Assembly: GCF_021729035.1 (NCBI RefSeq)
Contig: NZ_JAJSAP010000003.1
Coordinates: 124,001 to 188,000 of the forward strand
Source: Microbulbifer sediminum
GTDB lineage: Bacteria > Pseudomonadota > Gammaproteobacteria > Pseudomonadales > Cellvibrionaceae
Direction: 5' to 3'
DNA: 64,000 bases
Shown piece by piece: positions 1 through 64,000 of this stretch. The translations under genes were made by a program, and so were the position numbers. Numbering within the stretch: the first letter of the stretch is position 1; every line of letters starts with the position of its first letter. The notes beneath the pieces are model-generated. The model was given only the letters and a program-made list of their open reading frames with translations. It was not told where the DNA came from and made no database searches.

Positions 1-255
1 CTTCTGGAGCAGGAGAACTGCGTTGTTGCCATTGAGAGGAATACTCCCCGAGTTGGCCAGGTAGAACTGGCTGGCACGCAGATAATTACTCACCAATGCA
101 TCGAATAGTCCGAACACCACCATGGAGCATATTGCAAGAATAACCCATGCGTTTACTTCGACGCTTTTTGCCACCTGGCCGCGCTGCCGTGCCTGCTCAA
201 GCTTATACGGAGTCGCCGGTTCAGAGCGATCCTGCTCCTGTTCTTCCGAGGCCAT
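1..255 (-). CDS. flhB: FlhB/SctU-type export-gate protein, N-terminal part (cut by window edge)
   Basis: Reading the minus strand from an ATG at 255 gives 85 codons that run off the left edge. The N-terminus has the family signature: an acidic start, then SEPATPYKLEQARQRGQVAKS and a first hydrophobic segment. FlhB/SctU is the inner-membrane autoprotease that switches substrate specificity in flagellar and type III secretion. The autocleavage NPTH motif lies beyond the edge, so catalytic competence cannot be judged. The start codon shares one base with the stop of the upstream fliR (TAATG), which implies translational coupling. The short N-terminus does not separate a flagellar from an injectisome paralogue; the FliR next to it looks flagellar-type. 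Confidence 0.85.
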   Translation of the reverse strand, partial: MASEEQEQDRSEPATPYKLEQARQRGQVAKSVEVNAWVILAICSMVVFGLFDALVSNYLRASQFYLANSGSIPLNGNNAVLLLQK

Positions 256-1016
256 TACGTCAATGCCCCCCAGTAGCTGAATATAGACTCAAACGCCTGC
301 GTGAAAATATTGCCAAACGTCGCTGCAAGCATGGCCAGCAGGATCAACCCCACAAGGACCTTGATTGGTATGCTCAACATAAACATATTTATCTGTGGCA
401 TTGATCTCGCAGCCAGGGCCATGCAGATATCGAGAAACAGCAGGACTACAACCACTGGCAAAACAAGCACCACACCCAGCGTAAACATGAGCCCGAATTG
501 CGAAATCACTGCATTCCCCCCAATTCCGGCAATCCCCCCGCCGAGAGGGATACTGGAAAAACTGTAAATAAACGCCTTCAAAAATGCGTGATGGTAATCA
601 GCGAGAAAAAACACCAGCACTGCCGTTGAAAGAATCGCGGTACCAAGCAAGGGGGACTGGGCCCCACTCGCGGGGTCAACTGCCGCGGCCACCCCGAAGC
701 CCATCTGCATATCCAGGAGCCTGCCACCAAAACTGAAAACTGCGAAGGCAGCAAAGACACCAAAGGCCATCAGGAGGCCAATGACCACTTCCTCCATGAC
801 AAACACAGCTAACTCGAGCGCCGTCCCTATCCCGCCAATTGCGGCTGTCTTGACCAGCGGTGATATGCCGACTGCTGTAATGACGATAAGCAGTACGGAT
901 ATCCGCGCGGGAACTTTTGCCAGTGAGAATAGCGGGCTGAAGAAAACAAGTGGCGACAGCCTTGTTGCAACCAGCAATACGGACAACAGCCATTCACTCG
1001 AAAACTGTAAACTCAT
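255..1016 (-). CDS. fliR: FliR/SctT-type export-gate membrane protein
   Basis: A 253-residue multi-spanning membrane protein. The open frame extends upstream, but that part is polar and unlike the family, so the ATG giving MSLQFSSEW was chosen. Early residues show the LVATRLSPLVFFSPLF pattern and the centre has QMGFGVAAAVDPASG, both typical of FliR; the second is closer to flagellar FliR than to virulence-type SctT. FliR packs with FliP and FliQ into the helical export gate in the inner membrane. It starts 11 bases after fliQ and its stop overlaps the flhB start. The usual partner fliP is not in this window. Confidence 0.88.
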   Translation of the reverse strand: MSLQFSSEWLLSVLLVATRLSPLVFFSPLFSLAKVPARISVLLIVITAVGISPLVKTAAIGGIGTALELAVFVMEEVVIGLLMAFGVFAAFAVFSFGGRLLDMQMGFGVAAAVDPASGAQSPLLGTAILSTAVLVFFLADYHHAFLKAFIYSFSSIPLGGGIAGIGGNAVISQFGLMFTLGVVLVLPVVVVLLFLDICMALAARSMPQINMFMLSIPIKVLVGLILLAMLAATFGNIFTQAFESIFSYWGALT

Positions 1017-1027
1017 CCTCGAGCACC

Positions 1028-1303
1028 TCAGAGCCCCTGCAGGATCTCTGGTATCCTTCCAATCAACCCACCAGCAAAAGTTGTAATCTGTGCAATTATC
1101 CAGCCGCCAAATGCAATCAGAGCCAGCCCGGCAACCAGCAGTTTGGGAATAAATGTCAGGGACATCTCCTGCAACTGTGTGACCACCTGAAAAATACTGA
1201 CGATAAGCCCAACAATCAGCGTGAGCCCCAAAACCGGAACTGACACCTTTATTGCGACCCATAGCATTTGAGAAAGCAGGGAAACTGCCAGATCTTCACT
1301 CAT
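1028..1303 (-). CDS. fliQ: FliQ/SctS-type export-gate protein
   Basis: A 91-residue protein with two hydrophobic helices (about residues 15-40 and 52-75) separated by QLQEMSLTFIPKLL, the hallmark FliQ/SctS loop (consensus Q-x-x-E-M-T-L-x-F-x-P-K). Length matches the family (about 88-90). FliQ forms part of the FliPQR export gate. Its ATG overlaps the stop codon of the preceding TPR gene in an ATGA arrangement, so the TPR protein and FliQ are probably translated from one message. In canonical loci fliP precedes fliQ; here a TPR gene does. Confidence 0.9.
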   Translation of the reverse strand: MSEDLAVSLLSQMLWVAIKVSVPVLGLTLIVGLIVSIFQVVTQLQEMSLTFIPKLLVAGLALIAFGGWIIAQITTFAGGLIGRIPEILQGL

Positions 1304-2460
1304 AGTGTCTTATCGGACTGACCGCCATTCCGGCTCTCATATTTCCGCAAATGATCCATCAGCGAAGCCTTGCCATTACCCAGCGGTTGGTCCAGCATCC
1401 CGCCCAGGACTTTCGCCGCAACCTTTTCCTTGCCCTTCAATTGCAGCATTATGCTCTTTGCGTAAACCGCACCGAAAGAGAACTTATTCAGCTTGAGAGC
1501 GGTATCAGCCTCGCGCCGCCCCTCATCAAGCTTGTTCTGGAACACCAATGCAACAGCCAGTCCACCATGAACTTCTGAGTTGTTCCGGTTGGCCTCAATA
1601 CCCTTGCGAAAGACATCTTCCGCCCGCTCGAACTGGTGCTTGATGATGTAAGTCCACCCCAGAGTGTTGTAATTACCCACCTGGTTGGGATCGATTTCGA
1701 GTGTTTTCCTGAAATAGCCCTCTGCCAGGTCCAGGTCCTTGTTCAACAGGGCAACAAGGCCCTTTCCCTGCCATCCCCGGGGACTTTCTGGCTCGCGCTC
1801 GGCCACCAGATCAAAGAGCTTTTTCGCTTCACCGGTTTCCTGCTCTTCAATAGCACGGTTACCCAGGACGGTCGCCGCATCGACATTTTCGGGATCGTGG
1901 GCGAGAACCTCGCTCGCTGTTTTGACAGCTGCCCCCATGTCGAAGTTATCCATCTGGATGAGCGACAGGTAACCTCGGAGCTTATTATCTGACTTTTTCG
2001 CAAGCAGCGTTTCTGCCTGAGATATCGCCTCTTCCTTTTTGCCCTGGTTGTGCAAACTGGAGACAAGGTAGAAATCCAGGTCAGGGAATTTCGCCCCCTC
2101 GTTTTCGCCTTCCAGGGATTCAAAAATCCCCTGCGCATATTCAAACTGCTTTGCGTAGAACCTGGCAAGACCCAGGTTGTACATTACACTTGTATCTCCC
2201 TGCGCAATTTCCAGGGCATGTTCAAACAGCTTCACCGCCTCCAGGAACTTATGCTCGGAAAGACACAGGTTTCCCAGCCTGGAGAGGTAGACACTATTCT
2301 CCGGCTCACTGTCGAGCGCCGCTGTAAAATATTTTCGCGCCTCCTCCAGGTCCCCCTGGCTGTGGTAAAGGTCGCCAAGCTGGACACACAGTATGGCGTT
2401 AGCCGGATCCAGCTTGAGATAGCCCAGGTATTGGGAAATTTTTTCGCTTACATTTTTCAT
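1300..2460 (-). CDS. TPR-repeat protein of the export-gate operon
   Basis: A 386-residue soluble protein built almost entirely of tetratricopeptide repeats. Recurrent 34-residue units carry the W/L-G-Y/A-P pattern, for example NAILCVQLGDLYHSQGDLEEA near the start and GNYNTLGWTYIIKHQFERAE around residue 260. There is no signal peptide or membrane helix, so it is probably cytoplasmic. TPR proteins act as protein-binding scaffolds or chaperones. Translational coupling to fliQ (ATGA overlap) suggests a role with the secretion gate, for example as a substrate chaperone or assembly factor; this is inference from context. Its GC is visibly lower than in genes further right. Confidence 0.8.
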   Translation of the reverse strand: MKNVSEKISQYLGYLKLDPANAILCVQLGDLYHSQGDLEEARKYFTAALDSEPENSVYLSRLGNLCLSEHKFLEAVKLFEHALEIAQGDTSVMYNLGLARFYAKQFEYAQGIFESLEGENEGAKFPDLDFYLVSSLHNQGKKEEAISQAETLLAKKSDNKLRGYLSLIQMDNFDMGAAVKTASEVLAHDPENVDAATVLGNRAIEEQETGEAKKLFDLVAEREPESPRGWQGKGLVALLNKDLDLAEGYFRKTLEIDPNQVGNYNTLGWTYIIKHQFERAEDVFRKGIEANRNNSEVHGGLAVALVFQNKLDEGRREADTALKLNKFSFGAVYAKSIMLQLKGKEKVAAKVLGGMLDQPLGNGKASLMDHLRKYESRNGGQSDKTL

Positions 2461-2466
2461 TTTCTG

Positions 2467-2955
2467 TTACGAGAGGCTGAAATTGAGTTCCGTTGCAATT
2501 TTTTCCAGTTGCTGGAATAGCGGGTGATTCCTCGGCATGTTGTGGCCGCTTGCCTTGAGGAGCTCTATTGCCAGATTCTTGTTTCCAAGGTTGGCCTGAC
2601 AGATTCCGCTATAGAAAGTCGCAGCGAAGTCTTCACCCGAATCCACCAGTGGCTCCCATATTTTCAGCGCCTCAGTCCAGCTGCGCTCCTGGAAATACGT
2701 CATTCCGAGGTGAAAGCGAGCCAGTGCATTTCGTTCATTCTGAGCGAGGATCTGCTGAAATAGCTCCCGGGAGCTGTCGGTCATCCCAAGCTGCTGGTAA
2801 GCAGCGGCCAGCATCCCCAGTGCGACTTCATTTGCCGGGAACTCGCCCACGAACTCTTTCAGCAGGGGAATTGCGCTTTCGTAATTTTCAGCCTTCATCA
2901 ACTCAAGAATTGGCTTGAGGCGCTGCCTCTGTTCACTATCGTTGTTCGCAGACAA
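2467..2955 (-). CDS. Small TPR protein (possible secretion chaperone)
   Basis: A 162-residue protein with about three TPR units (for example ALGMLAAAYQQLGMTDSSRE and ALARFHLGMTYFQERSWTEA). It has no signal peptide. The frame opens at a TTG preceded by a purine-rich GGAAGAGAG stretch; the first internal ATG (residue 20) would remove part of the first helix, so TTG is preferred. It lies 6 bases upstream of the larger TPR gene and 5 bases downstream of the 122-residue gene, within one operon. Size and fold are reminiscent of class II type III chaperones (SycD/LcrH group), but no specific match is claimed. Confidence 0.72.
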   Translation of the reverse strand: MSANNDSEQRQRLKPILELMKAENYESAIPLLKEFVGEFPANEVALGMLAAAYQQLGMTDSSRELFQQILAQNERNALARFHLGMTYFQERSWTEALKIWEPLVDSGEDFAATFYSGICQANLGNKNLAIELLKASGHNMPRNHPLFQQLEKIATELNFSLS

Positions 2956-2960
2956 TCTTC

Positions 2961-3329
2961 TTACTCTCTTCCAGCGCCGAGGCTTGCGATGAGACCATGC
3001 AAGGCCTGGCTAAGGTTTTTATCACTATTGAGATGGTGGTGAATGCGGGTTACCAGCAGGTTGAACTTGGGCTCGTTGCGGACCTTGTCACCAAACTCCC
3101 ATGCCAGAACGCTCTCAAGAATTACCTTGGACTTTCTTTCCGTATCTCCCGATTCCGCATCGATCTGCTTCAGCCTGATCTTTAGCTCTTTCTCAAGTTC
3201 CTGCAGGGACGACCTCGGCGCAGGTGCTGTATTACTCTGCCGCCCATCGACTTTTGCGCCTCGCCTTTCTGCGGAGACTTTGCTCCGCAACAGACGGGAA
3301 ATAGCTGCTACACCATCAATAGGGTCCAA
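2961..3329 (-). CDS. Unrecognised 122-residue protein of the export-gate operon
   Basis: I do not recognise this family. The N-terminal half is basic and polar, with a charged helix-prone stretch near residues 42-65 (LQELEKELKIRLKQ). The C-terminal half is helical, with ILESVLAWEFGDKV and a HHHLNSDKNL segment. No signal peptide or membrane helix is visible. The start is a TTG, well supported by a strong GGAGG ribosome-binding site six bases upstream. It sits between two TPR genes in tight spacing, so it is probably a partner of the same apparatus. Candidate roles such as a stalk, stator or chaperone component are speculation. Confidence 0.68.
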   Translation of the reverse strand: MDPIDGVAAISRLLRSKVSAERRGAKVDGRQSNTAPAPRSSLQELEKELKIRLKQIDAESGDTERKSKVILESVLAWEFGDKVRNEPKFNLLVTRIHHHLNSDKNLSQALHGLIASLGAGRE

Positions 3330-3344
3330 GAGCCCCCTCCAGGA

Positions 3345-3929
3345 TTAATGCTTCTTGAGGGACTGGCGGTAACCGCTCAGTGCGATATGTGTTCCCGCCC
3401 CTGAGGGGGATGCCTCTGGTTGTTGCAGCTCAACACCAGCAGACTGGCTTTCTTGCGCCGCCACTGCTGACTCGATTACCCGGGACATATCATTGTTCAA
3501 TGGTGCATTGAAGTCATTTTTACTGATCCCCTCGCTCAGATGCTTGATGCATCCCTCAAAGTCATCCTCCACCAGTGCGAGCATGCCTTTGCTGAAGAGC
3601 GTAAAGGCGTGATCTGCAGGCAAATCGGACAGGCCTGCCCAGGCAGTTTTCGCTTTATCGATCTCGCCGGAAGTCAAATAGAGCAAGCCCAGCTGGAATA
3701 TTGCTGTTTTTTCACCAGCATCCATATCTATGGCGCGCTGCATCCATTCCGCCGCGCTGTCCACCATCTGGATCTGTGCATACAGCGCACCAATCATATA
3801 GGTAGCTTTCGCATGGCCTGGATCCACTTCAACACAGCGTTTGAAAAGGCCCAGAGACTTTTCCACGTCATCGGACTCAAGTGAGTGAAGCCCGAGATGG
3901 AATAGCTCCTCAGATGTGAGTTCGCTCAT
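3345..3929 (-). CDS. TPR-repeat protein
   Basis: A 194-residue protein with at least three TPR motifs in the first 130 residues (LFHLGLHSLESDDVEKSLGL, KATYMIGALYAQIQMVDSAA, AIFQLGLLYLTSGEIDKAKT). A less ordered Ser/Gln/Ala-rich tail follows. The ATG is preceded by AGGA at good spacing. It is cytoplasmic by absence of a signal. It lies 34 bases downstream of the lipoprotein gene and 15 bases upstream of the TTG of the unknown 122-residue gene. It belongs to the left-edge operon with fliQ-fliR-flhB; the partner bound by the TPR groove is unknown. Confidence 0.76.
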   Translation of the reverse strand: MSELTSEELFHLGLHSLESDDVEKSLGLFKRCVEVDPGHAKATYMIGALYAQIQMVDSAAEWMQRAIDMDAGEKTAIFQLGLLYLTSGEIDKAKTAWAGLSDLPADHAFTLFSKGMLALVEDDFEGCIKHLSEGISKNDFNAPLNNDMSRVIESAVAAQESQSAGVELQQPEASPSGAGTHIALSGYRQSLKKH

Positions 3930-3963
3930 TACAGTATCCTGATTGAAGCTTGCGGGTAGTTGC

Positions 3964-4305
3964 TTATTGGAAATGAATCAATCCGGACTCGACACCGTCT
4001 ATGGTCAACTCACAGTGTGAATTCCGATTAGTGAAGAAATCGCCGCTGTGGCAAAACGCTGATAGCTTTGCCCCCATATAGCGGCCGTACAGGGTAGTTG
4101 TCCGGCCGCACCAGCCGCTGTTACCGGCCATTACAGGCTGCCCATCAATTAAAATCTGAAAATGGCGCGTTACGGGAGCGAACTGCCCCTCAACCACCCA
4201 GGGAGTTCGGGTATAAAACGCTGGTTGGACCACACTGGCAGGAGTAGTAATAGAACATGCAGTGCACAGCAAGAGTGCACAACAGACTGCGTACTTCATA
4301 GACAT
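3964..4305 (-). CDS. Small cysteine-containing lipoprotein
   Basis: A 113-residue protein starting MSMKYAV with a short signal peptide ending in the lipobox LLCTAC, so it should be lipidated and sent to the outer membrane or periplasmic face. The mature part is beta-rich and has three further cysteines (in GWCG, FCHS and SHCE). A longer frame exists upstream, but it puts a basic stretch before the signal. A GGGGA site lies a few bases before this ATG; the ATG two codons later is also possible. It is the first gene of the TPR/fliQR/flhB operon. A pilotin-like role can be imagined, but no secretin is visible here. Confidence 0.68.
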   Translation of the reverse strand: MSMKYAVCCALLLCTACSITTPASVVQPAFYTRTPWVVEGQFAPVTRHFQILIDGQPVMAGNSGWCGRTTTLYGRYMGAKLSAFCHSGDFFTNRNSHCELTIDGVESGLIHFQ

Positions 4306-4366
4306 CCCGTTCCCCAAAAGCACTAAATCCGCGATTTTTTTTCGTATGTGTCGCAGATGGAAGCAG

Positions 4367-4395
4367 ATAATAAAGAAAATTTGACCCAATGTAAC
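4367..4395 (-). promoter_or_regulatory. Sigma70-like promoter for the export-gate operon
   Basis: On the minus strand GTTACA (4/6 match to the -35 consensus) is separated by 17 bases from TATTAT (5/6 match to the -10). It lies about 60 bases upstream of the lipoprotein start, in an AT-rich stretch. This is the only plausible promoter I see before the first gene. Confidence 0.42.
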
Positions 4396-5299
4396 CCTTT
4401 AGGCGGAACAGCGTCACACTTTTTTCGTCTACTACTAAATCTTTTTCGCGCCTGTACATTTTTTGGACAGGGTCGATTTAATATCGTTGAGAACCTTACG
4501 GTGTAAGAGAGTGTAATTGCCACAAGCACATTTGCGTGGTACATGAATTTGGCCCCAGGCCATTAAACGAATATTTTAAATTTGTAGTAATCAGCGTAAG
4601 AATATTTATCTTTCGTAAATGTTATTTGCCGTTACCGCTGATATCTTTTGCATATGATTTGGTTTCCGTCAGGCGCTATCCCATATTTAGCCAGGCAGGG
4701 TATTCCATGGATATACTGGACATTTAGAGTCCCACCAGACTTAGGTGACAACACAGTGGAGTAAGAAAGAGAGCGAGGGGGCGCGGCACGCCACGCCGTG
4801 TGGTGGCAGTCCCGCGATGCTTTTTTCACAACGTCCGCCTGGGAAACCTCTATGCGGAAGAGTGCACATTCGGTTTCAGGTTAATGCCAGGCAGCGGGAC
4901 TTTAATGCTCCCCGCCAACAGCGGGGTCCTCAGGGGGGCGAAGCGAGGACGGTAACAACTCTGAAGCTGCGTCACAGAGCGATATCACAAGAAGCATCCG
5001 GCTTACCCGGAAAGACATAGTGTGCCCGTAACCCATTTTGCGGGCGACATATACCAGGCAACCTTTACCGAACTCAGCTAGCACCGGCGAAGCTACCGTT
5101 CAGGTAGGATCCTGGAGTAGCTTCACCAGAGATGTTCAGTTTGTCAGCAGGCTGGACAGATAAGCTGCGTCCGCAAAACGAGCCCGACCAGCGTGAAATG
5201 GATATTGCAACTTCCATTGTGAGGCTGGACAGGTCCCGTATGTATACATGCCTTTCCTTTCCAGCCTTGAAACCTCACGCACTGCTTGCCGCAATCGAG
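4396..5299. other. Gene-poor stretch with several hairpins
   Basis: About 0.9 kb between the left-edge operon and the stop of parE. The left half is AT-rich; the right half is GC-rich. Short open frames here have no recognisable protein features. Visible structures are a terminator-like hairpin with six T (4781-4826), a CCCCGC/GCGGGG hairpin near 4909-4926, GTCCTC/GAGGAC near 4926-4950, CTCTG/CAGAG near 4960-4980, and GAAGCTAC/GTAGCTTC arms at 5089-5096 and 5117-5124. It may encode a small RNA or be a remnant of an older insertion; nothing decides between these. Confidence 0.4.
4781..4826 (+). terminator. Terminator-like hairpin in the gene-poor stretch
   Basis: CGCGG and GCCAC arms pair with GTGGC and CCGCG, with small internal loops, followed after AT-GC by six T on the plus strand. 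No plus-strand protein gene lies upstream, so if real it would end a short noncoding transcript. Confidence 0.35.
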
Positions 5300-7189
5300 T
5301 CAGCTCACAACTTCGGCCAGGTTACCCTTGCTTTCCAGCCACTGCTTGCGATCTCCCGCACGCTTCTTGGCCAACAGCATATCCATCACCTGGTTACTAT
5401 CATCTCCATCGTCCACATAGAGTTGCACGAGGCGACGGGTATCCGGGTCCATGGTGGTTTCGCGCAGCTGCAACGGGTTCATTTCCCCCAGGCCCTTGAA
5501 GCGTGTGACCTGCACCTTGCCTTTTTTCTTTTCCGCACTGATACGATCGAGAATACCCTGCTTCTCCGCCTCGTCCAGGGCGTAATAGGTATCCTTGCCG
5601 ATATCGACCCGGTACAGCGGTGGCATGGCGACAAATACATGGCCGTTCTTTACCAACGGGCGGAAATGGCGCAGGAACAGTGCGCAGAGCAGGGTCGCGA
5701 TATGCAGGCCATCCGAGTCGGCGTCCGCCAGGATGCAGATTTTGTTGTAGCGCAGCCCATCGAGATTATCACTGCTGGGATCCACCCCCAGGGCCACGGC
5801 GATATCGTGCACTTCCTGGTTGGAGAAGATTTCACCCGAGTCCACTTCCCAGGTATTCAGGATCTTGCCGCGCAGGGGCATGATGGCCTGGAAATCCCGG
5901 TCGCGGGCCTGCTTGGCGGAACCGCCGGCAGAATCCCCCTCCACCAGGAACAGCTCAGAGCGGCTGGTATCCCCACTGGCACAGTCGGCCAGCTTGCCGG
6001 GCAACGCCGGACCCTGGGTCACTTTCTTACGCGCGACCTTTTTGGCCGAGCGCAGGCGTTTCTGGGCGTTGCCGATACACAGCTCTGCCAGCCGGTCGCC
6101 TTCCTCGGTGTGCTGGTTCAGCCACAGGCTGAAGGCATCCTTGGCCACGCCGGAAACAAAGGCAGTGGCCTCGCGAGAGGACAGCCGCTCCTTGGTCTGA
6201 CCGGAAAACTGGGGGTCTGCCAGTTTGGCGGACAGCACATAGGAACACTGCACCCAGATATCCTCCGGGCCCAGCTTGACGCCGCGCGGCATCAGGTTGC
6301 GGATCTCACAGTATTCGCGCATTGCCTCCAGCAGGCCGGAGCGCAGGCCGTTCACATGCGTACCGCCCTGGGCGGTGGGAATCAGGTTGACGTAGGACTC
6401 AGTGGTAACCTCGCCGCCCTCCGGCAACCACTGTACGGCCCAGTCGGCTGCCTCGGTGGAGGCGCTGAAGCTGCCCACGAAAGGTTCAGCCGGCAGCACT
6501 TCCCAGCCCTGGTTGGCAGCGGCCAGGTAATCCTTCAGGCCATCCTCGTAGAACCACTGGTCGGACTCGCCATCCTGTTCGTTGATAAAGACCACAGTCA
6601 GGCCGGGGCACAGTACCGCCTTGGCCCGCAGCAGGTGACGCAGGCGCGGCACCGAGAATTTCGGGGAATCGAAATACTGCGGATCCGGCAGGAAGCGCAG
6701 GCTGGTCCCTGTAGTACGCTTGCCACAGGTGTCGATCACTTCCAGGTCGGAGGCCTTGTTGCCATCCTGGAAGCCCATGCGATGCACCTGGCCATCCCGC
6801 TGAATGGTGATTTCCAGCACCTTGGACAGCGCGTTCACCACAGAGACACCCACACCGTGCAGGCCACCGGAAAACTGGTAATTCTTATTCGAGAACTTGC
6901 CGCCCGCATGCAGGGTGGACAGGATTACCTCGACCCCGGGGCGGCCCTGCTCCGGGTGGATATCCACCGGCATACCGCGACCGTCATCGCTCACTGAGAG
7001 AGAGTTGTCCTTGTGCAGGACCACCTCGATTTTCTTCGCGTGCCCGGCCAGGGCCTCGTCGACACTGTTGTCGATCACTTCCTGGGCCAGGTGATTGGGG
7101 CGCGTGGTATCGGTATACATTCCCGGGCGCTTGCGCACCGGGTCCAGCCCCGTGAGTACTTCGATATCTTCAGCGGAATATTTGGCCAT
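5300..7189 (-). CDS. parE: DNA topoisomerase IV subunit B
   Basis: 629 residues, the usual length for ParE. The N-terminal GHKL ATPase has DDGRGMP near 68-74 and GGLHGVG near 108-114. The Toprim part has EGDSAGGSAKQ at 417-427 and DADSDG at 489-494. It is the ATP-binding half of topoisomerase IV, which decatenates daughter chromosomes and is a quinolone/aminocoumarin target. It is assigned ParE rather than GyrB by length (GyrB is about 800) and by the yqiA-parE neighbourhood. It is the last gene of the conserved nudF-yqiB-cpdA-yqiA-parE series. A 621-codon open frame on the opposite strand is a shadow. Confidence 0.97.
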   Translation of the reverse strand: MAKYSAEDIEVLTGLDPVRKRPGMYTDTTRPNHLAQEVIDNSVDEALAGHAKKIEVVLHKDNSLSVSDDGRGMPVDIHPEQGRPGVEVILSTLHAGGKFSNKNYQFSGGLHGVGVSVVNALSKVLEITIQRDGQVHRMGFQDGNKASDLEVIDTCGKRTTGTSLRFLPDPQYFDSPKFSVPRLRHLLRAKAVLCPGLTVVFINEQDGESDQWFYEDGLKDYLAAANQGWEVLPAEPFVGSFSASTEAADWAVQWLPEGGEVTTESYVNLIPTAQGGTHVNGLRSGLLEAMREYCEIRNLMPRGVKLGPEDIWVQCSYVLSAKLADPQFSGQTKERLSSREATAFVSGVAKDAFSLWLNQHTEEGDRLAELCIGNAQKRLRSAKKVARKKVTQGPALPGKLADCASGDTSRSELFLVEGDSAGGSAKQARDRDFQAIMPLRGKILNTWEVDSGEIFSNQEVHDIAVALGVDPSSDNLDGLRYNKICILADADSDGLHIATLLCALFLRHFRPLVKNGHVFVAMPPLYRVDIGKDTYYALDEAEKQGILDRISAEKKKGKVQVTRFKGLGEMNPLQLRETTMDPDTRRLVQLYVDDGDDSNQVMDMLLAKKRAGDRKQWLESKGNLAEVVS

Positions 7190-7257
7190 AGTTTTTATTT
7201 TCTCGCCTGTGTCCAGGCTCCTACAACGAAATTGAAACGAAATCGGCCTGGCTTCAG

Positions 7258-7872
7258 TCAGCTGCCGGCCGTGAACAGGAAATCCACGATGGCTTCACAA
7301 TAGCGCTCGAAGCCCTGGAAGGCGTGGTCCCCACCCGACTCGACCGTCTGGCGGTGTCCCCGGTAAAAAGCCTCGGCCTCGCGACAGTCCAGGGTCTCGT
7401 CGCCCCGCTGCGCCAGCAGCCAGTAGCGCCCCCTGAGGGGCGGCTGCAGCTCAGCTTCCAGCCTGCGCATGTTATCAACGTCAGCGGCGTCAAGGCGATA
7501 CTCCCGTGGCTCGCCGCTATAGGGCGCCAGCTGCTGCCCCAGGTATGCGGGCATAAAGCGGGCCGGGTGTACTGCGGGATTTACCACTACCGCCCGCAGC
7601 CCGTGTCGCTCGGCCAGCAGGGAAGCATAAAAACCGCCCATGGAGCTGCCCACCAGGCCAATCGTCGCATCTTTGCATTCATCGACAATCGCTTCCAGTT
7701 CGGCGCTTGCCACAGCAGGATGCGGGGAAACCAGTGGGGCACGAAAACTGATATGTGGTCGCTCGCGGACCAGCCACTCCTCCAGCAGGCGACACTTGTA
7801 CGACTGCGGAGAGGAGAGAAAACCGTGCAGGTATAACAGTAACAGCGGTTTTTCCGATAAAAGTTCAGACAT
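7258..7872 (-). CDS. yqiA: YqiA-type alpha/beta-hydrolase (esterase)
   Basis: 204 residues with an alpha/beta-hydrolase layout: LLYLHGF near 13-18 (oxyanion strand), nucleophile elbow GSSMGG at 75-80 with Ser77 as the likely nucleophile, and GGDHAF near 180-185 supplying the His. E. coli YqiA is an esterase of about 193 residues encoded directly upstream of parE, as here (68-base gap). The physiological substrate is not known. The protein is cytoplasmic, without a signal peptide. Confidence 0.92.
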   Translation of the reverse strand: MSELLSEKPLLLLYLHGFLSSPQSYKCRLLEEWLVRERPHISFRAPLVSPHPAVASAELEAIVDECKDATIGLVGSSMGGFYASLLAERHGLRAVVVNPAVHPARFMPAYLGQQLAPYSGEPREYRLDAADVDNMRRLEAELQPPLRGRYWLLAQRGDETLDCREAEAFYRGHRQTVESGGDHAFQGFERYCEAIVDFLFTAGS

Positions 7873-7937
7873 GGGCGGTGATTATAGCGCCCTTCAGCGA
7901 GAGGGCGAGCCCAGCAGCACTCGGCCAACCCACTCCG

Positions 7938-8615
7938 TTAACGCAGGGATCGGTCGAGACTGGAGAAAGCACGGCGCATATCCATGCGCATGTCGGCCCA
8001 GAAAGTGGCGCTGGTGAAGCGCTGCAGGCGCCCGCTGCCGACATCGGAGCCCGGGTTCTCACCGATATCCCGCCGGTCGCGGAAACGCATCACCAGGTTA
8101 CCCTCGCGATCATACAGCTCCCCGGCAAGCACCGCATATGCGCTCTGGTCGGTATAGACTCGCCACGTCCAGGTCGAGGGTTCCAGCGGTGCACTGAGGG
8201 CGAGCTTCTCGAGTCGTAACTGCAGGCGGTAATCCGCAGAGGCCGGCGAGCCCGCCAGACCGCTGTTGCGGGGCTGCAGGAACCGCTGGGCAAATGTCTC
8301 CGCCATCAGGCCCTGCAGCCTCTCCCGCTCACTGCCATCGAGCTCGAAGTCCCGTGCCCGCAGGCGCTCACGGACATCGGCACTACGCTTGCGATAGTCG
8401 ATCTGTATCGGGGCCACATACACACTGGCGTTACTGAGGTCGAAGGCAAACGCAGAAGCGACGCTATCGAGGTCGCTGGCCCGCGGTTGCAACCCCCGGG
8501 CCGTGGCCGCTCCGGCCCCCGCGTCCCCTTGCGGAGCCACGGTTGGGCCAGCCTGGGCACAGCCCAACAGGGCAAGGACGATGGCAAGCAGGGAAATGGG
8601 TAAGAAGTTCCGCAT
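7938..8615 (-). CDS. Putative outer-membrane lipoprotein (DUF3313-like?)
   Basis: A 225-residue protein starting MRNFLPISLL with a lipobox LLGC at about residue 18; the longer upstream frame would bury this signal and is rejected. After a Gly/Ala-rich linker the body is mixed alpha/beta, with ERLRARDFELDGSERERLQGL and a C-terminus of YDREGNLVMRFRDRRDIGE followed by SATFWADMRMDMRRAF. This organisation is reminiscent of DUF3313-type lipoproteins, but the assignment is uncertain. It interrupts the otherwise conserved cpdA-yqiA pair. A 215-base gap to cpdA suggests its own transcription start. Confidence 0.7.
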   Translation of the reverse strand: MRNFLPISLLAIVLALLGCAQAGPTVAPQGDAGAGAATARGLQPRASDLDSVASAFAFDLSNASVYVAPIQIDYRKRSADVRERLRARDFELDGSERERLQGLMAETFAQRFLQPRNSGLAGSPASADYRLQLRLEKLALSAPLEPSTWTWRVYTDQSAYAVLAGELYDREGNLVMRFRDRRDIGENPGSDVGSGRLQRFTSATFWADMRMDMRRAFSSLDRSLR

Positions 8616-8830
8616 TACAGCTCCCGGTATGCTTTCATGCTCTCTGTGCGGCCCGCTTGTTGCAGCTTTTCCGGAATACCGTCCGGAATAACCCTCGGGC
8701 AGCACCCGCAATACGGGCACTATTGTAGGGTCGCAGAAAGCAGTTTACGGACAGGGCCAGCAGGGCAATCGCCGGGTGTGGAAACGACAGGCGCCTCCAG
8801 AGACCACTTGTGAAGATACCGTCAGGGAGG

Positions 8831-9655
8831 TCAGTACCCTGACGACGAGAGGTCGACGCTATAGTCTGAGACCGGTACTCGCTCAACACCGGTGGCATAG
8901 GTGCCATCGTCGTGGAGATCGAACCAGCGATATCCCGGCAGTTTGTCATCCACCGAAAAAGGGCCACTGCCGGGAGTGAACTGTACTGAAGTCGACGGGG
9001 TGGCATGCAGGCCGATACCGGCCAGCTCGCCGTCAAACTGCTGGTGTACGTGCCCCCAGACCAGCGCTTTCACATTGCCGGCTGCCGACACCAGCTGCAG
9101 CAAGCGCCCGGCGCCGCCCTTAAGCATATGACCGTCAATCCACTTGCTGCCAACCGGTACCGGCTGGTGGTGCATCAACACCATGACCGGATGATGCCGG
9201 CACTCCCGCAACAGCTCCTCGAAGCGATCGAGCTGGGCGCTGGTCAGCCCACCACAGATCTCGCCCTCGACACTGGTATCCAATAGCAACAGGCGCCAAT
9301 TGCCCAGCGCCACCAGTTCTGCGGTATTGGCCGGGGCCACCTCGTACATCCGCTCGGCCCGGTCGTGATTACCGGGCAGCCAGTACCAAGGAACGGTGAT
9401 ATCCCGCATCTTGCGCAGGAAACGCTCATAAGCGGCCTCAGCGCCGTTGGCGCTGATGTCGCCGGTCACCATCAGTAATTCTGCCGCAGCCTCGTCCCGC
9501 TCAATCGCGCGCAACACGTCAGCCAGGGTTCGACCGGTATCCAGCCCCAGAAGGTGGTAATCCGGCCGCCCTCCGATGTGGGGATCTGTAAATTGCACCA
9601 ACCGGTGTTTAGAGCCGCTCAAACTGTCCTGCCTGCTTCCGTCGCATCCACTCAC
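8831..9655 (-). CDS. cpdA: 3',5'-cyclic AMP phosphodiesterase (CpdA/Icc)
   Basis: 274 residues of the calcineurin-like metallophosphoesterase fold. The metal-binding blocks appear in order: FTDPHIGG (near 22-29), VTGDIS, PGNHDR, MHHQPVP and GHVHQQ. This matches CpdA, which hydrolyses cAMP and so affects CRP-dependent regulation. It starts at GTG with an AGGG element shortly upstream. It lies between yqiB and the inserted lipoprotein gene, in the same order as in enterobacteria and pseudomonads. Confidence 0.93.
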   Translation of the reverse strand: MSGCDGSRQDSLSGSKHRLVQFTDPHIGGRPDYHLLGLDTGRTLADVLRAIERDEAAAELLMVTGDISANGAEAAYERFLRKMRDITVPWYWLPGNHDRAERMYEVAPANTAELVALGNWRLLLLDTSVEGEICGGLTSAQLDRFEELLRECRHHPVMVLMHHQPVPVGSKWIDGHMLKGGAGRLLQLVSAAGNVKALVWGHVHQQFDGELAGIGLHATPSTSVQFTPGSGPFSVDDKLPGYRWFDLHDDGTYATGVERVPVSDYSVDLSSSGY

Positions 9656-9699
9656 TTGCTTACCCTGTCACCACATCCATGTGACCGCCGACAGCGGCG

Positions 9700-10206
9700 T
9701 CAGAGCTGTCGACCATCTAGTACCAGTTCAAATTCCACCCGGCCATTCGCGAGGCAATGCCCCAACCATTCCCCCAGGAAACGGTTGGCCTGCTGGCGCT
9801 CATCAGCCCCCTGCATACGGGCGCCGGCGTGCAGAACCCCGGGAGCCTTTTCGCCGATGGGGCCCCTGCCGTCGACCGCGACTACCTCGGCCATCCGCGC
9901 GTCGTGGTAAAGCCGGACTGTAATCGCAGGCGGTGCCAGCCAGCGTTGGTCGCTGGCGGAGGAAGCGCTCAGGTTTACCTCGGTCGTATACCGGGATCGC
10001 TCGAGCACCTCCAGCTCCAGTGAGCCGTGGGGCAAACTGTACTTCCAGCGTTCGCGTTCGCCCAGCTGCGGCAACAACTTGCTCAGGCGCAAATAGTTGG
10101 CATCGCAGTCCGCGTGATAAGCCGGCAGGTCCACCTGGAACTCCGACTTTTTGCGACTTTTCGGTCGCTCTTTCCTTCCCGGATGGGCCTGTTTACGAAC
10201 TGCCAT
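9700..10206 (-). CDS. yqiB: DUF1249 protein YqiB
   Basis: 168 residues; starts at the ATG giving MAVRKQAH, with a Lys/Arg-rich N-terminal tail followed by a compact domain. Features are ANYLRLSKLLPQL, LEVLERSRYTTEVNL and LYHDARMAEV, the pattern of the DUF1249/YqiB family. The function is not established. Its position between nudF and cpdA is the conserved one and strongly supports orthology. No signal peptide or catalytic motif was seen. Confidence 0.88.
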   Translation of the reverse strand: MAVRKQAHPGRKERPKSRKKSEFQVDLPAYHADCDANYLRLSKLLPQLGERERWKYSLPHGSLELEVLERSRYTTEVNLSASSASDQRWLAPPAITVRLYHDARMAEVVAVDGRGPIGEKAPGVLHAGARMQGADERQQANRFLGEWLGHCLANGRVEFELVLDGRQL

Positions 10207-10293
10207 TATCGACACTCCAATTCTATCCACGCCGTGACTTGGATCTCAGTTTGCGGTCCTTCTCGACGAAGGCAGGAAATATACGATGACCCG

Positions 10294-10965
10294 TTAACCA
10301 TGATCCGGCCCGTTTTTGCCCGCCAATCGCTCCCGGTGCAACTGCAGCCACTGCAGGCATATCAACGTCGCCGCATTATCGACAGCACCGGCATCCGCCG
10401 ATGCGCCCGATAGCGATGACAGGAGGGCATCCAGTGGCAGCACCCGCAGGCGGATATCCTCCTGCTCATCCGCCAGCCCGAAAATTCCGCCGGCACCGCT
10501 GAGATCGGTGCAGGCACAGAAAAGGTGCAGCCGCTCGGAGCTGCCGCCGGGACTCGGCATATAGCTGTGGATCAATTCCAGCCGGTCGACCTCCAGCCCG
10601 GACTCCTCCTGCACCTCGCGCCGGGCAACATCCTCCAGGCTCTCCCCGGCTTCCACCATGCCGGCCACCACTTCCAGGCACCAGGGACCGGCGGGGCGAT
10701 CAAGGGCCCCCACCCGGAACTGCTCGATCAGGCCCACCAGGTCGCGGTGGGGATCGAACAGCAGCACCCCGACGGCAGCGTCACGCACGAACAGCTCCCG
10801 CGTGAACACGTCACTCCAGCCGCCGCGGAACAGCCGGTGGCGCAAACGCAGGCGCAACATCTTGAAGAAACCATCGAAGACAGTCTCGCGCTCCACGACC
10901 TCCACGGCATCGGCGGAAAATGCAGGCGTGAGGTCGACATTTCGTTCCTTGGAGGTCTCGGGCAT
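10294..10965 (-). CDS. nudF: ADP-ribose pyrophosphatase
   Basis: 223 residues of the Nudix superfamily. The Nudix box spans about 102-124 (GMVEAGE then REVQEESGL), with the two catalytic glutamates of the REVQEE core present. The N-terminal dimerisation region and the SPGGSSERLHLF loop match ADP-ribose pyrophosphatases, which split ADP-ribose into AMP and ribose 5-phosphate. It heads the nudF-yqiB-cpdA-yqiA-parE series on the minus strand. Confidence 0.93.
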   Translation of the reverse strand: MPETSKERNVDLTPAFSADAVEVVERETVFDGFFKMLRLRLRHRLFRGGWSDVFTRELFVRDAAVGVLLFDPHRDLVGLIEQFRVGALDRPAGPWCLEVVAGMVEAGESLEDVARREVQEESGLEVDRLELIHSYMPSPGGSSERLHLFCACTDLSGAGGIFGLADEQEDIRLRVLPLDALLSSLSGASADAGAVDNAATLICLQWLQLHRERLAGKNGPDHG

Positions 10966-11033
10966 GAATCGTTTCTCGAGGGGGAATCTGTGAATGGATG
11001 CCGCCCCGGATCGCCCGGGGCGGCCCTGGCCGA

Positions 11034-11573
11034 TCAGTAGGCCGGCGGGAAACGGTTCAACAACAGGGCGGCTTCCTCACGCAGCCGCTGCTGGCGCTGC
11101 ACCGGGTCCTGGTAGCGGCCAGCGCTGGAGGGCATGCTGCCACGCCACAGGGGTGAACTCTCCGGCGAGAGAATATCCACCACCAGTGTATCCTGGCGGT
11201 ACTGGCGCACCTCGACCGGTGAGCGCCAGCCAAACCCCCAGTGGCGATAGCCACCGTAGAGACCAAACCTGTCCTCATACACTGCAACTTTCTCGACCGC
11301 GAGGTACTGCACGCGCACCAGGAAATCCGCGTCGTCGGTATTATCCACAGCCCGGTAACGGTTCTGCAGGAGCCCCTCGACGGCCTGGCGCGCACGCTTG
11401 ATCTCAAGCGGTGACACGGGGCCACTGGCCAGCGGGTCGAGCAGGTAGTAGGTGCGCATCCCGGCAAAATCAGCCTGCGGATCGTAATCCACCGCCACCT
11501 GCGGGGTGGCGGCACAGCCGCCGAGAATGAGTAGCAAGAGCACCGCCATCGATGCCCATAGTCCGGCTTTCAT
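11034..11573 (-). CDS. DUF4136 lipoprotein
   Basis: A 179-residue lipoprotein: MKAGLWASMAVLLLLILGGC gives a signal peptide with lipobox LGGC. The mature part follows the DUF4136 pattern, with an early DYDPQADFAGMRTYYLLDP, then RARQAVEGLLQNRYRAVDN, and a conserved region near SPLWRGSMPSSAG. DUF4136 proteins are periplasm-facing lipoproteins of unknown function. A second, diverged DUF4136 gene lies directly upstream, so the pair probably arose by duplication. It is placed between the MCE operon and nudF. Confidence 0.82.
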   Translation of the reverse strand: MKAGLWASMAVLLLLILGGCAATPQVAVDYDPQADFAGMRTYYLLDPLASGPVSPLEIKRARQAVEGLLQNRYRAVDNTDDADFLVRVQYLAVEKVAVYEDRFGLYGGYRHWGFGWRSPVEVRQYRQDTLVVDILSPESSPLWRGSMPSSAGRYQDPVQRQQRLREEAALLLNRFPPAY

Positions 11574-11663
11574 GCCTGTCTCCCAATACATGGTGTCTTG
11601 TCTTGATGATTACTTCGTATAAAGATCAGGCTTCCATGCCGGAATTCAACCAGTGCGGACGAC

Positions 11664-12218
11664 TCAGTAACCCGCAGCCGGTGGCAGGTCCTTGAAGATC
11701 TCCCGTACCGCAGCGCCCAGCAGCCGCTGGCGCTCCGCCGCGTCCTCGGGCCGAGCCAGCAACTTGCTGGCGCTGCCACCCCAGATAGCTGCGCCCTCGG
11801 CGCGCCCGATCTCCAGGGTCAGCGTTATGCGCGGCGCACCGGTGCGATTCGGCAGCTCCACGGTTCCCCGGGGGGCATTACTGTCGAACTGGGCATCCCA
11901 GCCGGGATTCGACTGCTCGCTGGCTACCTCCTCCTCGACAATCGATACCTGGTAATCCAGCACCATATCAGCGGCTGCCGAGTCCTCGACCAGGCGGTAG
12001 CCGCGCTGGTGCATGTAGGCCCGCACGATCTGGCGCAGCTCATCGTCCAGTTCCACATTCTGGGCCGAGGCATCGGGAACATCCCCCAGCGGAGCCACGC
12101 CCCAAGCATAGGTGGAAAATGAAACCGGCGCCTCCGCAGGCTGCACACGCTCCACCACGGTCGACTCACACCCAGCGAGGAGCAACGCAAACAAAAGCCC
12201 AGTCAGTATCTTACGCAT
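11664..12218 (-). CDS. DUF4136 lipoprotein (second copy)
   Basis: A 184-residue lipoprotein with signal MRKILTGLLFALLLAGC. The mature domain has FSTYAWGVAPLGDVPDASAQ, then a helix with VRAYMHQRGYRLVEDSAAAD, and a C-terminal AIWGGSASKLLARPEDAAE, matching the DUF4136 pattern. It starts 19 bases after the stop of the MCE protein gene, so it is probably the last gene of the pqiA-pqiA-MCE operon. E. coli PqiC, the lipoprotein partner of PqiAB, belongs to a different family; whether this protein fills that place is unproven. Confidence 0.82.
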   Translation of the reverse strand: MRKILTGLLFALLLAGCESTVVERVQPAEAPVSFSTYAWGVAPLGDVPDASAQNVELDDELRQIVRAYMHQRGYRLVEDSAAADMVLDYQVSIVEEEVASEQSNPGWDAQFDSNAPRGTVELPNRTGAPRITLTLEIGRAEGAAIWGGSASKLLARPEDAAERQRLLGAAVREIFKDLPPAAGY

Positions 12219-12237
12219 AGTAAATCCTTACTTCGGT

Positions 12238-14583
12238 TTATTTCTCCGGCACTGCGGAGTTAAGCAGTTCTATCTTGGGACTCCAGCCCAACCATTCCGG
12301 TTTCGCCTCGGGGTACAGTGGGTAGTGGCTGCCCGATTCCACCTCCAGCCCCATTTCCCCGGCTTCCGGCGTCGCAAAGGCAACACCGCCGGCCAACAGT
12401 GACTTGGTGGACTCAGTGTGAACGTTCAGGCCGGTCTGCAGGCCAAAATTGACCTCGATGCCGCTGGCGTTCCAGAACACCGTGTGCTCACGTACCAAAG
12501 TCTGGTAACGGGGTTCGATATATACGTAGATGTACACCCGGTCAGCCAGTTCCCCCAACTCAAAGCCGGTCACTTCACCCACCTGCACCTGTCGATAGTA
12601 AACCGGGCTGCCGGCAACCAGCGAGCCACGCCGCGGTGCGTCCAGGATAACAGTCAGGCCCGGCCGCATCATGGTATCCGCCAGGTCGGGGCGCGGCGGC
12701 TCTGCCAGCGCAACAAATTCAGTCTGCATCCCCCCATCGCCGGGTTCCAGGGACAGGTAGCGACCGGTTACCAGGGTGTCCAGGTTGGCCACTTTGTCGA
12801 TGCCAATCTCAGGTCCCACCACCCACATGCGGGTGCCGCTGCGGGCAAAATGCTCCGCCCGATGATAGAGCTTGGCGTGGGCAACGACCTCCGACGCATC
12901 GTTGCCGAGCCTCAGGCGGGTGATTTCGCCCACCTGTACTCCCTTGTGCCGGATCGGCGCGCCATCACGGAAACCTTCGGCGGAGGGCAGGGTAATGCGG
13001 ATACGCAGGCCGGCCTCGAGCGCGGATTCGCGGCTGCGGTAAAGGCGGAAACGGTCGCCATTCTCCACCGGTCCCTTTTCGTCACTCGCACGCGGATCAC
13101 TGCCAAAGGCTATCCCCCCCCGCAATAATGACAGCAGCGAGTCGGCCTCCACTTCGACGCCACTGAGCCCTGCCCGGGCGCGCACACCACTGACATTCCA
13201 GAACCGGGAGCGATGATTCACCAGGTGGGCGTACCGGGGCTCGATCACCACGTAGACCTCGACCCCGTCCCCCGCGGAATTGAGCTCCATCCCCTGTACC
13301 TTCCCCACCTCGATGCGCCGGTAATACACGCTCGCACCACGCTGCAGGGAACCCGGCGAACGTGCCGTCAGGCGCAGGTGCAATCCCGGTACACGGGGAT
13401 CCCGCGGTGGGGCGGACGCCCGGGCGGCAAAGGTGCGCTGCGATCGCTGCCCGCGGCGCAGGTCTACCTCGATGCGGTTCCCCGACAGCAGGTCATCCAG
13501 CCCTGAGGAAATATCCAGGGTCGGTGGCGCCATCCAGAAACGGGTATTTTCGCTCAGCAGGTCATCGGTAATGGGATCCATCAGGACACGCACTTCCATG
13601 CCGTCGATATTGCGGCTGGCCTTCACCTCGCTCACCTCACCCACCTTGATACCCTGGTAGATAACGCTGGTGCTGCCCGGCGTCACATTGACACCTCGAT
13701 CAAAATTCAGGGTCACCGCGATACCCGCATCAGCGGCAGCAAAACTGCGATAGAGTTTGTATTCACTGCCGTTGACTGCCAGGGGAGACTGGCGCTGGGT
13801 CTCCGGGGTGTGGAAGCTGACCCCGCCGGCCACCAGCGCGGCCAGGGATTCGACGTTGACGGTGATACCGCTGATGCCCCCTTCCACCGACAGACCGGAG
13901 CTGTTCCAGAAACGACTGCCACGGTGCACAAGGTGTGCGTATTCCTGCCGGATAAACAGGTCCACCTCAACCTGGGCATCATCCTCCGCGAGCCGGTAGT
14001 CCTCCACCTGGCCTACACGCAACTGGCGGTAGTAAACCGGCGACCCCCGATTGAGGGAGCCCAGCCTGGGCGCTTTCAGCACCACGCGCAGGCCTTCGCC
14101 ACGAACGCTGGCCGGGGCGCGCTCCCGGGCCACAAACTCGCGCTTGCGCCCGCCGCTGCCGGGCTCCATACCGATGTAATTACCGGATACCAGGGTCTCC
14201 AGGCCACGCACGCCGGTGATCGAGAGCTCCGGCTTTACCAGCCAGAAACTGGTGCCCTCCACCAGCAGGTACTCCGCACTGCGGTTGAATTCCACCTCGG
14301 CCAGCACGCCATCCTCGCCGTCGAGTTCCGGCGCATTCGGCACCAGCTGGAAATCGCGCACCACGCCGATATCCACACCGGCATACTTGACTACCGTCTT
14401 CCCCTTCACCAGGCCCTCGCCTGAAGTGAACAAGATCTCGGTGCGGATATCACCAGAGGTGAAATCCTTGTACACCAGCCACCCGGCGATCAGCGCCGCG
14501 ACCAGCGGCAGCAACCAGATGAGCGGCAGCCCGTGACTGCGCTTGATCACCGCCTGTTGTTCCTGGGGAAACTCCTCAGACAT
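12238..14583 (-). CDS. PqiB/LetB-type MCE transport protein with six MCE domains
   Basis: 781 residues after choosing the ATG giving MSEEFPQEQ (the longer frame adds a basic stretch unlike the family). One membrane anchor lies at about 20-38. Six MCE repeats follow, starting near residues 45, 164, 287, 400, 524 and 641; each has a YYRQ/YQGI/RHKG segment followed by VGEV or VGQV. MCE proteins form hexameric tubes across the periplasm for lipid movement between the membranes. E. coli PqiB has three repeats and LetB (YebT) has seven, so six is intermediate. It overlaps the upstream pqiA-like gene by 8 bases. Confidence 0.93.
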   Translation of the reverse strand: MSEEFPQEQQAVIKRSHGLPLIWLLPLVAALIAGWLVYKDFTSGDIRTEILFTSGEGLVKGKTVVKYAGVDIGVVRDFQLVPNAPELDGEDGVLAEVEFNRSAEYLLVEGTSFWLVKPELSITGVRGLETLVSGNYIGMEPGSGGRKREFVARERAPASVRGEGLRVVLKAPRLGSLNRGSPVYYRQLRVGQVEDYRLAEDDAQVEVDLFIRQEYAHLVHRGSRFWNSSGLSVEGGISGITVNVESLAALVAGGVSFHTPETQRQSPLAVNGSEYKLYRSFAAADAGIAVTLNFDRGVNVTPGSTSVIYQGIKVGEVSEVKASRNIDGMEVRVLMDPITDDLLSENTRFWMAPPTLDISSGLDDLLSGNRIEVDLRRGQRSQRTFAARASAPPRDPRVPGLHLRLTARSPGSLQRGASVYYRRIEVGKVQGMELNSAGDGVEVYVVIEPRYAHLVNHRSRFWNVSGVRARAGLSGVEVEADSLLSLLRGGIAFGSDPRASDEKGPVENGDRFRLYRSRESALEAGLRIRITLPSAEGFRDGAPIRHKGVQVGEITRLRLGNDASEVVAHAKLYHRAEHFARSGTRMWVVGPEIGIDKVANLDTLVTGRYLSLEPGDGGMQTEFVALAEPPRPDLADTMMRPGLTVILDAPRRGSLVAGSPVYYRQVQVGEVTGFELGELADRVYIYVYIEPRYQTLVREHTVFWNASGIEVNFGLQTGLNVHTESTKSLLAGGVAFATPEAGEMGLEVESGSHYPLYPEAKPEWLGWSPKIELLNSAVPEK

Positions 14584-15298
14584 CCCCGGCCACTCCCTCT
14601 TCCGGTGGTTCTTTTTTTGCTGGCTCTTTTTCCAAGCCCGGCCGGGCCGAGGATACAGCGGCCGCTCCCACTCCCCGCGACGCATCACAGGCATCCCAGA
14701 CCAGGCGCGGATCGAAACAGCGCACCGCCAGCATGGTGATCACCACCACCGATGCAAACGCTGTGGCAGCGGGGCCAGCGGACACACTGGCGACGGCCCC
14801 CATGTCCACCAATGCCACGAGTATCGATATCATGAACAGGTCAAGCAGGGACCAGCGTCCGATAGCCGACACGATACGATAGGTCGTCATAGCCTGCGAG
14901 GGATTTACCGGTAACACACCCTGGACCTGTAACAACAACAGCACAAGTCCCACCAGTTTCATTACCGGCACAGCGATACTGGCGATGAATACAATCAGGG
15001 CGATACCCCATAGTCCGGCGGTGTACAGCTGCATCACCCCGCCGATAATCGTGGATGGTTCACCGGAGCCCAGATAGACCACCGTCATTACCGGCAGGAT
15101 ATTGGCCGGTATCAGCAACAGGGCTCCGGTAATCGTCAGCGCCCAGGTCAGCATGACGCTCCCCTCAATCCGCTCGTGAACCTTGCCGCCACAGCGTGGG
15201 CAGCGACACCCTCCGCCGCCCGGCGGCAGCGTTACCAGCCAGTGGCAACTGAGACAGCACGTGCGCCCCTGCTGGAGCGCGGTATCCCGCACACTCAT
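14576..15298 (-). CDS. PqiA-domain inner-membrane protein (second half)
   Basis: 240 residues. An N-terminal cysteine module (C14, C15, C18 and C31, C33, C36) likely binds zinc or another metal. It is followed by a PqiA transmembrane domain of about four helices, with IPANILPVMTVVYLG as the conserved entry motif and GRWSLLDLFMISILVALVD near the third helix. In E. coli, PqiA and LetA are double-length proteins; here the halves are separate genes joined by an ATGA stop/start overlap. It is the inner-membrane partner of the MCE protein encoded next. Confidence 0.9.
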   Translation of the reverse strand: MSVRDTALQQGRTCCLSCHWLVTLPPGGGGCRCPRCGGKVHERIEGSVMLTWALTITGALLLIPANILPVMTVVYLGSGEPSTIIGGVMQLYTAGLWGIALIVFIASIAVPVMKLVGLVLLLLQVQGVLPVNPSQAMTTYRIVSAIGRWSLLDLFMISILVALVDMGAVASVSAGPAATAFASVVVITMLAVRCFDPRLVWDACDASRGVGAAAVSSARPGLEKEPAKKEPPEEGVAGDV

Positions 15299-15975
15299 AC
15301 CCGCTGCCCACCCGGGGGCATCGATGATTCCTGCGATGCATCCTGGTTTTTCCGCCGCTCCATACGGGACCAGACCGCCTGCTGGTCGAAGCTCAGCGTG
15401 GTGAGATTTGAAACCACCATCATGGCTACAAAACTGTACAGCCCCGATTCGACCTGCATCTTGCCCAGGTCACTCATCTTGATCAGGGCCACCAGCAACC
15501 CCAGCATATACACGTCCAGCATGCCCCACTCTTTCAGGTGCACATACCAGCGCACTGCCCATGTCACAGGGCGATCCAATACACGCCAGTGACAGCCAAG
15601 CGAGATAAACCCCAGCAACAGGAATTTGCCCAGGGGAGCGAGCACACTACAGAACAGGACCAGCGCCGCCATCCACAGGTAGCCTTCGGCAAAGAGCGCC
15701 CGCACGCCGTTCAACAAGGTATTTTCCGCACCAAATGCGAGGATAGAGAAACTCAGAAGCGGCAGGGACAGCGATGGAAAGAACAATAACAGGCCGGTCA
15801 GGCTCAGGGCCGCCGTATGATTGACGCTGCCGCGCGGATTTCGATGCAGGGTCGCGCTGCAGCGTGGGCACTCGAGCTTGTTGCCCGGCGGGGCCACCGC
15901 ATCACCCAGTACGAGATCGCACTCGTGGCAGGCGAGCTGGCGGCGACTCCAGGGCGGCTCAGGAGCGTTCGCCAT
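15295..15975 (-). CDS. PqiA-domain inner-membrane protein (first half)
   Basis: 226 residues starting MANAPEPPW; the long upstream frame crosses the tolC promoter region and is rejected. CHEC (16-19) and CPRC (36-39) form a rubredoxin-like four-cysteine module. It is followed by SVNHTAALSLTGLLLFFPSL and the paired helices of a PqiA domain, including KEWGMLDVYMLGLLVALIK. It is the first gene of the operon with the second PqiA half, the six-MCE protein and the DUF4136 lipoprotein, and is divergent from tolC. Confidence 0.88.
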   Translation of the reverse strand: MANAPEPPWSRRQLACHECDLVLGDAVAPPGNKLECPRCSATLHRNPRGSVNHTAALSLTGLLLFFPSLSLPLLSFSILAFGAENTLLNGVRALFAEGYLWMAALVLFCSVLAPLGKFLLLGFISLGCHWRVLDRPVTWAVRWYVHLKEWGMLDVYMLGLLVALIKMSDLGKMQVESGLYSFVAMMVVSNLTTLSFDQQAVWSRMERRKNQDASQESSMPPGGQRV

Positions 15976-16340
15976 CCAGCACCCCCCCTTGCCCGATTCT
16001 TTTGAATGATTGCTGCATCCGAAATGCCATCGCCTGCGTCTATTGAAAAAGCGACGCCACTGTTGATCATCACGAGGGGACAGCATTGCCGTGCTGCACC
16101 GATGACCGCACATTCGCGTCGGTTTAACGAAGATATACCAAAATGCTGCCAGCGTCGCCTCGACGCTCACTCTGTGCACAGGTACACTCTCGCGACTGCT
16201 ACAACCGGTCCCGCGGGCCGCGCAGACAGGCGCTTTCGGCAATTCCCCACAGCGCTGCGCCACCCGCATACCGCGCCCGCCAGTGGGGAGACTGGCAGTG
16301 AGTTTGCAGCTTTGAGACCCGCCACAGGAAGTTGAGACAG
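15976..16340. other. Divergent regulatory region between pqiA-like gene and tolC
   Basis: 365 bases with no credible gene, lying between the start of the pqiA-like operon (minus) and tolC (plus). It holds a fair promoter toward tolC (16160-16188) and an AGGAAG ribosome-binding site nine bases before the tolC ATG. I could not identify a clear minus-strand promoter or a known operator such as a soxbox or marbox with confidence. Confidence 0.45.
16160..16188 (+). promoter_or_regulatory. Candidate sigma70 promoter for tolC
   Basis: TCGACG (4/6 to -35), a 17-base spacer, then TACACT (4/6 to -10), about 150 bases upstream of tolC. Optimal spacing is the main support. Confidence 0.33.
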
Positions 16341-17897
16341 ATGAAAACGAAAGAATGCTCAAGGGCAGGCCGCGTTACGGGCCCGCTGAAAAAAGTGCTC
16401 GCCGCAGCAATTATCGGTTTCGGTTCGATGCAGGCACAGGCTGACACCCTGTGGGAAATCTACCAGCAGGCACTGGAAAACGATCCCCAGCTGGCAGCGG
16501 ACCGCGCCGCCTACGAGGCCGGCCTGGAGGCCAAGAACCTGGGCCGCTCAGCACTGCTGCCGCAGATCAACGGAAGCGCCGAGGCCAACCAGACCAGCTC
16601 CACTTCCACCCAGTTTGACTACACATTTATCCCCGGGGGCGTAATCCCCACGCCAAACAGCAGGGATACGGATGTAGACGAACGCATTTACTCGGCCCGC
16701 CTCGACCAGGCCCTGTTCGATGCCAGCGCCTGGTTCAACTACAAGCAGGGCAAGAAGATCAGTGAGCAGGCCGCCGCAGAATTCAGCGCCAATCAGCAGC
16801 AAATGATGCTGCGGGTTTCCGACGCCTATTTCGACGTACTTCGGGCCGTGGATGATCTGGAGACTGCCCGCGCGGAGGAAGAGGCACTGGCCAAACAGCT
16901 GGAGCAGACCCAGCAGCGCTTCGAAGTGGGGCTGACCGCGATCACCGACGTCTACGACGCCCGCGCTGCCCACGATTCCGCCGTGGCGCGTCTCTACGAC
17001 GCCCAGGATATCCTGTTAAGCGCATTTGATGCCCTGTCAGTCCTGACTGGCCAACACCACGACAGCATCGCCCCCCTGAGTGAAACCTTTTCCGTGGCAC
17101 CGCCGGAGCCGGTCGAGCGAAGCGCATGGGTAGACTTTGCCCTGGCCAACAACTTCGACCTGAAGGCGGCGCGCCTGAGCGCCGAAGCCGCCCGCTATAA
17201 CGCCCGTGCAGCAGCCAGTGAACACCTGCCGACCCTGACCGGCTCGGTCAGTTACCAGGACTACAGCCAGGAGGGGGATGCCTCCACCTCCGTACCCGGT
17301 GAGCCCACCATCGACCTGCCGATTGACACCACGCGTGAAACCACCATCACCGCCCTGACGCTGAACGTGCCGATTTATTCCGGCGGCCGCATCAGCGCCA
17401 GCCGCCGCGAGGCGCGCAACCTGTCATTCCAGGCAGAAGACCTGCGCAACCTCGCGCAGCGCAACACCATCCAGGATACGCGCACCCTGCACCGCTCGGT
17501 GGTAACCGACGTTTCACGGGTCAACGCACGCAAGCAGGCCATTATTTCTGCCCGCAGCGCCCTCGACGCCACCCAGGCCGGCTATGAAGTGGGCACACGC
17601 AACCTGGTTGACGTCCTGCTGGCACAGCAGACCCTGTTCCAGGCCCGCCGGGATTACTCGGCCTCGCTCTACAGCTATATCCTTAACACCCTGCGCCTCA
17701 AGCGCGTTGCCGGCCTGCTGGCACCCAAGGACCTGCAGGACCTGGAAACCCGTCTGAACCCGGGCTCAGCGGTGTCCCGCGCCATAGCCCGCCTGGGCGC
17801 CTCGATGCCGCTCAGTGGCAGCCGCACGACGGTGGAACCGACCAGCCCTGCCGCGATCGAGGAGTCTGCCGAGGAGCCCGGCAGGTCCCCCGACTAG
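16341..17897 (+). CDS. tolC: TolC-family outer-membrane efflux channel
   Basis: 518 residues. A basic N-terminus and hydrophobic stretch ending SMQAQA/D form a signal peptide. The mature chain opens DTLWEIYQQALENDPQLAADR, the classic TolC start, and contains two OEP repeats (VSDAYFDVLRAVDDLETAR near 158 and GTRNLVDVLLAQQTLFQARR near 415). It trimerises into the outer-membrane exit duct for RND, ABC and MFS pumps and type I secretion. The ATG with AGGAAG was preferred over an in-frame TTG nine bases earlier. Divergent position next to nudF-parE genes is conserved. Confidence 0.95.
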   Translation: MKTKECSRAGRVTGPLKKVLAAAIIGFGSMQAQADTLWEIYQQALENDPQLAADRAAYEAGLEAKNLGRSALLPQINGSAEANQTSSTSTQFDYTFIPGGVIPTPNSRDTDVDERIYSARLDQALFDASAWFNYKQGKKISEQAAAEFSANQQQMMLRVSDAYFDVLRAVDDLETARAEEEALAKQLEQTQQRFEVGLTAITDVYDARAAHDSAVARLYDAQDILLSAFDALSVLTGQHHDSIAPLSETFSVAPPEPVERSAWVDFALANNFDLKAARLSAEAARYNARAAASEHLPTLTGSVSYQDYSQEGDASTSVPGEPTIDLPIDTTRETTITALTLNVPIYSGGRISASRREARNLSFQAEDLRNLAQRNTIQDTRTLHRSVVTDVSRVNARKQAIISARSALDATQAGYEVGTRNLVDVLLAQQTLFQARRDYSASLYSYILNTLRLKRVAGLLAPKDLQDLETRLNPGSAVSRAIARLGASMPLSGSRTTVEPTSPAAIEESAEEPGRSPD

Positions 17898-17910
17898 TAA
17901 TCCCCGCCAC

Positions 17911-17931
17911 TGCCGGCGCCCTGCGCCGGCA
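17911..17931. terminator. GC-rich hairpin between tolC and waaA
   Basis: TGCCGGCG/CGCCGGCA arms with a five-base loop sit in the 68 bases between the convergent stops. There is no T tract, so intrinsic termination would be weak, but the position suits a shared terminator. Confidence 0.4.
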
Positions 17932-17965
17932 AACGGGTCTCGACACCGCATCACAGCGGCTAAGG

Positions 17966-19261
17966 TCAGGGACCTGCCACCGCATCCACCTCGTTCACCA
18001 GCCTTTGCAGGGCGCCGGTATTCTCCGCCGCCACGCGCCGTCCACGGGCACCAGCGGCACGCCGTTCCTCATCGTCCCCTAACCAGGCGCCCACCTGGGC
18101 GGCCATCTGCGCTGCGGTCTCCGCCACCTGCAGGGCCCTGGCATCGCGCAACAACGACGCCACGCGGGAAAAGTTGTGCAGGTGCGGGCCACAGGTCACC
18201 GGCACCCCCCAGGCGGCCGGCTCAATCATATTGTGCCCTCCGACCGGAACCAGGCTGCCGCCGACAAATGCCACATCGCAGGCGCCGTAAAAGCGCAGCA
18301 GTTCGCCCATGGTGTCGCCCAGCAAAACCTGGACCGCGCGCCCGGGTACGCCCCCGTCACTGCGGCGTGCAAACACAAAGCCGCGCTCGCGCACCAGCTG
18401 CGCCACACTGTCGAAGCGCTGCGGATGGCGGGGCACCAGCACCAGCAGCAGGTCCGGGAACTGCTGGCGCAGCTCGGCGAAGGCATCCAGCACCGTTGCC
18501 TCCTCGCCATCATGGGTACTCGCCGCGAGCCAGACCGGACGGGTTCCCTCCGGCCCGGCGGAACGCCACTGGTGCGACAGGGCCTGGGCCTCGCTGGACA
18601 GGCCCAGACCGATATTGAGGTCGAACTTGATATTACCCACCGCCACAATGCGCTCTTCCTCCAGCCCCAGGGAGACGAAACGCCGTGCATCCTCAGGGTA
18701 CTGCGCCACGACCCGGGTCAGATGCCCCAGCATACTCGCGGTCAGGCGGGGAAAGCGCCCATACCCCCGCGCAGACTTGTCGCTCAGGCGGGCGTTGGCC
18801 AGCACCACCGGCACCTTGCGCCGGGCACAGGTTGCCAGCAGGTTGGGCCACAGCTCGGTCTCCATGATCACCAGGATTCGCGGCCGCAGCGCGGACAGGA
18901 AACGCCGGTGATATTCCGGCAGGTCATATGGCAGGTAGTAATGCAGCAGTCGACCGCCCAGCAGCGGCCGCAGCGCGGACTCGACTCGCTCCGATCCCGT
19001 GGGCGTGGTGGTGGTGACCAGCCACTGCCAGTCCGGGTGGCGGGCCGCCAGTTGCTCGATCATTGGTACCGCCGCCAGGGTTTCCCCAACCGACACCGAG
19101 TGCACCCAGGCCAGCGGCCGGCGACTGGCCCGGCGCGGCACCCTGCCCAGTCGCTCCCGCCAGCGCTGGCGATAGGCGGGCATGGTGCGCCCGCGCCACC
19201 ACAGGCGTAACAGGATAAACGGCAGGGCAAGGCGCAGGAGCCATGTGTAGAAGAACTGCAT
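17966..19261 (-). CDS. waaA: 3-deoxy-D-manno-octulosonic acid (Kdo) transferase
   Basis: 431 residues. An N-terminal membrane-anchor helix precedes a GT30 domain. Diagnostic pieces are WVHSVSVGE (about 51-59), ETELWPN, NIKFDLN, ASTHDGEE, PRHPQRF and the C-terminal GGHNMIEPAAWGVPV. WaaA adds Kdo to lipid A precursor at the cytoplasmic face of the inner membrane, an essential step of inner-core LPS. It is the left end of the envelope-glycan cluster. Confidence 0.96.
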   Translation of the reverse strand: MQFFYTWLLRLALPFILLRLWWRGRTMPAYRQRWRERLGRVPRRASRRPLAWVHSVSVGETLAAVPMIEQLAARHPDWQWLVTTTTPTGSERVESALRPLLGGRLLHYYLPYDLPEYHRRFLSALRPRILVIMETELWPNLLATCARRKVPVVLANARLSDKSARGYGRFPRLTASMLGHLTRVVAQYPEDARRFVSLGLEEERIVAVGNIKFDLNIGLGLSSEAQALSHQWRSAGPEGTRPVWLAASTHDGEEATVLDAFAELRQQFPDLLLVLVPRHPQRFDSVAQLVRERGFVFARRSDGGVPGRAVQVLLGDTMGELLRFYGACDVAFVGGSLVPVGGHNMIEPAAWGVPVTCGPHLHNFSRVASLLRDARALQVAETAAQMAAQVGAWLGDDEERRAAGARGRRVAAENTGALQRLVNEVDAVAGP

Positions 19262-19401
19262 GCGGGCGTCGGGTTCTCGCGTTGGACTTGCTGAAAAACG
19301 GCATTCTAACCGTCTACAGGCAGTGCGTCGCCCATCGGTGTGGCGCCGGCAAGACAGTCGCCCGGCGCGGGATCAGCAAAGGATCCCGGGTGGCGTGGGA
19401 G

Positions 19402-20313
19402 TCAGGAATTTGCGCTGCGATAAAACTGGGACTCCAGTCCCAGCGCGCCGCAGGCCATACCGGCGGAGCGACAGGCACGCAGCCACGCACGGGAGCGCTG
19501 GCGATTGAAGGCGATACCCAGCAAACACACAAGCGACGCTGTCAGCAGCTGTACCAGGGCCGAAGCCAAAACCATTCCGCGGCTGCGTCCCGCCCGCATT
19601 TTCTGGCGCGCCAGGGTAATGCCCACCGAGTATTTACGTCGCGACAGCCAACGAATGGTGGCCCGGCACTCCGGCACATCCTCATAGACCACCGCTTCGG
19701 CGCAATGAAAAATGGCCACCCCGTGCAGGTTTGCCTCGGTGAAGAAGAGCACATCTTCCCCCCCGGCGAAGGGTCGGTTTTCATCGAAACGCAGCCCCAG
19801 CCTGCGCACCTCCGCCATTGGTATCAGCACGTTGTTGGTGGCGCAGTATGGCAGGCGCTCGCCGGTCCGGCGACGCTTGCGGGAAAAGAACATGGAGAAG
19901 TAGTCCGGCGCCGAGGCCGGCATCAGGCTGATCACACTGCCGCATACCACCGCCCTGTCACCGGCATCGTGGGCGAATCCATACAGTTTCTGCAGCCAGT
20001 CGCCGGCCACCCACTCATCGTCGTCGATAAAAATCAGGTAATCGGCGCCCTTGCCCTGCGCCTCGTCCAGGCAACGATTGCGGGCAAAGGGGATTCCCCG
20101 CCGGGATTCGACGGCATAAGTAAGCGGCAGCGGGAAAGTGGGCTCTACCCCCTGCACAACGGGACGGGCGCTCCCGGCGGGATCGTTGTCCACCACTGTG
20201 ACCGAGACCTCCACCGACTCCGGCAGCTCCACTGCGGCCAGGCTGGAAAGTGCGCGGCGCAGCAACTCGGGCCTCTGGCAAGTGCAAATACAGATATCGA
20301 GATGGGGATGCAA
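19402..20313 (-). CDS. Family 2 glycosyltransferase
   Basis: 303 residues with a GT-A fold: LDICICTCQRPELLRRAL at the start, TVVDNDPAG for nucleotide binding, RGIPFARNRCLDEA, and the metal-binding FIDDDEW near 115. A hydrophobic segment near 255-275 may tether the C-terminus to the membrane. The start is a TTG supported by GGAG six bases upstream. The sugar and acceptor are not predictable; the neighbourhood (waaA, GT4, ligase) points to LPS core or a related surface glycan. It lies about 140 bases upstream of waaA on the same strand. Confidence 0.88.
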   Translation of the reverse strand: MHPHLDICICTCQRPELLRRALSSLAAVELPESVEVSVTVVDNDPAGSARPVVQGVEPTFPLPLTYAVESRRGIPFARNRCLDEAQGKGADYLIFIDDDEWVAGDWLQKLYGFAHDAGDRAVVCGSVISLMPASAPDYFSMFFSRKRRRTGERLPYCATNNVLIPMAEVRRLGLRFDENRPFAGGEDVLFFTEANLHGVAIFHCAEAVVYEDVPECRATIRWLSRRKYSVGITLARQKMRAGRSRGMVLASALVQLLTASLVCLLGIAFNRQRSRAWLRACRSAGMACGALGLESQFYRSANS

Positions 20314-20376
20314 CGTAAACTCCAGTCACCAACCTAGCCCCCGGTACAGCACCTGCCGGGCGAGAAGATGGCAGCC

Positions 20377-20405
20377 TATACCCCATTGCCGGGGATGTCT
20401 ATAAT
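20377..20405 (+). promoter_or_regulatory. Promoter for the GT4-yrbL genes
   Basis: A perfect TATAAT -10 with a weak TATACC -35 (3/6) at 17-base spacing, about 95 bases upstream of the GT4 start, in the divergent gap with the GT2 gene. Confidence 0.45.
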
Positions 20406-20499
20406 ACCCGGCTTTGCACTGCGGGCGGCGGCTTACCTTCTCTCCCGGCTCCGCGGATAGAGAAGCCTGCCCAGCTCACCCAGAATAACGAGGCCCCCG

Positions 20500-21615
20500 A
20501 TGAAAGTCATGCAGTTGCTGCCAGCGCTGAATTCCGGCGGTGTCGAGCGGGGAACGCTGGACCTCGCCCGCGCCCTGGTAGCGGCGGGGCACGAGTCTGT
20601 GGTGGTCTCGAACGGCGGCCGGATGGTGGAGCAGCTGGAGCTGGAGGGGTCCCGCCACCTGTCCCGGCCCATCCACCGCAAGTCCCTGCTGAGCCTGCGT
20701 CAGGTGCGCCCCCTGCGGCAACTTATCCTCGCCGAACAACCGGATATCCTCCATGTGCGCTCCCGGGTTCCCGCCTGGCTCACCTACCTGGCCTGGAAGA
20801 AACTGCCCGCCGGTACCCGCCCGAGACTGGTCAGCACGGCCCACGGCCTCTACTCCATCAACCGCTACAGCGCGATCATGGCCCGCAGCGAGCAGGTGAT
20901 CGCCATTTCCGAATGCGTACGCGATTACCTGCTGGAAAACTACAGCGGCCACCTGCAGCGCCCGCCTGAGGTGATCTATCGGGGCGTAGACACCAGGGAG
21001 TTCCACCCCGATATCCAGCCTCCTGCAGGCTGGCGCGAATCTGTCGAAGCGGAATTTCCCGCACTGCGCGACCGGCGCTGGCTGCTGCTACCGGGTCGCC
21101 TGACCCGCTGGAAGGGACAGGAGGACTTCCTGCAACTGCTGGCGGAACTGGATCGCGATGACCTGCACGGTGTGGTGCTTGGCGGTGCCGAGCCCAATAA
21201 ACAGCATTACGCAGACGAGTTGCGCCAGCGGGCCGCGGCACTGGGACTCGGCGACCGGGTCTCGTTTGTCGGCCAGCGCAACGATATTCGCTACTGGTAC
21301 AGCGCCGCATCACTGGTCTACAACCTGTCAAAGCGTCCGGAACCATTCGGGCGCACCGTCATCGAGGCCGCGGCGATCGGTGTACCGACGATCGGTTACA
21401 ATGTCGGCGGCCCGGCCGAGTCACTTCGCGCCTGCTTCCCCGAAGGATTGGTGGAGAATGGCAGCATCGCCGGACTCCGGGACAAAACTCTCGCGCTGCT
21501 GGAAAGTGATGCCCGACCGGTGCTACAGGGGGAATTTACCCTCGAGACCCAGGCCGAACGGACCCTGGCGCTCTACCAGAAGCTAATGGCCGAACCGCGG
21601 CGGGGACCTGCATGA
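20500..21615 (+). CDS. Family 4 glycosyltransferase
   Basis: 371 residues, GT-B fold. The N-terminal donor-independent half begins MKVMQLLPALNSGGVERG, the usual GGxE/G loop. The C-terminal half has PGRLTRWKGQEDFLQLL and the EPFGRTVIE motif (E281, E289) that contacts the nucleotide sugar. It is expected to use a retaining mechanism at the cytoplasmic face, building LPS core or O-chain. Its stop overlaps the start of the YrbL-like gene (ATGA). Confidence 0.92.
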   Translation: MKVMQLLPALNSGGVERGTLDLARALVAAGHESVVVSNGGRMVEQLELEGSRHLSRPIHRKSLLSLRQVRPLRQLILAEQPDILHVRSRVPAWLTYLAWKKLPAGTRPRLVSTAHGLYSINRYSAIMARSEQVIAISECVRDYLLENYSGHLQRPPEVIYRGVDTREFHPDIQPPAGWRESVEAEFPALRDRRWLLLPGRLTRWKGQEDFLQLLAELDRDDLHGVVLGGAEPNKQHYADELRQRAAALGLGDRVSFVGQRNDIRYWYSAASLVYNLSKRPEPFGRTVIEAAAIGVPTIGYNVGGPAESLRACFPEGLVENGSIAGLRDKTLALLESDARPVLQGEFTLETQAERTLALYQKLMAEPRRGPA

Positions 21616-22274
21616 TTGATCTAGGGGAACTCAAGCCCTTTGCCAGCGGTGGCAATCGTCACTGCTACCGCCATCCGCAGGATCCGGAGAAGTGCGTCAA
21701 GGTCATGCGTACCGGTCGCATTGAGGAACTGCACGCCCGCGCCCCCTGGTACAAGCGCCTGGCCGGCAATGACCGCTTTGATGACAACCTGCGCGAGCTC
21801 GCGGGCTACCAACAGCCAGCCCTGCGCAACGCCGACGACCACAGCCCGGTCTGGCGCCACCTTGCCCGCTGGTACGGCCTGGAGGAAACCAGCGCGGGCA
21901 GGGCGGCCGTTTCACAGCTGATCCTCGACGAAAATGGCAACCCGGCGCCAACGCTGGAGGATTACCTGCAGGAACACGGGCTGGACGCCCCGATTACCGC
22001 CGCGCTGGAGCACTTTGCCCAGTGGCTGTGGGATACCCGGGTGCTGACCAAGAACATCCTGCCACACAACCTGGTGGTGCGTATGCATGATGGTGCGCCC
22101 GAACTGGTGCTGATTGATGGCCTGGGGCGGGCCACGCTGCTCCCCCTCCCCGAGTGGTTCGAGTTTTTCAACCGGCACTATATCCGGCGGCGCATCCAGC
22201 GGATGTGGCGGCGGATACACTGGGAAGTCTCGGATAAGTCCCTGTCCTGGAAAGAAACCGAGCGCCACAGCTAG
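21612..22274 (+). CDS. YrbL-like protein (PhoP-regulated family)
   Basis: 220 residues with a YrbL-like start, FASGGNRHCYRHPQDPEKCVKV, which resembles the glycine-rich loop and lysine strand of small-molecule kinases. It continues with LTKNILPHNLVV, where HN replaces the catalytic HxD seen in kinases, and VLIDGLGRAT as a DFG-like segment. E. coli YrbL is a PhoP/PmrA-controlled protein of unclear function. Coupling to a glycosyltransferase by ATGA overlap suggests a role in LPS core modification, perhaps phosphorylation; that is inference. Confidence 0.78.
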   Translation: MIDLGELKPFASGGNRHCYRHPQDPEKCVKVMRTGRIEELHARAPWYKRLAGNDRFDDNLRELAGYQQPALRNADDHSPVWRHLARWYGLEETSAGRAAVSQLILDENGNPAPTLEDYLQEHGLDAPITAALEHFAQWLWDTRVLTKNILPHNLVVRMHDGAPELVLIDGLGRATLLPLPEWFEFFNRHYIRRRIQRMWRRIHWEVSDKSLSWKETERHS

Positions 22275-22455
22275 GCCACACGGCAACCACTCCCAGCCCA
22301 ACGAACTGCATTTCCGTCCCCCGGGATGATCCGCGGTTTCCCCGCCCGAATGGCCCCTCACCGGAGGGCAGTCCATACTTGTCAGCTCAGGGGTGTGATG
22401 CCGGCTTGCGCGCACCGCCAACTGTTCTATGCGCTCTCAGGGACTCGCCAGGAAA

Positions 22456-23874
22456 ATGATCTTGCCTGTAATCATGGCCGGGGGCTCGGGCTCGCGATTG
22501 TGGCCGCTCTCCCGCCAGCTGTACCCGAAACAGTTCCTCTCCCTCTTCAGCGAGCAGACCATGCTGCAGGAAACCTGTGCGAGGCTGTCCGGCCTCGAGC
22601 ATCTGCCCCCGCTGTTGGTTTGCGGGGAGGAGCACCGGTTTATGGTGGCGGAACAACTGCGGGCCATAGACCAATCTCACCATGGCATCGTGCTTGAGCC
22701 GGCCGGTCGCAATACGGCCCCGGCGGTAGCACTGGCGGCACTGCACAGCCTGGCCTCCGTGGGTGGTGACCCACTGCTCCTGGTGCTGGCAGCAGACCAC
22801 GTTATTCGCGATATCCCTGCATTCCAGAACGCGATTAACACCGCCCTGCCCAGTGCCGAGCACGGGCAATTGGTGACATTCGGCATTGTCCCCACCGGGC
22901 CGGAAACGGGGTACGGCTATATCCGCCGCGCCGCCGGTAAGACACCGGCCAGTGGCGCGGCGTTTCCGGTCGAGGAATTTGTGGAGAAACCGGATCGTAA
23001 GACGGCACAAGGTTACCTGCGCCGCGGCGACTTCCTCTGGAACAGTGGCATGTTCCTGTTCCGGGCCCGACGCTATATCGAGGAGCTCCGTACCCATCGA
23101 CCGGATATCCTGGCAGCCTGCGAGCGGGCCATGGACGCTTCCTCAGTGGACGTGGATTTCGTGCGCCCCGACCGGAGCGCATTTATCGAATGCCCGGATG
23201 AGTCGATCGACTACGCCGTGATGGAAAAAACCCGCGATGCCATGGTGGTCCCCATGGATTGCGGCTGGAGCGATGTGGGTTCCTGGTCGGCACTGTGGGA
23301 GGTTTCAGATAAAGACGAGGAGGGCAATACGGCGAAGGGCGACGTCATTATTGAGGACAGCCGGAACTGCTTTATCCAGAGTGATGGCAAACTGATTGCC
23401 GCCATAGGGCTCGACAACGTGGTGCTGGTGGAGAGCGACGACGCCATTATGGTAGCCGCCAAGGACCACGTGCAGGATGTGAAAAAAGTGGTCGAGAGGC
23501 TCAAGGCGGAAAAACGCCCGGAAGCCAGGGTACATCGCAAGGTGTATCGCCCCTGGGGATTCTATGACTCCGTGGATTCTGGAGATCGATTCCAGGTAAA
23601 GCGCATCGTAGTGAACCCGGGTGCACAGCTAAGCCTGCAGATGCACCATCACCGGGCCGAGCACTGGGTGGTGGTATCCGGCACAGCCAGGGTAACCTGC
23701 GGAAAGAAGGAACTGCTCTTGACTGAAAACCAGTCGACCTATATCCCGCTGGGGGTCCGGCACCGGCTGGAAAACCCGGGCACTATCCCCCTGGAATTGA
23801 TCGAGGTGCAGTCGGGCTCCTATCTCGGCGAGGATGATATCGTCCGCTTCGCCGACAAGTACTCCCGCACCTGA
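22456..23874 (+). CDS. manC: Mannose-1-phosphate guanylyltransferase / mannose-6-phosphate isomerase
   Basis: 472 residues from the ATG giving [20 protein letters not shown], the conserved start of the ManC/AlgA family; an ATG nine codons earlier lacks a ribosome-binding site. The nucleotidyltransferase part has [21 protein letters not shown] and [12 protein letters not shown]. The C-terminal cupin isomerase part has [19 protein letters not shown] and [12 protein letters not shown]. The bifunctional enzyme supplies GDP-mannose for surface polysaccharide. It is convergent with the next GT4 gene. Confidence 0.94.
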
Positions 23875-23886
23875 GCACTGCCGCCC

Positions 23887-24978
23887 CTACTGCAGGGCGT
23901 CGAGAAAACGCCGTATCGAGCCTTGCCACTGCCCGCTGCCACGGGCCAGCTGCGCCGCATTTTCCCCCATCCGGCGCAGGTTATCCTCATCCCCAAGCAG
24001 GGACAGGATATGGGCGGTGACATCAGCCTGGCTGTCCGCGTCGCATAACATGCCCGTTTCACCATCGACCACCGCGTCGGCAGCCCCGCCTTCGCGGCCC
24101 GCCAGTCCCGGCACCCCGTACCAGTTGGCCTCGCGGTAGACAATGCCAAACCCCTCTACCGAATCCCCCTCCCGTCGCGCCGGCATCACAAACAGGTCGG
24201 CACGGGAGAACAAAGCCGCCTTCTCGCCGTCGCTGACTGCCCCGGCAAAATGCACACAGTCAGCAACCCCCGTGGCCACCGCAAGCCTCTCCAGCCGCGC
24301 GCGGTCATCCCCCTTGCCGGCCACGATATAAAGCAGCCCGGGATGATGCTGCCGGACTTCCGGCAGCGCGCGAATGACGGCATCCACGCCCTTGCGAGGC
24401 TCCAGTCGCGCGAGCGTGAGCAATACCGGGCTGCGCCCGGCAATCTCGGCATCCAGTGCCGCCAGCTGGGCCGGCCGGGGGTCTACCTGCGGGCCGATCG
24501 GCGGATTGATCACCACCAGGCGCGTACCCGACTCGATGTAGGGGCGGGCCAGATCAGCGGTATAGGTTGAATTGGCGATCACTGCAGCCGCACCGGACAG
24601 GGCCTTGCGAATGCGCGCCCGTTTGGCAGTTCCGGGATTGGCGGGGAACTCCATGCCGTGGGCCAATACTGCAAGCGGCACACCCAGGCCAGAGAGAAGC
24701 TCGGCACTCTTCCAGGAGTCGGCGAAGACCCCTTCAACACCACCCCCTTTTACCAGGGCACGAACAGCCGCCGCCTTGCGTCGCCGCCGCCAGGGTTTCA
24801 TCCCCCCAAAGGTGCGCACATTGAATGCGCCGCTATCCGGCACTTGCCCATCATCGACACGGTCGGCGAGCACCAGCACCTCGTGACCAGCATTGCCGAG
24901 ATTCTCCGCCAGCCCCTCCATCAGGATCTCAATGCCGCCGCGACGGGGGGGGAAACACTGGGTTGCGATCAGGATCAT
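23887..24978 (-). CDS. Family 4 glycosyltransferase
   Basis: 363 residues with a GT-B fold. It begins MILIATQCFPPRRGGIEILM, the GGIE acceptor-site loop, and continues with LTLARLEPRKGVDAVIRALP and VMPARREGDSVEGFGIVYREAN, the EGFGIVYREA donor-binding motif. It is related to PimB/WcaL-type mannosyltransferases, so manC beside it would suit a mannosyl donor, but specificity is inferred. It ends 12 bases from the convergent manC stop. Confidence 0.9.
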   Translation of the reverse strand: MILIATQCFPPRRGGIEILMEGLAENLGNAGHEVLVLADRVDDGQVPDSGAFNVRTFGGMKPWRRRRKAAAVRALVKGGGVEGVFADSWKSAELLSGLGVPLAVLAHGMEFPANPGTAKRARIRKALSGAAAVIANSTYTADLARPYIESGTRLVVINPPIGPQVDPRPAQLAALDAEIAGRSPVLLTLARLEPRKGVDAVIRALPEVRQHHPGLLYIVAGKGDDRARLERLAVATGVADCVHFAGAVSDGEKAALFSRADLFVMPARREGDSVEGFGIVYREANWYGVPGLAGREGGAADAVVDGETGMLCDADSQADVTAHILSLLGDEDNLRRMGENAAQLARGSGQWQGSIRRFLDALQ

Positions 24979-25051
24979 GCCTACCTCGGGGTAACCAGGC
25001 CACAGTTATGGGCCTGAGTTCTCAAACTGCACTGCGCACTGCTTGAAAGCT

Positions 25052-25948
25052 TCAATTATTCACGTGACGGCGGCGCCTGAGCAATGCACGCGCGCAGGTT
25101 ACCTGCTGTCCCAGCGGCACCCTGGGGGACGGCAGGGCCTGTTCCGCGTCAGCGACATTGTCTGTCACCACTCCCTGGTCGAGCAGGCGCTGCACCGCAG
25201 CACGGACCTTGTTGGCGCGCCGGCGACTGGGCAGCTGGATCACCCCCACCTGCGCCTCGCTCTGCAGGGCCTCAAACAGCATGGACACGCTGTCACCGGT
25301 GACCCAGATCCGCTCCGCCTGCGCCAGTTGATCCACCAGCCAGCCCGGCGGGCAATCCTGCCAGTGGCAGATCTCCGCGCTACTGTCGCCGATCCCCTCC
25401 AGGGTGCCCTCCGGGGTACGGCGACTGTCGGAAATAACCCACTGGACCGGGGCCTGCAACAATCGGCTTACCGTTGCACGCACGCCATCGCTATCCCAGG
25501 CAAAGTGCTTGCTGGGGCCGCCCAGCAGGATCAACCCCCGCCTCGGGCGCATCTGTCCGGCTGGCAGCGGCTCAGTCAGGGCCCCCTGGCTGAGGATGAC
25601 ATTAGCCAGCGGCGGCGGGCGATCATGTTCGGGAATAACCGCAAAATCGAACCAGCGCAGCGGCAACGAAGGCCGCATGATGACCACCGTCTGGCCACCA
25701 AAGCGACGGCGCGCCGCCAGCATCGCCAGGTGACTGCGGTGGCCCGCGCCGATAATCAGATCCGGGCATGGCAGGTCCGCCAGGTAGGCGGGCAGGCCAT
25801 GACGCACTAAGGCGAAGAAGCCGATGGCATCAATATCGTGACAGTCGACTGGCTCGCCCGCGCTCTCGCGCAGCCCGCTGACCAGGGCCGCGCTCTGCTT
25901 TTCGTGCGCGCGATTACCATCGAGAAAACGCCAGATCGTGAGCCGCAA
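25052..25948 (-). CDS. ELM1-like (DUF1022) protein
   Basis: About 298 residues from a TTG at 25948. The frame stays open to another TTG at 26065, but those 39 extra residues do not resemble the family, whose members begin a few residues before the W-x-x-x-DG motif (here IWRFLDGNRAHEKQ). Later parts are DLIIGAGHRSHLAMLAARR, LLGGPSKHFAW and WVTGDSVSMLFEALQSEAQVG. Bacterial members are predicted GT-B-like proteins in LPS loci and are named after a plant mitochondrial fission protein; no reaction is established. It sits between GT genes here. Confidence 0.8.
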   Translation of the reverse strand: MRLTIWRFLDGNRAHEKQSAALVSGLRESAGEPVDCHDIDAIGFFALVRHGLPAYLADLPCPDLIIGAGHRSHLAMLAARRRFGGQTVVIMRPSLPLRWFDFAVIPEHDRPPPLANVILSQGALTEPLPAGQMRPRRGLILLGGPSKHFAWDSDGVRATVSRLLQAPVQWVISDSRRTPEGTLEGIGDSSAEICHWQDCPPGWLVDQLAQAERIWVTGDSVSMLFEALQSEAQVGVIQLPSRRRANKVRAAVQRLLDQGVVTDNVADAEQALPSPRVPLGQQVTCARALLRRRRHVNN

Positions 25949-26134
25949 TTGGGGAACCCCGGATATTGATTGGGAACTGCGCCACCAAGGGGCGCCGGGG
26001 CCACATGCTACCCGATAGCCATCGGGTATTGAAGCCGCGAACCCGGCTCCAGAGTACCGACACAAGCGCCCGCGGCCGGCCGGGCACAGGCCTGCGCCGT
26101 CACCCGATATACCGCGGGCCTACCGCCTGCATCG

Positions 26135-26164
26135 TGGACTTGGTCTGAACCGGACCGCTATAAT
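26135..26164 (+). promoter_or_regulatory. Promoter for the CgeB-like gene
   Basis: TGGACT (4/6 to -35), an 18-base spacer, and a perfect TATAAT -10, about 110 bases before the CgeB-like start, in the divergent gap with the ELM1-like gene. Confidence 0.45.
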
Positions 26165-26276
26165 CGCCGCCCTGATTTTCGTCAATTGACCCGATACTGG
26201 ACGGGCCCGTTAGTCATCCGGGTCCCGCCATCACTGATTAACCGGCTCGCCTGAACGCCGACGGCTATTCACCCCT

Positions 26277-27293
26277 ATGCGCATTATTCACGTCGACAAT
26301 CACCAGCAGCGGAAGTACGGCCATACCTCCGTCAGCTGGGCCCTGAAGCTCTACACCGGCCTGGTCCGGGCCGGCCATAACGTGCTTCCTTTCAGTGACC
26401 GCGATGTCGCGGCCTTCGAGGCCCCACTGCGCATCCGGGAACTGGCCAGTCGCAAGAAGGTCAACCGGCGCCTGCTGCAGTCGGTGGAGGCATTTGAGCC
26501 GGACCTGGTGATCCTCGGCCACTGCGACCTGATCGACAACGAGACCTTTGCCGAGATCCGCCGCCTGCGCCCGCAGACGGTGATCGCCGCATGCAACAAC
26601 GACCCGCTGTTCGTGCCGCGCAATTCCGACAATATCAGCAAGCGCTGCGAGATCGCCGATGCCATGTTCGTTTCCACGGGCGTGGAGGACCTGAAGCGTT
26701 TTGAAGGCAAGCGGGCCAGCCTGTGGCATATGCCCAATCCCGTCGACCCCTCGGTCGAGACGGCCGACTGCAGTGCACGCACCGACCTGGAAGTGGACCT
26801 GCTGTTCTGCAGCAAGTCGCAGGCACACACGGAGCGCGGGAAAATCGCCAGGTACCTCAAAGAGCACCTGCCAGCCGACTTCAACTTCCGCACGCCCGGT
26901 ATGTTCGGCGAGCCCACCCTATGGGGCCGCGACTACGACCACATCCTGGCCGACAGCAAGATGGGGCTGAACCTGAACCGCCAGGAGGGCTACCACTGGT
27001 ACTCCTCCGCGCGCATGGCCCAGCTGGCCGGAAATGGCGTGCTGGTGTTCACTCATCGGGCGGCACGATTCGAAGAATTTATGCCAGACGAGACACTGGT
27101 TTACTTTGACAGCGAGGAATCACTCCTGGACCAGGTTATCGAATTCCACTCCGACGACGATAAGCGCCGTCACTGGGCCAGCCGCTGCCGGGAATTTTTT
27201 CACCGGGAAATCAACAACACCCTGTACGCCCAGTACATTGTCGAAACCGCCATGAATTTGCCACACAGCCACAACTATGTCTGGATCAAGTAA
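26277..27293 (+). CDS. CgeB-like glycosyltransferase
   Basis: 338 residues. It starts MRIIHVDNHQQRKYGHTSVS and has VILGHCDLIDNETFAEIRRL, then a C-terminal half with SKMGLNLNRQEGYHWYSSARMAQLAGNG typed as the CgeB/Glyco_trans_1_2 pattern, where the RxxE-like segment marks the donor side. The final part carries FDSEESLLDQVIEFHSDDDK. The donor and acceptor are unknown. It overlaps the ligase gene downstream by 17 bases, so the two are probably co-translated and act on the same glycan. Confidence 0.82.
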   Translation: MRIIHVDNHQQRKYGHTSVSWALKLYTGLVRAGHNVLPFSDRDVAAFEAPLRIRELASRKKVNRRLLQSVEAFEPDLVILGHCDLIDNETFAEIRRLRPQTVIAACNNDPLFVPRNSDNISKRCEIADAMFVSTGVEDLKRFEGKRASLWHMPNPVDPSVETADCSARTDLEVDLLFCSKSQAHTERGKIARYLKEHLPADFNFRTPGMFGEPTLWGRDYDHILADSKMGLNLNRQEGYHWYSSARMAQLAGNGVLVFTHRAARFEEFMPDETLVYFDSEESLLDQVIEFHSDDDKRRHWASRCREFFHREINNTLYAQYIVETAMNLPHSHNYVWIK

Positions 27294-28569
27294 TACCATT
27301 GCCCCCTTCCACGGACTCTACCGCCAGCCGGACTCGCGCTGGGTATCAGGACTACTCCGGCTCGCGAGCGCCAGCCTGCTGCTGATACTGGTGGGCTTTC
27401 ACCTGCTTCCCGAGGTGGGTCGTATCCAGACCATCTTTTATCTGACCTTGCTGCCCTCTACCATCCTGCTGCTGGCGTGGCGCCGCGACTGGCGCTTCCT
27501 GCGCACCTGGCAGTTTGCCTGTTTCATTAGTGTGCCGCTGGTGCTCGCCCTGTCGACCCTCTGGGCCGACCAGGCCAGCGCCACCGTGGAACGTGAAACA
27601 TCCTTTTACTTCAAGGTGCTGGTCTATTTTGTTCTTTTCTATTGCGCTCTCTACCTGGTCATGGAGCGGCGCGGTGAAGACCTGGATGGCCTCCTGCACC
27701 GATGGCTGCGCTGGCTGATCGTCCTGGGCACAGTATCCTGCGCCGCCTCCCTGGTGGTTTACGGCCTCGATGGCGGTTTCAGCAAGCTGTACCGCATCGG
27801 TGGCATCTCGATGCAGAACAATATCGACAAGACCGCCATGCTGTACGGTTTTCACGTGCTGTTCTGCTGCTACGGCCTGTCCCTGGACTCCCGCCGCTGG
27901 CGCTGGCTGTCGTGGGCCGGGCTGGGGCTCGGCTGCGTTTATATTGTGCTATCCCAGACCAAGATTCCCATCGTGATGGCCGCCTTCGCCATCTGCCTGG
28001 CGGCGGTGGTCAGCCGGTCACTGGCACTGAGGGTGCTGGTATTATTTGGTGCACTCGTGGCGCTGCCAGCGGCCTACCTGGTGCTGTATGGCGATCTGCC
28101 ACTGTTGCACCGCGGTAACGCCTACTCCATCCGGCTGGAACTCTGGGCCAAGAGCCTGACCCCGTTCCTTGAGTCTCCGTGGATCGGCACCGGCCTGGTG
28201 TACAAGCAGTTCATTGAGGTGCATGAGGTTCTACCCCACCCCCACAACTATCTGCTCGATGTCGCCCGCTTTTCCGGCTTGCTGGGCGTGGCTGCCTGCC
28301 TGTGGCAGGGCTTGGCAGTGGCCCGCATCGGCCTGCGGCGCGGCCAGCTGCTAAGCTGGGTACCGGGCCTCTACCTGCTGTGGTTCGGCTTCGGCGTCCT
28401 CGCCATGCTGATCTACGCCCAGCAGCCGCTGGTGAAACCCAGCTATATCTGGTTCTTCTACTGGATACCGCTGGCGGTCATCCTGGTGCGCCACCAACTC
28501 GCGGGGAACCGGGCACAGGAGGCAGGGGAGCGCTTATCCTGCTCAATCGCCGGAGCACCGACAGCCTGA
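27277..28569 (+). CDS. O-antigen ligase / polymerase family membrane protein
   Basis: 430 residues with about ten to twelve hydrophobic helices. A large periplasmic loop between late helices contains RLELWAKSLTPFLESPWIGTG and HPHNYLLD, the signature of the Wzy_C (WaaL/Wzy/RfaL) superfamily; the HPHN motif is typical of ligases. It would attach a lipid-linked glycan to LPS core, or polymerise it, on the periplasmic face. The assignment of ligase over polymerase is favoured by position beside core GT genes, but not proven. Confidence 0.87.
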   Translation: MSGSSNTIAPFHGLYRQPDSRWVSGLLRLASASLLLILVGFHLLPEVGRIQTIFYLTLLPSTILLLAWRRDWRFLRTWQFACFISVPLVLALSTLWADQASATVERETSFYFKVLVYFVLFYCALYLVMERRGEDLDGLLHRWLRWLIVLGTVSCAASLVVYGLDGGFSKLYRIGGISMQNNIDKTAMLYGFHVLFCCYGLSLDSRRWRWLSWAGLGLGCVYIVLSQTKIPIVMAAFAICLAAVVSRSLALRVLVLFGALVALPAAYLVLYGDLPLLHRGNAYSIRLELWAKSLTPFLESPWIGTGLVYKQFIEVHEVLPHPHNYLLDVARFSGLLGVAACLWQGLAVARIGLRRGQLLSWVPGLYLLWFGFGVLAMLIYAQQPLVKPSYIWFFYWIPLAVILVRHQLAGNRAQEAGERLSCSIAGAPTA

Positions 28570-28619
28570 GAGCCTCCTGGCGCATATGCCTCTGACCTGA
28601 ACAGGACACTGCCTCGAGA

Positions 28620-29954
28620 ATGAAAGTTACCGTGTTTGGCACTGGCTACGTCGGACTCGTGCAGGCCGCTGTATTGGCGGAATCCGGCAACAACGTGGTC
28701 TGTATCGATATCGACGAGGATAAGGTGGCGCGATTGTGCCGTGGCGAGATCCCGATTTACGAGCCGGGCCTGGAACCACTGGTGGCGGAAAACATTGCCA
28801 ATGGCAACCTGTCTTTCTCCACCGAAGCGGCAAAGGGCGTGGAGCACGGCGAGCTCATCTTTATCGCCGTGGGGACACCGCCCGATGAGGACGGCTCTGC
28901 TGACCTGAGCCATGTGCTGGCAGTGGCAAGGACCATCGCCACCCACATGGACAACAAGAAATATATCATCAACAAGTCCACGGTGCCGGTGGGCACCGCG
29001 GACAAAGTCAGGGCCGCCATCCATGCGGTCCTGTCCGAGCGCAGCCGGGCCGAACTGGCATTCGACGTCATCTCAAACCCGGAATTCCTGAAGGAGGGTT
29101 CCGCGGTTGCCGACTGTATGCGCCCCGACCGCATCATCATCGGCACAGCCGAACAGGAGTCCGAACACAAGCTGCGCCAGCTCTACGCGCCCTTCAACCG
29201 CAATCACGAGAAAATCCTGGTGATGGACGTGAGGAGCGCCGAGCTGACCAAGTACGCCGCCAACTGCATGCTGGCCACCAAGATCAGCTTTATGAACGAG
29301 ATGGCGAATATCGCCGACCGGGTGGGGGCGGATATCGAGGCCGTGCGCCGTGGCATCGGTTCCGATCCCCGCGTCGGCTACCACTTTATCTATGCAGGGA
29401 TCGGCTATGGCGGCTCCTGCTTCCCCAAGGACGTCAAGGCCCTGATTAACTCCGCCGGGCAGCTGGGGCTCTCCACCGAGATACTGTCGGCGGTGGAATC
29501 CCGTAACAACAGCCAGAAGTACTACCTGCTGGAAAAAATTGACACCCACTTTGGCGGCGACGTGAAGGGCAGGACCTTCGCCCTGTGGGGGCTGTCGTTC
29601 AAGCCCAATACCGACGACATGCGCGAGGCCCCCAGCCGGGTGCTGATGGAGGGGCTGTGGGAGCGGGGTGCACGGGTACAGGCTTTCGACCCTGAAGCCA
29701 TGGACGAGTGCCGCCGTATTTACGGCGAACGCGCAGACCTGGAACTGTGCGATTCGCGCGATGCAGTGCTGCAGGGCGCCGACGCACTGATCATCGCTAC
29801 CGAGTGGCAGCAGTTCAAGGCGCTGGACACAGAGGCGGTAAAAGCCGCCCTGCGCCAGCCTGTGATATTCGACGGCCGCAACCAGTACGAGCCCGAAGAC
29901 ATGCGCGCCAGCGGCTTACACTATTACTGTGTGGGAAGACCGGATAGCCCCTGA
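28620..29954 (+). CDS. ugd: UDP-glucose 6-dehydrogenase
   Basis: 444 residues. The Rossmann start is [20 protein letters not shown]; the catalytic region has [10 protein letters not shown] with Cys267 as nucleophile, and the C-terminal NAD-linked domain has [16 protein letters not shown]. It oxidises UDP-glucose to UDP-glucuronate with two NAD+, supplying uronic acid for surface polysaccharide or for core modification. It lies about 50 bases after the ligase gene on the same strand and is followed by a strong terminator. Confidence 0.97.
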
Positions 29955-29979
29955 CAGGGCAGTTGATAAGGCCACAAAA

Positions 29980-30003
29980 AAAGCCCGGGCAATCCCGGGC
30001 TTT
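29980..30003 (+). terminator. Terminator after ugd
   Basis: AAAGCCCGGG and CCCGGGCTTT form a ten-pair stem with a four-base CAAT loop, flanked by A-rich and T-rich tracts on the two sides. It can therefore serve both ugd and the convergent ilvE. Confidence 0.88.
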
Positions 30004-30036
30004 CTTTTGGCAGGTGCCCCGCACACGGCGTGACAA

Positions 30037-30993
30037 TCAGGCAATGCGCGCCTCCAGCGGCGCCGGCGAGTCGGTCACATCGGTGAGCCAGCCGGCATGG
30101 GCCGGGCTGCGCCCCTGCACCACATCGAAATACAACTCCTGCAGCCGGCGTGTGATCGGGCCCCGCCGGCCGGCACCGATGGTGCGCCCGTCCAGCATCC
30201 GGATCGGCAGGACTTCCGCCGCGGTGCCGGTAAAAAACGCCTCGTCGGCGATATAGACCTCGTCACGGGTGATGCGCTTTTCCACCACCCGGTAGCCACA
30301 TTCGTGGGCCAGTTCGATCACCGAGCTGCGGGTGATGCCGTCCAGGCAGGAGGTCAGCTCGGGGGTGTAGAGCACGCCATCGCTGACGATAAAGATATTT
30401 TCACCGCTGCCCTCGGCCACGTATCCCTCGGGGTCCAGCAGTAGCGCTTCCTCGCAACCGTTACGCACCGCCTCCTGCAGGGCCAGCATGGAATTGATGT
30501 AATTGCCGTTGGCCTTGGCCTTGCACATGCTGATATTGACATGGTGGCGCGTATACGAGGAGGTGTTCACCTTGATACCCAGCTCGCGGGCCTCAGGCGT
30601 CATATAGCTGGGCCACTCCCAGGCCGCGACAATCACGTGGGTCTGCAGGGCGTCGGCGCGCAGCCCCATGCCCTCGGAGCCGTAAAACACCATCGGGCGC
30701 AGGTAGGCCTCGCGCAGGTTGTTTTCCCGCACCACGGTGCGCTGCGCCTCATTGAGCTGTTCCGCGTCAAAGGGCATGGGCATGTTCATGATTTTGGCGG
30801 AACGGAACAGGCGCCGCGTATGGTCGTGCAGGCGGAAGATGCTCGTGCCCACCCCGGTCTCATAGGCGCGCACACCCTCGAACACGCCCATACCGTAGTG
30901 CAATGTGTGGGTGAGGACATGGACCCGGGCATCCCGCCAGGGGACCAGTTCACCATCAAACCAGATAAGGCCGTCGCGATCGGCAAAAGACAT
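30037..30993 (-). CDS. ilvE: Branched-chain amino-acid aminotransferase
   Basis: 318 residues of fold-type IV PLP enzymes. Signatures are LTHTLHYGMGVFEGVRAYET (28-47), KAKANGNYINSML with Lys160 as the likely PLP lysine, and EGYVAEGSGENIFIV. It catalyses the last step of Ile, Leu and Val synthesis using glutamate. Length matches IlvE (about 308). It follows glnE on the minus strand with an 85-base gap; ilvE and glnE are also neighbours in pseudomonads. Confidence 0.95.
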   Translation of the reverse strand: MSFADRDGLIWFDGELVPWRDARVHVLTHTLHYGMGVFEGVRAYETGVGTSIFRLHDHTRRLFRSAKIMNMPMPFDAEQLNEAQRTVVRENNLREAYLRPMVFYGSEGMGLRADALQTHVIVAAWEWPSYMTPEARELGIKVNTSSYTRHHVNISMCKAKANGNYINSMLALQEAVRNGCEEALLLDPEGYVAEGSGENIFIVSDGVLYTPELTSCLDGITRSSVIELAHECGYRVVEKRITRDEVYIADEAFFTGTAAEVLPIRMLDGRTIGAGRRGPITRRLQELYFDVVQGRSPAHAGWLTDVTDSPAPLEARIA

Positions 30994-31078
30994 GGGTAAC
31001 TCCTACAAATCCAAAATTCCGGATTGCTGAAAAACAGTTTAATCATTGCGCAGCAGCAACGGAGCCCGGCGGGCACAA

Positions 31079-33934
31079 TCAGCCGAGAATTTGCTGCCAG
31101 CTTGTTTGAACGGTCTTTCTTTCCGCTTCGAACTGGTCACCGTTAACAACTCCCGGCTGCTGTTGTAATGCCAGGCGATGACCCTCAGATCGGTAGGCTT
31201 TGTAGGCGTCGATCATTTGTCCGGCTTGGTGGGCCGACATCAGGCCTGCCTCAATGAGGCTTTCGAGAATGCGGATATTATCGGTGTACCGCACGATCGA
31301 GGGCGCCTTGTGCGCCCAGGCCAATGTGGAATATTGAACCAAAAACTCGATATCGACAATACCGCCGGGGCCCTGCTTGAGATCGAATTTCTGATCGTTG
31401 CTCTTATCCAGATGGGTGCGCATTTTATCGCGCATCGCCACCACTTCATTACGCAGTTCCTGCTCATCCCTCGGCTCACAAAGCAACGCATTGCGCAGTT
31501 CCCCGAATGCGTGGCTTAGCCGCTCACTGCCCGCCACCGGGCGCGCCCGCACCAGGGCCTGGTGCTCCCAGGTCCAGGCACTCTCACGCTGGTACTTCTC
31601 GAACGACGTCAGCGAGGTCACCAGCAGGCCGGAATTGCCGGAGGGCCGCAGGCGGGTATCAACCTCGTACAGCGGGCCGCTGAGGGTGCGCGTCTGCAGG
31701 ATATGGATCAGCCGCTGGGCCAGGCGGGTATAGAAACTCAGGTTATCGATACTGCGCTCGCCGTCGGTCATCCCCTGGGCATCGGCATCGTGCACAAACA
31801 CGATATCCAGGTCGGACCCGTGCCCCAGCTCGAGCCCCCCGAGCTTGCCATAGGCGACAATCGCGAAGCGCATGTCCTCTGCCGATGTCCCGGCGGGCAT
31901 CCCGTGTTTTTCTGTCACCTGGTACCACGCCAGTAACAATGCCTGTTGCAGGATTGCCTCGGCCAGCCAGGTAAGCGAGTCACTGACTTTCATCAGCGGC
32001 AGGGCCCCGCTGACCTCCTGGGCGGCGATGCGCAGGCTCTGGCTCTGCTTGAAATGGCGCAGGGCTTCCATCTGCGCCTCAAGGTCGTCGCGCTCCACCC
32101 GCAGCAGCTCCCGGCGCAGCTCGTCGGCGATATCATTTTTTGAGGCAGGCGCCAGCAGTCGGCGGGAATCCAGCAGTTCATCCAGCAGGATCGGGTGGCG
32201 GGCGAGCTGCTCGGCAATCCAGGGGCTGGCGCTGCACAGGCGCAGCAGCTGGGCCAGTACCGGGGGGTTTTCATTGACCAGCACCAGGTATGCGCTGCGA
32301 CGCAGAACCGCCCGCACCAGCGGCAACACCCGCTGCAACGCCAGCAAGGGCTCGGCTTCCTCCGCCGCCGCCGCCAGCAGCAGTGGCATAAACTGGTCGA
32401 GGCGCTGGCGTGCCGCTGTCGGCAGCGCCGCAACGATACGCGCCCCGCCCAGGTCAGCCAGCAGTGCCAGGGCCTCCTTTTCCGGGGTAAAGCCCGCGTC
32501 CCGCAGGCTGGTGAGATTGACCTCTTCACTGTCCCCGGCGGTACAGGAGCCCCACAGGCTCTCCCACTCTTCCGCGGCATCCGCCTCGGCAATTTCCTCC
32601 GGCGGCGCGATCACCTGGTCGAACTCGCGCTGGATGGCCGTACGCGCTTCGAGCAGGACCTGCTCCAGCCTCTCCCAGTCGCCGTAACCCAGCGCGAATG
32701 CCAGCCTTGCGCGGCGTTCGTCGTCACCCGGCAGCGTCTGGGTCTGCTGGTCGCGCTCCGCCTGCAGCCCGTGCTCCACACGACGCAGCAGCAGGTAGGC
32801 CTGTGCCAGCTCATCGGCAATGCCCGGCTCGAGGTGCCCCTCGCTCTCCAGCAGGGGCAACAGCCGCAGCAGGTTGCGCTCCCGCAGCGCCGGTTCGCGG
32901 CCGCCGCGGATCAACTGGAAGGACTGGACGATAAATTCCACCTCGCGGATACCGCCACGCCCCAGCTTGATGTTGTCCACCAGCCCCCGGGCACGGACCT
33001 GGCGCTGGATCAGGGATTTCATCTCGCGCAGCGCATCGATGGCACTGAAGTCGATATAGCGCCGATAGGTAAATGGCCGCAGCATCTCCATCAGTGCGGC
33101 ACCGAACTGCCCGTCACCGGCAATCGGCCGCGCCTTGACCATGGCGAAGCGCTCCCACTCTCGACCCTGGGTCTGGTAGTAATCCTCGAGAGCGGCAAAG
33201 TGGCTTACCAGCGGCCCACTGTCCCCGTATGGCCGCAGGCGCATATCCACACGAAACACGAACCCATCGGCGCTCATCGTGTCCAGGGAGCGGATCAGGT
33301 GCTGTCCCAGGCGCTGGAAGAACTTCTGGTTCTCCAGTGCCCGCTCGCCGTCGGTCTCCCCGGGCTCCGGGTAGGCGAAAATCAGGTCGATATCAGACGA
33401 CAGGTTGAGCTCCCGCGCCCCCAGCTTGCCCATCCCCAGCACCACCATCGACTGGGCATTGCCCTCCCGATCGCGCGGGGTGCCATGGCGGGCAACAAGC
33501 TGCCCGTGGTGCCAGGACAGCGCAGCCCCGGCACAGGTTTCAGCCAGCTCGGTGAGACGGTTGCAGACCCGCGGGATATCCCACTGGCCGGCGAAATCAC
33601 GCCAGATGACTTCGGCCACCACCCGGTTACGCAGGCGGCGCAGGGCACGATCGAGTTCCCCGTCATCGGCGGCACCGTCGAGCTCGGCCCCGTCCAGCCC
33701 CAGGTCATCCTGCTGCAGGAGTGCCGGCAGAAGCGCCGGCGTGCGGCAACACTGGTCGACAAAAAAATCTGAACCAAGGAAAGCCCGGGACAGCGCCTCC
33801 AGCTGCCTATCAGACTGTGCCAGGTATTCGCCCACCTCCGCTGCCAGCGATTCACCCGCCGCGTCGCTCCAGCGCTGCCAGCGCTCGCGGAACAGGGGCT
33901 GCAACGCGTCGGGACACAATCGGGCATCGGCCAT
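31079..33934 (-). CDS. glnE: Glutamine synthetase adenylyl transferase / adenylyl-removing enzyme
   Basis: 951 residues (E. coli 946) from the ATG giving MADARLCPDALQ; the longer frame adds an unrelated basic leader. Two nucleotidyltransferase domains are visible. The N-terminal half has VVLGMGKLGARELNLSSDIDLIFAYP (adenylyl-removing) and the C-terminal half has VAYGKLGGLELGHGSDLDIVFVHD (adenylyl-transferase). It adjusts glutamine synthetase activity in response to PII and glutamine. Two very long open frames on the opposite strand are shadows. Confidence 0.96.
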   Translation of the reverse strand: MADARLCPDALQPLFRERWQRWSDAAGESLAAEVGEYLAQSDRQLEALSRAFLGSDFFVDQCCRTPALLPALLQQDDLGLDGAELDGAADDGELDRALRRLRNRVVAEVIWRDFAGQWDIPRVCNRLTELAETCAGAALSWHHGQLVARHGTPRDREGNAQSMVVLGMGKLGARELNLSSDIDLIFAYPEPGETDGERALENQKFFQRLGQHLIRSLDTMSADGFVFRVDMRLRPYGDSGPLVSHFAALEDYYQTQGREWERFAMVKARPIAGDGQFGAALMEMLRPFTYRRYIDFSAIDALREMKSLIQRQVRARGLVDNIKLGRGGIREVEFIVQSFQLIRGGREPALRERNLLRLLPLLESEGHLEPGIADELAQAYLLLRRVEHGLQAERDQQTQTLPGDDERRARLAFALGYGDWERLEQVLLEARTAIQREFDQVIAPPEEIAEADAAEEWESLWGSCTAGDSEEVNLTSLRDAGFTPEKEALALLADLGGARIVAALPTAARQRLDQFMPLLLAAAAEEAEPLLALQRVLPLVRAVLRRSAYLVLVNENPPVLAQLLRLCSASPWIAEQLARHPILLDELLDSRRLLAPASKNDIADELRRELLRVERDDLEAQMEALRHFKQSQSLRIAAQEVSGALPLMKVSDSLTWLAEAILQQALLLAWYQVTEKHGMPAGTSAEDMRFAIVAYGKLGGLELGHGSDLDIVFVHDADAQGMTDGERSIDNLSFYTRLAQRLIHILQTRTLSGPLYEVDTRLRPSGNSGLLVTSLTSFEKYQRESAWTWEHQALVRARPVAGSERLSHAFGELRNALLCEPRDEQELRNEVVAMRDKMRTHLDKSNDQKFDLKQGPGGIVDIEFLVQYSTLAWAHKAPSIVRYTDNIRILESLIEAGLMSAHQAGQMIDAYKAYRSEGHRLALQQQPGVVNGDQFEAERKTVQTSWQQILG

Positions 33935-33995
33935 GGGAACTCTCTTCCTTACAGTGCTTCTGGTGAAAAGTGTTGCAGAAATCTGCGCGCGGGCA

Positions 33996-35786
33996 TCAGA
34001 AGGCGATATCCGGCGGCGGCGCCACCCGCAGCACCTCGGCAACGGTCGTGATACCCGCCGCCACCTTGCGCGCCCCGGAGAGCCGCAGGCTGTTCATGCC
34101 TTCCCGCATCGCCCGCTGGCGCACCTGCTGCAGGTCGCAATCGGCAGAGACCAGCTTCTGGATGGATTCGGTAAACGGAAGAATCTCGTAAATGCCCTGG
34201 CGGCCCCGGTAACCGGTATTGCGGCACTCCAGGCACCCTTCGGGACGGTAGACGGTATCGGGTCGCGACGCTTTCCAGGGGCGGGTCAGCGCCAGCCACT
34301 CTTCCTCGCTCACCGTATCCGGCTGCTTGCAGGCCGGGCACAGGGTGCGTACCAGGCGCTGGGCCATCACCCCCAGTACCGTGGACTTCAGCAGGTAGTG
34401 CGGCAGGCCCAGGTCCAGCAGCCGTGTGACCGCTGTGGGCGCGTCGTTGGTGTGCAGGGTGGAAATCACCAGGTGCCCGGTCAGGGCTGCCTGTACCGCC
34501 ATCTGCGCCGTCTCCAGATCGCGAATCTCCCCCACCATGATGATGTCCGGGTCCTGGCGCATCAGCGTGCGGATACCGGCGGCGAAATCCAGTCCGATGC
34601 TGTGCTGCACCTGGGTCTGGTTGAAGGACTCCTCCACCATCTCGATCGGGTCCTCGATGGTGGAGACGTTGACCTCACTGGTGGCCAGTTGTTTGAGGCC
34701 CGTATACAGCGTGGTGGTCTTGCCCGAGCCGGTTGGGCCGGTGACCAGCACGATACCGTTGGGACGATCCAGCATGGCCTGCCAGCGCGCCAGGTCATCG
34801 CCGCCCAGGCCCAGGTCGCTGTAGGAGCGCGCCAGTACCTCGGGGTCGAAGATCCGCATCACCAGTTTCTCACCAAAAGCCGTGGGCAGGGTCGACAGGC
34901 GCAGTTCCACCTCGCTGCCATCCGGGCGCTTGGTCTTGATGCGGCCGTCCTGGGGTTTGCGCTTCTCCGCCACGTTCATGCGCCCGAGGATCTTCAGGCG
35001 GCTGGTGACGGCGGCATTCACCTGGTCGGGAAACTCGTGGATGGGATGCAGCACGCCGTCGATGCGAAAGCGGATACGCCCCATCTCCCGGCGCGGCTCG
35101 ATATGGATATCACTGGCGCGCTGGTCGAAGGCATGTTGCAGCAGCCAGTCGACGATATTGACGATATGCTGGTCGTTGGCCTCGGGATCCTTGAGGTTGC
35201 CCAGCTCCAGCAACTGCTCGAAATCGCCGGCACCGGAACTGCCTTTCAGGCCACTGGCCCCGGAGATGGACCGGGAAAGGGAATAGAACTCTACACAGTA
35301 ACGCTGTATATCTGCCGGGTCCGCCACCACCCGGCGCACGCGCCTGCCGCTGGTGTGCTCCAGCTGGTCTTCCCAGCCGGCAGTAAAGGGCTGGGCCGTG
35401 GCCACCAGCAGCGTGTCCTGATGCGCCTCCACACAGAGGATCTGGTGGCGCTTGGCGAACTGGAAACTCATCACCTCGGTCACCGAGGCCACGTTAATCT
35501 TGAGCGGGTCAATATGGTAGACGGTATGTCCAGACTTCTCCGCCAGCCAGTCCGTCAGCACGTCGGCAGATAGCACCTTGCCGGGAATTTTGCGGTTCTC
35601 CAGCTCACAGCTGGCGATATAGCTGAGCGGGTGCATCTGCGCCTGCTCGGCGCTGCGGGGTGTACCGATCAGGCGGTTGGCATCCTCGCGGCTCACCAAC
35701 CCCTGCTCCACGAGATCCTCCAGCAAACCGCGCAGATCCAGCACCCGGTCTGCCGTTTTTCCCGCCGCTAACTTTCCCGACGCCAT
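33996..35786 (-). CDS. Orphan GspE/PilB-family secretion ATPase
   Basis: 596 residues with a MshEN/N1-type N-terminal domain (about 55-160) and a GspE core. Visible are Walker A GPTGSGKT at 350-357, an Asp box STIEDPIE, Walker B IIMVGEIRD, and the His box GHLVISTLHTNDAP. A four-cysteine metal site (CPAC at 483-486, CLEC at 518-521) is intact. Such ATPases drive type II secretion or type IV pilus extension in the cytoplasm. No gspF, pilin or secretin lies beside it, so its partner machine must be encoded elsewhere. It is 61 bases upstream of glnE. Confidence 0.9.
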   Translation of the reverse strand: MASGKLAAGKTADRVLDLRGLLEDLVEQGLVSREDANRLIGTPRSAEQAQMHPLSYIASCELENRKIPGKVLSADVLTDWLAEKSGHTVYHIDPLKINVASVTEVMSFQFAKRHQILCVEAHQDTLLVATAQPFTAGWEDQLEHTSGRRVRRVVADPADIQRYCVEFYSLSRSISGASGLKGSSGAGDFEQLLELGNLKDPEANDQHIVNIVDWLLQHAFDQRASDIHIEPRREMGRIRFRIDGVLHPIHEFPDQVNAAVTSRLKILGRMNVAEKRKPQDGRIKTKRPDGSEVELRLSTLPTAFGEKLVMRIFDPEVLARSYSDLGLGGDDLARWQAMLDRPNGIVLVTGPTGSGKTTTLYTGLKQLATSEVNVSTIEDPIEMVEESFNQTQVQHSIGLDFAAGIRTLMRQDPDIIMVGEIRDLETAQMAVQAALTGHLVISTLHTNDAPTAVTRLLDLGLPHYLLKSTVLGVMAQRLVRTLCPACKQPDTVSEEEWLALTRPWKASRPDTVYRPEGCLECRNTGYRGRQGIYEILPFTESIQKLVSADCDLQQVRQRAMREGMNSLRLSGARKVAAGITTVAEVLRVAPPPDIAF

Positions 35787-35951
35787 GGGACAACCCCTTC
35801 ATCTATTCTTTTCTGTGCCCGACGGCGCATTGTAGCGGGAACCCACCCCGCTGACAGTGCGCCATTTCCCTCGAAAGTACCCGATTACCCCGCACGGGCC
35901 AAGTTGGGGTAACATGCCGCCCGATTCGCACCCTGAGCCAAGGAGCTACCC

Positions 35952-36629
35952 ATGCCCCTGTCCAATATCGCCAACTTGTTTGGCCGCTCCCCGATCAAGC
36001 CGATCAAGGAGCATATGGCCAAGGCCCACGAGGCCTCGGCAGACCTGGTTCCCTTCTTCGAGGCCCTGATGAAGGGTGACCTCGCCGAGGCGGAGGAAGT
36101 CCAGAAGCGCATCTCCGCCAGTGAGAACCAGGCAGACGACATCAAGCGCGACCTGCGGCTGCACCTGCCGGACAGCCTGTTTATGCCGGTGTCCCGCTCA
36201 GACCTGCTGGAGCTGCTGCACGCCCAGGACGAGGTGGCCAATACCGCCCAGGACATCGCCGGGCTGGCTATCGGTCGCAAGATGCAGATACCCGCACCGC
36301 TGCAGGTACAGATGAAAACCTTCGTCGACAGCGCCGTCGCCACCTCGGCCCAGGCCCTGCGGGCTATCAACGAACTCGACGAACTGCTGGAGAGCGGCTT
36401 TGCCGGTCGCGAAGTGGATATCGCCCAGCGCATGACCGAGGAGCTGGATGACCTGGAGCGCAAGTCCGACAAGCTCGAAGTGGAAATTCGCGCCGCACTG
36501 TTCGATATCGAAAAAGACCTGCCACCGGTGGACGTGATCTTCCTGTATCGCGTGATCGAGTGGATTGGCGACCTGGCCGACAAGTCCCACAGCGTGGGTA
36601 ATCGCCTGCAATTGCTGTTGGCACGTTAA
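35952..36629 (+). CDS. DUF47 PhoU-like Pit accessory protein
   Basis: 225 residues, all-helical, starting MPLSNIANLFGRSPIKPIKEHM, with repeated charged helices such as ISASENQADDIKRDLRLHL and MTEELDDLERKSDKLEVEIR. This is the TIGR00153/DUF47 family, distant relatives of PhoU thought to regulate the adjacent low-affinity phosphate transporter. AGGAG lies shortly before the ATG. It is separated from pit by 12 bases, making a two-gene operon. Confidence 0.92.
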   Translation: MPLSNIANLFGRSPIKPIKEHMAKAHEASADLVPFFEALMKGDLAEAEEVQKRISASENQADDIKRDLRLHLPDSLFMPVSRSDLLELLHAQDEVANTAQDIAGLAIGRKMQIPAPLQVQMKTFVDSAVATSAQALRAINELDELLESGFAGREVDIAQRMTEELDDLERKSDKLEVEIRAALFDIEKDLPPVDVIFLYRVIEWIGDLADKSHSVGNRLQLLLAR

Positions 36630-36641
36630 GGGGGAAGCACC

Positions 36642-37916
36642 GTGGAAGTTATCAGTCAATACGGCACCATCCTGCTGATTCTCGCCTGCGTCTTCGGGTT
36701 CTTCATGGCCTGGGGCGTGGGCGCCAATGACGTGGCCAACGCCATGGGCACGTCCGTGGGCTCGCGCGCCCTGACCATCAAACAGGCGATCCTGATCGCC
36801 ATGGTCTTCGAATTTGCCGGCGCCTACCTGGCCGGCGGCGAGGTCACCTCGACCATCCGCAAGGGCATCATCGATTCGGAGATTTTCGCCAGCCAGCCCG
36901 AGTTGCTGGTCTACGGCATGCTCTCGGCACTGCTGGCCGCAGGCACCTGGCTGCTGATCGCCAGTATCCTCGGCTGGCCCGTTTCCACTACCCACTCGAT
37001 TGTGGGGGCCATCGTCGGCTTCTCCGCTGTGGGCATTTCCGTGGACGCGGTGGCCTGGGGCAAGGTCGGCAGTATCGTCGCCAGCTGGGTAGTGTCGCCC
37101 GTGCTCGCCGGCACCATCTCATTCCTGCTGTTCCGCAGTGTGCAGCGACTGATCCTCCATACCGAGGACCCCTTCGGAAACGCCAAGCGCTATATCCCCA
37201 TCTACATGTTCGCCGTGGGCTGGATGATCGCCATGGTCACCCTGACCAAGGGCCTGAAGCATGTATTCAAGGACCTCAATATCGAGCTGAACTTCCTGCA
37301 GGACGCCGGCATCGCCGCCCTCGTCGGCCTGCTGGTCATGGGCATCGGTGTGTTGATGCTGAAGCGCATCAAGCGCGACCCGGAGCGCGAGCGTGAGAAC
37401 CGCTTCGCCAACGTGGAGCGTGTGTTTGCCATCCTGATGGTCTTTACCGCCTGCGCCATGGCGTTTGCCCACGGCTCCAACGATGTGGCCAACGCGGTCG
37501 GTCCGCTGGCGGCGGTGGTCAACACCGTGCAGATGGGCGCGGTGACTGCCAAGGCCACCATGCCCTCCTGGATCCTGCTGCTGGGTGGCGCCGGTATCGT
37601 GGTGGGCCTCGCCACCTACGGCTTTAAGGTGATGGCCACCATCGGCCGCAAGATCACCGAGCTGACCCCGAGCCGCGGCTTTGCTGCCGAGCTGGGCGCG
37701 GCTGCGACAGTGGTGCTAGCCTCCGGCACCGGCCTGCCGATTTCCACCACCCATACCCTGGTCGGTGCGGTACTGGGTGTGGGCCTGGCGCGGGGTATCG
37801 GTGCGCTGAACCTGCGCATGATCACCACCATCGCCGCCTCCTGGGTAGTCACCCTGCCCGCCGGCGCCGGTATCGCCATCCTGTTTTTCTTCTTCTTCAA
37901 GGGCGTATTCGGCTAG
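36642..37916 (+). CDS. pitA: Inorganic phosphate transporter, PiT family
   Basis: 424 residues from a GTG start preceded by GGGGGAA. Two inverted PHO4 repeats carry GANDVANAMGTSVGS near 25-39 and HGSNDVANAVGPLA near 273, the substrate-binding signature of PiT carriers. About ten to eleven hydrophobic helices surround a charged central loop (KRIKRDPERERENR). It imports metal-phosphate with protons across the inner membrane. It forms an operon with the DUF47 gene and is followed by a clear terminator. Confidence 0.94.
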   Translation: MEVISQYGTILLILACVFGFFMAWGVGANDVANAMGTSVGSRALTIKQAILIAMVFEFAGAYLAGGEVTSTIRKGIIDSEIFASQPELLVYGMLSALLAAGTWLLIASILGWPVSTTHSIVGAIVGFSAVGISVDAVAWGKVGSIVASWVVSPVLAGTISFLLFRSVQRLILHTEDPFGNAKRYIPIYMFAVGWMIAMVTLTKGLKHVFKDLNIELNFLQDAGIAALVGLLVMGIGVLMLKRIKRDPERERENRFANVERVFAILMVFTACAMAFAHGSNDVANAVGPLAAVVNTVQMGAVTAKATMPSWILLLGGAGIVVGLATYGFKVMATIGRKITELTPSRGFAAELGAAATVVLASGTGLPISTTHTLVGAVLGVGLARGIGALNLRMITTIAASWVVTLPAGAGIAILFFFFFKGVFG

Positions 37917-37940
37917 CCACAGCGGCAGCAAAACGGTACA

Positions 37941-37971
37941 AAAGGGGAGCCGGGCAACCGGCTCCTTTTTT
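37941..37971 (+). terminator. Terminator after pitA
   Basis: GGAGCCGG/CCGGCTCC stem with GCAA loop, extended by A-T pairs, followed by seven T on the plus strand. Confidence 0.9.
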
Positions 37972-38017
37972 TGTGCCCGCTCATCACCCGTGATCACTCA
38001 GTCGAGAAGGAATTTCG

Positions 38018-38815
38018 ATGCAACTCCCTATCTACCAGGCGGATGCCTTCACCTCGCAATTGTTCGGCGGCAACCCGGCGGCACTGGTGCCGCTGCAGCA
38101 GTGGCTGGCCGACGACGTGCTGCAGGCCATCGCCGCAGAAAACAACCTCGCGGAGACCGCTTTTACCGTACCCAGCGGACGTGGCTACGAGTTGCGCTGG
38201 TTTACCCCGGCCGTGGAGGTGCCCCTGTGCGGCCACGCCACCCTCGCCAGCGCCCACCTGCTGTGGACCGAGCTGGGCTGCCTTGAGGAGGAGATCCACT
38301 TCTTCACCCGCAGTGGCGAACTGCGCGTACGGCGCGAGGGGGAGTTGATCGCGATGGATTTTCCCGCCCAGGGCACCCGGCCGGAGGAAGTGCAGCCGGT
38401 ATATACCGAGGCTTTCGGCACCAGCCCCCTGCGCGCCGCGAGCGAGACCCGGGAGGGCGGCAAGCTGGTGCTGGAGTTTGCCAGTGCCGAGCAGGTAGCC
38501 ACCCTGTCTCCGGACTTCTCCCGGGTGATCCCGTTATCCGCGGACGGGGTCATCTGCACCGCCCCGGGAGAGCCACTCGGCTGCGATTTCGCCAGTCGCT
38601 TTTTTGCGCCCGGGATCGGTATCGACGAGGACCCGGTGACGGGCTCGGCGCACACGGTCCTCACCCCCTACTGGGCAGAACGGCTGGACCGGACCCGGTT
38701 CCGCGCACTGCAGCTGTCGTCCCGCGGGGGCGAGCTGGAGTGCGAGCTGAAGGGGGACCGGGTGCTGTTACGGGGCACGGCAGTGACCTACCTGCGCGGC
38801 CAGATTAGCCTGTAA
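38018..38815 (+). CDS. PhzF-family isomerase/epimerase
   Basis: 265 residues with the PhzF two-fold hotdog-like layout. It starts LPIYQADAFTSQLFGGNPAA and has NNLAETAFT (Glu46 is the likely general acid/base), RWFTPAVEVPLCGHATLASA and IDEDPVTGSAHTVL. The family includes the phenazine enzyme PhzF and many uncharacterised relatives; no phenazine genes are nearby, so a phenazine role is not implied. A good AGAAGGA site precedes the ATG. Confidence 0.9.
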   Translation: MQLPIYQADAFTSQLFGGNPAALVPLQQWLADDVLQAIAAENNLAETAFTVPSGRGYELRWFTPAVEVPLCGHATLASAHLLWTELGCLEEEIHFFTRSGELRVRREGELIAMDFPAQGTRPEEVQPVYTEAFGTSPLRAASETREGGKLVLEFASAEQVATLSPDFSRVIPLSADGVICTAPGEPLGCDFASRFFAPGIGIDEDPVTGSAHTVLTPYWAERLDRTRFRALQLSSRGGELECELKGDRVLLRGTAVTYLRGQISL

Positions 38816-38821
38816 CCGACT

Positions 38822-40093
38822 TCAGGCCAGCTCGCCCAGCGGGGAGGCAATACTTTCGGGGGGACGGGTGAACCATGCCGGCCCGTCCTCTGTCATGTAC
38901 AGGCAGTCCTCGAGGCGCACACCGAATTCCCCGGGCAGGTACAGTCCCGGCTCATTGGAAAAGCACATTCCCGGTGCCAGCGGCGTGGATTCCCCGCGCA
39001 CGAAATTGATCGGCTCATGGCCTTCCATGCCGATGCCGTGCCCGGTGCGGTGGGAGAGCCCCGGCAGGCGGTAATCGGGGCCGAAGCCGCTCTTGCGGTA
39101 AAAATCGCGCACCGCGTCATCCACCCGCCCGGCCGGCTCGCCGGGCTTGGCGGCTGCGAGTGCCACGTCCTGGCCTTCGCGCACCAGCTGCCAGATACGC
39201 CGCTGTTCCCTGCCTGGCTCGCCGTAGACGAAAGTGCGGGAGATATCCGACTGGTAGCCCTCGACGCTGCAACCGCAGTCCATGAGCACGATCTGCCCCT
39301 CGCGGATCTGCTGGGGCTGGTCGGTACCATGGGGATAGGCACTGGCCTCGCCAAACAGCGCCATGGTCCAGGCATCGGCGCCACCGTAGGCGGCCTGCGC
39401 CTTACGCATCAGGCGATTGACATCGGCCGGGGTCATGCCCGGTTCCAGCTGCCGATACACCTGGCCATAGGCTGCGAGAGTGACTTCGTTGGCCTTTTTC
39501 ATCAGGGCCAGCTCCGCGGGGCTCTTGATCATGCGACAGCCGCGCGTCACCGGGTCGGCACTGACCAGGGTGAAACCCGGCGCAGCCGCACGGATACCAT
39601 CGGCCACAAACCAGCGCACCGAGCCCTCCATGCCGATGCGGCCGGACTTCAGCTTGCGATCCCTGAGGAAGCCGGCCACCTGTGCAAAGGGGTTCTCGTG
39701 CTCGTGCCATGTGCGCACGTCCTCACCGAAAGTCATGGATTCCCGAACCGACGGCTCTTCGAAAAACGGCGTGACCACACCGATCTCGCCATCGCGGGGA
39801 ATGATCACGCAGGTGAGCCGCTCCGAACGCCACCAGCGAATGCCGGTGAAATAGCGCATGGCCGCACCCGGTTCCAGGATTACCGCATCGATTTTGAACT
39901 TGCCCATCAGCTCCTGGGCCCGCGCTATCCTGGCGCGGCGCTCGGCGACGGTGATCGGCTGGATATCACTGGTCAGGGGTTCAATGTTGTCTTTCGGTGA
40001 ACTGGCCGCGGGTTGGCTGGCCGCATGCAGCGGCAGGGTCGGCGCCACCGCGAGCAGTGCTGCGGATTTCAATAACTGGCGTTTTGTCGGCAT
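38822..40093 (-). CDS. Exported M24-family aminopeptidase P-like protein
   Basis: 423 residues. An N-terminal KRQLLKSAALLAVAPTLPL signal-like segment suggests export (Sec; the KR pair is not a clean Tat motif). A creatinase-like N-domain is followed by the pita-bread metallopeptidase. The metal ligands are visible in LMDCGCSVEGYQSDISRTF (two Asp), HRTGHGIGMEGHE (His) and SNEPGLYLPGEF plus VRLEDCLYM (two Glu). It probably removes N-terminal residues before proline from peptides in the periplasm. Confidence 0.9.
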   Translation of the reverse strand: MPTKRQLLKSAALLAVAPTLPLHAASQPAASSPKDNIEPLTSDIQPITVAERRARIARAQELMGKFKIDAVILEPGAAMRYFTGIRWWRSERLTCVIIPRDGEIGVVTPFFEEPSVRESMTFGEDVRTWHEHENPFAQVAGFLRDRKLKSGRIGMEGSVRWFVADGIRAAAPGFTLVSADPVTRGCRMIKSPAELALMKKANEVTLAAYGQVYRQLEPGMTPADVNRLMRKAQAAYGGADAWTMALFGEASAYPHGTDQPQQIREGQIVLMDCGCSVEGYQSDISRTFVYGEPGREQRRIWQLVREGQDVALAAAKPGEPAGRVDDAVRDFYRKSGFGPDYRLPGLSHRTGHGIGMEGHEPINFVRGESTPLAPGMCFSNEPGLYLPGEFGVRLEDCLYMTEDGPAWFTRPPESIASPLGELA

Positions 40094-40254
40094 GGAGATT
40101 TTCCCTGACAGAGTCGGCGACCGGGCTCTGACGGCTGCATTTACTGTACTGCCAGTACAGCCTGGTCGCCCTTGAGATCAGGAAAGCACTTTATCCGTTT
40201 TCGGCCCTAAAAAACATTGGAGCGGCCATTGCGGAATCATATCCGGCAACCGCG

Positions 40255-40719
40255 CTACCAGTAGTGGTAGTGCAGCTGCTCATTCTTGTGGGGGCCGTGG
40301 ATCTGCCAGATCAACTCCAGCTGGCCCCTCCGCAGCAGCAGCTGCGCAGTATAGGTGTCCGCGCCACACAGGTGTGGCCGCACTTCGCGGAAACCATGCT
40401 CAGTGACCGGTTGCAACTCGAACAACAGCACTGGCTCACTGCGGCGGAGGTGCTCCAGCCGCAGGGAGCCGGGCAAGCGCGTCCAGCGATAACAGTTCTG
40501 CATATCCAGTTCACGGCCGTCGCTGCTGGTAAAAAGGGCCTGCTCGCGAAACAATATCCGGCTATCGTCGCGTTCCGCAGCCACACTGCCCCGCGCATGG
40601 CCGCGCCAGTCGGTCGCCGAGCCCGGACCATTGCTGGCGGTGAAGCTGAATTCGGATATTTTGGCCAGGCGCTCCCACAGGCTGTCGATGGCCCGGGACG
40701 CTCCGTTATTTACTGACAA
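40255..40719 (-). CDS. DUF6314-like protein
   Basis: 154 residues. It reads LWERLAKISEFSFTAS, then RGHARGSVAAERDD and ILFREQALFTSSDGRELDMQ, then YRWTRLPGSLRLEHLRRSEP and HLCGADTYTAQLLLRRG. This fits the small beta-barrel DUF6314 pattern, whose function is unknown. The start is a TTG backed by AAAGG six bases upstream. No signal peptide is present. It is divergent from the EamA gene. Confidence 0.72.
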   Translation of the reverse strand: MSVNNGASRAIDSLWERLAKISEFSFTASNGPGSATDWRGHARGSVAAERDDSRILFREQALFTSSDGRELDMQNCYRWTRLPGSLRLEHLRRSEPVLLFELQPVTEHGFREVRPHLCGADTYTAQLLLRRGQLELIWQIHGPHKNEQLHYHYW

Positions 40720-40761
40720 GATTCACCTTTCAATAACAATGCTATTTACCCGGTCGATGCC

Positions 40762-41631
40762 ATGCCACTGTTGATTATCGTCACCCTGCTCTGGGCCTTC
40801 TCCTTCAGCCTGATCGGCGTTTACCTGGCCGGGTCCGTGGACAGCTATTTTGCCGTATTCACCCGCGTGTTGCTGGCCGCGCTGCTGTTCCTGCCGCTGC
40901 TGCGCTGGCGTGCCTGCAGCCCCCGCACGGCCCTGGCACTGATGGCCATCGGTGCTGTACAGCTGGGCATCATGTACCTGTTTTACTACCAGTCCTTCCT
41001 GCTGCTCAGCGTACCGGAAGTGCTGCTATTCACCATCTTCACGCCTGTGTACATCGCCCTGCTGTACGACCTGCTGGAGCGGCGCTTCTCCCCCTGGAAC
41101 CTGCTGGTTGCCCTGCTCGCCGTGGCTGGGGCCGCGGTGATCCGCTGGGGCAGGCCACAGGGGGAATTCTGGTTGGGTTTCCTGGTGGTCCAGGGCGCGA
41201 ATATCTGCTTTGCCCTGGGGCAGGTGGCCTACAAGCAGTTTATGCAACACCGGCCGACCCTGCCGGGCCGGCAGGTCTTCGCCTGGTTTTACCTGGGTGC
41301 CCTGCTGGTGGTAACCGCAGCCTGGCTGGTACTGGGGGAGCCCGACTACCCTCGGACCGGCCTGCAGTGGGGCATCCTGTTGTGGCTGGGGCTGGTGGCC
41401 TCGGGGCTGGGCTACTTCCTATGGAACAAGGGGGCGACGCAGGTGGCCGCCGGCACACTGGCCGCCATGAATAATGCCCTGATCCCGGCAGGCCTGCTGG
41501 TGAATCTGTTAATCTGGAACCGTGAAGCGGATCTCCCGCGGCTGGCACTGGGCGGCAGCATCATCGTCGGCGCGGTCGCACTCAACGAGTGGCGGCAGCG
41601 GCGCAGCGGGCCGCCGGTGCCGGCGGGCTAG
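40762..41631 (+). CDS. EamA/DMT-family transporter
   Basis: 289 residues with ten hydrophobic helices in two EamA repeats (about 1-130 and 140-280). It starts MPLLIIVTLLWAFSFSLIGVYLAGSV, a typical EamA first helix, and has LWLGLVASGLGYFLWNKGAT in the second repeat. DMT carriers export amino acids, nucleotides or metabolites; the substrate is unknown. It is close to CarR/YedA-type carriers. It is followed after 27 bases by argE. Confidence 0.9.
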   Translation: MPLLIIVTLLWAFSFSLIGVYLAGSVDSYFAVFTRVLLAALLFLPLLRWRACSPRTALALMAIGAVQLGIMYLFYYQSFLLLSVPEVLLFTIFTPVYIALLYDLLERRFSPWNLLVALLAVAGAAVIRWGRPQGEFWLGFLVVQGANICFALGQVAYKQFMQHRPTLPGRQVFAWFYLGALLVVTAAWLVLGEPDYPRTGLQWGILLWLGLVASGLGYFLWNKGATQVAAGTLAAMNNALIPAGLLVNLLIWNREADLPRLALGGSIIVGAVALNEWRQRRSGPPVPAG

Positions 41632-41658
41632 CGCCCAAACACATTCAGGAGCAGGGTT

Positions 41659-42819
41659 ATGGACAACGCAGTACCGAATCTCAGGCAGCAACTGCAACAG
41701 CTGGTGGCCATCCCGAGTGTCAGCGCCACCGACCCGAAGCTGGATATGGGCAACCGCGCGGTAGTGGAACTGCTGGGGGAATGGCTGGAGGCCCTTGGCT
41801 TTGCGGTGGAGCTGATGCCGCTGCCGGGCCAGCCCCACAAGGCCAACATGATCGCCACCCTCAGCAGCGGGGGCCCTGCCGATGGCGGGCTGGTACTGGC
41901 GGGCCATACCGACACGGTCCCCTACGATGAGGGCCGCTGGCAGTCGGATCCGTTCAAGCTGGAAGAGCGGGACAACCGCTGGTACGGGCTCGGCAGCACC
42001 GATATGAAGGGCTTTTTCCCGCTGGCCATCGAAGCGGCCCGGGCCATTGCCGGCAAGCCCCTGAAGCAGCCGCTGACTATCCTCGCAACGGCCGACGAGG
42101 AGACCTCAATGGCCGGCGCCCGCGCGCTGGTTGAAGCCGGGCGGCCACGGGCACGCTTTGCCGTAGTGGGCGAGCCTACCGGGCTCAAGCCGGTACGCAT
42201 GCACAAGGGCATGATGATGGAGGCCGTGCGGATCACCGGGCAGGCGGGGCACTCCTCAGACCCGTCACTGGGTGCCAGCGCCCTGGAGGCCATGCACGGC
42301 GCGATCGGCGAACTGCTGTCGCTGCGATCGGAATGGCAACAGCGCTACAACAATCCCGGCTTCGCCGTCCCGGTGCCCACCATGAACCTGGGCTGCATCC
42401 ACGGCGGCGATAACCCCAACCGCATCTGCGGCTTTACCGAGCTGCAATTCGATATTCGTCCCCTGCCCGGCATGGCACTGGATGACCTACGCGGTGAATT
42501 ACAGCGACGCCTGGCCTGGTCAGTTCATGGAGAGCGGCTCCACCTGGACTATGGCCCCCTGTTTGCCGGCGTGGAGGCTTTTGAACAACCGGACACATCG
42601 GAACTGGTGGCGGCGGCGGAGAAGCTCACCGGCCACAGCGCCGGGAGCGTGGCCTTTGCCACCGAGGCGCCGTTTTTCCGCGAAATGGGCATGGACACGA
42701 TCGTGCTGGGCCCGGGCGATATCGACCAGGCCCACCAGCCGGATGAGTACCTGGGCCTGGACCGTATCGAACCGATGCTGGATGTGCTGCGCGGGCTGAT
42801 CGCCAGGTTCTGCCTGTGA
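41659..42819 (+). CDS. argE: Acetylornithine deacetylase
   Basis: 386 residues of the M20 family. Metal-binding motifs are AGHTDTVPYDEGRW, GLGSTDMKGF, ADEETSMAGARAL (with the Glu-Glu pair) and VVGEPTGLKP. A dimerisation domain lies at about 180-290, and GPGDIDQAHQPDEY carries the last His. It releases acetate from N-acetylornithine. It is followed by argA, so two arginine-biosynthesis genes sit together. AGGAG lies before the ATG. Confidence 0.95.
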   Translation: MDNAVPNLRQQLQQLVAIPSVSATDPKLDMGNRAVVELLGEWLEALGFAVELMPLPGQPHKANMIATLSSGGPADGGLVLAGHTDTVPYDEGRWQSDPFKLEERDNRWYGLGSTDMKGFFPLAIEAARAIAGKPLKQPLTILATADEETSMAGARALVEAGRPRARFAVVGEPTGLKPVRMHKGMMMEAVRITGQAGHSSDPSLGASALEAMHGAIGELLSLRSEWQQRYNNPGFAVPVPTMNLGCIHGGDNPNRICGFTELQFDIRPLPGMALDDLRGELQRRLAWSVHGERLHLDYGPLFAGVEAFEQPDTSELVAAAEKLTGHSAGSVAFATEAPFFREMGMDTIVLGPGDIDQAHQPDEYLGLDRIEPMLDVLRGLIARFCL

Positions 42820-42880
42820 TTAACCGCCCGGAATTGCGGTATATTGCGCCTGAATCCCGGGAATACACGGAAGTCTGCTC

Positions 42881-44194
42881 GTGAGTGCCAACAACGCCTC
42901 TCTCAACTGGTTTCGCCACGCCGCGCCCTATATCAACGACCTGCGCGAGCGCACCCTGGTAATCGCCATTCCCGGGGACGCGCTGGAGCACGGCAACTTC
43001 CGCAACCTGGTACACGACCTGGCACTGCTGGCTAGCCTCGGCATCCGGCTGGTGGTGGTCCACGGCGCCCGACCCCAGATCAGCCGTGCGCTGGCCGAGC
43101 GTGGCATCGACAACCAGTTCCACGGTCACGCCCGGGTGACCGACCGGGACACCCTGGAGGTGATCAAGGCCGCAGTGGGCAAGCTGCGCTTCGATATCGA
43201 GGCGGCCTTCAGCCAGGGCCTGCCGGATTCCCCCATGGCACGCTCATCCCTTAAAGTGATTTCCGGCAATCTGGTCACAGCGCGCCCGATCGGCGTGCTC
43301 GACGGCGTCGACCTGCGCTGGACCGGGCAGGTACGGCGCATGGAGGTCAACACCATCAAGCGTGCGCTGGACCAGGGCGCGCTGGTGCTCCTGTCCCCGC
43401 TGGGCACCTCACTGACCGGAGAACTGTTCAACCTTAATTTCCTCGACCTGGCGGCGGAGGCTGCGCGCGCGCTGCAGGCGGAGAAGCTGGTACTGTTTCG
43501 CGAGGAACCGCAGCTGCTCGTCGATGGCGAGCCGGTGCGCGAGCTCAGCATCCTGCAGGCGGAACAGTCGGTGGCGCAGGCCGACAGCGAATCCCTCCGC
43601 TGCGCCATCAGCGCCTGCAATGCCGGCACACCGCGTACCCACCTGCTCAGCTATGCCGACGACGGCGCACTGATACAGGAGCTGTTCCGGCGTGAGGGTA
43701 CCGGGACCATGATTTATCGCGACAGTTACGAAGTCATCCGCCGTGCGCGCATCACCGATGTGGGCGGCATCCTCGGCCTGATCCGGCCACTGGAAAAGCA
43801 GGGCATCCTGGTGCGACGCTCGCGGGAGAAACTGGAGGGGGAGATCGACCACTTTACCCTGGTGGAGGTAGACGGCACGGCGGTGGCCTGTGCCGCGCTC
43901 TACCCGATCCAGGATGACGATGGCAACACGGTGGCGGCAGAGCTGGCCTGCGTGGCCATCCACCCGGAGTTTCGCGGCGGTGGGCGCGGCGCGAAGTTAC
44001 TGCACCACCTGGAACGCCAGGCCCGAACCCTGGGGATACAGGAACTGTATGTACTCACGACCCAGGCGGAGCACTGGTTCATCGAGCAGGGCTTCGGCCA
44101 GGTAGCAGTGGGTGACCTGCCCGCGGCCAGGCAGTCCCTGTACAACATCCAGCGTAATTCACGTGTACTGCGCAAGGTGCTCACCGAGCAATAA
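42881..44194 (+). CDS. argA: Amino-acid N-acetyltransferase (N-acetylglutamate synthase)
   Basis: 437 residues (E. coli 443). The N-terminal two-thirds form an amino-acid-kinase-like arginine-binding domain (VHGARPQISRALAERGI, LGTSLTGELFNLNFLDLA). The C-terminal GNAT domain (about 290-437) has ELACVAIHPEFRGGGRGAKLL, the acetyl-CoA pyrophosphate loop. It makes N-acetylglutamate, the first step of arginine synthesis, and is feedback-inhibited by arginine. The start is a GTG with GGAAG seven bases upstream. Confidence 0.96.
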   Translation: MSANNASLNWFRHAAPYINDLRERTLVIAIPGDALEHGNFRNLVHDLALLASLGIRLVVVHGARPQISRALAERGIDNQFHGHARVTDRDTLEVIKAAVGKLRFDIEAAFSQGLPDSPMARSSLKVISGNLVTARPIGVLDGVDLRWTGQVRRMEVNTIKRALDQGALVLLSPLGTSLTGELFNLNFLDLAAEAARALQAEKLVLFREEPQLLVDGEPVRELSILQAEQSVAQADSESLRCAISACNAGTPRTHLLSYADDGALIQELFRREGTGTMIYRDSYEVIRRARITDVGGILGLIRPLEKQGILVRRSREKLEGEIDHFTLVEVDGTAVACAALYPIQDDDGNTVAAELACVAIHPEFRGGGRGAKLLHHLERQARTLGIQELYVLTTQAEHWFIEQGFGQVAVGDLPAARQSLYNIQRNSRVLRKVLTEQ

Positions 44195-44336
44195 CCTCAG
44201 CCCGGAGCCGCACAAGCGGAAACAACCATCCTAAAACATGCCGAAGGGAGCAGGAGACGGGGAAAACCATCCCGAATCAGGCTGTTTTTTGTTAAGCTGT
44301 CGCTCCATTACCCGCAGTACAGCCGGATCCTGATAT

Positions 44337-46172
44337 ATGCCAGATTACCGTTCCCGCACCACAACCGCCGGTCGCAATATGGCCGGTGCCCGGGCCCTGT
44401 GGCGTGCCACGGGCATGAAGGACGATGATTTCCAGAAACCGATTATCGCAGTGGCGAACTCCTTCACCCAGTTCGTGCCCGGCCATGTGCACCTGAAAGA
44501 CATGGGTCAGCTGGTGGCGCGCGAAATCGAGCGTGCCGGCGGTGTGGCCAAGGAATTCAATACCATCGCTGTGGACGACGGTATCGCCATGGGCCATGAC
44601 GGCATGCTCTACAGCCTGCCGAGCCGGGAGATCATTGCCGACTCGGTGGAATATATGGTGAATGCCCATTGTGCCGACGCGCTGGTGTGTATCTCCAACT
44701 GCGACAAGATCACCCCCGGCATGCTGATGGCAGCCATGCGGCTGAACATTCCGGTGATCTTTGTTTCCGGCGGGCCGATGGAGGCCGGCAAAACCAAACT
44801 GGCCGAACACAAGCTGGACCTGGTAGACGCGATGGTAATCGCCGCCACCGACGATGCCAGCGATGAGCAGGTGGCAGAATATGAGCGCTCCGCCTGCCCC
44901 ACCTGCGGTTCCTGTTCCGGCATGTTCACGGCGAACTCCATGAACTGCCTGACGGAGGCCCTGGGCCTGTCACTGCCGGGGAATGGCACCCTGCTGGCCA
45001 CCCATGCGGACCGGGAGGCGTTATTCCTGCGTGCCGGGCGCGAAATCGTGTCCCTCGCCAAGCGCTATTACGAACAGGACGATCCCCGGGCCCTGCCCCG
45101 CAGGATTGCCAACCGGGCGGCATTCGAGAATGCCATGGCGCTGGATATTGCCATGGGCGGGTCCACCAATACCATCCTGCACCTGCTGGCTGCGGCCCAG
45201 GAGGGCGAGGTGGACTTCAACCTGCAGGACATTGACCGCCTGTCGCGCAAGATCCCCCAACTGTGCAAGGTGGCGCCCAACACGCAGAAGTACCATATCG
45301 AGGACGTACACCGGGCGGGCGGGGTCATGGCCATCCTGGGCGAGCTGGAATCCGCCGGGCTGATTGATGCAACGCAGCCCACCGTGCACACCAACTCCAT
45401 GCGCGAGGCACTGGACCTCTGGGATATCCGCCGTACCGACGACCCGGAGGTCCATAAGTTTTTCCGCGCCGGCCCAGCGGGTATTCCCACCCAGACCGCC
45501 TTCAGCCAGGACTGCCGCTGGAACAACCTGGATGGCGACCGCACCCATGGCTGCATCCGCTCGGTCGAGAGCGCCTATTCTGCCGAGGGTGGGCTGGCGG
45601 TGCTGTTCGGCAACCTGGCTCCCAACGGCTGCGTGGTAAAGACCTCCGGGGTCGAAGAGTCCCTGTGGCAATTCGAGGGGCCGGCCCATATCGTCGAGAG
45701 CCAGGAAGCTGCCGTGGCGGATATCCTCGAGGGCCGGGTAACCGAAGGCAAGGCGGTGATCGTGCGCTACGAGGGCCCCAAGGGCGGACCCGGCATGCAG
45801 GAGATGCTGTATCCCACCAGTTACCTGAAATCCAGGGGGCTGGGCGAGTCCTGCGCGCTGATCACCGACGGACGCTTTTCCGGTGGCACCTCGGGACTGT
45901 CGATCGGCCATGTTTCACCGGAAGCCGCAGCCGGCGGCAACATCGCGCTGGTCCGGGATGGTGACCCCATCCGGATTGATATCCCGGCACGGACAATCGA
46001 GATCGGTATCAGCGGAGAGGAGCTCCAGCGGCGGCGCCAGGCCATGCAGTCCAGGGGTGGGGATGCGTGGAAGCCCGCAGAGCAACGACCGCGCAAGGTA
46101 AGCCGGGCCCTGAAAGCCTATGCCCTGCTGGCCACCAGCGCCGATCGCGGGGCGGTACGGGAGATCGACTAG
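44337..46172 (+). CDS. ilvD: Dihydroxy-acid dehydratase
   Basis: 611 residues, length as in E. coli (616). The iron-sulfur cysteines occur in [19 protein letters not shown] and [39 protein letters not shown] and [20 protein letters not shown] are further IlvD signatures. It dehydrates dihydroxy-isovalerate/methylvalerate in branched-chain amino-acid synthesis and complements ilvE in this window. No strong ribosome-binding site precedes the ATG; no leader peptide was found in the 142-base gap after argA. Confidence 0.97.
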
Positions 46173-46191
46173 GGCCCGGGGCCTGCACGCA

Positions 46192-46217
46192 CCGGCAGGG
46201 GACGGATTCCCTGCCGG
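46192..46217. terminator. Hairpin between ilvD and tonB
   Basis: CCGGCAGGG/CCCTGCCGG arms with an eight-base loop lie between the convergent ilvD and tonB stops, followed on the plus strand by CACTTTCCCC. It is probably a shared terminator, although the T tract is short. Confidence 0.55.
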
Positions 46218-46243
46218 CACTTTCCCCTATGAGATAATCGCCG

Positions 46244-46894
46244 CTATTCCGCCAACCGGAAAGAAATCCGGTTACGCACACCGTAACGCCGCACCGGCAC
46301 ACCGTCGTCCATCTGTGGCTGGTATTTGAACCTGCTGACCGCACTGAGGGCCGCGCGGTCGAACACCCGTGTCTCCTGCCCCGCGCTGTCGTACCCAGCC
46401 ACAACCCGCGGCTCGACGACACTGCCGGTCTCACTGATGGTGAACTCCACCACCACATAGCCCTCCATTCCGCGCCGCAGCGCCACCGGGGGATAACGGG
46501 GAGCCGGCTTGAAGACCGGTACCGGGTCACGACTGACCGCAACCGGGTTCCTGTGCTCCGCAGTGGGCCCCGGCGGCCTAATCACGGTGGTTATCCTGGA
46601 GGGGTCCACCTGGCGATCCACGGTGGTCACTTTTGGCTGCTCCGGTACAGCTCCCGGTCGCTCCGGTGCCGGGTCGAGAAAGACGGTGGGTTTGGTCTCC
46701 GGGATATGGATCGGTTTGACCTTTATCGGCGGGGGCCCCACAGGCTCTTCGAAGTCGGTGGCAACCAGGCGGCTCATCACCAACAAGAGCAGCAATGTCA
46801 TTAGCGCGGCGGCACCCACACTGCGGACAGGCGCCCGGGAACCGGGCAAGCCAAGTGTGAAAGCGGGGGTTGTGACTGAACAAGCTCTATCCAT
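46244..46894 (-). CDS. Energy transducer TonB (single-gene locus)
   Basis: 216 residues. One membrane helix near 28-43 is followed by a Pro/Val-rich periplasmic spacer (PPPIKVKPIHIPETKP) and a TonB C-terminal domain (about 128-216) with APRYPPVALRRGMEGYVVVEF and FDRAALSAVSRFKYQP. It transmits proton-motive force to TonB-dependent receptors. A second TonB lies in the neighbouring six-gene operon, but this copy has its own promoter-like site and lies downstream of that operon's terminator. Confidence 0.9.
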   Translation of the reverse strand: MDRACSVTTPAFTLGLPGSRAPVRSVGAAALMTLLLLLVMSRLVATDFEEPVGPPPIKVKPIHIPETKPTVFLDPAPERPGAVPEQPKVTTVDRQVDPSRITTVIRPPGPTAEHRNPVAVSRDPVPVFKPAPRYPPVALRRGMEGYVVVEFTISETGSVVEPRVVAGYDSAGQETRVFDRAALSAVSRFKYQPQMDDGVPVRRYGVRNRISFRLAE

Positions 46895-46973
46895 AACACC
46901 ACTCCTTATTATTCTGGTGTCGATCTGGGCCGGCGGTCCGGCCGGGTATGGAAAAGCTGATCAGCTATGTACA

Positions 46974-47001
46974 CTTATAGCGTATCTGGTCACAAATGCA
47001 A
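46974..47001 (-). promoter_or_regulatory. Promoter for the lone tonB
   Basis: On the minus strand TTGCAT (-35), a 16-base spacer and TATAAG (-10) lie about 75 bases before the tonB ATG in an AT-rich stretch. I could not confirm a Fur box. Confidence 0.5.
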
Positions 47002-47041
47002 ACAATTCTTAATCACGCCGGCATTGATTTCTGGCAGACAT

Positions 47042-47071
47042 AAAAAAAGCCGCACATTGCTGTGCGGCTTT
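47042..47071 (-). terminator. Terminator of the exbB-exbD-tonB-TPR operon
   Basis: An eleven-pair stem (AAAGCCGCACA against its complement) with a TTGC loop, followed on the minus strand by a run of seven T. It lies 24 bases after the TPR stop. Confidence 0.9.
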
Positions 47072-47094
47072 TCCAGCGGTAGGACAGGGGCAAA

Positions 47095-48432
47095 TCAGAT
47101 TGCCAGCTGTTCCTCACGCTTTTTCTCCTTCTCGACGAAATCCATCCACTGTTCAGCGAACTTCTTGGAACGGTCGTCTTTCGTGGCCTTCTTGAACTGC
47201 TCCAGCGCTTCGTCGTACTGCTTCAGGTTGGCGTTGGCCATCCCCAGTACGATGTAGAGCTGGTCCGGACGCTTGATGTCGCCTTTCGCCAGGGCCCGCT
47301 TGCCCATGGTGATGGCTTTCTCATTCTTGTCCAGGTCCAGGTAGATACCGGCCAGGCGAGAATAGAGGTCACCTTTGTCGGACAGCTTGGCCGCCCCTTC
47401 CAGCTCAGGAATCGACTTCTGCAGCTCCTGTGCCATCTGGTAGGCCTGCGCCAGGGTTTCCAGGTTCTTGGAAGTGCGCTCGATCTTCTTCTCGTCGATA
47501 CCCTTCTTGATCACCTTGGCACCTTTGTAAGGCATCTCGTGACCCATAAAGAGATAAGCCATATTCAACAGCTCTTTCTCTTTCTGCAGGGCACCTGCGA
47601 TGTAGGCCGCCTCCATCATATGGAGCTGGTCTTTCTCGCGCTTGAGCTCACCGTACATGCCTGCCAGCTGCTTGTAGTAATCAGCTTTCGGGTAGTGCTT
47701 AACGAGCTTCTCCAGGATGCTGGTGACCTTCTTGTAGTCGTTTTTCTCGAAGTAGAGGAAACGCTGCAGGCTCAGCCAGTTTTCCTTCGGGACCTTGCCC
47801 TCTTTTTCATACATGGATACCGCACGGTTGATATCCTGCAGGGCCTTGGCCTCATTACCCATCTGGTAGAACACCTGACCACGCAGGGCGTAGTCATCCG
47901 CGCCGACTTTATCAGAGGCGGCGAACCACTTGTTCAGGTAGTTCAGGGCGTTCTGGTAATCCTCGGAAACGAAGTACAGCTGGGCGATGGTCTTGAGTGT
48001 GTTCAGCTCGACGCCCACCGGAATGTTTTGCACTCCCTGGGCCAGCACTTTCTTGTAAGCGTTAATCGCATCGCGATAACGCTCCATGCTGTAGTACACG
48101 AAACCGTAGAAGTAGTACATCTGCGCGACTTCGTACGCGTTGTACTTATCCTTGCCGGCTTCCATGTCGCGCAGCGCCCCCAGGGCAGCATTCCAGTTCT
48201 GTGCGTCGGCAGCTTCCTGTACCTTACCCAGCTTCTTGAACACGTTTTCCCGCATCGCCGGGACCTTGCGCGTCTTCTGATCGCTCTGCGCTTCGGCCTG
48301 CGCAAAGGGCGCGGATACGCCGACTGCGTCAAGCACGGTAACGCTCACCGCGGGTGCCATTACCAGGGGCAGCGCCACGGACGTGCGCAAGACGAACTTG
48401 GACAAACCTTTCGTCATGGTCGTCAACTTCAT
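47095..48432 (-). CDS. Periplasmic TPR protein of the TonB operon
   Basis: 445 residues. A long signal peptide (hydrophobic LRTSVALPLVMAPAVSVTV) ends near AQAEA. The mature part is helical repeats with recurring ALxxL/A-Y patterns (VAQMYYFYGFVYYSMERYRD, LYIVLGMANANLKQYDEALE). It is rich in Lys and Glu. Such TPR proteins are regular last genes of DUF3450-TtpC-ExbB-ExbD-TonB operons; in Vibrio, TtpC and related proteins are required for TonB2 work, but this TPR partner is less studied. It is expected to scaffold the periplasmic part of the complex. Confidence 0.86.
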   Translation of the reverse strand: MKLTTMTKGLSKFVLRTSVALPLVMAPAVSVTVLDAVGVSAPFAQAEAQSDQKTRKVPAMRENVFKKLGKVQEAADAQNWNAALGALRDMEAGKDKYNAYEVAQMYYFYGFVYYSMERYRDAINAYKKVLAQGVQNIPVGVELNTLKTIAQLYFVSEDYQNALNYLNKWFAASDKVGADDYALRGQVFYQMGNEAKALQDINRAVSMYEKEGKVPKENWLSLQRFLYFEKNDYKKVTSILEKLVKHYPKADYYKQLAGMYGELKREKDQLHMMEAAYIAGALQKEKELLNMAYLFMGHEMPYKGAKVIKKGIDEKKIERTSKNLETLAQAYQMAQELQKSIPELEGAAKLSDKGDLYSRLAGIYLDLDKNEKAITMGKRALAKGDIKRPDQLYIVLGMANANLKQYDEALEQFKKATKDDRSKKFAEQWMDFVEKEKKREEQLAI

Positions 48433-48443
48433 AGTGCTTCCCC

Positions 48444-49067
48444 TCAGTTCTCGGCCATGTTAAAGCTGATCTTGGTGCGCACTCCGGGCACCTCGATCGG
48501 CTCACCATCGACCACGCGCGGCTTGTACTTGTACTTCAGCGCAGACTTCACCGCAGCGCGGTTGAAGATGGTGGTGGCGTTACCGTCTGCCGTGAAGGCT
48601 TCAACCACTCGCGCATCTCGTACAGAACCGTTCTTGGTCACGGTGTACTCGACGATTGCGTAGCCCTCAATGCCACGCTGCAATGCACGGCGCGGGTACT
48701 GGGGAGCAACCTTCACGATCGGCAGGTAGTCACCCTCACTGGCAAAGCCGCCGATACCGCCAACTTTCAGGTCTGCACTCGTACTCGGCGCGGACATGTT
48801 GAGGGCGTTATCCATGTTGGGATCATCGAACTCAGGCTCCGGCATATCCGGCGGCGGGGTTTCCGGCTCGTCGGGCTTGTCCGGTTTACTGGTGTCGTAC
48901 TTGGTTTCGATCTTCCTTTCCGGCATCACGACGTCAGCAACCTTCAACTGCTCCTCCTCTTCGGGAGTGCCCAGGTTTGCCTCAATCAGCGCATGCATGG
49001 TGAAGATCAGGCCAAAGGTGGTGGCTACTGCCAGTGCACCCGCCCCTAATAATCTTACCGGGTTCAT
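48444..49067 (-). CDS. Energy transducer TonB (TonB2-type)
   Basis: 207 residues. An N-terminal helix (GAGALAVATTFGLIFTMHAL) is followed by an acidic Pro-rich spacer (KPDKPDEPETPPPDMPEPEF) and a TonB C-terminal domain (about 115-207) with PQYPRRALQRGIEGYAIVEY and FNRAAVKSALKYKYKPR. The short spacer is typical of TonB2-type proteins that rely on accessory TtpC. It is 6 bases downstream of exbD. Confidence 0.92.
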   Translation of the reverse strand: MNPVRLLGAGALAVATTFGLIFTMHALIEANLGTPEEEEQLKVADVVMPERKIETKYDTSKPDKPDEPETPPPDMPEPEFDDPNMDNALNMSAPSTSADLKVGGIGGFASEGDYLPIVKVAPQYPRRALQRGIEGYAIVEYTVTKNGSVRDARVVEAFTADGNATTIFNRAAVKSALKYKYKPRVVDGEPIEVPGVRTKISFNMAEN

Positions 49068-49073
49068 AAGCTG

Positions 49074-49475
49074 TTAACTCTTTTCTGTCGCGACCGAAAC
49101 TTTCTCAATACCGATTTTCCTGGCCGCATCGGCAATCAGGGCAACCTTCTCGATACTGGCTTTCTTATCAGGCTGAATCACCAACCAACCCTTGGGGTTC
49201 TCCGCGTAGAGTCGCTCGAGGGTGACCTTCACCATGCGATCATCTACTTCTTCCTTGGCAATCCAGATTTCGTCATTTTCATTGATCGCAACCAGAATAG
49301 AGGCGGCTTTGAGTTCAGCGGTTGTCGCTTCCGGCTTGACCACTTCTTCACCCGGCTCCTTGATAAAGGTCGCGGTGACGATAAAGAAGATCAGCATGAT
49401 GAACACCACGTCCAGCATGGGCGTGAGGTCAATCGTGCCCTGTTCTTCTTGGGCCGTATTTTGTTTTCTGCTCAT
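49074..49475 (-). CDS. exbD: ExbD-family biopolymer transport protein
   Basis: 133 residues from the ATG giving MSRKQNTAQ; the upstream extension of the frame is discarded. A single membrane helix contains DLTPMLDVVFIMLIFFIVT, whose Asp22 corresponds to the proton-relay Asp of ExbD. The periplasmic part ends with an ARKIGIEKVSVATE strand. It works with ExbB and the TtpC-like protein in the TonB motor. A 125-base gap separates it from exbB. Confidence 0.93.
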   Translation of the reverse strand: MSRKQNTAQEEQGTIDLTPMLDVVFIMLIFFIVTATFIKEPGEEVVKPEATTAELKAASILVAINENDEIWIAKEEVDDRMVKVTLERLYAENPKGWLVIQPDKKASIEKVALIADAARKIGIEKVSVATEKS

Positions 49476-49600
49476 AGCAACTCTCTCAGCGAACTTCCTC
49501 AACAGGGCCCCGCAGGGACCCCGCGAGAGTTTCTGGCTTGGCTAAACCTTCATAGCAAATAAGCGCACACATTGGCCTGCTCACTGCTATATGTGGTGCC

Positions 49601-50128
49601 TTAGTGATCCATCGTCAGATGGTCTTCCAGCAGCTGGGTTTCGCGCTCCGCCTTACGGGTGAGATAGGTGTTGGCGAATACTCCTGACAGGGCAGTTACC
49701 ATGCCTGCCATTGTCGGGATTGTCGCCATGGATACACCACTCGCCATCTGCTTGGCGTCGCCGCCACCGGTGATCGCAAGAACCTCGAACACGTTGATCA
49801 TGCCCCAGACCGTACCCAGCAGCCCGAACAGGGGCGCCAGGGATACACAGGCCTGGATCATATCCATGTTGCTCTTGATCTTCTCGGATACCCGGGAAAT
49901 CAGCGCTTCGCGGATGCGATGGGCATTCCAGGACTTGCGCTCGGCGCGCCCCTCCCACTGGTCCATCGCAGCCTGCACATCTCCCTTCAAGCTTTTGTTG
50001 AAGAAGAAGATGCGCTCGAAGATCAGCGTCCACATAAAGAAGGTCAGGCCGGCGATCAGAAACAGTACTGGCCCGCCCGACGCCATAAAGGCGTTGACGG
50101 CGGCCCATGCGTCATACAATGCGTGCAT
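49601..50128 (-). CDS. exbB: ExbB-family proton-channel protein
   Basis: 175 residues with three membrane segments (about 18-40, 90-115 and 135-155). The MotA/TolQ/ExbB signature is SLAPLFGLLGTVWGMINVFE. At this length it is the short ExbB2-type protein of TonB2 systems rather than the longer canonical ExbB (about 240). It lies 14 bases downstream of the TtpC-like gene. Confidence 0.92.
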   Translation of the reverse strand: MHALYDAWAAVNAFMASGGPVLFLIAGLTFFMWTLIFERIFFFNKSLKGDVQAAMDQWEGRAERKSWNAHRIREALISRVSEKIKSNMDMIQACVSLAPLFGLLGTVWGMINVFEVLAITGGGDAKQMASGVSMATIPTMAGMVTALSGVFANTYLTRKAERETQLLEDHLTMDH

Positions 50129-50142
50129 GTTGCCGCCTCCTC

Positions 50143-51513
50143 TTATTTACGCTCGGCGTTTTCAGCAACGATACCGGCGCTCTGCTCATCCAGGATGTGC
50201 AGGATACGCTGGGCGCGGCCGTTAACGACGGTGTGCATCAGCACGGTCGGGATCGCCACACACAGACCCAGTACGGTAGTTACCAGGGCGGAGGAGATAC
50301 CACCGGCCATGGCTTTCGGGTCACCGGCACCGAAGATGGTGATCGCCTGGAAGGTGATGATCATACCGGTCACGGTACCCAGCAGACCCAGCAGCGGGGC
50401 AACCATGGCGATGATCTTCAGCAGGTTCAGGCCGGACTCAATGGCCGGACGCTCTTTCAGCACCGCTTCTTCCATCTTGAGCTCGAGGGTCTCACCGTCG
50501 ATACCCTTGTTTTCGTCGGCCACGGCCAGAACACGACCCAGCGGGTTGTTGGTGTTCGGGGTGGAGTCGCGCAGCTGGGCGTTAACCTTGGAGTTCACAC
50601 CAGACAGCACGATCAGGCGCCAGATGGCCAGCAGCATGGCAAATACACCAACGGCAGTGATGATGTAACCAACCAGCTTGCCCTGGTGCCAGCGCTCAAC
50701 GATGTCCGGGCTGTTGATCATGGCCTTCAGGTAGGAGCCGCCGGTCGGGCCAGTCGGGTCAACACCGAATGCGGTGAAGCCGGAGGTGGCTGACTGCAGG
50801 TTTTCCGCCATGGACAGGTACTCGCCGTCGGGCTGGCGAATCAGCTCGGCCATCTTCTGGGCGTCGTTCATCTCCAGGTACTTGCCGTTGGAAACCAGGT
50901 TGAAGTTACCTACACGGACAACTTCCTGCTCGACCTGCTCACCGTCGGGCTTGATCACGGTATCGGTGAACTTGACCACCTTGCCGGACTCGACAGTCTC
51001 ACGCTGCAGCTCAAACCACAGGCGCTCGATTTCCTCGATAGTCGGCAGTTTGGTCTGGGAGTTCATTTTCTCGATCAGCTGATCCAGGAACTCGCCACGG
51101 CCCGGGTACTGCGCAGAAACGATAGAGGTTTCCAGGGTGGCGCGCAGGTCGCCGGCGGTGGAGGTCATGTGACCGAACAGTTCTTTCAGGGAGCCCATAC
51201 GCTCTTCCAGCTGCTCGCGCTTCTGCTGGACCTGCAGCTCCTGCTCCTGGTATTTGGCTTCCAGGCGTGCGGAACGCTCTTCCTCGGCGGTACGGGTGTT
51301 CTTGGCCTGGGTCAGCAGGGCCTGCTGGTTGGCCTTCTGGCGACGGAACTGGGCTTCGCGCTGCTTGTGCTCCTTGGACTCCGCGATCTTGGAGTTGCGG
51401 ACCATCTGCAGCAGCTCGTCCAGAGAGGACGCCTTTTCCTGGGCAACGGCGGAAGCGCTGATCAGGCCGGCCGCTGCTACTGCAATTACGCGTTTGGCGA
51501 TAGAGGTTTTCAT
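50143..51513 (-). CDS. TtpC-like MotA/TolQ/ExbB protein with periplasmic coiled coil
   Basis: 456 residues. A cleavable signal peptide (IAVAAAGLISASAVAQ) precedes a Gln/Glu/Arg-rich coiled coil (about 45-110), a periplasmic domain, then a membrane helix near 277-300 and a proton-channel domain with MVAPLLGLLGTVTGMIITFQ. In Vibrio, TtpC of this architecture links ExbB2/ExbD2 to TonB2 and is essential for iron uptake through that system. Its start overlaps the stop of the DUF3450 gene (ATGA). Confidence 0.92.
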   Translation of the reverse strand: MKTSIAKRVIAVAAAGLISASAVAQEKASSLDELLQMVRNSKIAESKEHKQREAQFRRQKANQQALLTQAKNTRTAEEERSARLEAKYQEQELQVQQKREQLEERMGSLKELFGHMTSTAGDLRATLETSIVSAQYPGRGEFLDQLIEKMNSQTKLPTIEEIERLWFELQRETVESGKVVKFTDTVIKPDGEQVEQEVVRVGNFNLVSNGKYLEMNDAQKMAELIRQPDGEYLSMAENLQSATSGFTAFGVDPTGPTGGSYLKAMINSPDIVERWHQGKLVGYIITAVGVFAMLLAIWRLIVLSGVNSKVNAQLRDSTPNTNNPLGRVLAVADENKGIDGETLELKMEEAVLKERPAIESGLNLLKIIAMVAPLLGLLGTVTGMIITFQAITIFGAGDPKAMAGGISSALVTTVLGLCVAIPTVLMHTVVNGRAQRILHILDEQSAGIVAENAERK

Positions 51514-52292
51514 TGCGCTGCCTCCGGAGCCGCAATCGGCATGGTCATGATGTCAGTGGTAGCCTGCTTCTTGGCGATCTTCAGGCCCTGCATGATGGCA
51601 CGACGGTAGTCGCCGGCATCGATCTCAACCCAGCCCTTCTGCTCTTTGTCGTAAGCCAGGGAAATCTTGGAGTCGGTAGTCTGCGCCACCAGGGCGATAC
51701 GACCGATCTGCAGGACATTAACTTCGCGGTCCTGGCCGTTCACGTTCAGGGTGGTGCCGTAAGCATCGATACCACGCGCGTACTCGGCTTCGAAGTTATA
51801 CAGTTCCAGCACCTGGCGGAATTTCTCCGCGACAGTGATATCGGAACGGTCCATGTTGTTCTTAACGCCTTCAAGGTTGGCCAGGCGCTCTTCCAGCTTG
51901 AACGGGGCGTCAAGCTTGATGAACTGCTCCAGGGCGTCGAGCATGCGCAGGATCAGCGGCTGGATCTGGCGCTCGATAACGGTAACGTTCTCAATGGACT
52001 CTTCCAGGTCCTTGATCACGGCCAGCTGGTTGGCCAGCTGCTTTTCCAACTGACGGTTGTAGACACGCAGACCGTCAATTTCCTTGTTCACTACCTTGAA
52101 ATCCTGCAGCAGGCTGCTGGTTTCTTCGGCAATCTTGTCAATGCGCTTCTGTGAAGCCTGAGCCGCAGTGGTTTTCTGCTGGCCGACGGCGAGCACATTG
52201 TCGAGTGTATCCGCAGTGGCTACGCTGCCGTAGAGCGCGCCGGCAGACAGCGCAGTGGTCAGCGCCACAGCCATGAATCGCTTGGTTTTCAT
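51510..52292 (-). CDS. DUF3450 periplasmic coiled-coil protein
   Basis: 260 residues from the ATG giving MKTKRFMAVAL, with a GGGGGG site just upstream. A signal peptide ends at ATAD. A helical coiled-coil segment spans about 35-100 (LLQDFKVVNKEIDGLRVYNR), followed by a compact domain with LFALEKG-like elements represented here by GWVEIDAGDYRRAIMQGL. The DUF3450 family is consistently the first gene of TtpC-ExbB-ExbD-TonB operons and is thought to be a periplasmic accessory of the motor. It is first in the operon here. Confidence 0.9.
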   Translation of the reverse strand: MKTKRFMAVALTTALSAGALYGSVATADTLDNVLAVGQQKTTAAQASQKRIDKIAEETSSLLQDFKVVNKEIDGLRVYNRQLEKQLANQLAVIKDLEESIENVTVIERQIQPLILRMLDALEQFIKLDAPFKLEERLANLEGVKNNMDRSDITVAEKFRQVLELYNFEAEYARGIDAYGTTLNVNGQDREVNVLQIGRIALVAQTTDSKISLAYDKEQKGWVEIDAGDYRRAIMQGLKIAKKQATTDIMTMPIAAPEAAQ

Positions 52293-52564
52293 TAGACCCC
52301 CCAGTGGGTTCAATATTTCACAACATGGTCGCGATGAGTTAGCTGCCACAACGCGGTAGTTTTAGGCTTGAAGACAGCTAAGAGCCGCACATTGTAAACA
52401 GCCGAATTGATTATTCAAATGCCGTTTAACAGTATCGACCCGCATGTGTAGCACGGTAACAAACAGGTAACACCTGCGAGTCGTGTGCACTCATTTGCGG
52501 CGGCAAGTCCAATGTACGAGTAACTGAAAATTACCAGATTGGTTGCTTTTTGCGCAACCCGTGC

Positions 52565-53074
52565 TTATTTTGACCTGTCGTACCGGACTAAGCAGTAGTT
52601 GTATTCGTCCTTGTCCGACGCCGGGTAGCACTCGCGGAAAGACTCGACCCAGCAGTCACCAAGTTCCGGAAAAAACGCGTCTCCGGAGACCTCAGCATCC
52701 ACTTCGGTCAGGTACAAACGGTGCGCCAGGGGCAGCGCCTGCCGATAGATCTCGGCCCCGCCGATCACCATGATCTCGCCGGCTGTCGCGGCCTCGGCAG
52801 ACCTCCGCGCCCTTTCCAGCGCCTCTTCCAGTGAAGCGACGCGGATTACCCCATCCGCGCGCCACTGCGGGTTGCGCGAGATAACAATGTTGTCGCGACC
52901 GGGGAGCGGACGCCCGATCGACTCGTAGGTTTTCCGTCCCATCACCACGGGCTTCCCCAGAGTGGTGCGCTTGAAATACTGCAGGTCCCCGGAGATCCGC
53001 CACGGCAAGCGGTTGCCCATGCCGATGGCGCCGTTACGGGCCACGGCGGCAATCAGTGCTACTTGCATCTCCAT
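52565..53074 (-). CDS. folA: Dihydrofolate reductase
   Basis: 169 residues. Family motifs appear in order: LIAAVARNGAIGMGNRLPWR (substrate loop), KPVVMGRKTYESIGRPLPGR (NADPH binding) and EIMVIGGAEIYRQALPLA. It reduces dihydrofolate, including that made by ThyA, and is the trimethoprim target. Its ATG shares one base with the thyA stop (TGATG). A second ATG two codons later is also possible. About 270 bases of AT-rich sequence separate it from the TonB operon. Confidence 0.97.
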   Translation of the reverse strand: MEMQVALIAAVARNGAIGMGNRLPWRISGDLQYFKRTTLGKPVVMGRKTYESIGRPLPGRDNIVISRNPQWRADGVIRVASLEEALERARRSAEAATAGEIMVIGGAEIYRQALPLAHRLYLTEVDAEVSGDAFFPELGDCWVESFRECYPASDKDEYNYCLVRYDRSK

Positions 53075-53907
53075 CAGACCGCCACCGGTGCCGGGATATG
53101 CGGGTGCGCCTCGTAGCCACGCAATTCGAAGTCCTCAAAGCGGAAGGCGAACAGGTCGGTCACCTCCGGATTGAGGTGCATCTGCGGCGGCGGCAGCGGC
53201 TTGCGGGACAGCTGCTCCTCCACCTGCTCCATGTGGTTGGAATAGAGGTGGGCATCTCCCAGGGTATGGATAAACTCGCCCGGCTCCAGGCCACAGACCT
53301 GGGCAATCATCAGCGTCAGCAGGCTGTAGGAGGCGATATTAAATGGCACGCCCAGAAAAATATCGGCACTGCGCTGGTAGAGCTGGCAGGACAACTTGCC
53401 GTCTGCCACATAGAACTGGAACAGCGCGTGACAGGGCGCCAGGGCCATCCGCCCGGCGGCGGCATTGTCCGACGGCGATACCCCCTCGTCCGGAAGGTCG
53501 GCGGGGTTCCAGGCACTGACCAGCAGGCGCCGGGAGTCCGGGCGGCTGCGCAGCTGCTCCAGCAGCTGCTCGATCTGGTCGATATGGCGGCCGTCGGCAG
53601 CGGGCCAGGAGCGCCACTGGTGACCGTAAACCGGCCCCAGGTCCCCCTCCGGCGTCGCCCACTCATCCCAGATCCGCACGCCGTTTTCCTTCAGGTAGGC
53701 GATGTTGGTATCGCCCTTCAGAAACCACAGCAGCTCATGGATGATCGAGCGCAGGTGGCACTTCTTGGTGGTCACCAGCGGAAAGCCGGCAGCCAGGTCA
53801 AACCGCATCTGGTAGCCGAACACGCTCAGCGTGCCGGTACCGGTGCGATCATCCTTGCGGGTGCCGTGATCGCGCACATGGCGCATCAACTCTAGGTATT
53901 GCTTCAT
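53074..53907 (-). CDS. thyA: Thymidylate synthase
   Basis: 277 residues (E. coli 264). [20 protein letters not shown] holds the nucleophilic Cys (LAPCH), followed by [25 protein letters not shown] and the folate-binding C-terminus are also present. It methylates dUMP to dTMP with methylene-tetrahydrofolate, producing the dihydrofolate that the overlapping folA product recycles. The lgt-thyA-folA order is common in gammaproteobacteria. Confidence 0.97.
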
Positions 53908-53936
53908 TTATTACACCTATTAAACAGCGCGGCCTG

Positions 53937-54776
53937 TCAGGCACCGCCCTTGGCCTGCGAGGTGGGCTTTACCGAGCCCTGCTCTCCAGCCCGCGGCTGG
54001 GTGCGGTAACTCCATACCAGGATGGCGATCCCCGCGATGATCATGGGCAGGCTCAGCAGTTGCCCCCGGGTCATCCAGCCAAACAGGTCGAACCCGATGT
54101 GGCCGTCCGGTTCCCGGACGAATTCCACGAGGAAACGGAAGATCCCGTAAAAAAGAAGGAAGACTCCACCCACGGCCAGGCGCGGGCGAGGCTTGCGGGA
54201 AAACCACCACAGGATCGCGAACAGCACCAGGCCCTCTAGGAACGCCTGGTACAACTGCGAAGGGTGCCGGGCAAGCTGCTCGGGGTCCCGCGGAAAGACC
54301 ATTCCCCAGGGACCGTCGGTCGGGCGACCCCAGAGCTCCTGGCCGATAAAGTTGCCGATTCGCCCCAACCCCAGGCCAATCGGCACCAGCGGGGCGACAA
54401 AGTCGATCAGGTCGATAAAGGTGGTGCCGATCCTGCGGGCATAGATGGTCGTAGCGAGCATCACCCCGATGAGCCCGCCATGGAAGCTCATGCCCCCTTC
54501 CCAGACGCGCAGGATCGACAACGGCTCCTCCAGCAACTGCGGGAAGTTATAAAAGAACATGTACCCGAGACGGCCGCCCACAACCACACCGATGGCGCAG
54601 TAGAGGATCAGGTCTTCCACCTCTGACTTGACCAGCGGCGTCCAGGGTTTGCCGGCGCGGCGCAGCGCCAGCCACCAGGCAGCGACAAAGCCGGCCAGGT
54701 ACATGAGTCCGTACCAGTGCACCTTGAGGGGCCCGATGGCCACGGCCACCGGGTCGAGTTCGGGGTAAGTCAGCAT
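53937..54776 (-). CDS. lgt: Prolipoprotein diacylglyceryl transferase
   Basis: 279 residues with seven hydrophobic segments. The Lgt signature GLGRIGNFIGQELWGRPTDG is clear; MSFHGGLIG carries the essential His and VRWP-like features are replaced by EPDGHIGFDLFGWMTRGQLL late in the protein. It transfers diacylglycerol to lipobox cysteines at the inner membrane, so it is required for the several lipoproteins encoded in this window. It is 29 bases upstream of thyA. Confidence 0.96.
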   Translation of the reverse strand: MLTYPELDPVAVAIGPLKVHWYGLMYLAGFVAAWWLALRRAGKPWTPLVKSEVEDLILYCAIGVVVGGRLGYMFFYNFPQLLEEPLSILRVWEGGMSFHGGLIGVMLATTIYARRIGTTFIDLIDFVAPLVPIGLGLGRIGNFIGQELWGRPTDGPWGMVFPRDPEQLARHPSQLYQAFLEGLVLFAILWWFSRKPRPRLAVGGVFLLFYGIFRFLVEFVREPDGHIGFDLFGWMTRGQLLSLPMIIAGIAILVWSYRTQPRAGEQGSVKPTSQAKGGA

Positions 54777-54906
54777 GGGTAAATCGGCTCAGTTGGCAAA
54801 GCGGGTATTATGGGCGTAAACGCGCCCGCTGCCAAAAGGTCGCCCCGACCCGGCCGTCGCGGTGTTTTTGAGGAACCGGTAATAAGGAAGAGGGAGATCC
54901 CGCGCC

Positions 54907-55734
54907 ATGTGCCTGCTGCTGTTTGCCTACCGAACCCACCCCCACTACCCCCTGCTGCTGGCCGCGAACCGAGACGAGTTCTTCGCCCGCCCCGCGGCAC
55001 CCGCGGATCACTGGGGCCAGTCGGGCGTGATTGCCGGTCGCGACCTGGAGGCCGGCGGCACCTGGGCCGGCGCCGCAGCCGGGCGCGTGGCGGCGGTGAC
55101 CAACATCCGTGAACCCCAGGTGCCCTCGCCCGCAGCCCCCCTCTCCCGGGGGCAGATACCGCGGGACTTCCTGCTGGGAAACGAAACCCCGCGGACTTTC
55201 GCCGGGCAGCTGCAGGCGCAGCGCTACCGGGGCTATAACGCCCTGCTGTTCCAGCTGGGCGAGGATCCGGAGCTGGTCTGCGCCGGCAACCGGCATCCGG
55301 CCTTCGCCTTTTCCCCGGGGGTACACGGAATCTCCAACGGTGCCCCCGATGCGCCCTGGCCCAAGGTGGTGAAAGGCAGGGAAAAGCTTGCGCAACTGGC
55401 AGCCGGTCTTGGCCGGGATCTCGGGCGGCGCAATTTCGTCGAGCCGGCCCTGGCGCTGCTCGCCGACCGGGAGCCGGCCCCCTTCGAAGAGCTCCCTGAC
55501 ACAGGCGTCGGCGAGGCCCTGGAGCGCGCCCTGTCACCAGTATTCGTGCGTATCGGGGACGGCGAGATCACCATCCCCCGCGACGGTGCCGACAGCCTCA
55601 CCGATGTCTACGGCACACGCGCAAGTACATTGATGGCGGTGGACCGGGACGGGGTTACCCAGCTCTGGGAGCAGACATTCGGCGAGGACGGTGAGGCGGG
55701 CATGCTCCGGCACTTCACCCTGCTGCCAGGCTGA
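54907..55734 (+). CDS. NRDE (TANGO2) family protein
   Basis: 275 residues starting MCLLLFAYRTHPHYPLLLAA and then NRDEFFARP, the motif that names the family. Further elements are GTWAGAAAGRVAAVTNIR and SNGAPDAPWPKVVKGR. The N-terminal Cys2 resembles Ntn-hydrolases, but no activity is established; eukaryotic TANGO2 relatives are tied to Golgi and haem or lipid handling. It is divergent from lgt. Confidence 0.93.
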   Translation: MCLLLFAYRTHPHYPLLLAANRDEFFARPAAPADHWGQSGVIAGRDLEAGGTWAGAAAGRVAAVTNIREPQVPSPAAPLSRGQIPRDFLLGNETPRTFAGQLQAQRYRGYNALLFQLGEDPELVCAGNRHPAFAFSPGVHGISNGAPDAPWPKVVKGREKLAQLAAGLGRDLGRRNFVEPALALLADREPAPFEELPDTGVGEALERALSPVFVRIGDGEITIPRDGADSLTDVYGTRASTLMAVDRDGVTQLWEQTFGEDGEAGMLRHFTLLPG

Positions 55735-56112
55735 GCAGGCCCCCGGGCACGAGCGGACGCAGGATCCCCCGGCTGCCACCACGCCCGCCCCCGGTTCCGT
55801 GCAAAGATCGACCAGCCAGTCCCAAATAGCGCTGTCACATAAGGTGAAATGAAGGGCGCGCCAAGCAAATCCCCGATTTGTTGCCATACTTAATTTCACG
55901 GGTTGGCCAATGTTGATATACGCGCAACAGCGCGGCATCGCCGACCCATAAAAAGGAACGTCGCGCGGGACGCAAGACAAAGGCGGGCCGTCGATAAGTC
56001 ACTATCGACGAACAACAGGACGCGCTCGCCGCAGGTTGGGAAGGTATGAACGATCTGGCGCCCGCGTCTCCACGTGACAGACCACCGGGCCCTGCAGCAT
56101 CGCTGAGGTACC
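55735..56112. other. Upstream region of the L,D-transpeptidase array
   Basis: 378 bases without a convincing gene. It contains a small CAAAT/ATTTG hairpin near 55865-55879, a TATACG -10-like element near 55916, and a perfect seven-base inverted repeat at 55990-56009. It probably carries the promoter and a long 5' leader of the first L,D-transpeptidase gene. Confidence 0.4.
55990..56009. repeat. Inverted repeat GTCGATA/TATCGAC
   Basis: Two perfect seven-base arms around a six-base loop (AGTCAC), about 105 bases before the first L,D-transpeptidase start. It could be a protein-binding site or an RNA hairpin in the leader. Confidence 0.5.
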
Positions 56113-58050
56113 ATGTCGTATTTCAACCCTGAGCACCGCACACGCAAGTCTGTACTGCCGCTATTACTGCTTGGCAGCCTGTGCCTTATCGCCCTCTATT
56201 ACGCCTTTACCGCGAACCAGAAAACGGTACCGGTCCTGCCGGAAAACGCCGTGCGACCCCACCTGATTCGCTGGCTGGTTGAAAACCCCGACTCCTGGCC
56301 GGCCCAGGATCCCATCTTCAATCCCGCAGCCGTGCGCCGGATCTATGAGCGCACCGACTACCGGCTGCTCTGGTTCGACAATTACAGCCTCAGCGACACT
56401 GCCAATGACCTGCTCAAGCAGCTCACTGCGTCCAGCTCCGGCAACCCCAGCAGCATGGTGGATTACCGCTATCACCTGGGCTATTTCGACCGCACCCTGC
56501 GCGACACTCCCCAGCGTCTGCAGATGGCCGCCGTGCTCGACGTACTGTTAACTGACGCCTTTGTCTCATTTGCCCAGGATACGCAGCTGGACAAGATGAA
56601 ACCCCGCACCCGCCGGCAGCGCGACATCACCCCGGTGAACCACAGCGAGGGAGGTTTCGTGCTGGTAGGCTATATGTCCGCGCGGCAGGGTAGTGCCACT
56701 GACAGCGGCCGCAAGTACTTCCGCGGCTATGACCGCGGCGCAGAAGTCCGCCGCAGCAGCGGTATCGACCGCTATCGCCACTACACCCGCAGCCGCAATA
56801 TCGACCGCTCGCGCCACTACTCCTACCCCCGACAGGGCGACAGCCGCGCCCGTGGTTCCAGCTCGCGCTTTTCCGCCGGCGGCCTGCCGCCGCGCAGTGG
56901 CCAGCGCGAGTACCAGAACAGCAACGGCCAGCCAAACGTCGGTCGCGTACCGGACAACAGCGAAGGCCCCTACATCGAGGAAAACATACCCTACGGCGGA
57001 GGCGAGCAGGCCCTGCGCGAACAGCTCGCGCTCTACCGCAGCATCGCTGCCAGCGGGCGCTGGCGCCCGATTCCGGCAGGCCCCGCCATGACCATCGGCG
57101 CCAGGCACCCCCATGTCGCCCACCTGCGCAACCTGCTTTCCCTGTACGGGGATTACCGCAGCTATCCCGGCGAGGCCAACAGCAATCAGTTTGACCGGCG
57201 CCTGCACGAGGCAGTGCTGCGCTTCCAGCGTCGCCACGGCCTCAAGGCGGACGGAATCGTCGGTCGCGAGACCCGCAAGCGCCTCAACCTGTCCCCGACT
57301 GCCCGGGCGCATATCATCGAGAAAAACATTCGCCGCCGGCGGGAGCTGCCGGCAACGCTCGGTGACCGGTTTATCCAGGTCAACGTGCCCGCTTATGAAC
57401 TCTACTATGTGGAGGATGACCGCATCCGCCTCTCCATGAACGTGGTGGTGGGTAAGAAGAAACATGCCACCCCGGAAATCAGGACCCGCGTCAGCCGGGT
57501 GGTCTTCAATCCCACCTGGACTGTGCCCCGGAGTATCCTCGTCAACGAGATCCTGCCCAAGGCCCGCGCCAACCCCCAGGGCATGGAGAACATGGGATAC
57601 CGGGTGGTCAGCGGCAGCGGCGAGCACCTGCCCCTGACATCCAAGAACCTGTCCGCCGCGGGTGCTGGCTCCTACCTGATGCGCCAACTGGGCGGTGAGG
57701 ACAATATCCTCGGCCGGGTAAAGTTCGAAATCCCCAATACAGATGATATCTACCTGCACGACACCCGCGCGCGGAGCCTCTTTTCCCTGACCGAGCGGGA
57801 CTACAGCCACGGCTGTATCCGGCTGGAGAAGCCACGCCACCTGGCCGAGGCGCTCCTGCGGCCACAGGGCGACTGGGACCAGTGGCGCATCAACCAGCTC
57901 ACCACCGGCGACGAAACCACCGAGGTGAATATGAAGCAAAACGTGAAGGTCTATGTGACTTACTGGACTGCCTGGGTCGACGGCCAGGGCCTGCTGCACT
58001 TCCGGCCGGATATCTACGGCAAGGACGGGCTGGCAGCCAACCGCTTCTGA
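56113..58050 (+). CDS. L,D-transpeptidase 1 (YcbB-like) with Arg/Ser/Tyr-rich insert
   Basis: 645 residues. A signal-anchor helix (about 14-33) precedes a YcbB-type N-domain (about 40-160). A basic Arg/Ser/Tyr-rich segment (about 165-270) holds a 12-residue imperfect repeat near 217-240. A peptidoglycan-binding domain (about 325-395, FQRRHGLKADGIVGRETRKR) and a YkuD catalytic domain (about 418-625) follow. Catalytic His549 (YLHD) and Cys568 (SHGC) are intact. It should form 3-3 cross-links or attach lipoprotein in the periplasm. It is the largest of three tandem copies. The insert is not expected in E. coli YcbB. Confidence 0.93.
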   Translation: MSYFNPEHRTRKSVLPLLLLGSLCLIALYYAFTANQKTVPVLPENAVRPHLIRWLVENPDSWPAQDPIFNPAAVRRIYERTDYRLLWFDNYSLSDTANDLLKQLTASSSGNPSSMVDYRYHLGYFDRTLRDTPQRLQMAAVLDVLLTDAFVSFAQDTQLDKMKPRTRRQRDITPVNHSEGGFVLVGYMSARQGSATDSGRKYFRGYDRGAEVRRSSGIDRYRHYTRSRNIDRSRHYSYPRQGDSRARGSSSRFSAGGLPPRSGQREYQNSNGQPNVGRVPDNSEGPYIEENIPYGGGEQALREQLALYRSIAASGRWRPIPAGPAMTIGARHPHVAHLRNLLSLYGDYRSYPGEANSNQFDRRLHEAVLRFQRRHGLKADGIVGRETRKRLNLSPTARAHIIEKNIRRRRELPATLGDRFIQVNVPAYELYYVEDDRIRLSMNVVVGKKKHATPEIRTRVSRVVFNPTWTVPRSILVNEILPKARANPQGMENMGYRVVSGSGEHLPLTSKNLSAAGAGSYLMRQLGGEDNILGRVKFEIPNTDDIYLHDTRARSLFSLTERDYSHGCIRLEKPRHLAEALLRPQGDWDQWRINQLTTGDETTEVNMKQNVKVYVTYWTAWVDGQGLLHFRPDIYGKDGLAANRF

Positions 58051-58215
58051 CCCTCCGGGCCCGGCGGAAAGCCCGCCGGGCCGTACATATGCCTTTTTGA
58101 GCGGAGCCGGCCCCGGCGCATTCCCCATAGGTATTGGTTCGGACCCCTACATTAATTATCACTGTGAGCACGGCGTTCAGTCCGCCTGACCGTTTCTGTC
58201 TCACAGGGGTAAGTC

Positions 58216-59451
58216 ATGGGTGCCGACAATCCGCTCCGTTCCCGCACGTTTCCGCCAGTCCGCTACTGCAGTGCCCTGGCGCTCGCAATCGCAGTCAGTC
58301 TCACTGCGCCAATCCCTCTGCTGGCCAGCAACGGGGATACCCCCGCGGCCACTGCCGTCGACAACCTGTTCGACCCGTTTTCCCCTTACGGTCGGCAGCA
58401 TGCGCTGCTGCGCGAAGAGCTTGAGCGTTACCGTGCCCTGGCCAGCGGTGACCACTGGCAACCAATGGACGAGGGCCCGGCACTGGCGCCCGGCTCCCGC
58501 GACCCGAGGGTTACGCAGCTGCGGAGCCTGCTGATGCAGTACGGTGACTACGCACTCGAAGACCACGACGCTCCCGCCCACGCACCGGACGAGTATGACC
58601 CGCGCCTGCAGCAGGCGACACGGCGCTTCCAGCGTCGCCACGGACTTCCGGACAACGGGCTGGTGGACGACGCCACCCGCAGCCACCTGAATGTCGCCCC
58701 GGCCCGGCGGATCGAGACACTGACCGCCAACCTGGTGCGCCTGCGGCAGCTGCCACGGGAACTGGGACCGCGTTTTATCCTGGTGAATATCCCGGATTAC
58801 AGCCTGCGCCTGATGGATGATGACCGGGAGGTGTTCCGCATGCGGGTGGTGGTGGGCAAACCCAAGCACGCCACGCCGCAGCTGGCGACGCGCATGACCC
58901 GGGTGATCTTCAACCCGGTGTGGCGCGTGCCCCAGAACATCGCCGTACGCGAGCTGCTGCCGAAAGGCAGCGCCAACCTCACCGCCAACGGCTACCGGCT
59001 GGTCAACCACCGAGGCCGGGCCGTGCCCTTTACCCGCGGCAATATCGCTGCCATCCGGCGGGGCAAGGTCATGCTGCACCAGAAAGGTGGGCCCGGGAAT
59101 GCCCTGGGCCGGGTCAAGTTTGTCATCCCCAATCGGGAAGCCATTTTCCTGCACGATACCAACAGCAAGCACCTGTTCAAGAAAACTGAGCGCGCCTTCA
59201 GCCACGGCTGTATCCGCCTGGAAAAGCCCTTGGAATTCGCCCGCCTGATGCTGGCGGAACAGAACAACTGGGGAGACCGGAGGATCGAGCACTACCTGAA
59301 CACCAGTCGCACGCGCGGAGTGCCGCTGGAGCAGCCACTGCCGGTATATATCGCCTACTGGACGGCCTGGGTCGATGAGGAAGGGCTGCTGCAGTTCCGC
59401 CGCGATATCTATGAGCGGGACCCGGAGGACGCCGCCCGGGCGGCTGAGTAA
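58216..59451 (+). CDS. L,D-transpeptidase 2
   Basis: 411 residues. A signal peptide (SALALAIAVSLTAPIPLLAS) precedes a peptidoglycan-binding domain (about 90-160, FQRRHGLPDNGLVDDATRSH) and a YkuD domain (about 185-395). Catalytic His313 (FLHD) and Cys332 (FSHGCIRLEKP) are present. It lacks the N-terminal YcbB scaffold and basic insert of copy 1. The C-terminal IAYWTAWVDEEGLLQFRRDIY closely parallels the other two, showing paralogy. It is 165 bases after copy 1 and 3 bases before copy 3. Confidence 0.94.
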   Translation: MGADNPLRSRTFPPVRYCSALALAIAVSLTAPIPLLASNGDTPAATAVDNLFDPFSPYGRQHALLREELERYRALASGDHWQPMDEGPALAPGSRDPRVTQLRSLLMQYGDYALEDHDAPAHAPDEYDPRLQQATRRFQRRHGLPDNGLVDDATRSHLNVAPARRIETLTANLVRLRQLPRELGPRFILVNIPDYSLRLMDDDREVFRMRVVVGKPKHATPQLATRMTRVIFNPVWRVPQNIAVRELLPKGSANLTANGYRLVNHRGRAVPFTRGNIAAIRRGKVMLHQKGGPGNALGRVKFVIPNREAIFLHDTNSKHLFKKTERAFSHGCIRLEKPLEFARLMLAEQNNWGDRRIEHYLNTSRTRGVPLEQPLPVYIAYWTAWVDEEGLLQFRRDIYERDPEDAARAAE

Positions 59452-59454
59452 GCC

Positions 59455-60630
59455 ATGGTCAGCCCCATGCTTTACTGGCGGCGCTGGCTGTGTGGTGTCG
59501 CAGCGATCACCCTCACCGGCGCCCTCGCCGCGAGTGCCATCGCCATCAGCCCCCCGGCAGACGCGAGTCGCGCCGCAGAACAGCTGCGGATGGAAGCGAC
59601 GCGCTACCGCCAGATGCAGGGCCGCTGGCAACCAGTGGATGGAGGCAAAGAACTCAAGCCCGGCGACCGCGACAGCCGTGTTAAACAACTGCGCAGGCTA
59701 CTGCAACTGCTGGGAGACTTCCGGGGCCTGCCCGGGCCCATCACCCTGCTCACCCCCGACACAGCCCGGTTTGACGGCGCGGTGCAATACGCGGTGGAGC
59801 GTTTCCAGCAACGCCATGGGCTCGAGGTCAGTGGTGCCGCTGATACAGCTACGCTGTCCGAACTGGCGGTCAGTCCCACCGTGCGGGCACGCCAGCTGGA
59901 ACTGAATGCCCAGCGCTGGGAGAAGCTGCCGCTGCCGAGTAAGGATCGCTACGTGCTGGTCAATATCCCCGACTATCGGCTGCAACTGATCGAGCGGGGG
60001 CGCGAGGTCCTGGGCATGAGGACGGTAGTGGGCAAGAGCAGCTCCCGCACCCCACCGATCACCAGCCGTATCACCAACGTGGTTTTCAACCCCACCTGGA
60101 CGGTACCGCGCAGCATCCTGCTGACCGACCTGCTACCCAAGGCCCGTAACAACCCCGAGGCCATGCATAACCGCGGCTACCGGGTGGTTTCGTACCGAAG
60201 TGGGGATACCACGACTATTTCCCCCGACAGTATCGACCGGGCCGCACACGGCCACGCCACGCTGAGACAGATCAGCGGTCCCGGCAACACCCTGGGACGG
60301 GTCAAGTTTGTGCTCCCCAACAGGCAATCGATCTACCTGCACGATACCCAGGCCCAGAGCCTGTTCGAGCAGCATCACCGGGCCTTCAGTCACGGCTGCG
60401 TGCGCCTGGAGCATCCGGAGGAACTGGCTTACGCGCTGCTGCGCCGGCAGGGCTGGGACCGCACCCGCATTGCCCAGGTAACCACCGGCACCGAGACGAT
60501 GAATGTTCGCATCAAGAACCCGGCCCGCCTGTTTATCACCTACCTCACGGCCTGGATTGATGATGACGGCCGACTGCAGTTCCGGCGGGATATTTACCAC
60601 CGCGACAAGTCCGGAGCGGACGCTAACTGA
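59455..60630 (+). CDS. L,D-transpeptidase 3
   Basis: 391 residues. It has a short signal-like N-terminus (CGVAAITLTGALAASAIA), a peptidoglycan-binding domain (about 68-140, FQQRHGLEVSGAADTATLSE) and a YkuD domain (about 162-375) with His296 (YLHD) and Cys315 (FSHGCVRLEHP). FNPTWTVPRSIL matches copy 1 more closely than copy 2. It is practically fused to copy 2 by a 3-base gap, so the two are co-transcribed. It probably shares the 3-3 cross-linking role; division of labour is unknown. Confidence 0.94.
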   Translation: MVSPMLYWRRWLCGVAAITLTGALAASAIAISPPADASRAAEQLRMEATRYRQMQGRWQPVDGGKELKPGDRDSRVKQLRRLLQLLGDFRGLPGPITLLTPDTARFDGAVQYAVERFQQRHGLEVSGAADTATLSELAVSPTVRARQLELNAQRWEKLPLPSKDRYVLVNIPDYRLQLIERGREVLGMRTVVGKSSSRTPPITSRITNVVFNPTWTVPRSILLTDLLPKARNNPEAMHNRGYRVVSYRSGDTTTISPDSIDRAAHGHATLRQISGPGNTLGRVKFVLPNRQSIYLHDTQAQSLFEQHHRAFSHGCVRLEHPEELAYALLRRQGWDRTRIAQVTTGTETMNVRIKNPARLFITYLTAWIDDDGRLQFRRDIYHRDKSGADAN

Positions 60631-61001
60631 CCGGCGATCCCGGCTGCAGGCACTGATTTTTCACGTAATCCAGCCAGAGCAGCCCGTCGTCCTACAGCAG
60701 GGGCCAGCTAACACCTTACGGTCACAAAAAAATTATTTTTCAGTGCAAACCGGCGGGATGACAACGCTGTCTCATTTTTTCAGCCACCACCGACCGGGAC
60801 CACCCCCAAGTCCCCCTCACCCCCATAGCCTATTGGAACAAAGTTGCCAAACCTGTTTTACGATCCTTTTGTAATGACCCGTAAAAGGTTTGTAACGGGT
60901 GGTTATTTTTCGTACAGTTCTCCCCGTGCTCGATGGCGCCCCAAGCAACTAGCCCGCAACGGCTGGCAGAGAGGAAGCCAAGAGCGACTGAAGAGAAATG
61001 T
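60631..61001. other. Noncoding stretch upstream of the YcbK-like gene
   Basis: 371 bases with no gene. It has an A7/T5 rich patch near 60725-60742, a pyrimidine-rich run and a large imperfect inverted repeat (60848-60892). The YcbK-like gene therefore likely has its own promoter rather than reading through from copy 3. Confidence 0.45.
60848..60892. repeat. Imperfect inverted repeat upstream of the YcbK-like gene
   Basis: CAAACC-TG-TTTTAC on the left mirrors GTAAAA-GGTTTG on the right: twelve pairs with a two-base bulge around a 19-base loop. A second, smaller ACCCGT/ACGGGT repeat overlaps it (60877-60900). It may be an operator or an attenuator-like hairpin. Confidence 0.6.
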
Positions 61002-61556
61002 ATGACGAGGCGGAAACAGGGTATGAACAATCCATCCAGACGTCGATTCCTGGCAGTTACCTGTGCTACAGCGGCTGCGGTCACTGCCGGACCGACACTC
61101 GCGAAAGTGGGCAACGCCCGCACACTGAAAATGCGCAACCTGCACACCGGAGAGACGTTGAACACCGCCTTCTGGTCGAATGGTGACTACGATCGCAGCG
61201 GCCTGAAGCAGTTCAACCGCCTGTTGCGCGACCATCGCGCTAACGAGGTCACGCGCATGGACCCGGAGCTGTTTGACCTTGTCTACAAGCTGAAGCAGAA
61301 GCTGAACTTCAACGGCACTGTGGAGATCATCTCCGGTTACCGCTCGGCGAAGACCAACGCCATGCTGCGCTCTCGCTCCAAGGGCGTTGCCAAACGCAGC
61401 TACCACACTCGCGGCATGGCGCTCGATATCCGCATGCCGGGTGTGCCCCTGTCCAAGCTGCGCCGCGCGGCACTGGACCTGAAAATGGGCGGTGTGGGTT
61501 ACTATCCCAAGAGTAACTTCGTGCACGTGGACACCGGCCCGGTACGCCGCTGGTAA
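61002..61556 (+). CDS. ycbK: YcbK-like M15 (DUF882) murein peptidase with Tat signal
   Basis: 184 residues starting MTRRKQGMNN; a Tat-type SRRRFLAVTC motif and hydrophobic ATAAAVTAGPTLA segment lie at the N-terminus. An ATG seven codons later is an alternative start. The catalytic part has ISGYRSAKTN, SYHTRGMALDIRM and FVHVDTGPVRRW, giving the His-Asp-His zinc set of the M15/DUF882 family. In E. coli ycbK lies beside ycbB, an L,D-transpeptidase, just as here. It should cleave peptide stems of murein in the periplasm. Confidence 0.93.
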   Translation: MTRRKQGMNNPSRRRFLAVTCATAAAVTAGPTLAKVGNARTLKMRNLHTGETLNTAFWSNGDYDRSGLKQFNRLLRDHRANEVTRMDPELFDLVYKLKQKLNFNGTVEIISGYRSAKTNAMLRSRSKGVAKRSYHTRGMALDIRMPGVPLSKLRRAALDLKMGGVGYYPKSNFVHVDTGPVRRW

Positions 61557-61580
61557 TCCCGAGCACACACAGCCATAAAG

Positions 61581-61606
61581 CAAACCCCGGCCCAGGCCGG
61601 GGTTTG
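61581..61606 (+). terminator. Terminator after the YcbK-like gene
   Basis: CAAACCCCGG/CCGGGGTTTG stem with a CCCAGG loop, followed by TCATTT. It may serve both this gene and the convergent imelysin gene. Confidence 0.8.
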
Positions 61607-61679
61607 TCATTTCTGGGCGGGGCATTTCCAGTGCTGGCCCTGCCCCCTGTCAGCAGCACTAGTCTCCCACCCCAACCGA

Positions 61680-62885
61680 TCAGTGTTCGGTGGTGAGGGA
61701 GACCGGGGTCACATCATCCTCCCCCGCCGGGATTTCCGCACGGCCCGACATCAGTCCCGCGATATCCTCCAGTAACTCCCGTGCGCTGGCCAGCTGGCCG
61801 AGTTCCGCCAACTCCACCGGGTCTTCCATCTTCAGCAGCTGCTCCTCGAGCGTATCGAAGCGCTCGGCCAGCGCCTCCTGCTGGCGTGGAGTGAGCAACA
61901 GCTGCGCCAGGCCCGGTCCCTGGGTCGGGACCCAGGCCGCCTGCAAGGTCCGCAACATGGCCAGGATTGCCTGCTTGGAATCCGCGGCACGGCCACTCTC
62001 CACATCGCTCTCGGAGCTCTCCGGCAACCGTCGCAAAAGCTCCTCATCCACTGTGCGCAGATGCGAAGCGCGCACCTGCTGCAGGCGGGCTTCCGGCTGC
62101 AGGGCCAGGAAATGGCGCGACAGGTCGTTCACCGTAAACGGCCAGCGGCGCTCCAGGCTCGCCAGGTCCTCAGCCAGTGCCTCCCCCATCAGCCGGGTAA
62201 GCTCCCGCCGGCGGTTTGCGGCCAGGGCCTCGGGCTCCTCGCCGCCGGAGGCGGCCTGGAACTGGTCCGCAGAGCGTTCACTGGTCGGGCCCCAGAGCAT
62301 GATTTCCAGGGCGTGGAAGCCAGTGCTGGCCTCCTCGTGCGCGGTCAGGCGGTGTTGCCGGCGCAGGTTCGCCAGGGTGAGCTCCACTGCGGTGTCGTTG
62401 ACGATACCGCTCTCGGAATAGCCGGGCACAGTGTCCAGGTAGCCTGGTTGCACCGGCCAGCTGTCCATGGCCAGCAACAGCTCACGCCCCTGGTCTCGCA
62501 ATTCCGCCGGCGCGAATGCCAGCTGGATATAGGGCAATACGGCGGCAAACTCCCGGTGGGCATCCAGCCAGGCCAGCTTGGCGGACTCCAGGTGGTCGGC
62601 GCTGGGCTTGTCGAGCAGGGTGGTGAGAGCCCGGTTCAGTGCCTCCACCGCCGCGCGGGCATCGATCAGCTGGGCCTCCCCCGCCTGCCAGATAGTGTGC
62701 GAGAAGCGCTCGGCAACCTTGCGGTCCACCGCCGGTGGCGCCTTCACGGCCGGGGTATCCTCCCGCGGCGCCCTATCCTCGCGGCTCTCGCAGCCCACAA
62801 GCCCCAGTCCCAGCAGGATGGCCAGGGCCACTGAAATACGCTTGAAAACGATTGATCCAGTCACACAAATCCCCACGTCAAGCAA
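61680..62885 (-). CDS. Imelysin-family lipoprotein
   Basis: 401 residues. The lipobox LGLVGC places Cys32 as the lipidated residue. The body is all-helical, with GFHALEIMLWG, the GxHxxE imelysin signature, near 190-200. Imelysin-type proteins (IrpA, EfeO relatives) are iron-regulated periplasmic proteins, once called M75 peptidases. The frame opens at a TTG with AGAAGG seven bases upstream; GTG codons at residues 4 and 8 are alternatives. It is convergent with the YcbK-like gene. Confidence 0.88.
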   Translation of the reverse strand: MLDVGICVTGSIVFKRISVALAILLGLGLVGCESREDRAPREDTPAVKAPPAVDRKVAERFSHTIWQAGEAQLIDARAAVEALNRALTTLLDKPSADHLESAKLAWLDAHREFAAVLPYIQLAFAPAELRDQGRELLLAMDSWPVQPGYLDTVPGYSESGIVNDTAVELTLANLRRQHRLTAHEEASTGFHALEIMLWGPTSERSADQFQAASGGEEPEALAANRRRELTRLMGEALAEDLASLERRWPFTVNDLSRHFLALQPEARLQQVRASHLRTVDEELLRRLPESSESDVESGRAADSKQAILAMLRTLQAAWVPTQGPGLAQLLLTPRQQEALAERFDTLEEQLLKMEDPVELAELGQLASARELLEDIAGLMSGRAEIPAGEDDVTPVSLTTEH

Positions 62886-62947
62886 TTACAAACCTTCTGT
62901 TCCCGGGCCCCAGGGCCCGGGTACTCACTATTTGTCTGCGGCCCTGT

Positions 62948-63616
62948 TTACCGCAACGGTTCCCGCAGACTGATGATCGGCCAGCCGCGCTGTTCAGCCT
63001 CGGCGCGCAGCCTATCGTCCGGGTCCACCGCCACCGGGTGTTCGACCCGCTGCAAGAGCGGCAGGTCATTGATCGAATCGCTGTAAAACCACTTTTCCCC
63101 CCGACGGTAGTCAGGATTGCCCGCCAACCATTGCTCGAGGCGCAATACCTTGCCGCTCCGGTAGCAGGGCTCGCCCATTACCTTGCCGGTAAAGCGCCCT
63201 TCAACTTCCTCGGGCTCGGTGGCCAGCAGGGTGTCCACCCCCAGCCGCGCGGCGATCGGTTCCACTACAAAGCGGTTGGTCGCGGTGATGATCATGATGT
63301 GGTGCCCCTCGCGGCGGTGCCGGGCTATCAACTCCTCGGCCTGGGGCAGCCAGATCTCGCTGACCACCTCCTCCATAAACTGCCGCTGCAGGTTGCCCAG
63401 CTGTGCCCGCGAAATCTGCGCCAGGGGCTCAAGCGCAAACTCGAGGTAGGCAAAGATATCCAGTTCACCACGCTGGTAATCCCGGTAGAAACGGTCATTG
63501 GCGGAGCGGTAGCGGTCACCGTCGACATGCTCCCGCTCTACCAGGAACTCGCCCCAGGCGTAGTCACTGTCCCCCCCGATCAGGGTGTTATCCAGGTCAA
63601 AAATTGCCAGGTGCAC
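62948..63616 (-). CDS. HAD-IB family phosphatase
   Basis: 222 residues from a GTG with AGGGAG six bases upstream. Motif I is LAIFDLDNTLIGGDSDY (nucleophilic Asp), motif II is IMIITATNRF, and motif III is FYSDSINDLPLLQ. This is the SerB-like HAD-IB layout with an alpha-helical cap. Relatives beside rppH are annotated as HAD hydrolases of unknown substrate, sometimes called phosphoserine-phosphatase-like. The frame extends 20 codons further upstream, but that part lacks the motif I context. It is divergent from rppH. Confidence 0.9.
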   Translation of the reverse strand: MHLAIFDLDNTLIGGDSDYAWGEFLVEREHVDGDRYRSANDRFYRDYQRGELDIFAYLEFALEPLAQISRAQLGNLQRQFMEEVVSEIWLPQAEELIARHRREGHHIMIITATNRFVVEPIAARLGVDTLLATEPEEVEGRFTGKVMGEPCYRSGKVLRLEQWLAGNPDYRRGEKWFYSDSINDLPLLQRVEHPVAVDPDDRLRAEAEQRGWPIISLREPLR

Positions 63617-63750
63617 CGCACACTCCCTTCTCAAAATATAGTCAACGCAGATCAATAAGCCGGCAGCCACCCCCACTTCAGGGCATTGCGGCGGACAATT
63701 TTACCCTTCCCGGGAGCGGTTCACAGGATACGTTTCACTGAATTGCAGTA

Positions 63751-64000
63751 ATGTCCCCCGCTGTGGAACAATGCTGGGCAAGGTTGCGCGGCGGTCGGCC
63801 GTGCAGACACAGTTTAGAGGACGGGAATTTGGGCGACGGCAAGCCAAAGCAAGCCGGGCGAAAGAATCGCCGCAGATCCGCCAAGTCCAACCGCCCCAAC
63901 AACCCCACAACCGGCAACCGCGCCGGCAACAGGCAGGGGCGAGCTTCGGGCGGCGACAACAGCAGTAATATCGACGCGGAGGGTTTCCGCCCCAACGTCG
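63751..64000 (+). CDS. rppH: Probable RppH Nudix hydrolase, N-terminal part (cut by window edge)
   Basis: The last readable codons give NIDAEGFRPNV, which matches the start of RppH (consensus M-I-D-x-x-G-F-R-P-N-V-G), the pyrophosphohydrolase that begins mRNA decay. The frame stays open from an ATG at 63751 with no stop, giving about 72 extra Arg/Asn/Gly-rich residues before that motif; no ATG, GTG or TTG sits at the usual start, where AAT-ATC stands. The real start is therefore unsure. The HAD-IB gene next door is a conserved neighbour of rppH in pseudomonads, which supports the call. Confidence 0.55.
   Translation, partial: MSPAVEQCWARLRGGRPCRHSLEDGNLGDGKPKQAGRKNRRRSAKSNRPNNPTTGNRAGNRQGRASGGDNSSNIDAEGFRPNV

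Follow-up and report, generated by a model that had tools for sequence, protein, structure and literature searches.

A genus-wide trio of diverged LdtD-type L,D-transpeptidase genes next to mepK in Microbulbifer, preceded by a conserved, probably structured leader

Why should a bacterium keep three L,D-transpeptidase (LDT) genes in tandem beside mepK, where Escherichia coli has a single ycbB adjoining ycbK? The question is raised by a 64,000-nt stretch of Microbulbifer sediminum (assembly GCF_021729035.1, contig NZ_JAJSAP010000003.1, positions 124,001 to 188,000, forward strand), referred to here as the window. Copy 1, an LdtD (YcbB)-like transpeptidase gene (56113..58050, + strand, 645 aa), is followed on the same strand by two LdtD-like genes with no match to the YcbB scaffold domain, copy 2 (58216..59451, 411 aa) and copy 3 (59455..60630, 391 aa), with 3 bases between the copy 2 stop and the copy 3 ATG. 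Further 3', also on the + strand, lies mepK (ycbK; 61023..61556, start codon picked by eye), whose product scores 239.6 bits against NCBIfam NF053624, above the curated cut-off of 185, and by family is predicted to be an endopeptidase for 3-3 cross-links. A sequence-only reading of this DNA had described three tandem, catalytically intact LDTs beside YcbK, the last two 3 bases apart, and the open reading frames and the Pfam and NCBIfam matches bear out that description.

The Pfam YkuD domain is matched by copies 1, 2 and 3 at 92.6, 90.7 and 94.7 bits (cut-off 23.4), with E-values of 2e-25 or better, and PG_binding_1 is matched in all three. The catalytic His and Asp and the SHGC motif, which the sequence-only reading had seen in each copy, are present in 45 of 45 aligned rows for each. 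By domain and catalytic residues, the three are thus YkuD-family L,D-transpeptidases, and they would be expected to make L,D-cross-links. They differ in their N-terminal parts. The scaffold family PF20142 exceeds its cut-off in copy 1 only, where just profile positions 2–92 of 139 are covered, and Pfam gives no scaffold match in copies 2 and 3. Within copy 1, conservation is highest in the scaffold region (56248..56607, aa 46–165, with PF20142 at aa 73–167), whose mean pairwise identity is 0.912 against 0.812 for YkuD in 45 genomes. The Arg/Ser/Tyr-rich insert that follows in copy 1 (56638..57000, aa 176–296) is variable (0.360 in the same genomes) and is short in Microbulbifer sp. NKW57. The earlier picture of copy 1 as a YcbB scaffold plus insert and of copies 2 and 3 as minimal enzymes agrees with these matches. 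Copy 1 has its catalytic residues at His549 and Cys568, and its hydrophobic N-terminal stretch, read by eye, is a probable membrane helix. Just 3' of its stop codon, a G+C-rich inverted repeat (58058..58082, + strand) is a possible terminator or attenuator. The fold z-score of this repeat is only -1.29 in the window and a terminator scan did not include it among its calls; in 45 of 46 genomes, copy 1 is followed within 130 nt by an inverted repeat with perfect arms of 6 bp or more, a count made without a shuffle control.

The copy 3 structure model (mean pLDDT 88.5) shows a catalytic domain, a large capping subdomain and a PG-binding domain in a YcbB-like arrangement, and aligns with seven YcbB-type structures at Z 26.9–30.2 over 317–340 residues. 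The best matches are to Vibrio cholerae LdtA (7aj9, 7ajo, 7ajx and 7ajz; Z 28.8–30.2, 339–340 residues), although those structures have 482–492 resolved residues against the 391 aa of copy 3. The copy 1 model was set aside (mean pLDDT 47.5, built from 10 sequences), and the kinship of copy 1 to LdtD/YcbB is drawn from its sequence. The likeness to E. coli LdtD extends to the PG-binding and YkuD domains, the scaffold in copy 1, the neighbouring mepK and the match of the copy 3 model to 6ntw (Z 28.6, 337 residues). However, Microbulbifer has three genes, two of them without a scaffold match, and the window copies score only 240.8, 236.6 and 246.8 bits against the LdtD equivalog NF007891, under its cut-off of 425, which was reached by none of the 390 genomes of our order sample. 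In addition, the PG-binding loop between GD[YF] and [FY]D has only 11–16 residues in the window copies, so that most of the E. coli loop 268–312 seems to be missing, and the array has SHGC where E. coli has SSGC. SSGC is also found in all 28 single-copy outgroup rows, but SHGC was dropped as a mark unique to the array because other YcbB-like proteins carry it as well.

The sequence-only reading had taken the trio for a local expansion and had proposed a phylogeny of the copies and a survey of relatives, both of which we carried out. An ordered trio on one contig was found in 46 of the 48 Microbulbifer genomes examined, with mepK downstream in 44 of the 46 stretches; given this and the YkuD E-values, the trio is not a chance arrangement. 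In the trees (101 of 167 rows in the first; 66 rows, including 35 of the 110 loci L146–L255, in the second), the copies form three clades with support of 100/99, 100/99 and 99/96, and all array copies group in a single clade (100/99) apart from 44 further YcbB-like proteins. Within a genome the copies are 40–50% identical to each other, and their divergence is older than the split from NKW57. Since orthologues of every copy occur throughout the genus, recent amplification was rejected: the expansion is real, but the apparent local duplication is old and common to the genus. The complete trio is not indispensable, as a frameshift interrupts copy 1 in one genome (G481, locus L107) and copy 3 is absent from another (G007). 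Neither G481 nor G025 entered the residue counts or the trees; in G025 the array lies over two contigs (L061, a copy 1/copy 3 chimera, and L017, which holds the rest). G007 and NKW57 were counted apart. Conservation figures refer to 45 genomes, without the chimeric L061, G007, G481 and NKW57, and including the chimera shifts them by at most 0.016.

The simplest account of three such genes is dosage, i.e., interchangeable LdtD copies that raise the total capacity for 3-3 cross-linking. The intact catalytic residues in every row of each copy are compatible with this, as is the tight spacing of copies 2 and 3, with a median of 12 bases over 46 genomes when the first in-frame start is used. However, the mean identity between copies within one genome is only 0.442–0.472, against 0.678–0.785 for each copy across the genus (figures from a set that included the chimeric L061), the domain make-up differs, and residues have become fixed by paralogue. 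For example, at the positions of E. coli Tyr507 and Asp337, which are functionally tested and important sites of YcbB, copy 1 has Tyr and Asp in 45 of 45 rows. At the Tyr507 position, Phe is found in 42 of 45 rows of copy 2, including the window, and in 35 of 45 of copy 3; at the Asp337 position, Asp is kept in 39 rows of copy 2 and in a single row of copy 3, which has Ser in the window. These positions also vary among the 28 single-copy relatives, of which one has Phe at the first and 11 a residue other than Asp at the second. The divergence of the copies makes mere dosage quite improbable. A division of labour, which the earlier reading had also suggested, is favoured instead by the three old clades, the restriction of the scaffold to copy 1 and the differing residues at tested sites. 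Heavy reliance on 3-3 cross-links, or a tie to beta-lactam exposure, both of which that reading had also raised, is conjecture.

The form of that division which the reading had named, lipoprotein anchoring, finds no support here: the enzymes of the array resemble LdtD, and a search of the genome for the Braun-type lipoprotein substrate (Pfam LPP, PF04728) gave nothing over the cut-off, the best score being 15.6 bits against 29.1. A weak LPP match was seen at L256. Proteins other than Braun lipoprotein could still be anchored, and LDTs as a class are described in the review PMC12729407 as attaching proteins to peptidoglycan and exchanging non-canonical D-amino acids. One or both short copies might thus anchor or exchange in place of cross-linking, an idea with which the missing scaffold match, the prevalence of Phe at the Tyr507 position in both and the near-loss of Asp at the Asp337 position in copy 3 would agree. 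We regard it as unlikely, given that no LPP-family protein passes the cut-off in the genome, that the copy 3 model best matches YcbB-type structures over nearly its whole folded length, and that anchoring could be the work of four further YkuD proteins encoded in the genome.

The DNA upstream of copy 1 is also conserved, a feature absent from the sequence-only reading. A non-coding block (block A, 55859..55899, + strand) contains an extended -10-like sequence, TGCCATACT, at 55882–55890 and, read by eye, is the probable promoter of copy 1; a sigma-70 scan called no promoter there. Its mean pairwise identity of 0.907 (45 genomes) compares with 0.346 for the flank further out and with 0.540 for the fourfold sites in copy 1. 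The sequence TGCCATACTTA is found upstream of copy 1 in G007 and NKW57 (L106) too. The leader proper (55952..56112, + strand) is about 160 nt long and is represented by a model, R1, that also spans the ATG. It includes the two arms of helix P2 (55982..55988 and 56024..56030), where covariation was found, a core block, GGTTGGGAAGGTATGAACGATC (56034..56055; mean pairwise identity 0.893), and a Shine-Dalgarno-like GAGG (56105..56108) that is invariant in the 37 rows of alignment A4, i.e., 37 of 46 leaders after removal of near-duplicates. Pairwise identity in the conserved blocks is 80–92%, compared with 54% for the fourfold sites in copy 1. Taken as a whole, the leader (0.730) does not surpass the copy 1 coding sequence (0.734) in conservation. 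R1 has one strong copy in each of the 48 genus genomes, one match in this genome, and none in 96 other genomes of the family. Among 390 genomes of the order it found the 10 genus members and three weak matches at chance level (E 0.0018–0.0041).

Is this element read as RNA? In the proposed structure 94.0% of cells are paired, against at most 44.7% in slid controls, though the structure was partly derived from the same alignment and is favoured over slid versions for that reason. Cells changed on both sides of a pair number 24, against a shuffled mean of 9.6, a value matched by none of 500 shuffles. Four of five covariation measures lie above nearly all shuffles, for helix P2 only, with the caveat that related rows can beat shuffles even without structure; the fifth, the number of pairs with changes on both sides (four), was reached by 209 of 500 shuffles, and by 111 of 500 on a realigned set. 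P2 and its inner hairpin, which alone vary together, pair better with their own arms than in all 300 partner shuffles, while the arms of the 3' helix P4 pair no better than swapped ones. P1 and P2 together hold 76 G-U cells against 4 A-C/C-A cells, of 518, an excess that favours the sense strand. One long co-varying helix with many G-U pairs hints at an RNA transcribed together with copy 1, and the leader is probably a structured 5' UTR controlling copy 1.

Folding energies speak for P2 more than for the whole. The 62-nt P2 segment has a mean z of -1.70 against shuffles, with 14 of 47 below -2, whereas the whole leader is unexceptional in 46 genomes (mean z -0.45, two below -2; -1.39 in the window and +1.52 in G007). 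All 47 leaders are predicted to form an outer helix, but by the same criterion so are 963 of 1880 shuffled segments. Together with the promoter-like, highly conserved block A and the 6 of 14 pairs in P1 and P4 that never vary, the ordinary whole-leader energy would fit a DNA element made of an overlapping promoter and protein-binding sites. This seems rather unlikely to us, because P2 pairing is kept despite sequence change, to an extent that neither slid controls nor partner shuffles reproduce, and because of the G-U bias. A leader peptide, which GGGAAGGTATG in the core might suggest by its resemblance to a ribosome site and start, was rejected and has a negligible chance of being correct: the ATG is missing from several A4 rows, any one frame is open in at most 24 of the 46 genomes, and leader lengths fall into all three classes modulo 3 (21, 17 and 8).

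The leader resembles the cis-regulatory leaders and riboswitches of Rfam in its place just before a start codon, its conserved core and its co-varying helix; unlike them, it matches no family, and its strong matches, one per genome, are confined to a single genus. Rfam 15 gave no match to it at the gathering score, nor at E up to 5 in a search of a 6-kb stretch, and a search of nine genus loci and L043 gave, up to E 1, only isrG at 20.5 bits against a gathering score of 100, so that a known riboswitch or RNA family was ruled out. One precedent may be E. coli itself. In the review PMC12729407, the LDTs of E. coli include a single LdtD (YcbB), the regulation of which is called complex, and translation of ldtD mRNA is reported to depend on structure, through the helicase DeaD. 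As so described, mRNA structure counts for an ldtD-type gene there too, but the Microbulbifer leader is conserved genus-wide and has one co-varying helix.

The reading towards which we lean, with modest confidence, is a genus-wide locus for 3-3 cross-links in which a diverged LdtD trio with divided roles is paired with MepK and copy 1 is under leader control. The three transpeptidases would form L,D-cross-links and MepK would open them. Because its membrane anchor is probable and the YcbB scaffold is kept, copy 1 probably acts in complex with wall synthases; for E. coli LdtD, a complex with PBP1B and PBP5 has been proposed. Copies 2 and 3, which apparently lost the scaffold separately, are probably free periplasmic enzymes, perhaps using different donors or acceptors. 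The mRNA of copy 1, along with any transcript that reads through into copies 2 and 3, would carry the conserved structured leader, which probably sets the translation or stability of copy 1 mRNA in response to some factor. A more speculative version, which we put forward tentatively and consider possible but short of likely, is that the leader is a new genus-specific class of cis-regulatory RNA that detects a signal from the envelope, a metabolite or a protein and turns on the scaffolded enzyme, with the scaffold-less members in distinct roles.

On the preferred reading, the locus is in effect a natural dissection experiment on LdtD, with one scaffolded enzyme and two scaffold-less paralogues kept across a genus, and since these share one locus the role of the scaffold could be tested by domain swaps. 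The leader provides a concrete way into the possible post-transcriptional control of 3-3 cross-linking. Several specific mechanisms were considered and rejected. Sequestration of the Shine-Dalgarno site or P4/P5 switching had looked plausible by eye and from the window fold, but the site is unpaired at 0.239 against 0.186 with shuffled leaders (below shuffles in 22 of 46), and arm swapping gives it no support either. The single CpxR box match, at 60871 with one mismatch, is at chance level. CsrA-type GGA sites are not enriched in the leader (4.35 against 3.93 in shuffles); the positions are fixed, with GGA at column 17 and at column 93 of the alignment in all 37 rows.

Three tandem genes for LdtD/YcbB-type L,D-transpeptidases occupy the + strand at 56113-58050 (copy 1), 58216-59451 (copy 2) and 59455-60630 (copy 3). 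Their anatomy, as proposed in the sequence-only reading, was confirmed: all three share a peptidoglycan-binding and YkuD core with the HD and SHGC motifs intact, copies 2 and 3 are separated by 3 bases, copy 1 carries an insert, which is rich in Arg, Ser and Tyr, and the array has a neighbouring gene for MepK, the YcbK homologue (mepK, 61023-61556, +). In copy 1 (645 aa) the scaffold match spans aa 73-167 (profile positions 2-92 of 139); the only domain matches of copies 2 and 3 are PG_binding_1 and YkuD. Genome-wide (3.85 Mb in 15 contigs), there are seven YkuD matches, including the three of the array. The enzyme family is known, and the arrangement is unusual, old and genus-wide; the most interesting part of the locus is the conserved leader preceding copy 1. 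Among the papers listed from the open-licence literature, none was seen to report the trio or the leader.

A survey of relatives, which the same reading had proposed, found the order copy 1-2-3 on a single contig in 46 of 48 Microbulbifer genomes, M. sediminum itself included. One exception, genome G007, is without copy 3, its contig order being copy 1, copy 2, mepK. In the other, G025, the array is spread over two contigs: one (locus L061) bears a chimera of copies 1 and 3, and a short one (L017) the remainder, a result of either misassembly or recombination. The LdtD model has three matches in 46 of the 48 genomes, two in G007 and four in G481, where they represent three genes, copy 1 being broken by a frameshift. 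This frameshifted copy (L107) lies in a single-contig genome, and its leader is intact. mepK is found downstream of the array in 44 of the 46 stretches fetched; in one genome (G034, locus L070) two consecutive mepK-like genes follow the array. Among 31 other genomes of the family with LdtD-like matches, 30 have one and the last, Microbulbifer sp. NKW57, has two; NKW57 belongs to another GTDB genus of the same family. Of at least 80 loci listed, eight named Microbulbifer loci have three copies, NKW57 has two and the remaining 71 show one each within the stretches covered, some of which are truncated by contig ends. Tandem pairs also occur elsewhere in the class, for example as two adjacent matches on contig C32 of genome G565.

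The phylogeny of the three copies, also suggested earlier, resolved them into three separate clades. The array forms one clade (support 100/99) in a phylogeny computed from 66 proteins; within it, the first split sets apart copy 3 with the second NKW57 gene (100/98), and copy 1 plus the first NKW57 gene (99/89 and 100/95) has copy 2 (100/99) as its sister. A quick tree built from 101 rows recovers the same three clades and leaves the placement of the NKW57 first gene open. It follows from the 66-protein tree that the trio is older than the NKW57 split, with copy 2 lost in NKW57 and copy 3 lost in G007. Since the scaffold is present in 4 of 4 outgroup proteins scanned, its absence from copies 2 and 3 would reflect two separate losses, a conclusion that hinges on the tree root. 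Judged from length alone, a parallel case of scaffold loss may be seen in L135, L136 and L137, single-copy LdtD-like proteins of ~400 aa from another family of the order (f34), which are too short for the scaffold.

Conservation in copy 1 peaks in the scaffold (mean pairwise identity 0.912), with YkuD at 0.812 and the insert at 0.360. PMC6478713 predicts a role of the scaffold in contacts with partners. Copy 3 was modelled with a mean pLDDT of 88.5, and its model aligns at Z 26.9-30.2 with structures of the E. coli YcbB and V. cholerae LdtA types; scaffold apart, the YcbB architecture is thus, as modelled, retained. Mean core identity between copies of the same genome is 0.464 (1-2), 0.472 (1-3) and 0.442 (2-3), with a range of 0.397-0.498, and inside each clade it is 0.785 (copy 1), 0.690 (copy 2) and 0.678 (copy 3), with 45 rows per copy. 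The catalytic residues are kept in 135 of 135 rows. The position of E. coli Tyr507, assigned a role in catalysis in a review (PMC12729407), is Tyr in 45/45 copy 1, Phe in 42/45 copy 2 and Phe in 35/45 copy 3 proteins, the window's own copy 3 having Tyr. At the position of Asp337, a residue whose substitution in E. coli eliminated the resistance mediated by YcbB (PMC6478713), Asp is found in 45/45 copy 1, 39/45 copy 2 and 1/45 copy 3 proteins, the window's own copy 2 having Asn. Because both positions also vary in single-copy relatives (n=28; Phe at the Tyr507 position in 1, non-Asp at the Asp337 position in 11), these changes suggest, and do not prove, new roles for the copies.

The leader, a probable structured 5' UTR of copy 1 (55952-56112, 161 nt), contains three blocks with mean pairwise identities of 0.799, 0.893 and 0.916, and a separate block A farther upstream (55859-55899) stands at 0.907; for comparison, copy 1 reaches 0.540 at its fourfold sites and the distal flank 0.346 (45 genomes). 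Taken entire, with its variable loops, the leader is at 0.730, equal to the copy 1 coding sequence (0.734). At most 24 of 46 genomes keep any one reading frame open across it, and its lengths modulo 3 are mixed. A model built from 37 leaders gave one strong match in the M. sediminum genome (the next at E 1.16) and, under stricter filters, matched 48/48 genus genomes and 0/96 other genomes of the family. The leader of the diverged, two-gene G007 was matched at E 3e-9, one extra weak match each appeared in G011 (E 0.006) and G481 (E 0.02), and NKW57 gave none up to E 5. Across 390 genomes of the order, matches were confined to 10 members of the genus, apart from three hits at chance level, and no Rfam family matches the leader.

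The predicted helix P2 (55982-55988 with 56024-56030) covaries, one of its pairs being seen as AU, CG, GU, GC, UA and UG. Over the whole structure, both-sided changes fill 24 cells versus 9.6 in shuffles (0/500 as high), and 94.0% is paired versus at most 44.7% when slid; the pairs with both-sided changes number four, equalled in 209/500 shuffles. A realigned set including G007 agrees (22 cells versus 9.2; pair count reached in 111/500). In the 518 cells of P1 and P2, G-U occurs 76 times and A-C/C-A four times, an excess that fits + strand RNA, i.e. the array mRNA. Folding predicts an outer helix in 47/47 leaders versus 963/1880 shuffled segments, and its 62-nt segment has a mean z of -1.70, with 14/47 below -2. 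Since the whole leader folds with energies similar to those of its shuffles and does not hide the ribosome site of copy 1, the element is best described as a conserved leader in which one helix is well supported, rather than as a demonstrated riboswitch.

Most likely, copy 1 would cooperate with wall synthases via its scaffold, the two short copies would act free in the periplasm, MepK would open the links and the leader would tune copy 1. In E. coli, according to PMC12729407, translation of ldtD is governed by an mRNA structure that DeaD opens, which makes leader-based control of copy 1 plausible by analogy only. A separate promoter may serve copies 2 and 3. In 45/46 genomes copy 1 is followed by an inverted repeat (6 bp or longer), a count without shuffle control, and copy 2 is preceded by a partly conserved segment (approximately 58110-58215, consensus of 46 genomes) that is possibly a promoter or a second leader.

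Upstream of mepK, an alignment of 44 genomes revealed a conserved LacI-operator-like palindrome, TGACAACGCTGTC (60759-60771). Allowing at most one mismatch, the extended motif has 24 occurrences in the M. sediminum genome versus 4 for the reversed pattern; a regulon including mepK may therefore exist. A second conserved block in this alignment, TTTGTAAC..GGTTATTTTTnGTAC (60889-60915), is probably the mepK promoter. On the other side of the gene, a region weakly matching the rnk leader of Pseudomonas (61574-61671; 33.0 bits versus a gathering threshold of 55), with a weaker match on the opposite strand, surrounds a terminator-like hairpin 3' of mepK.
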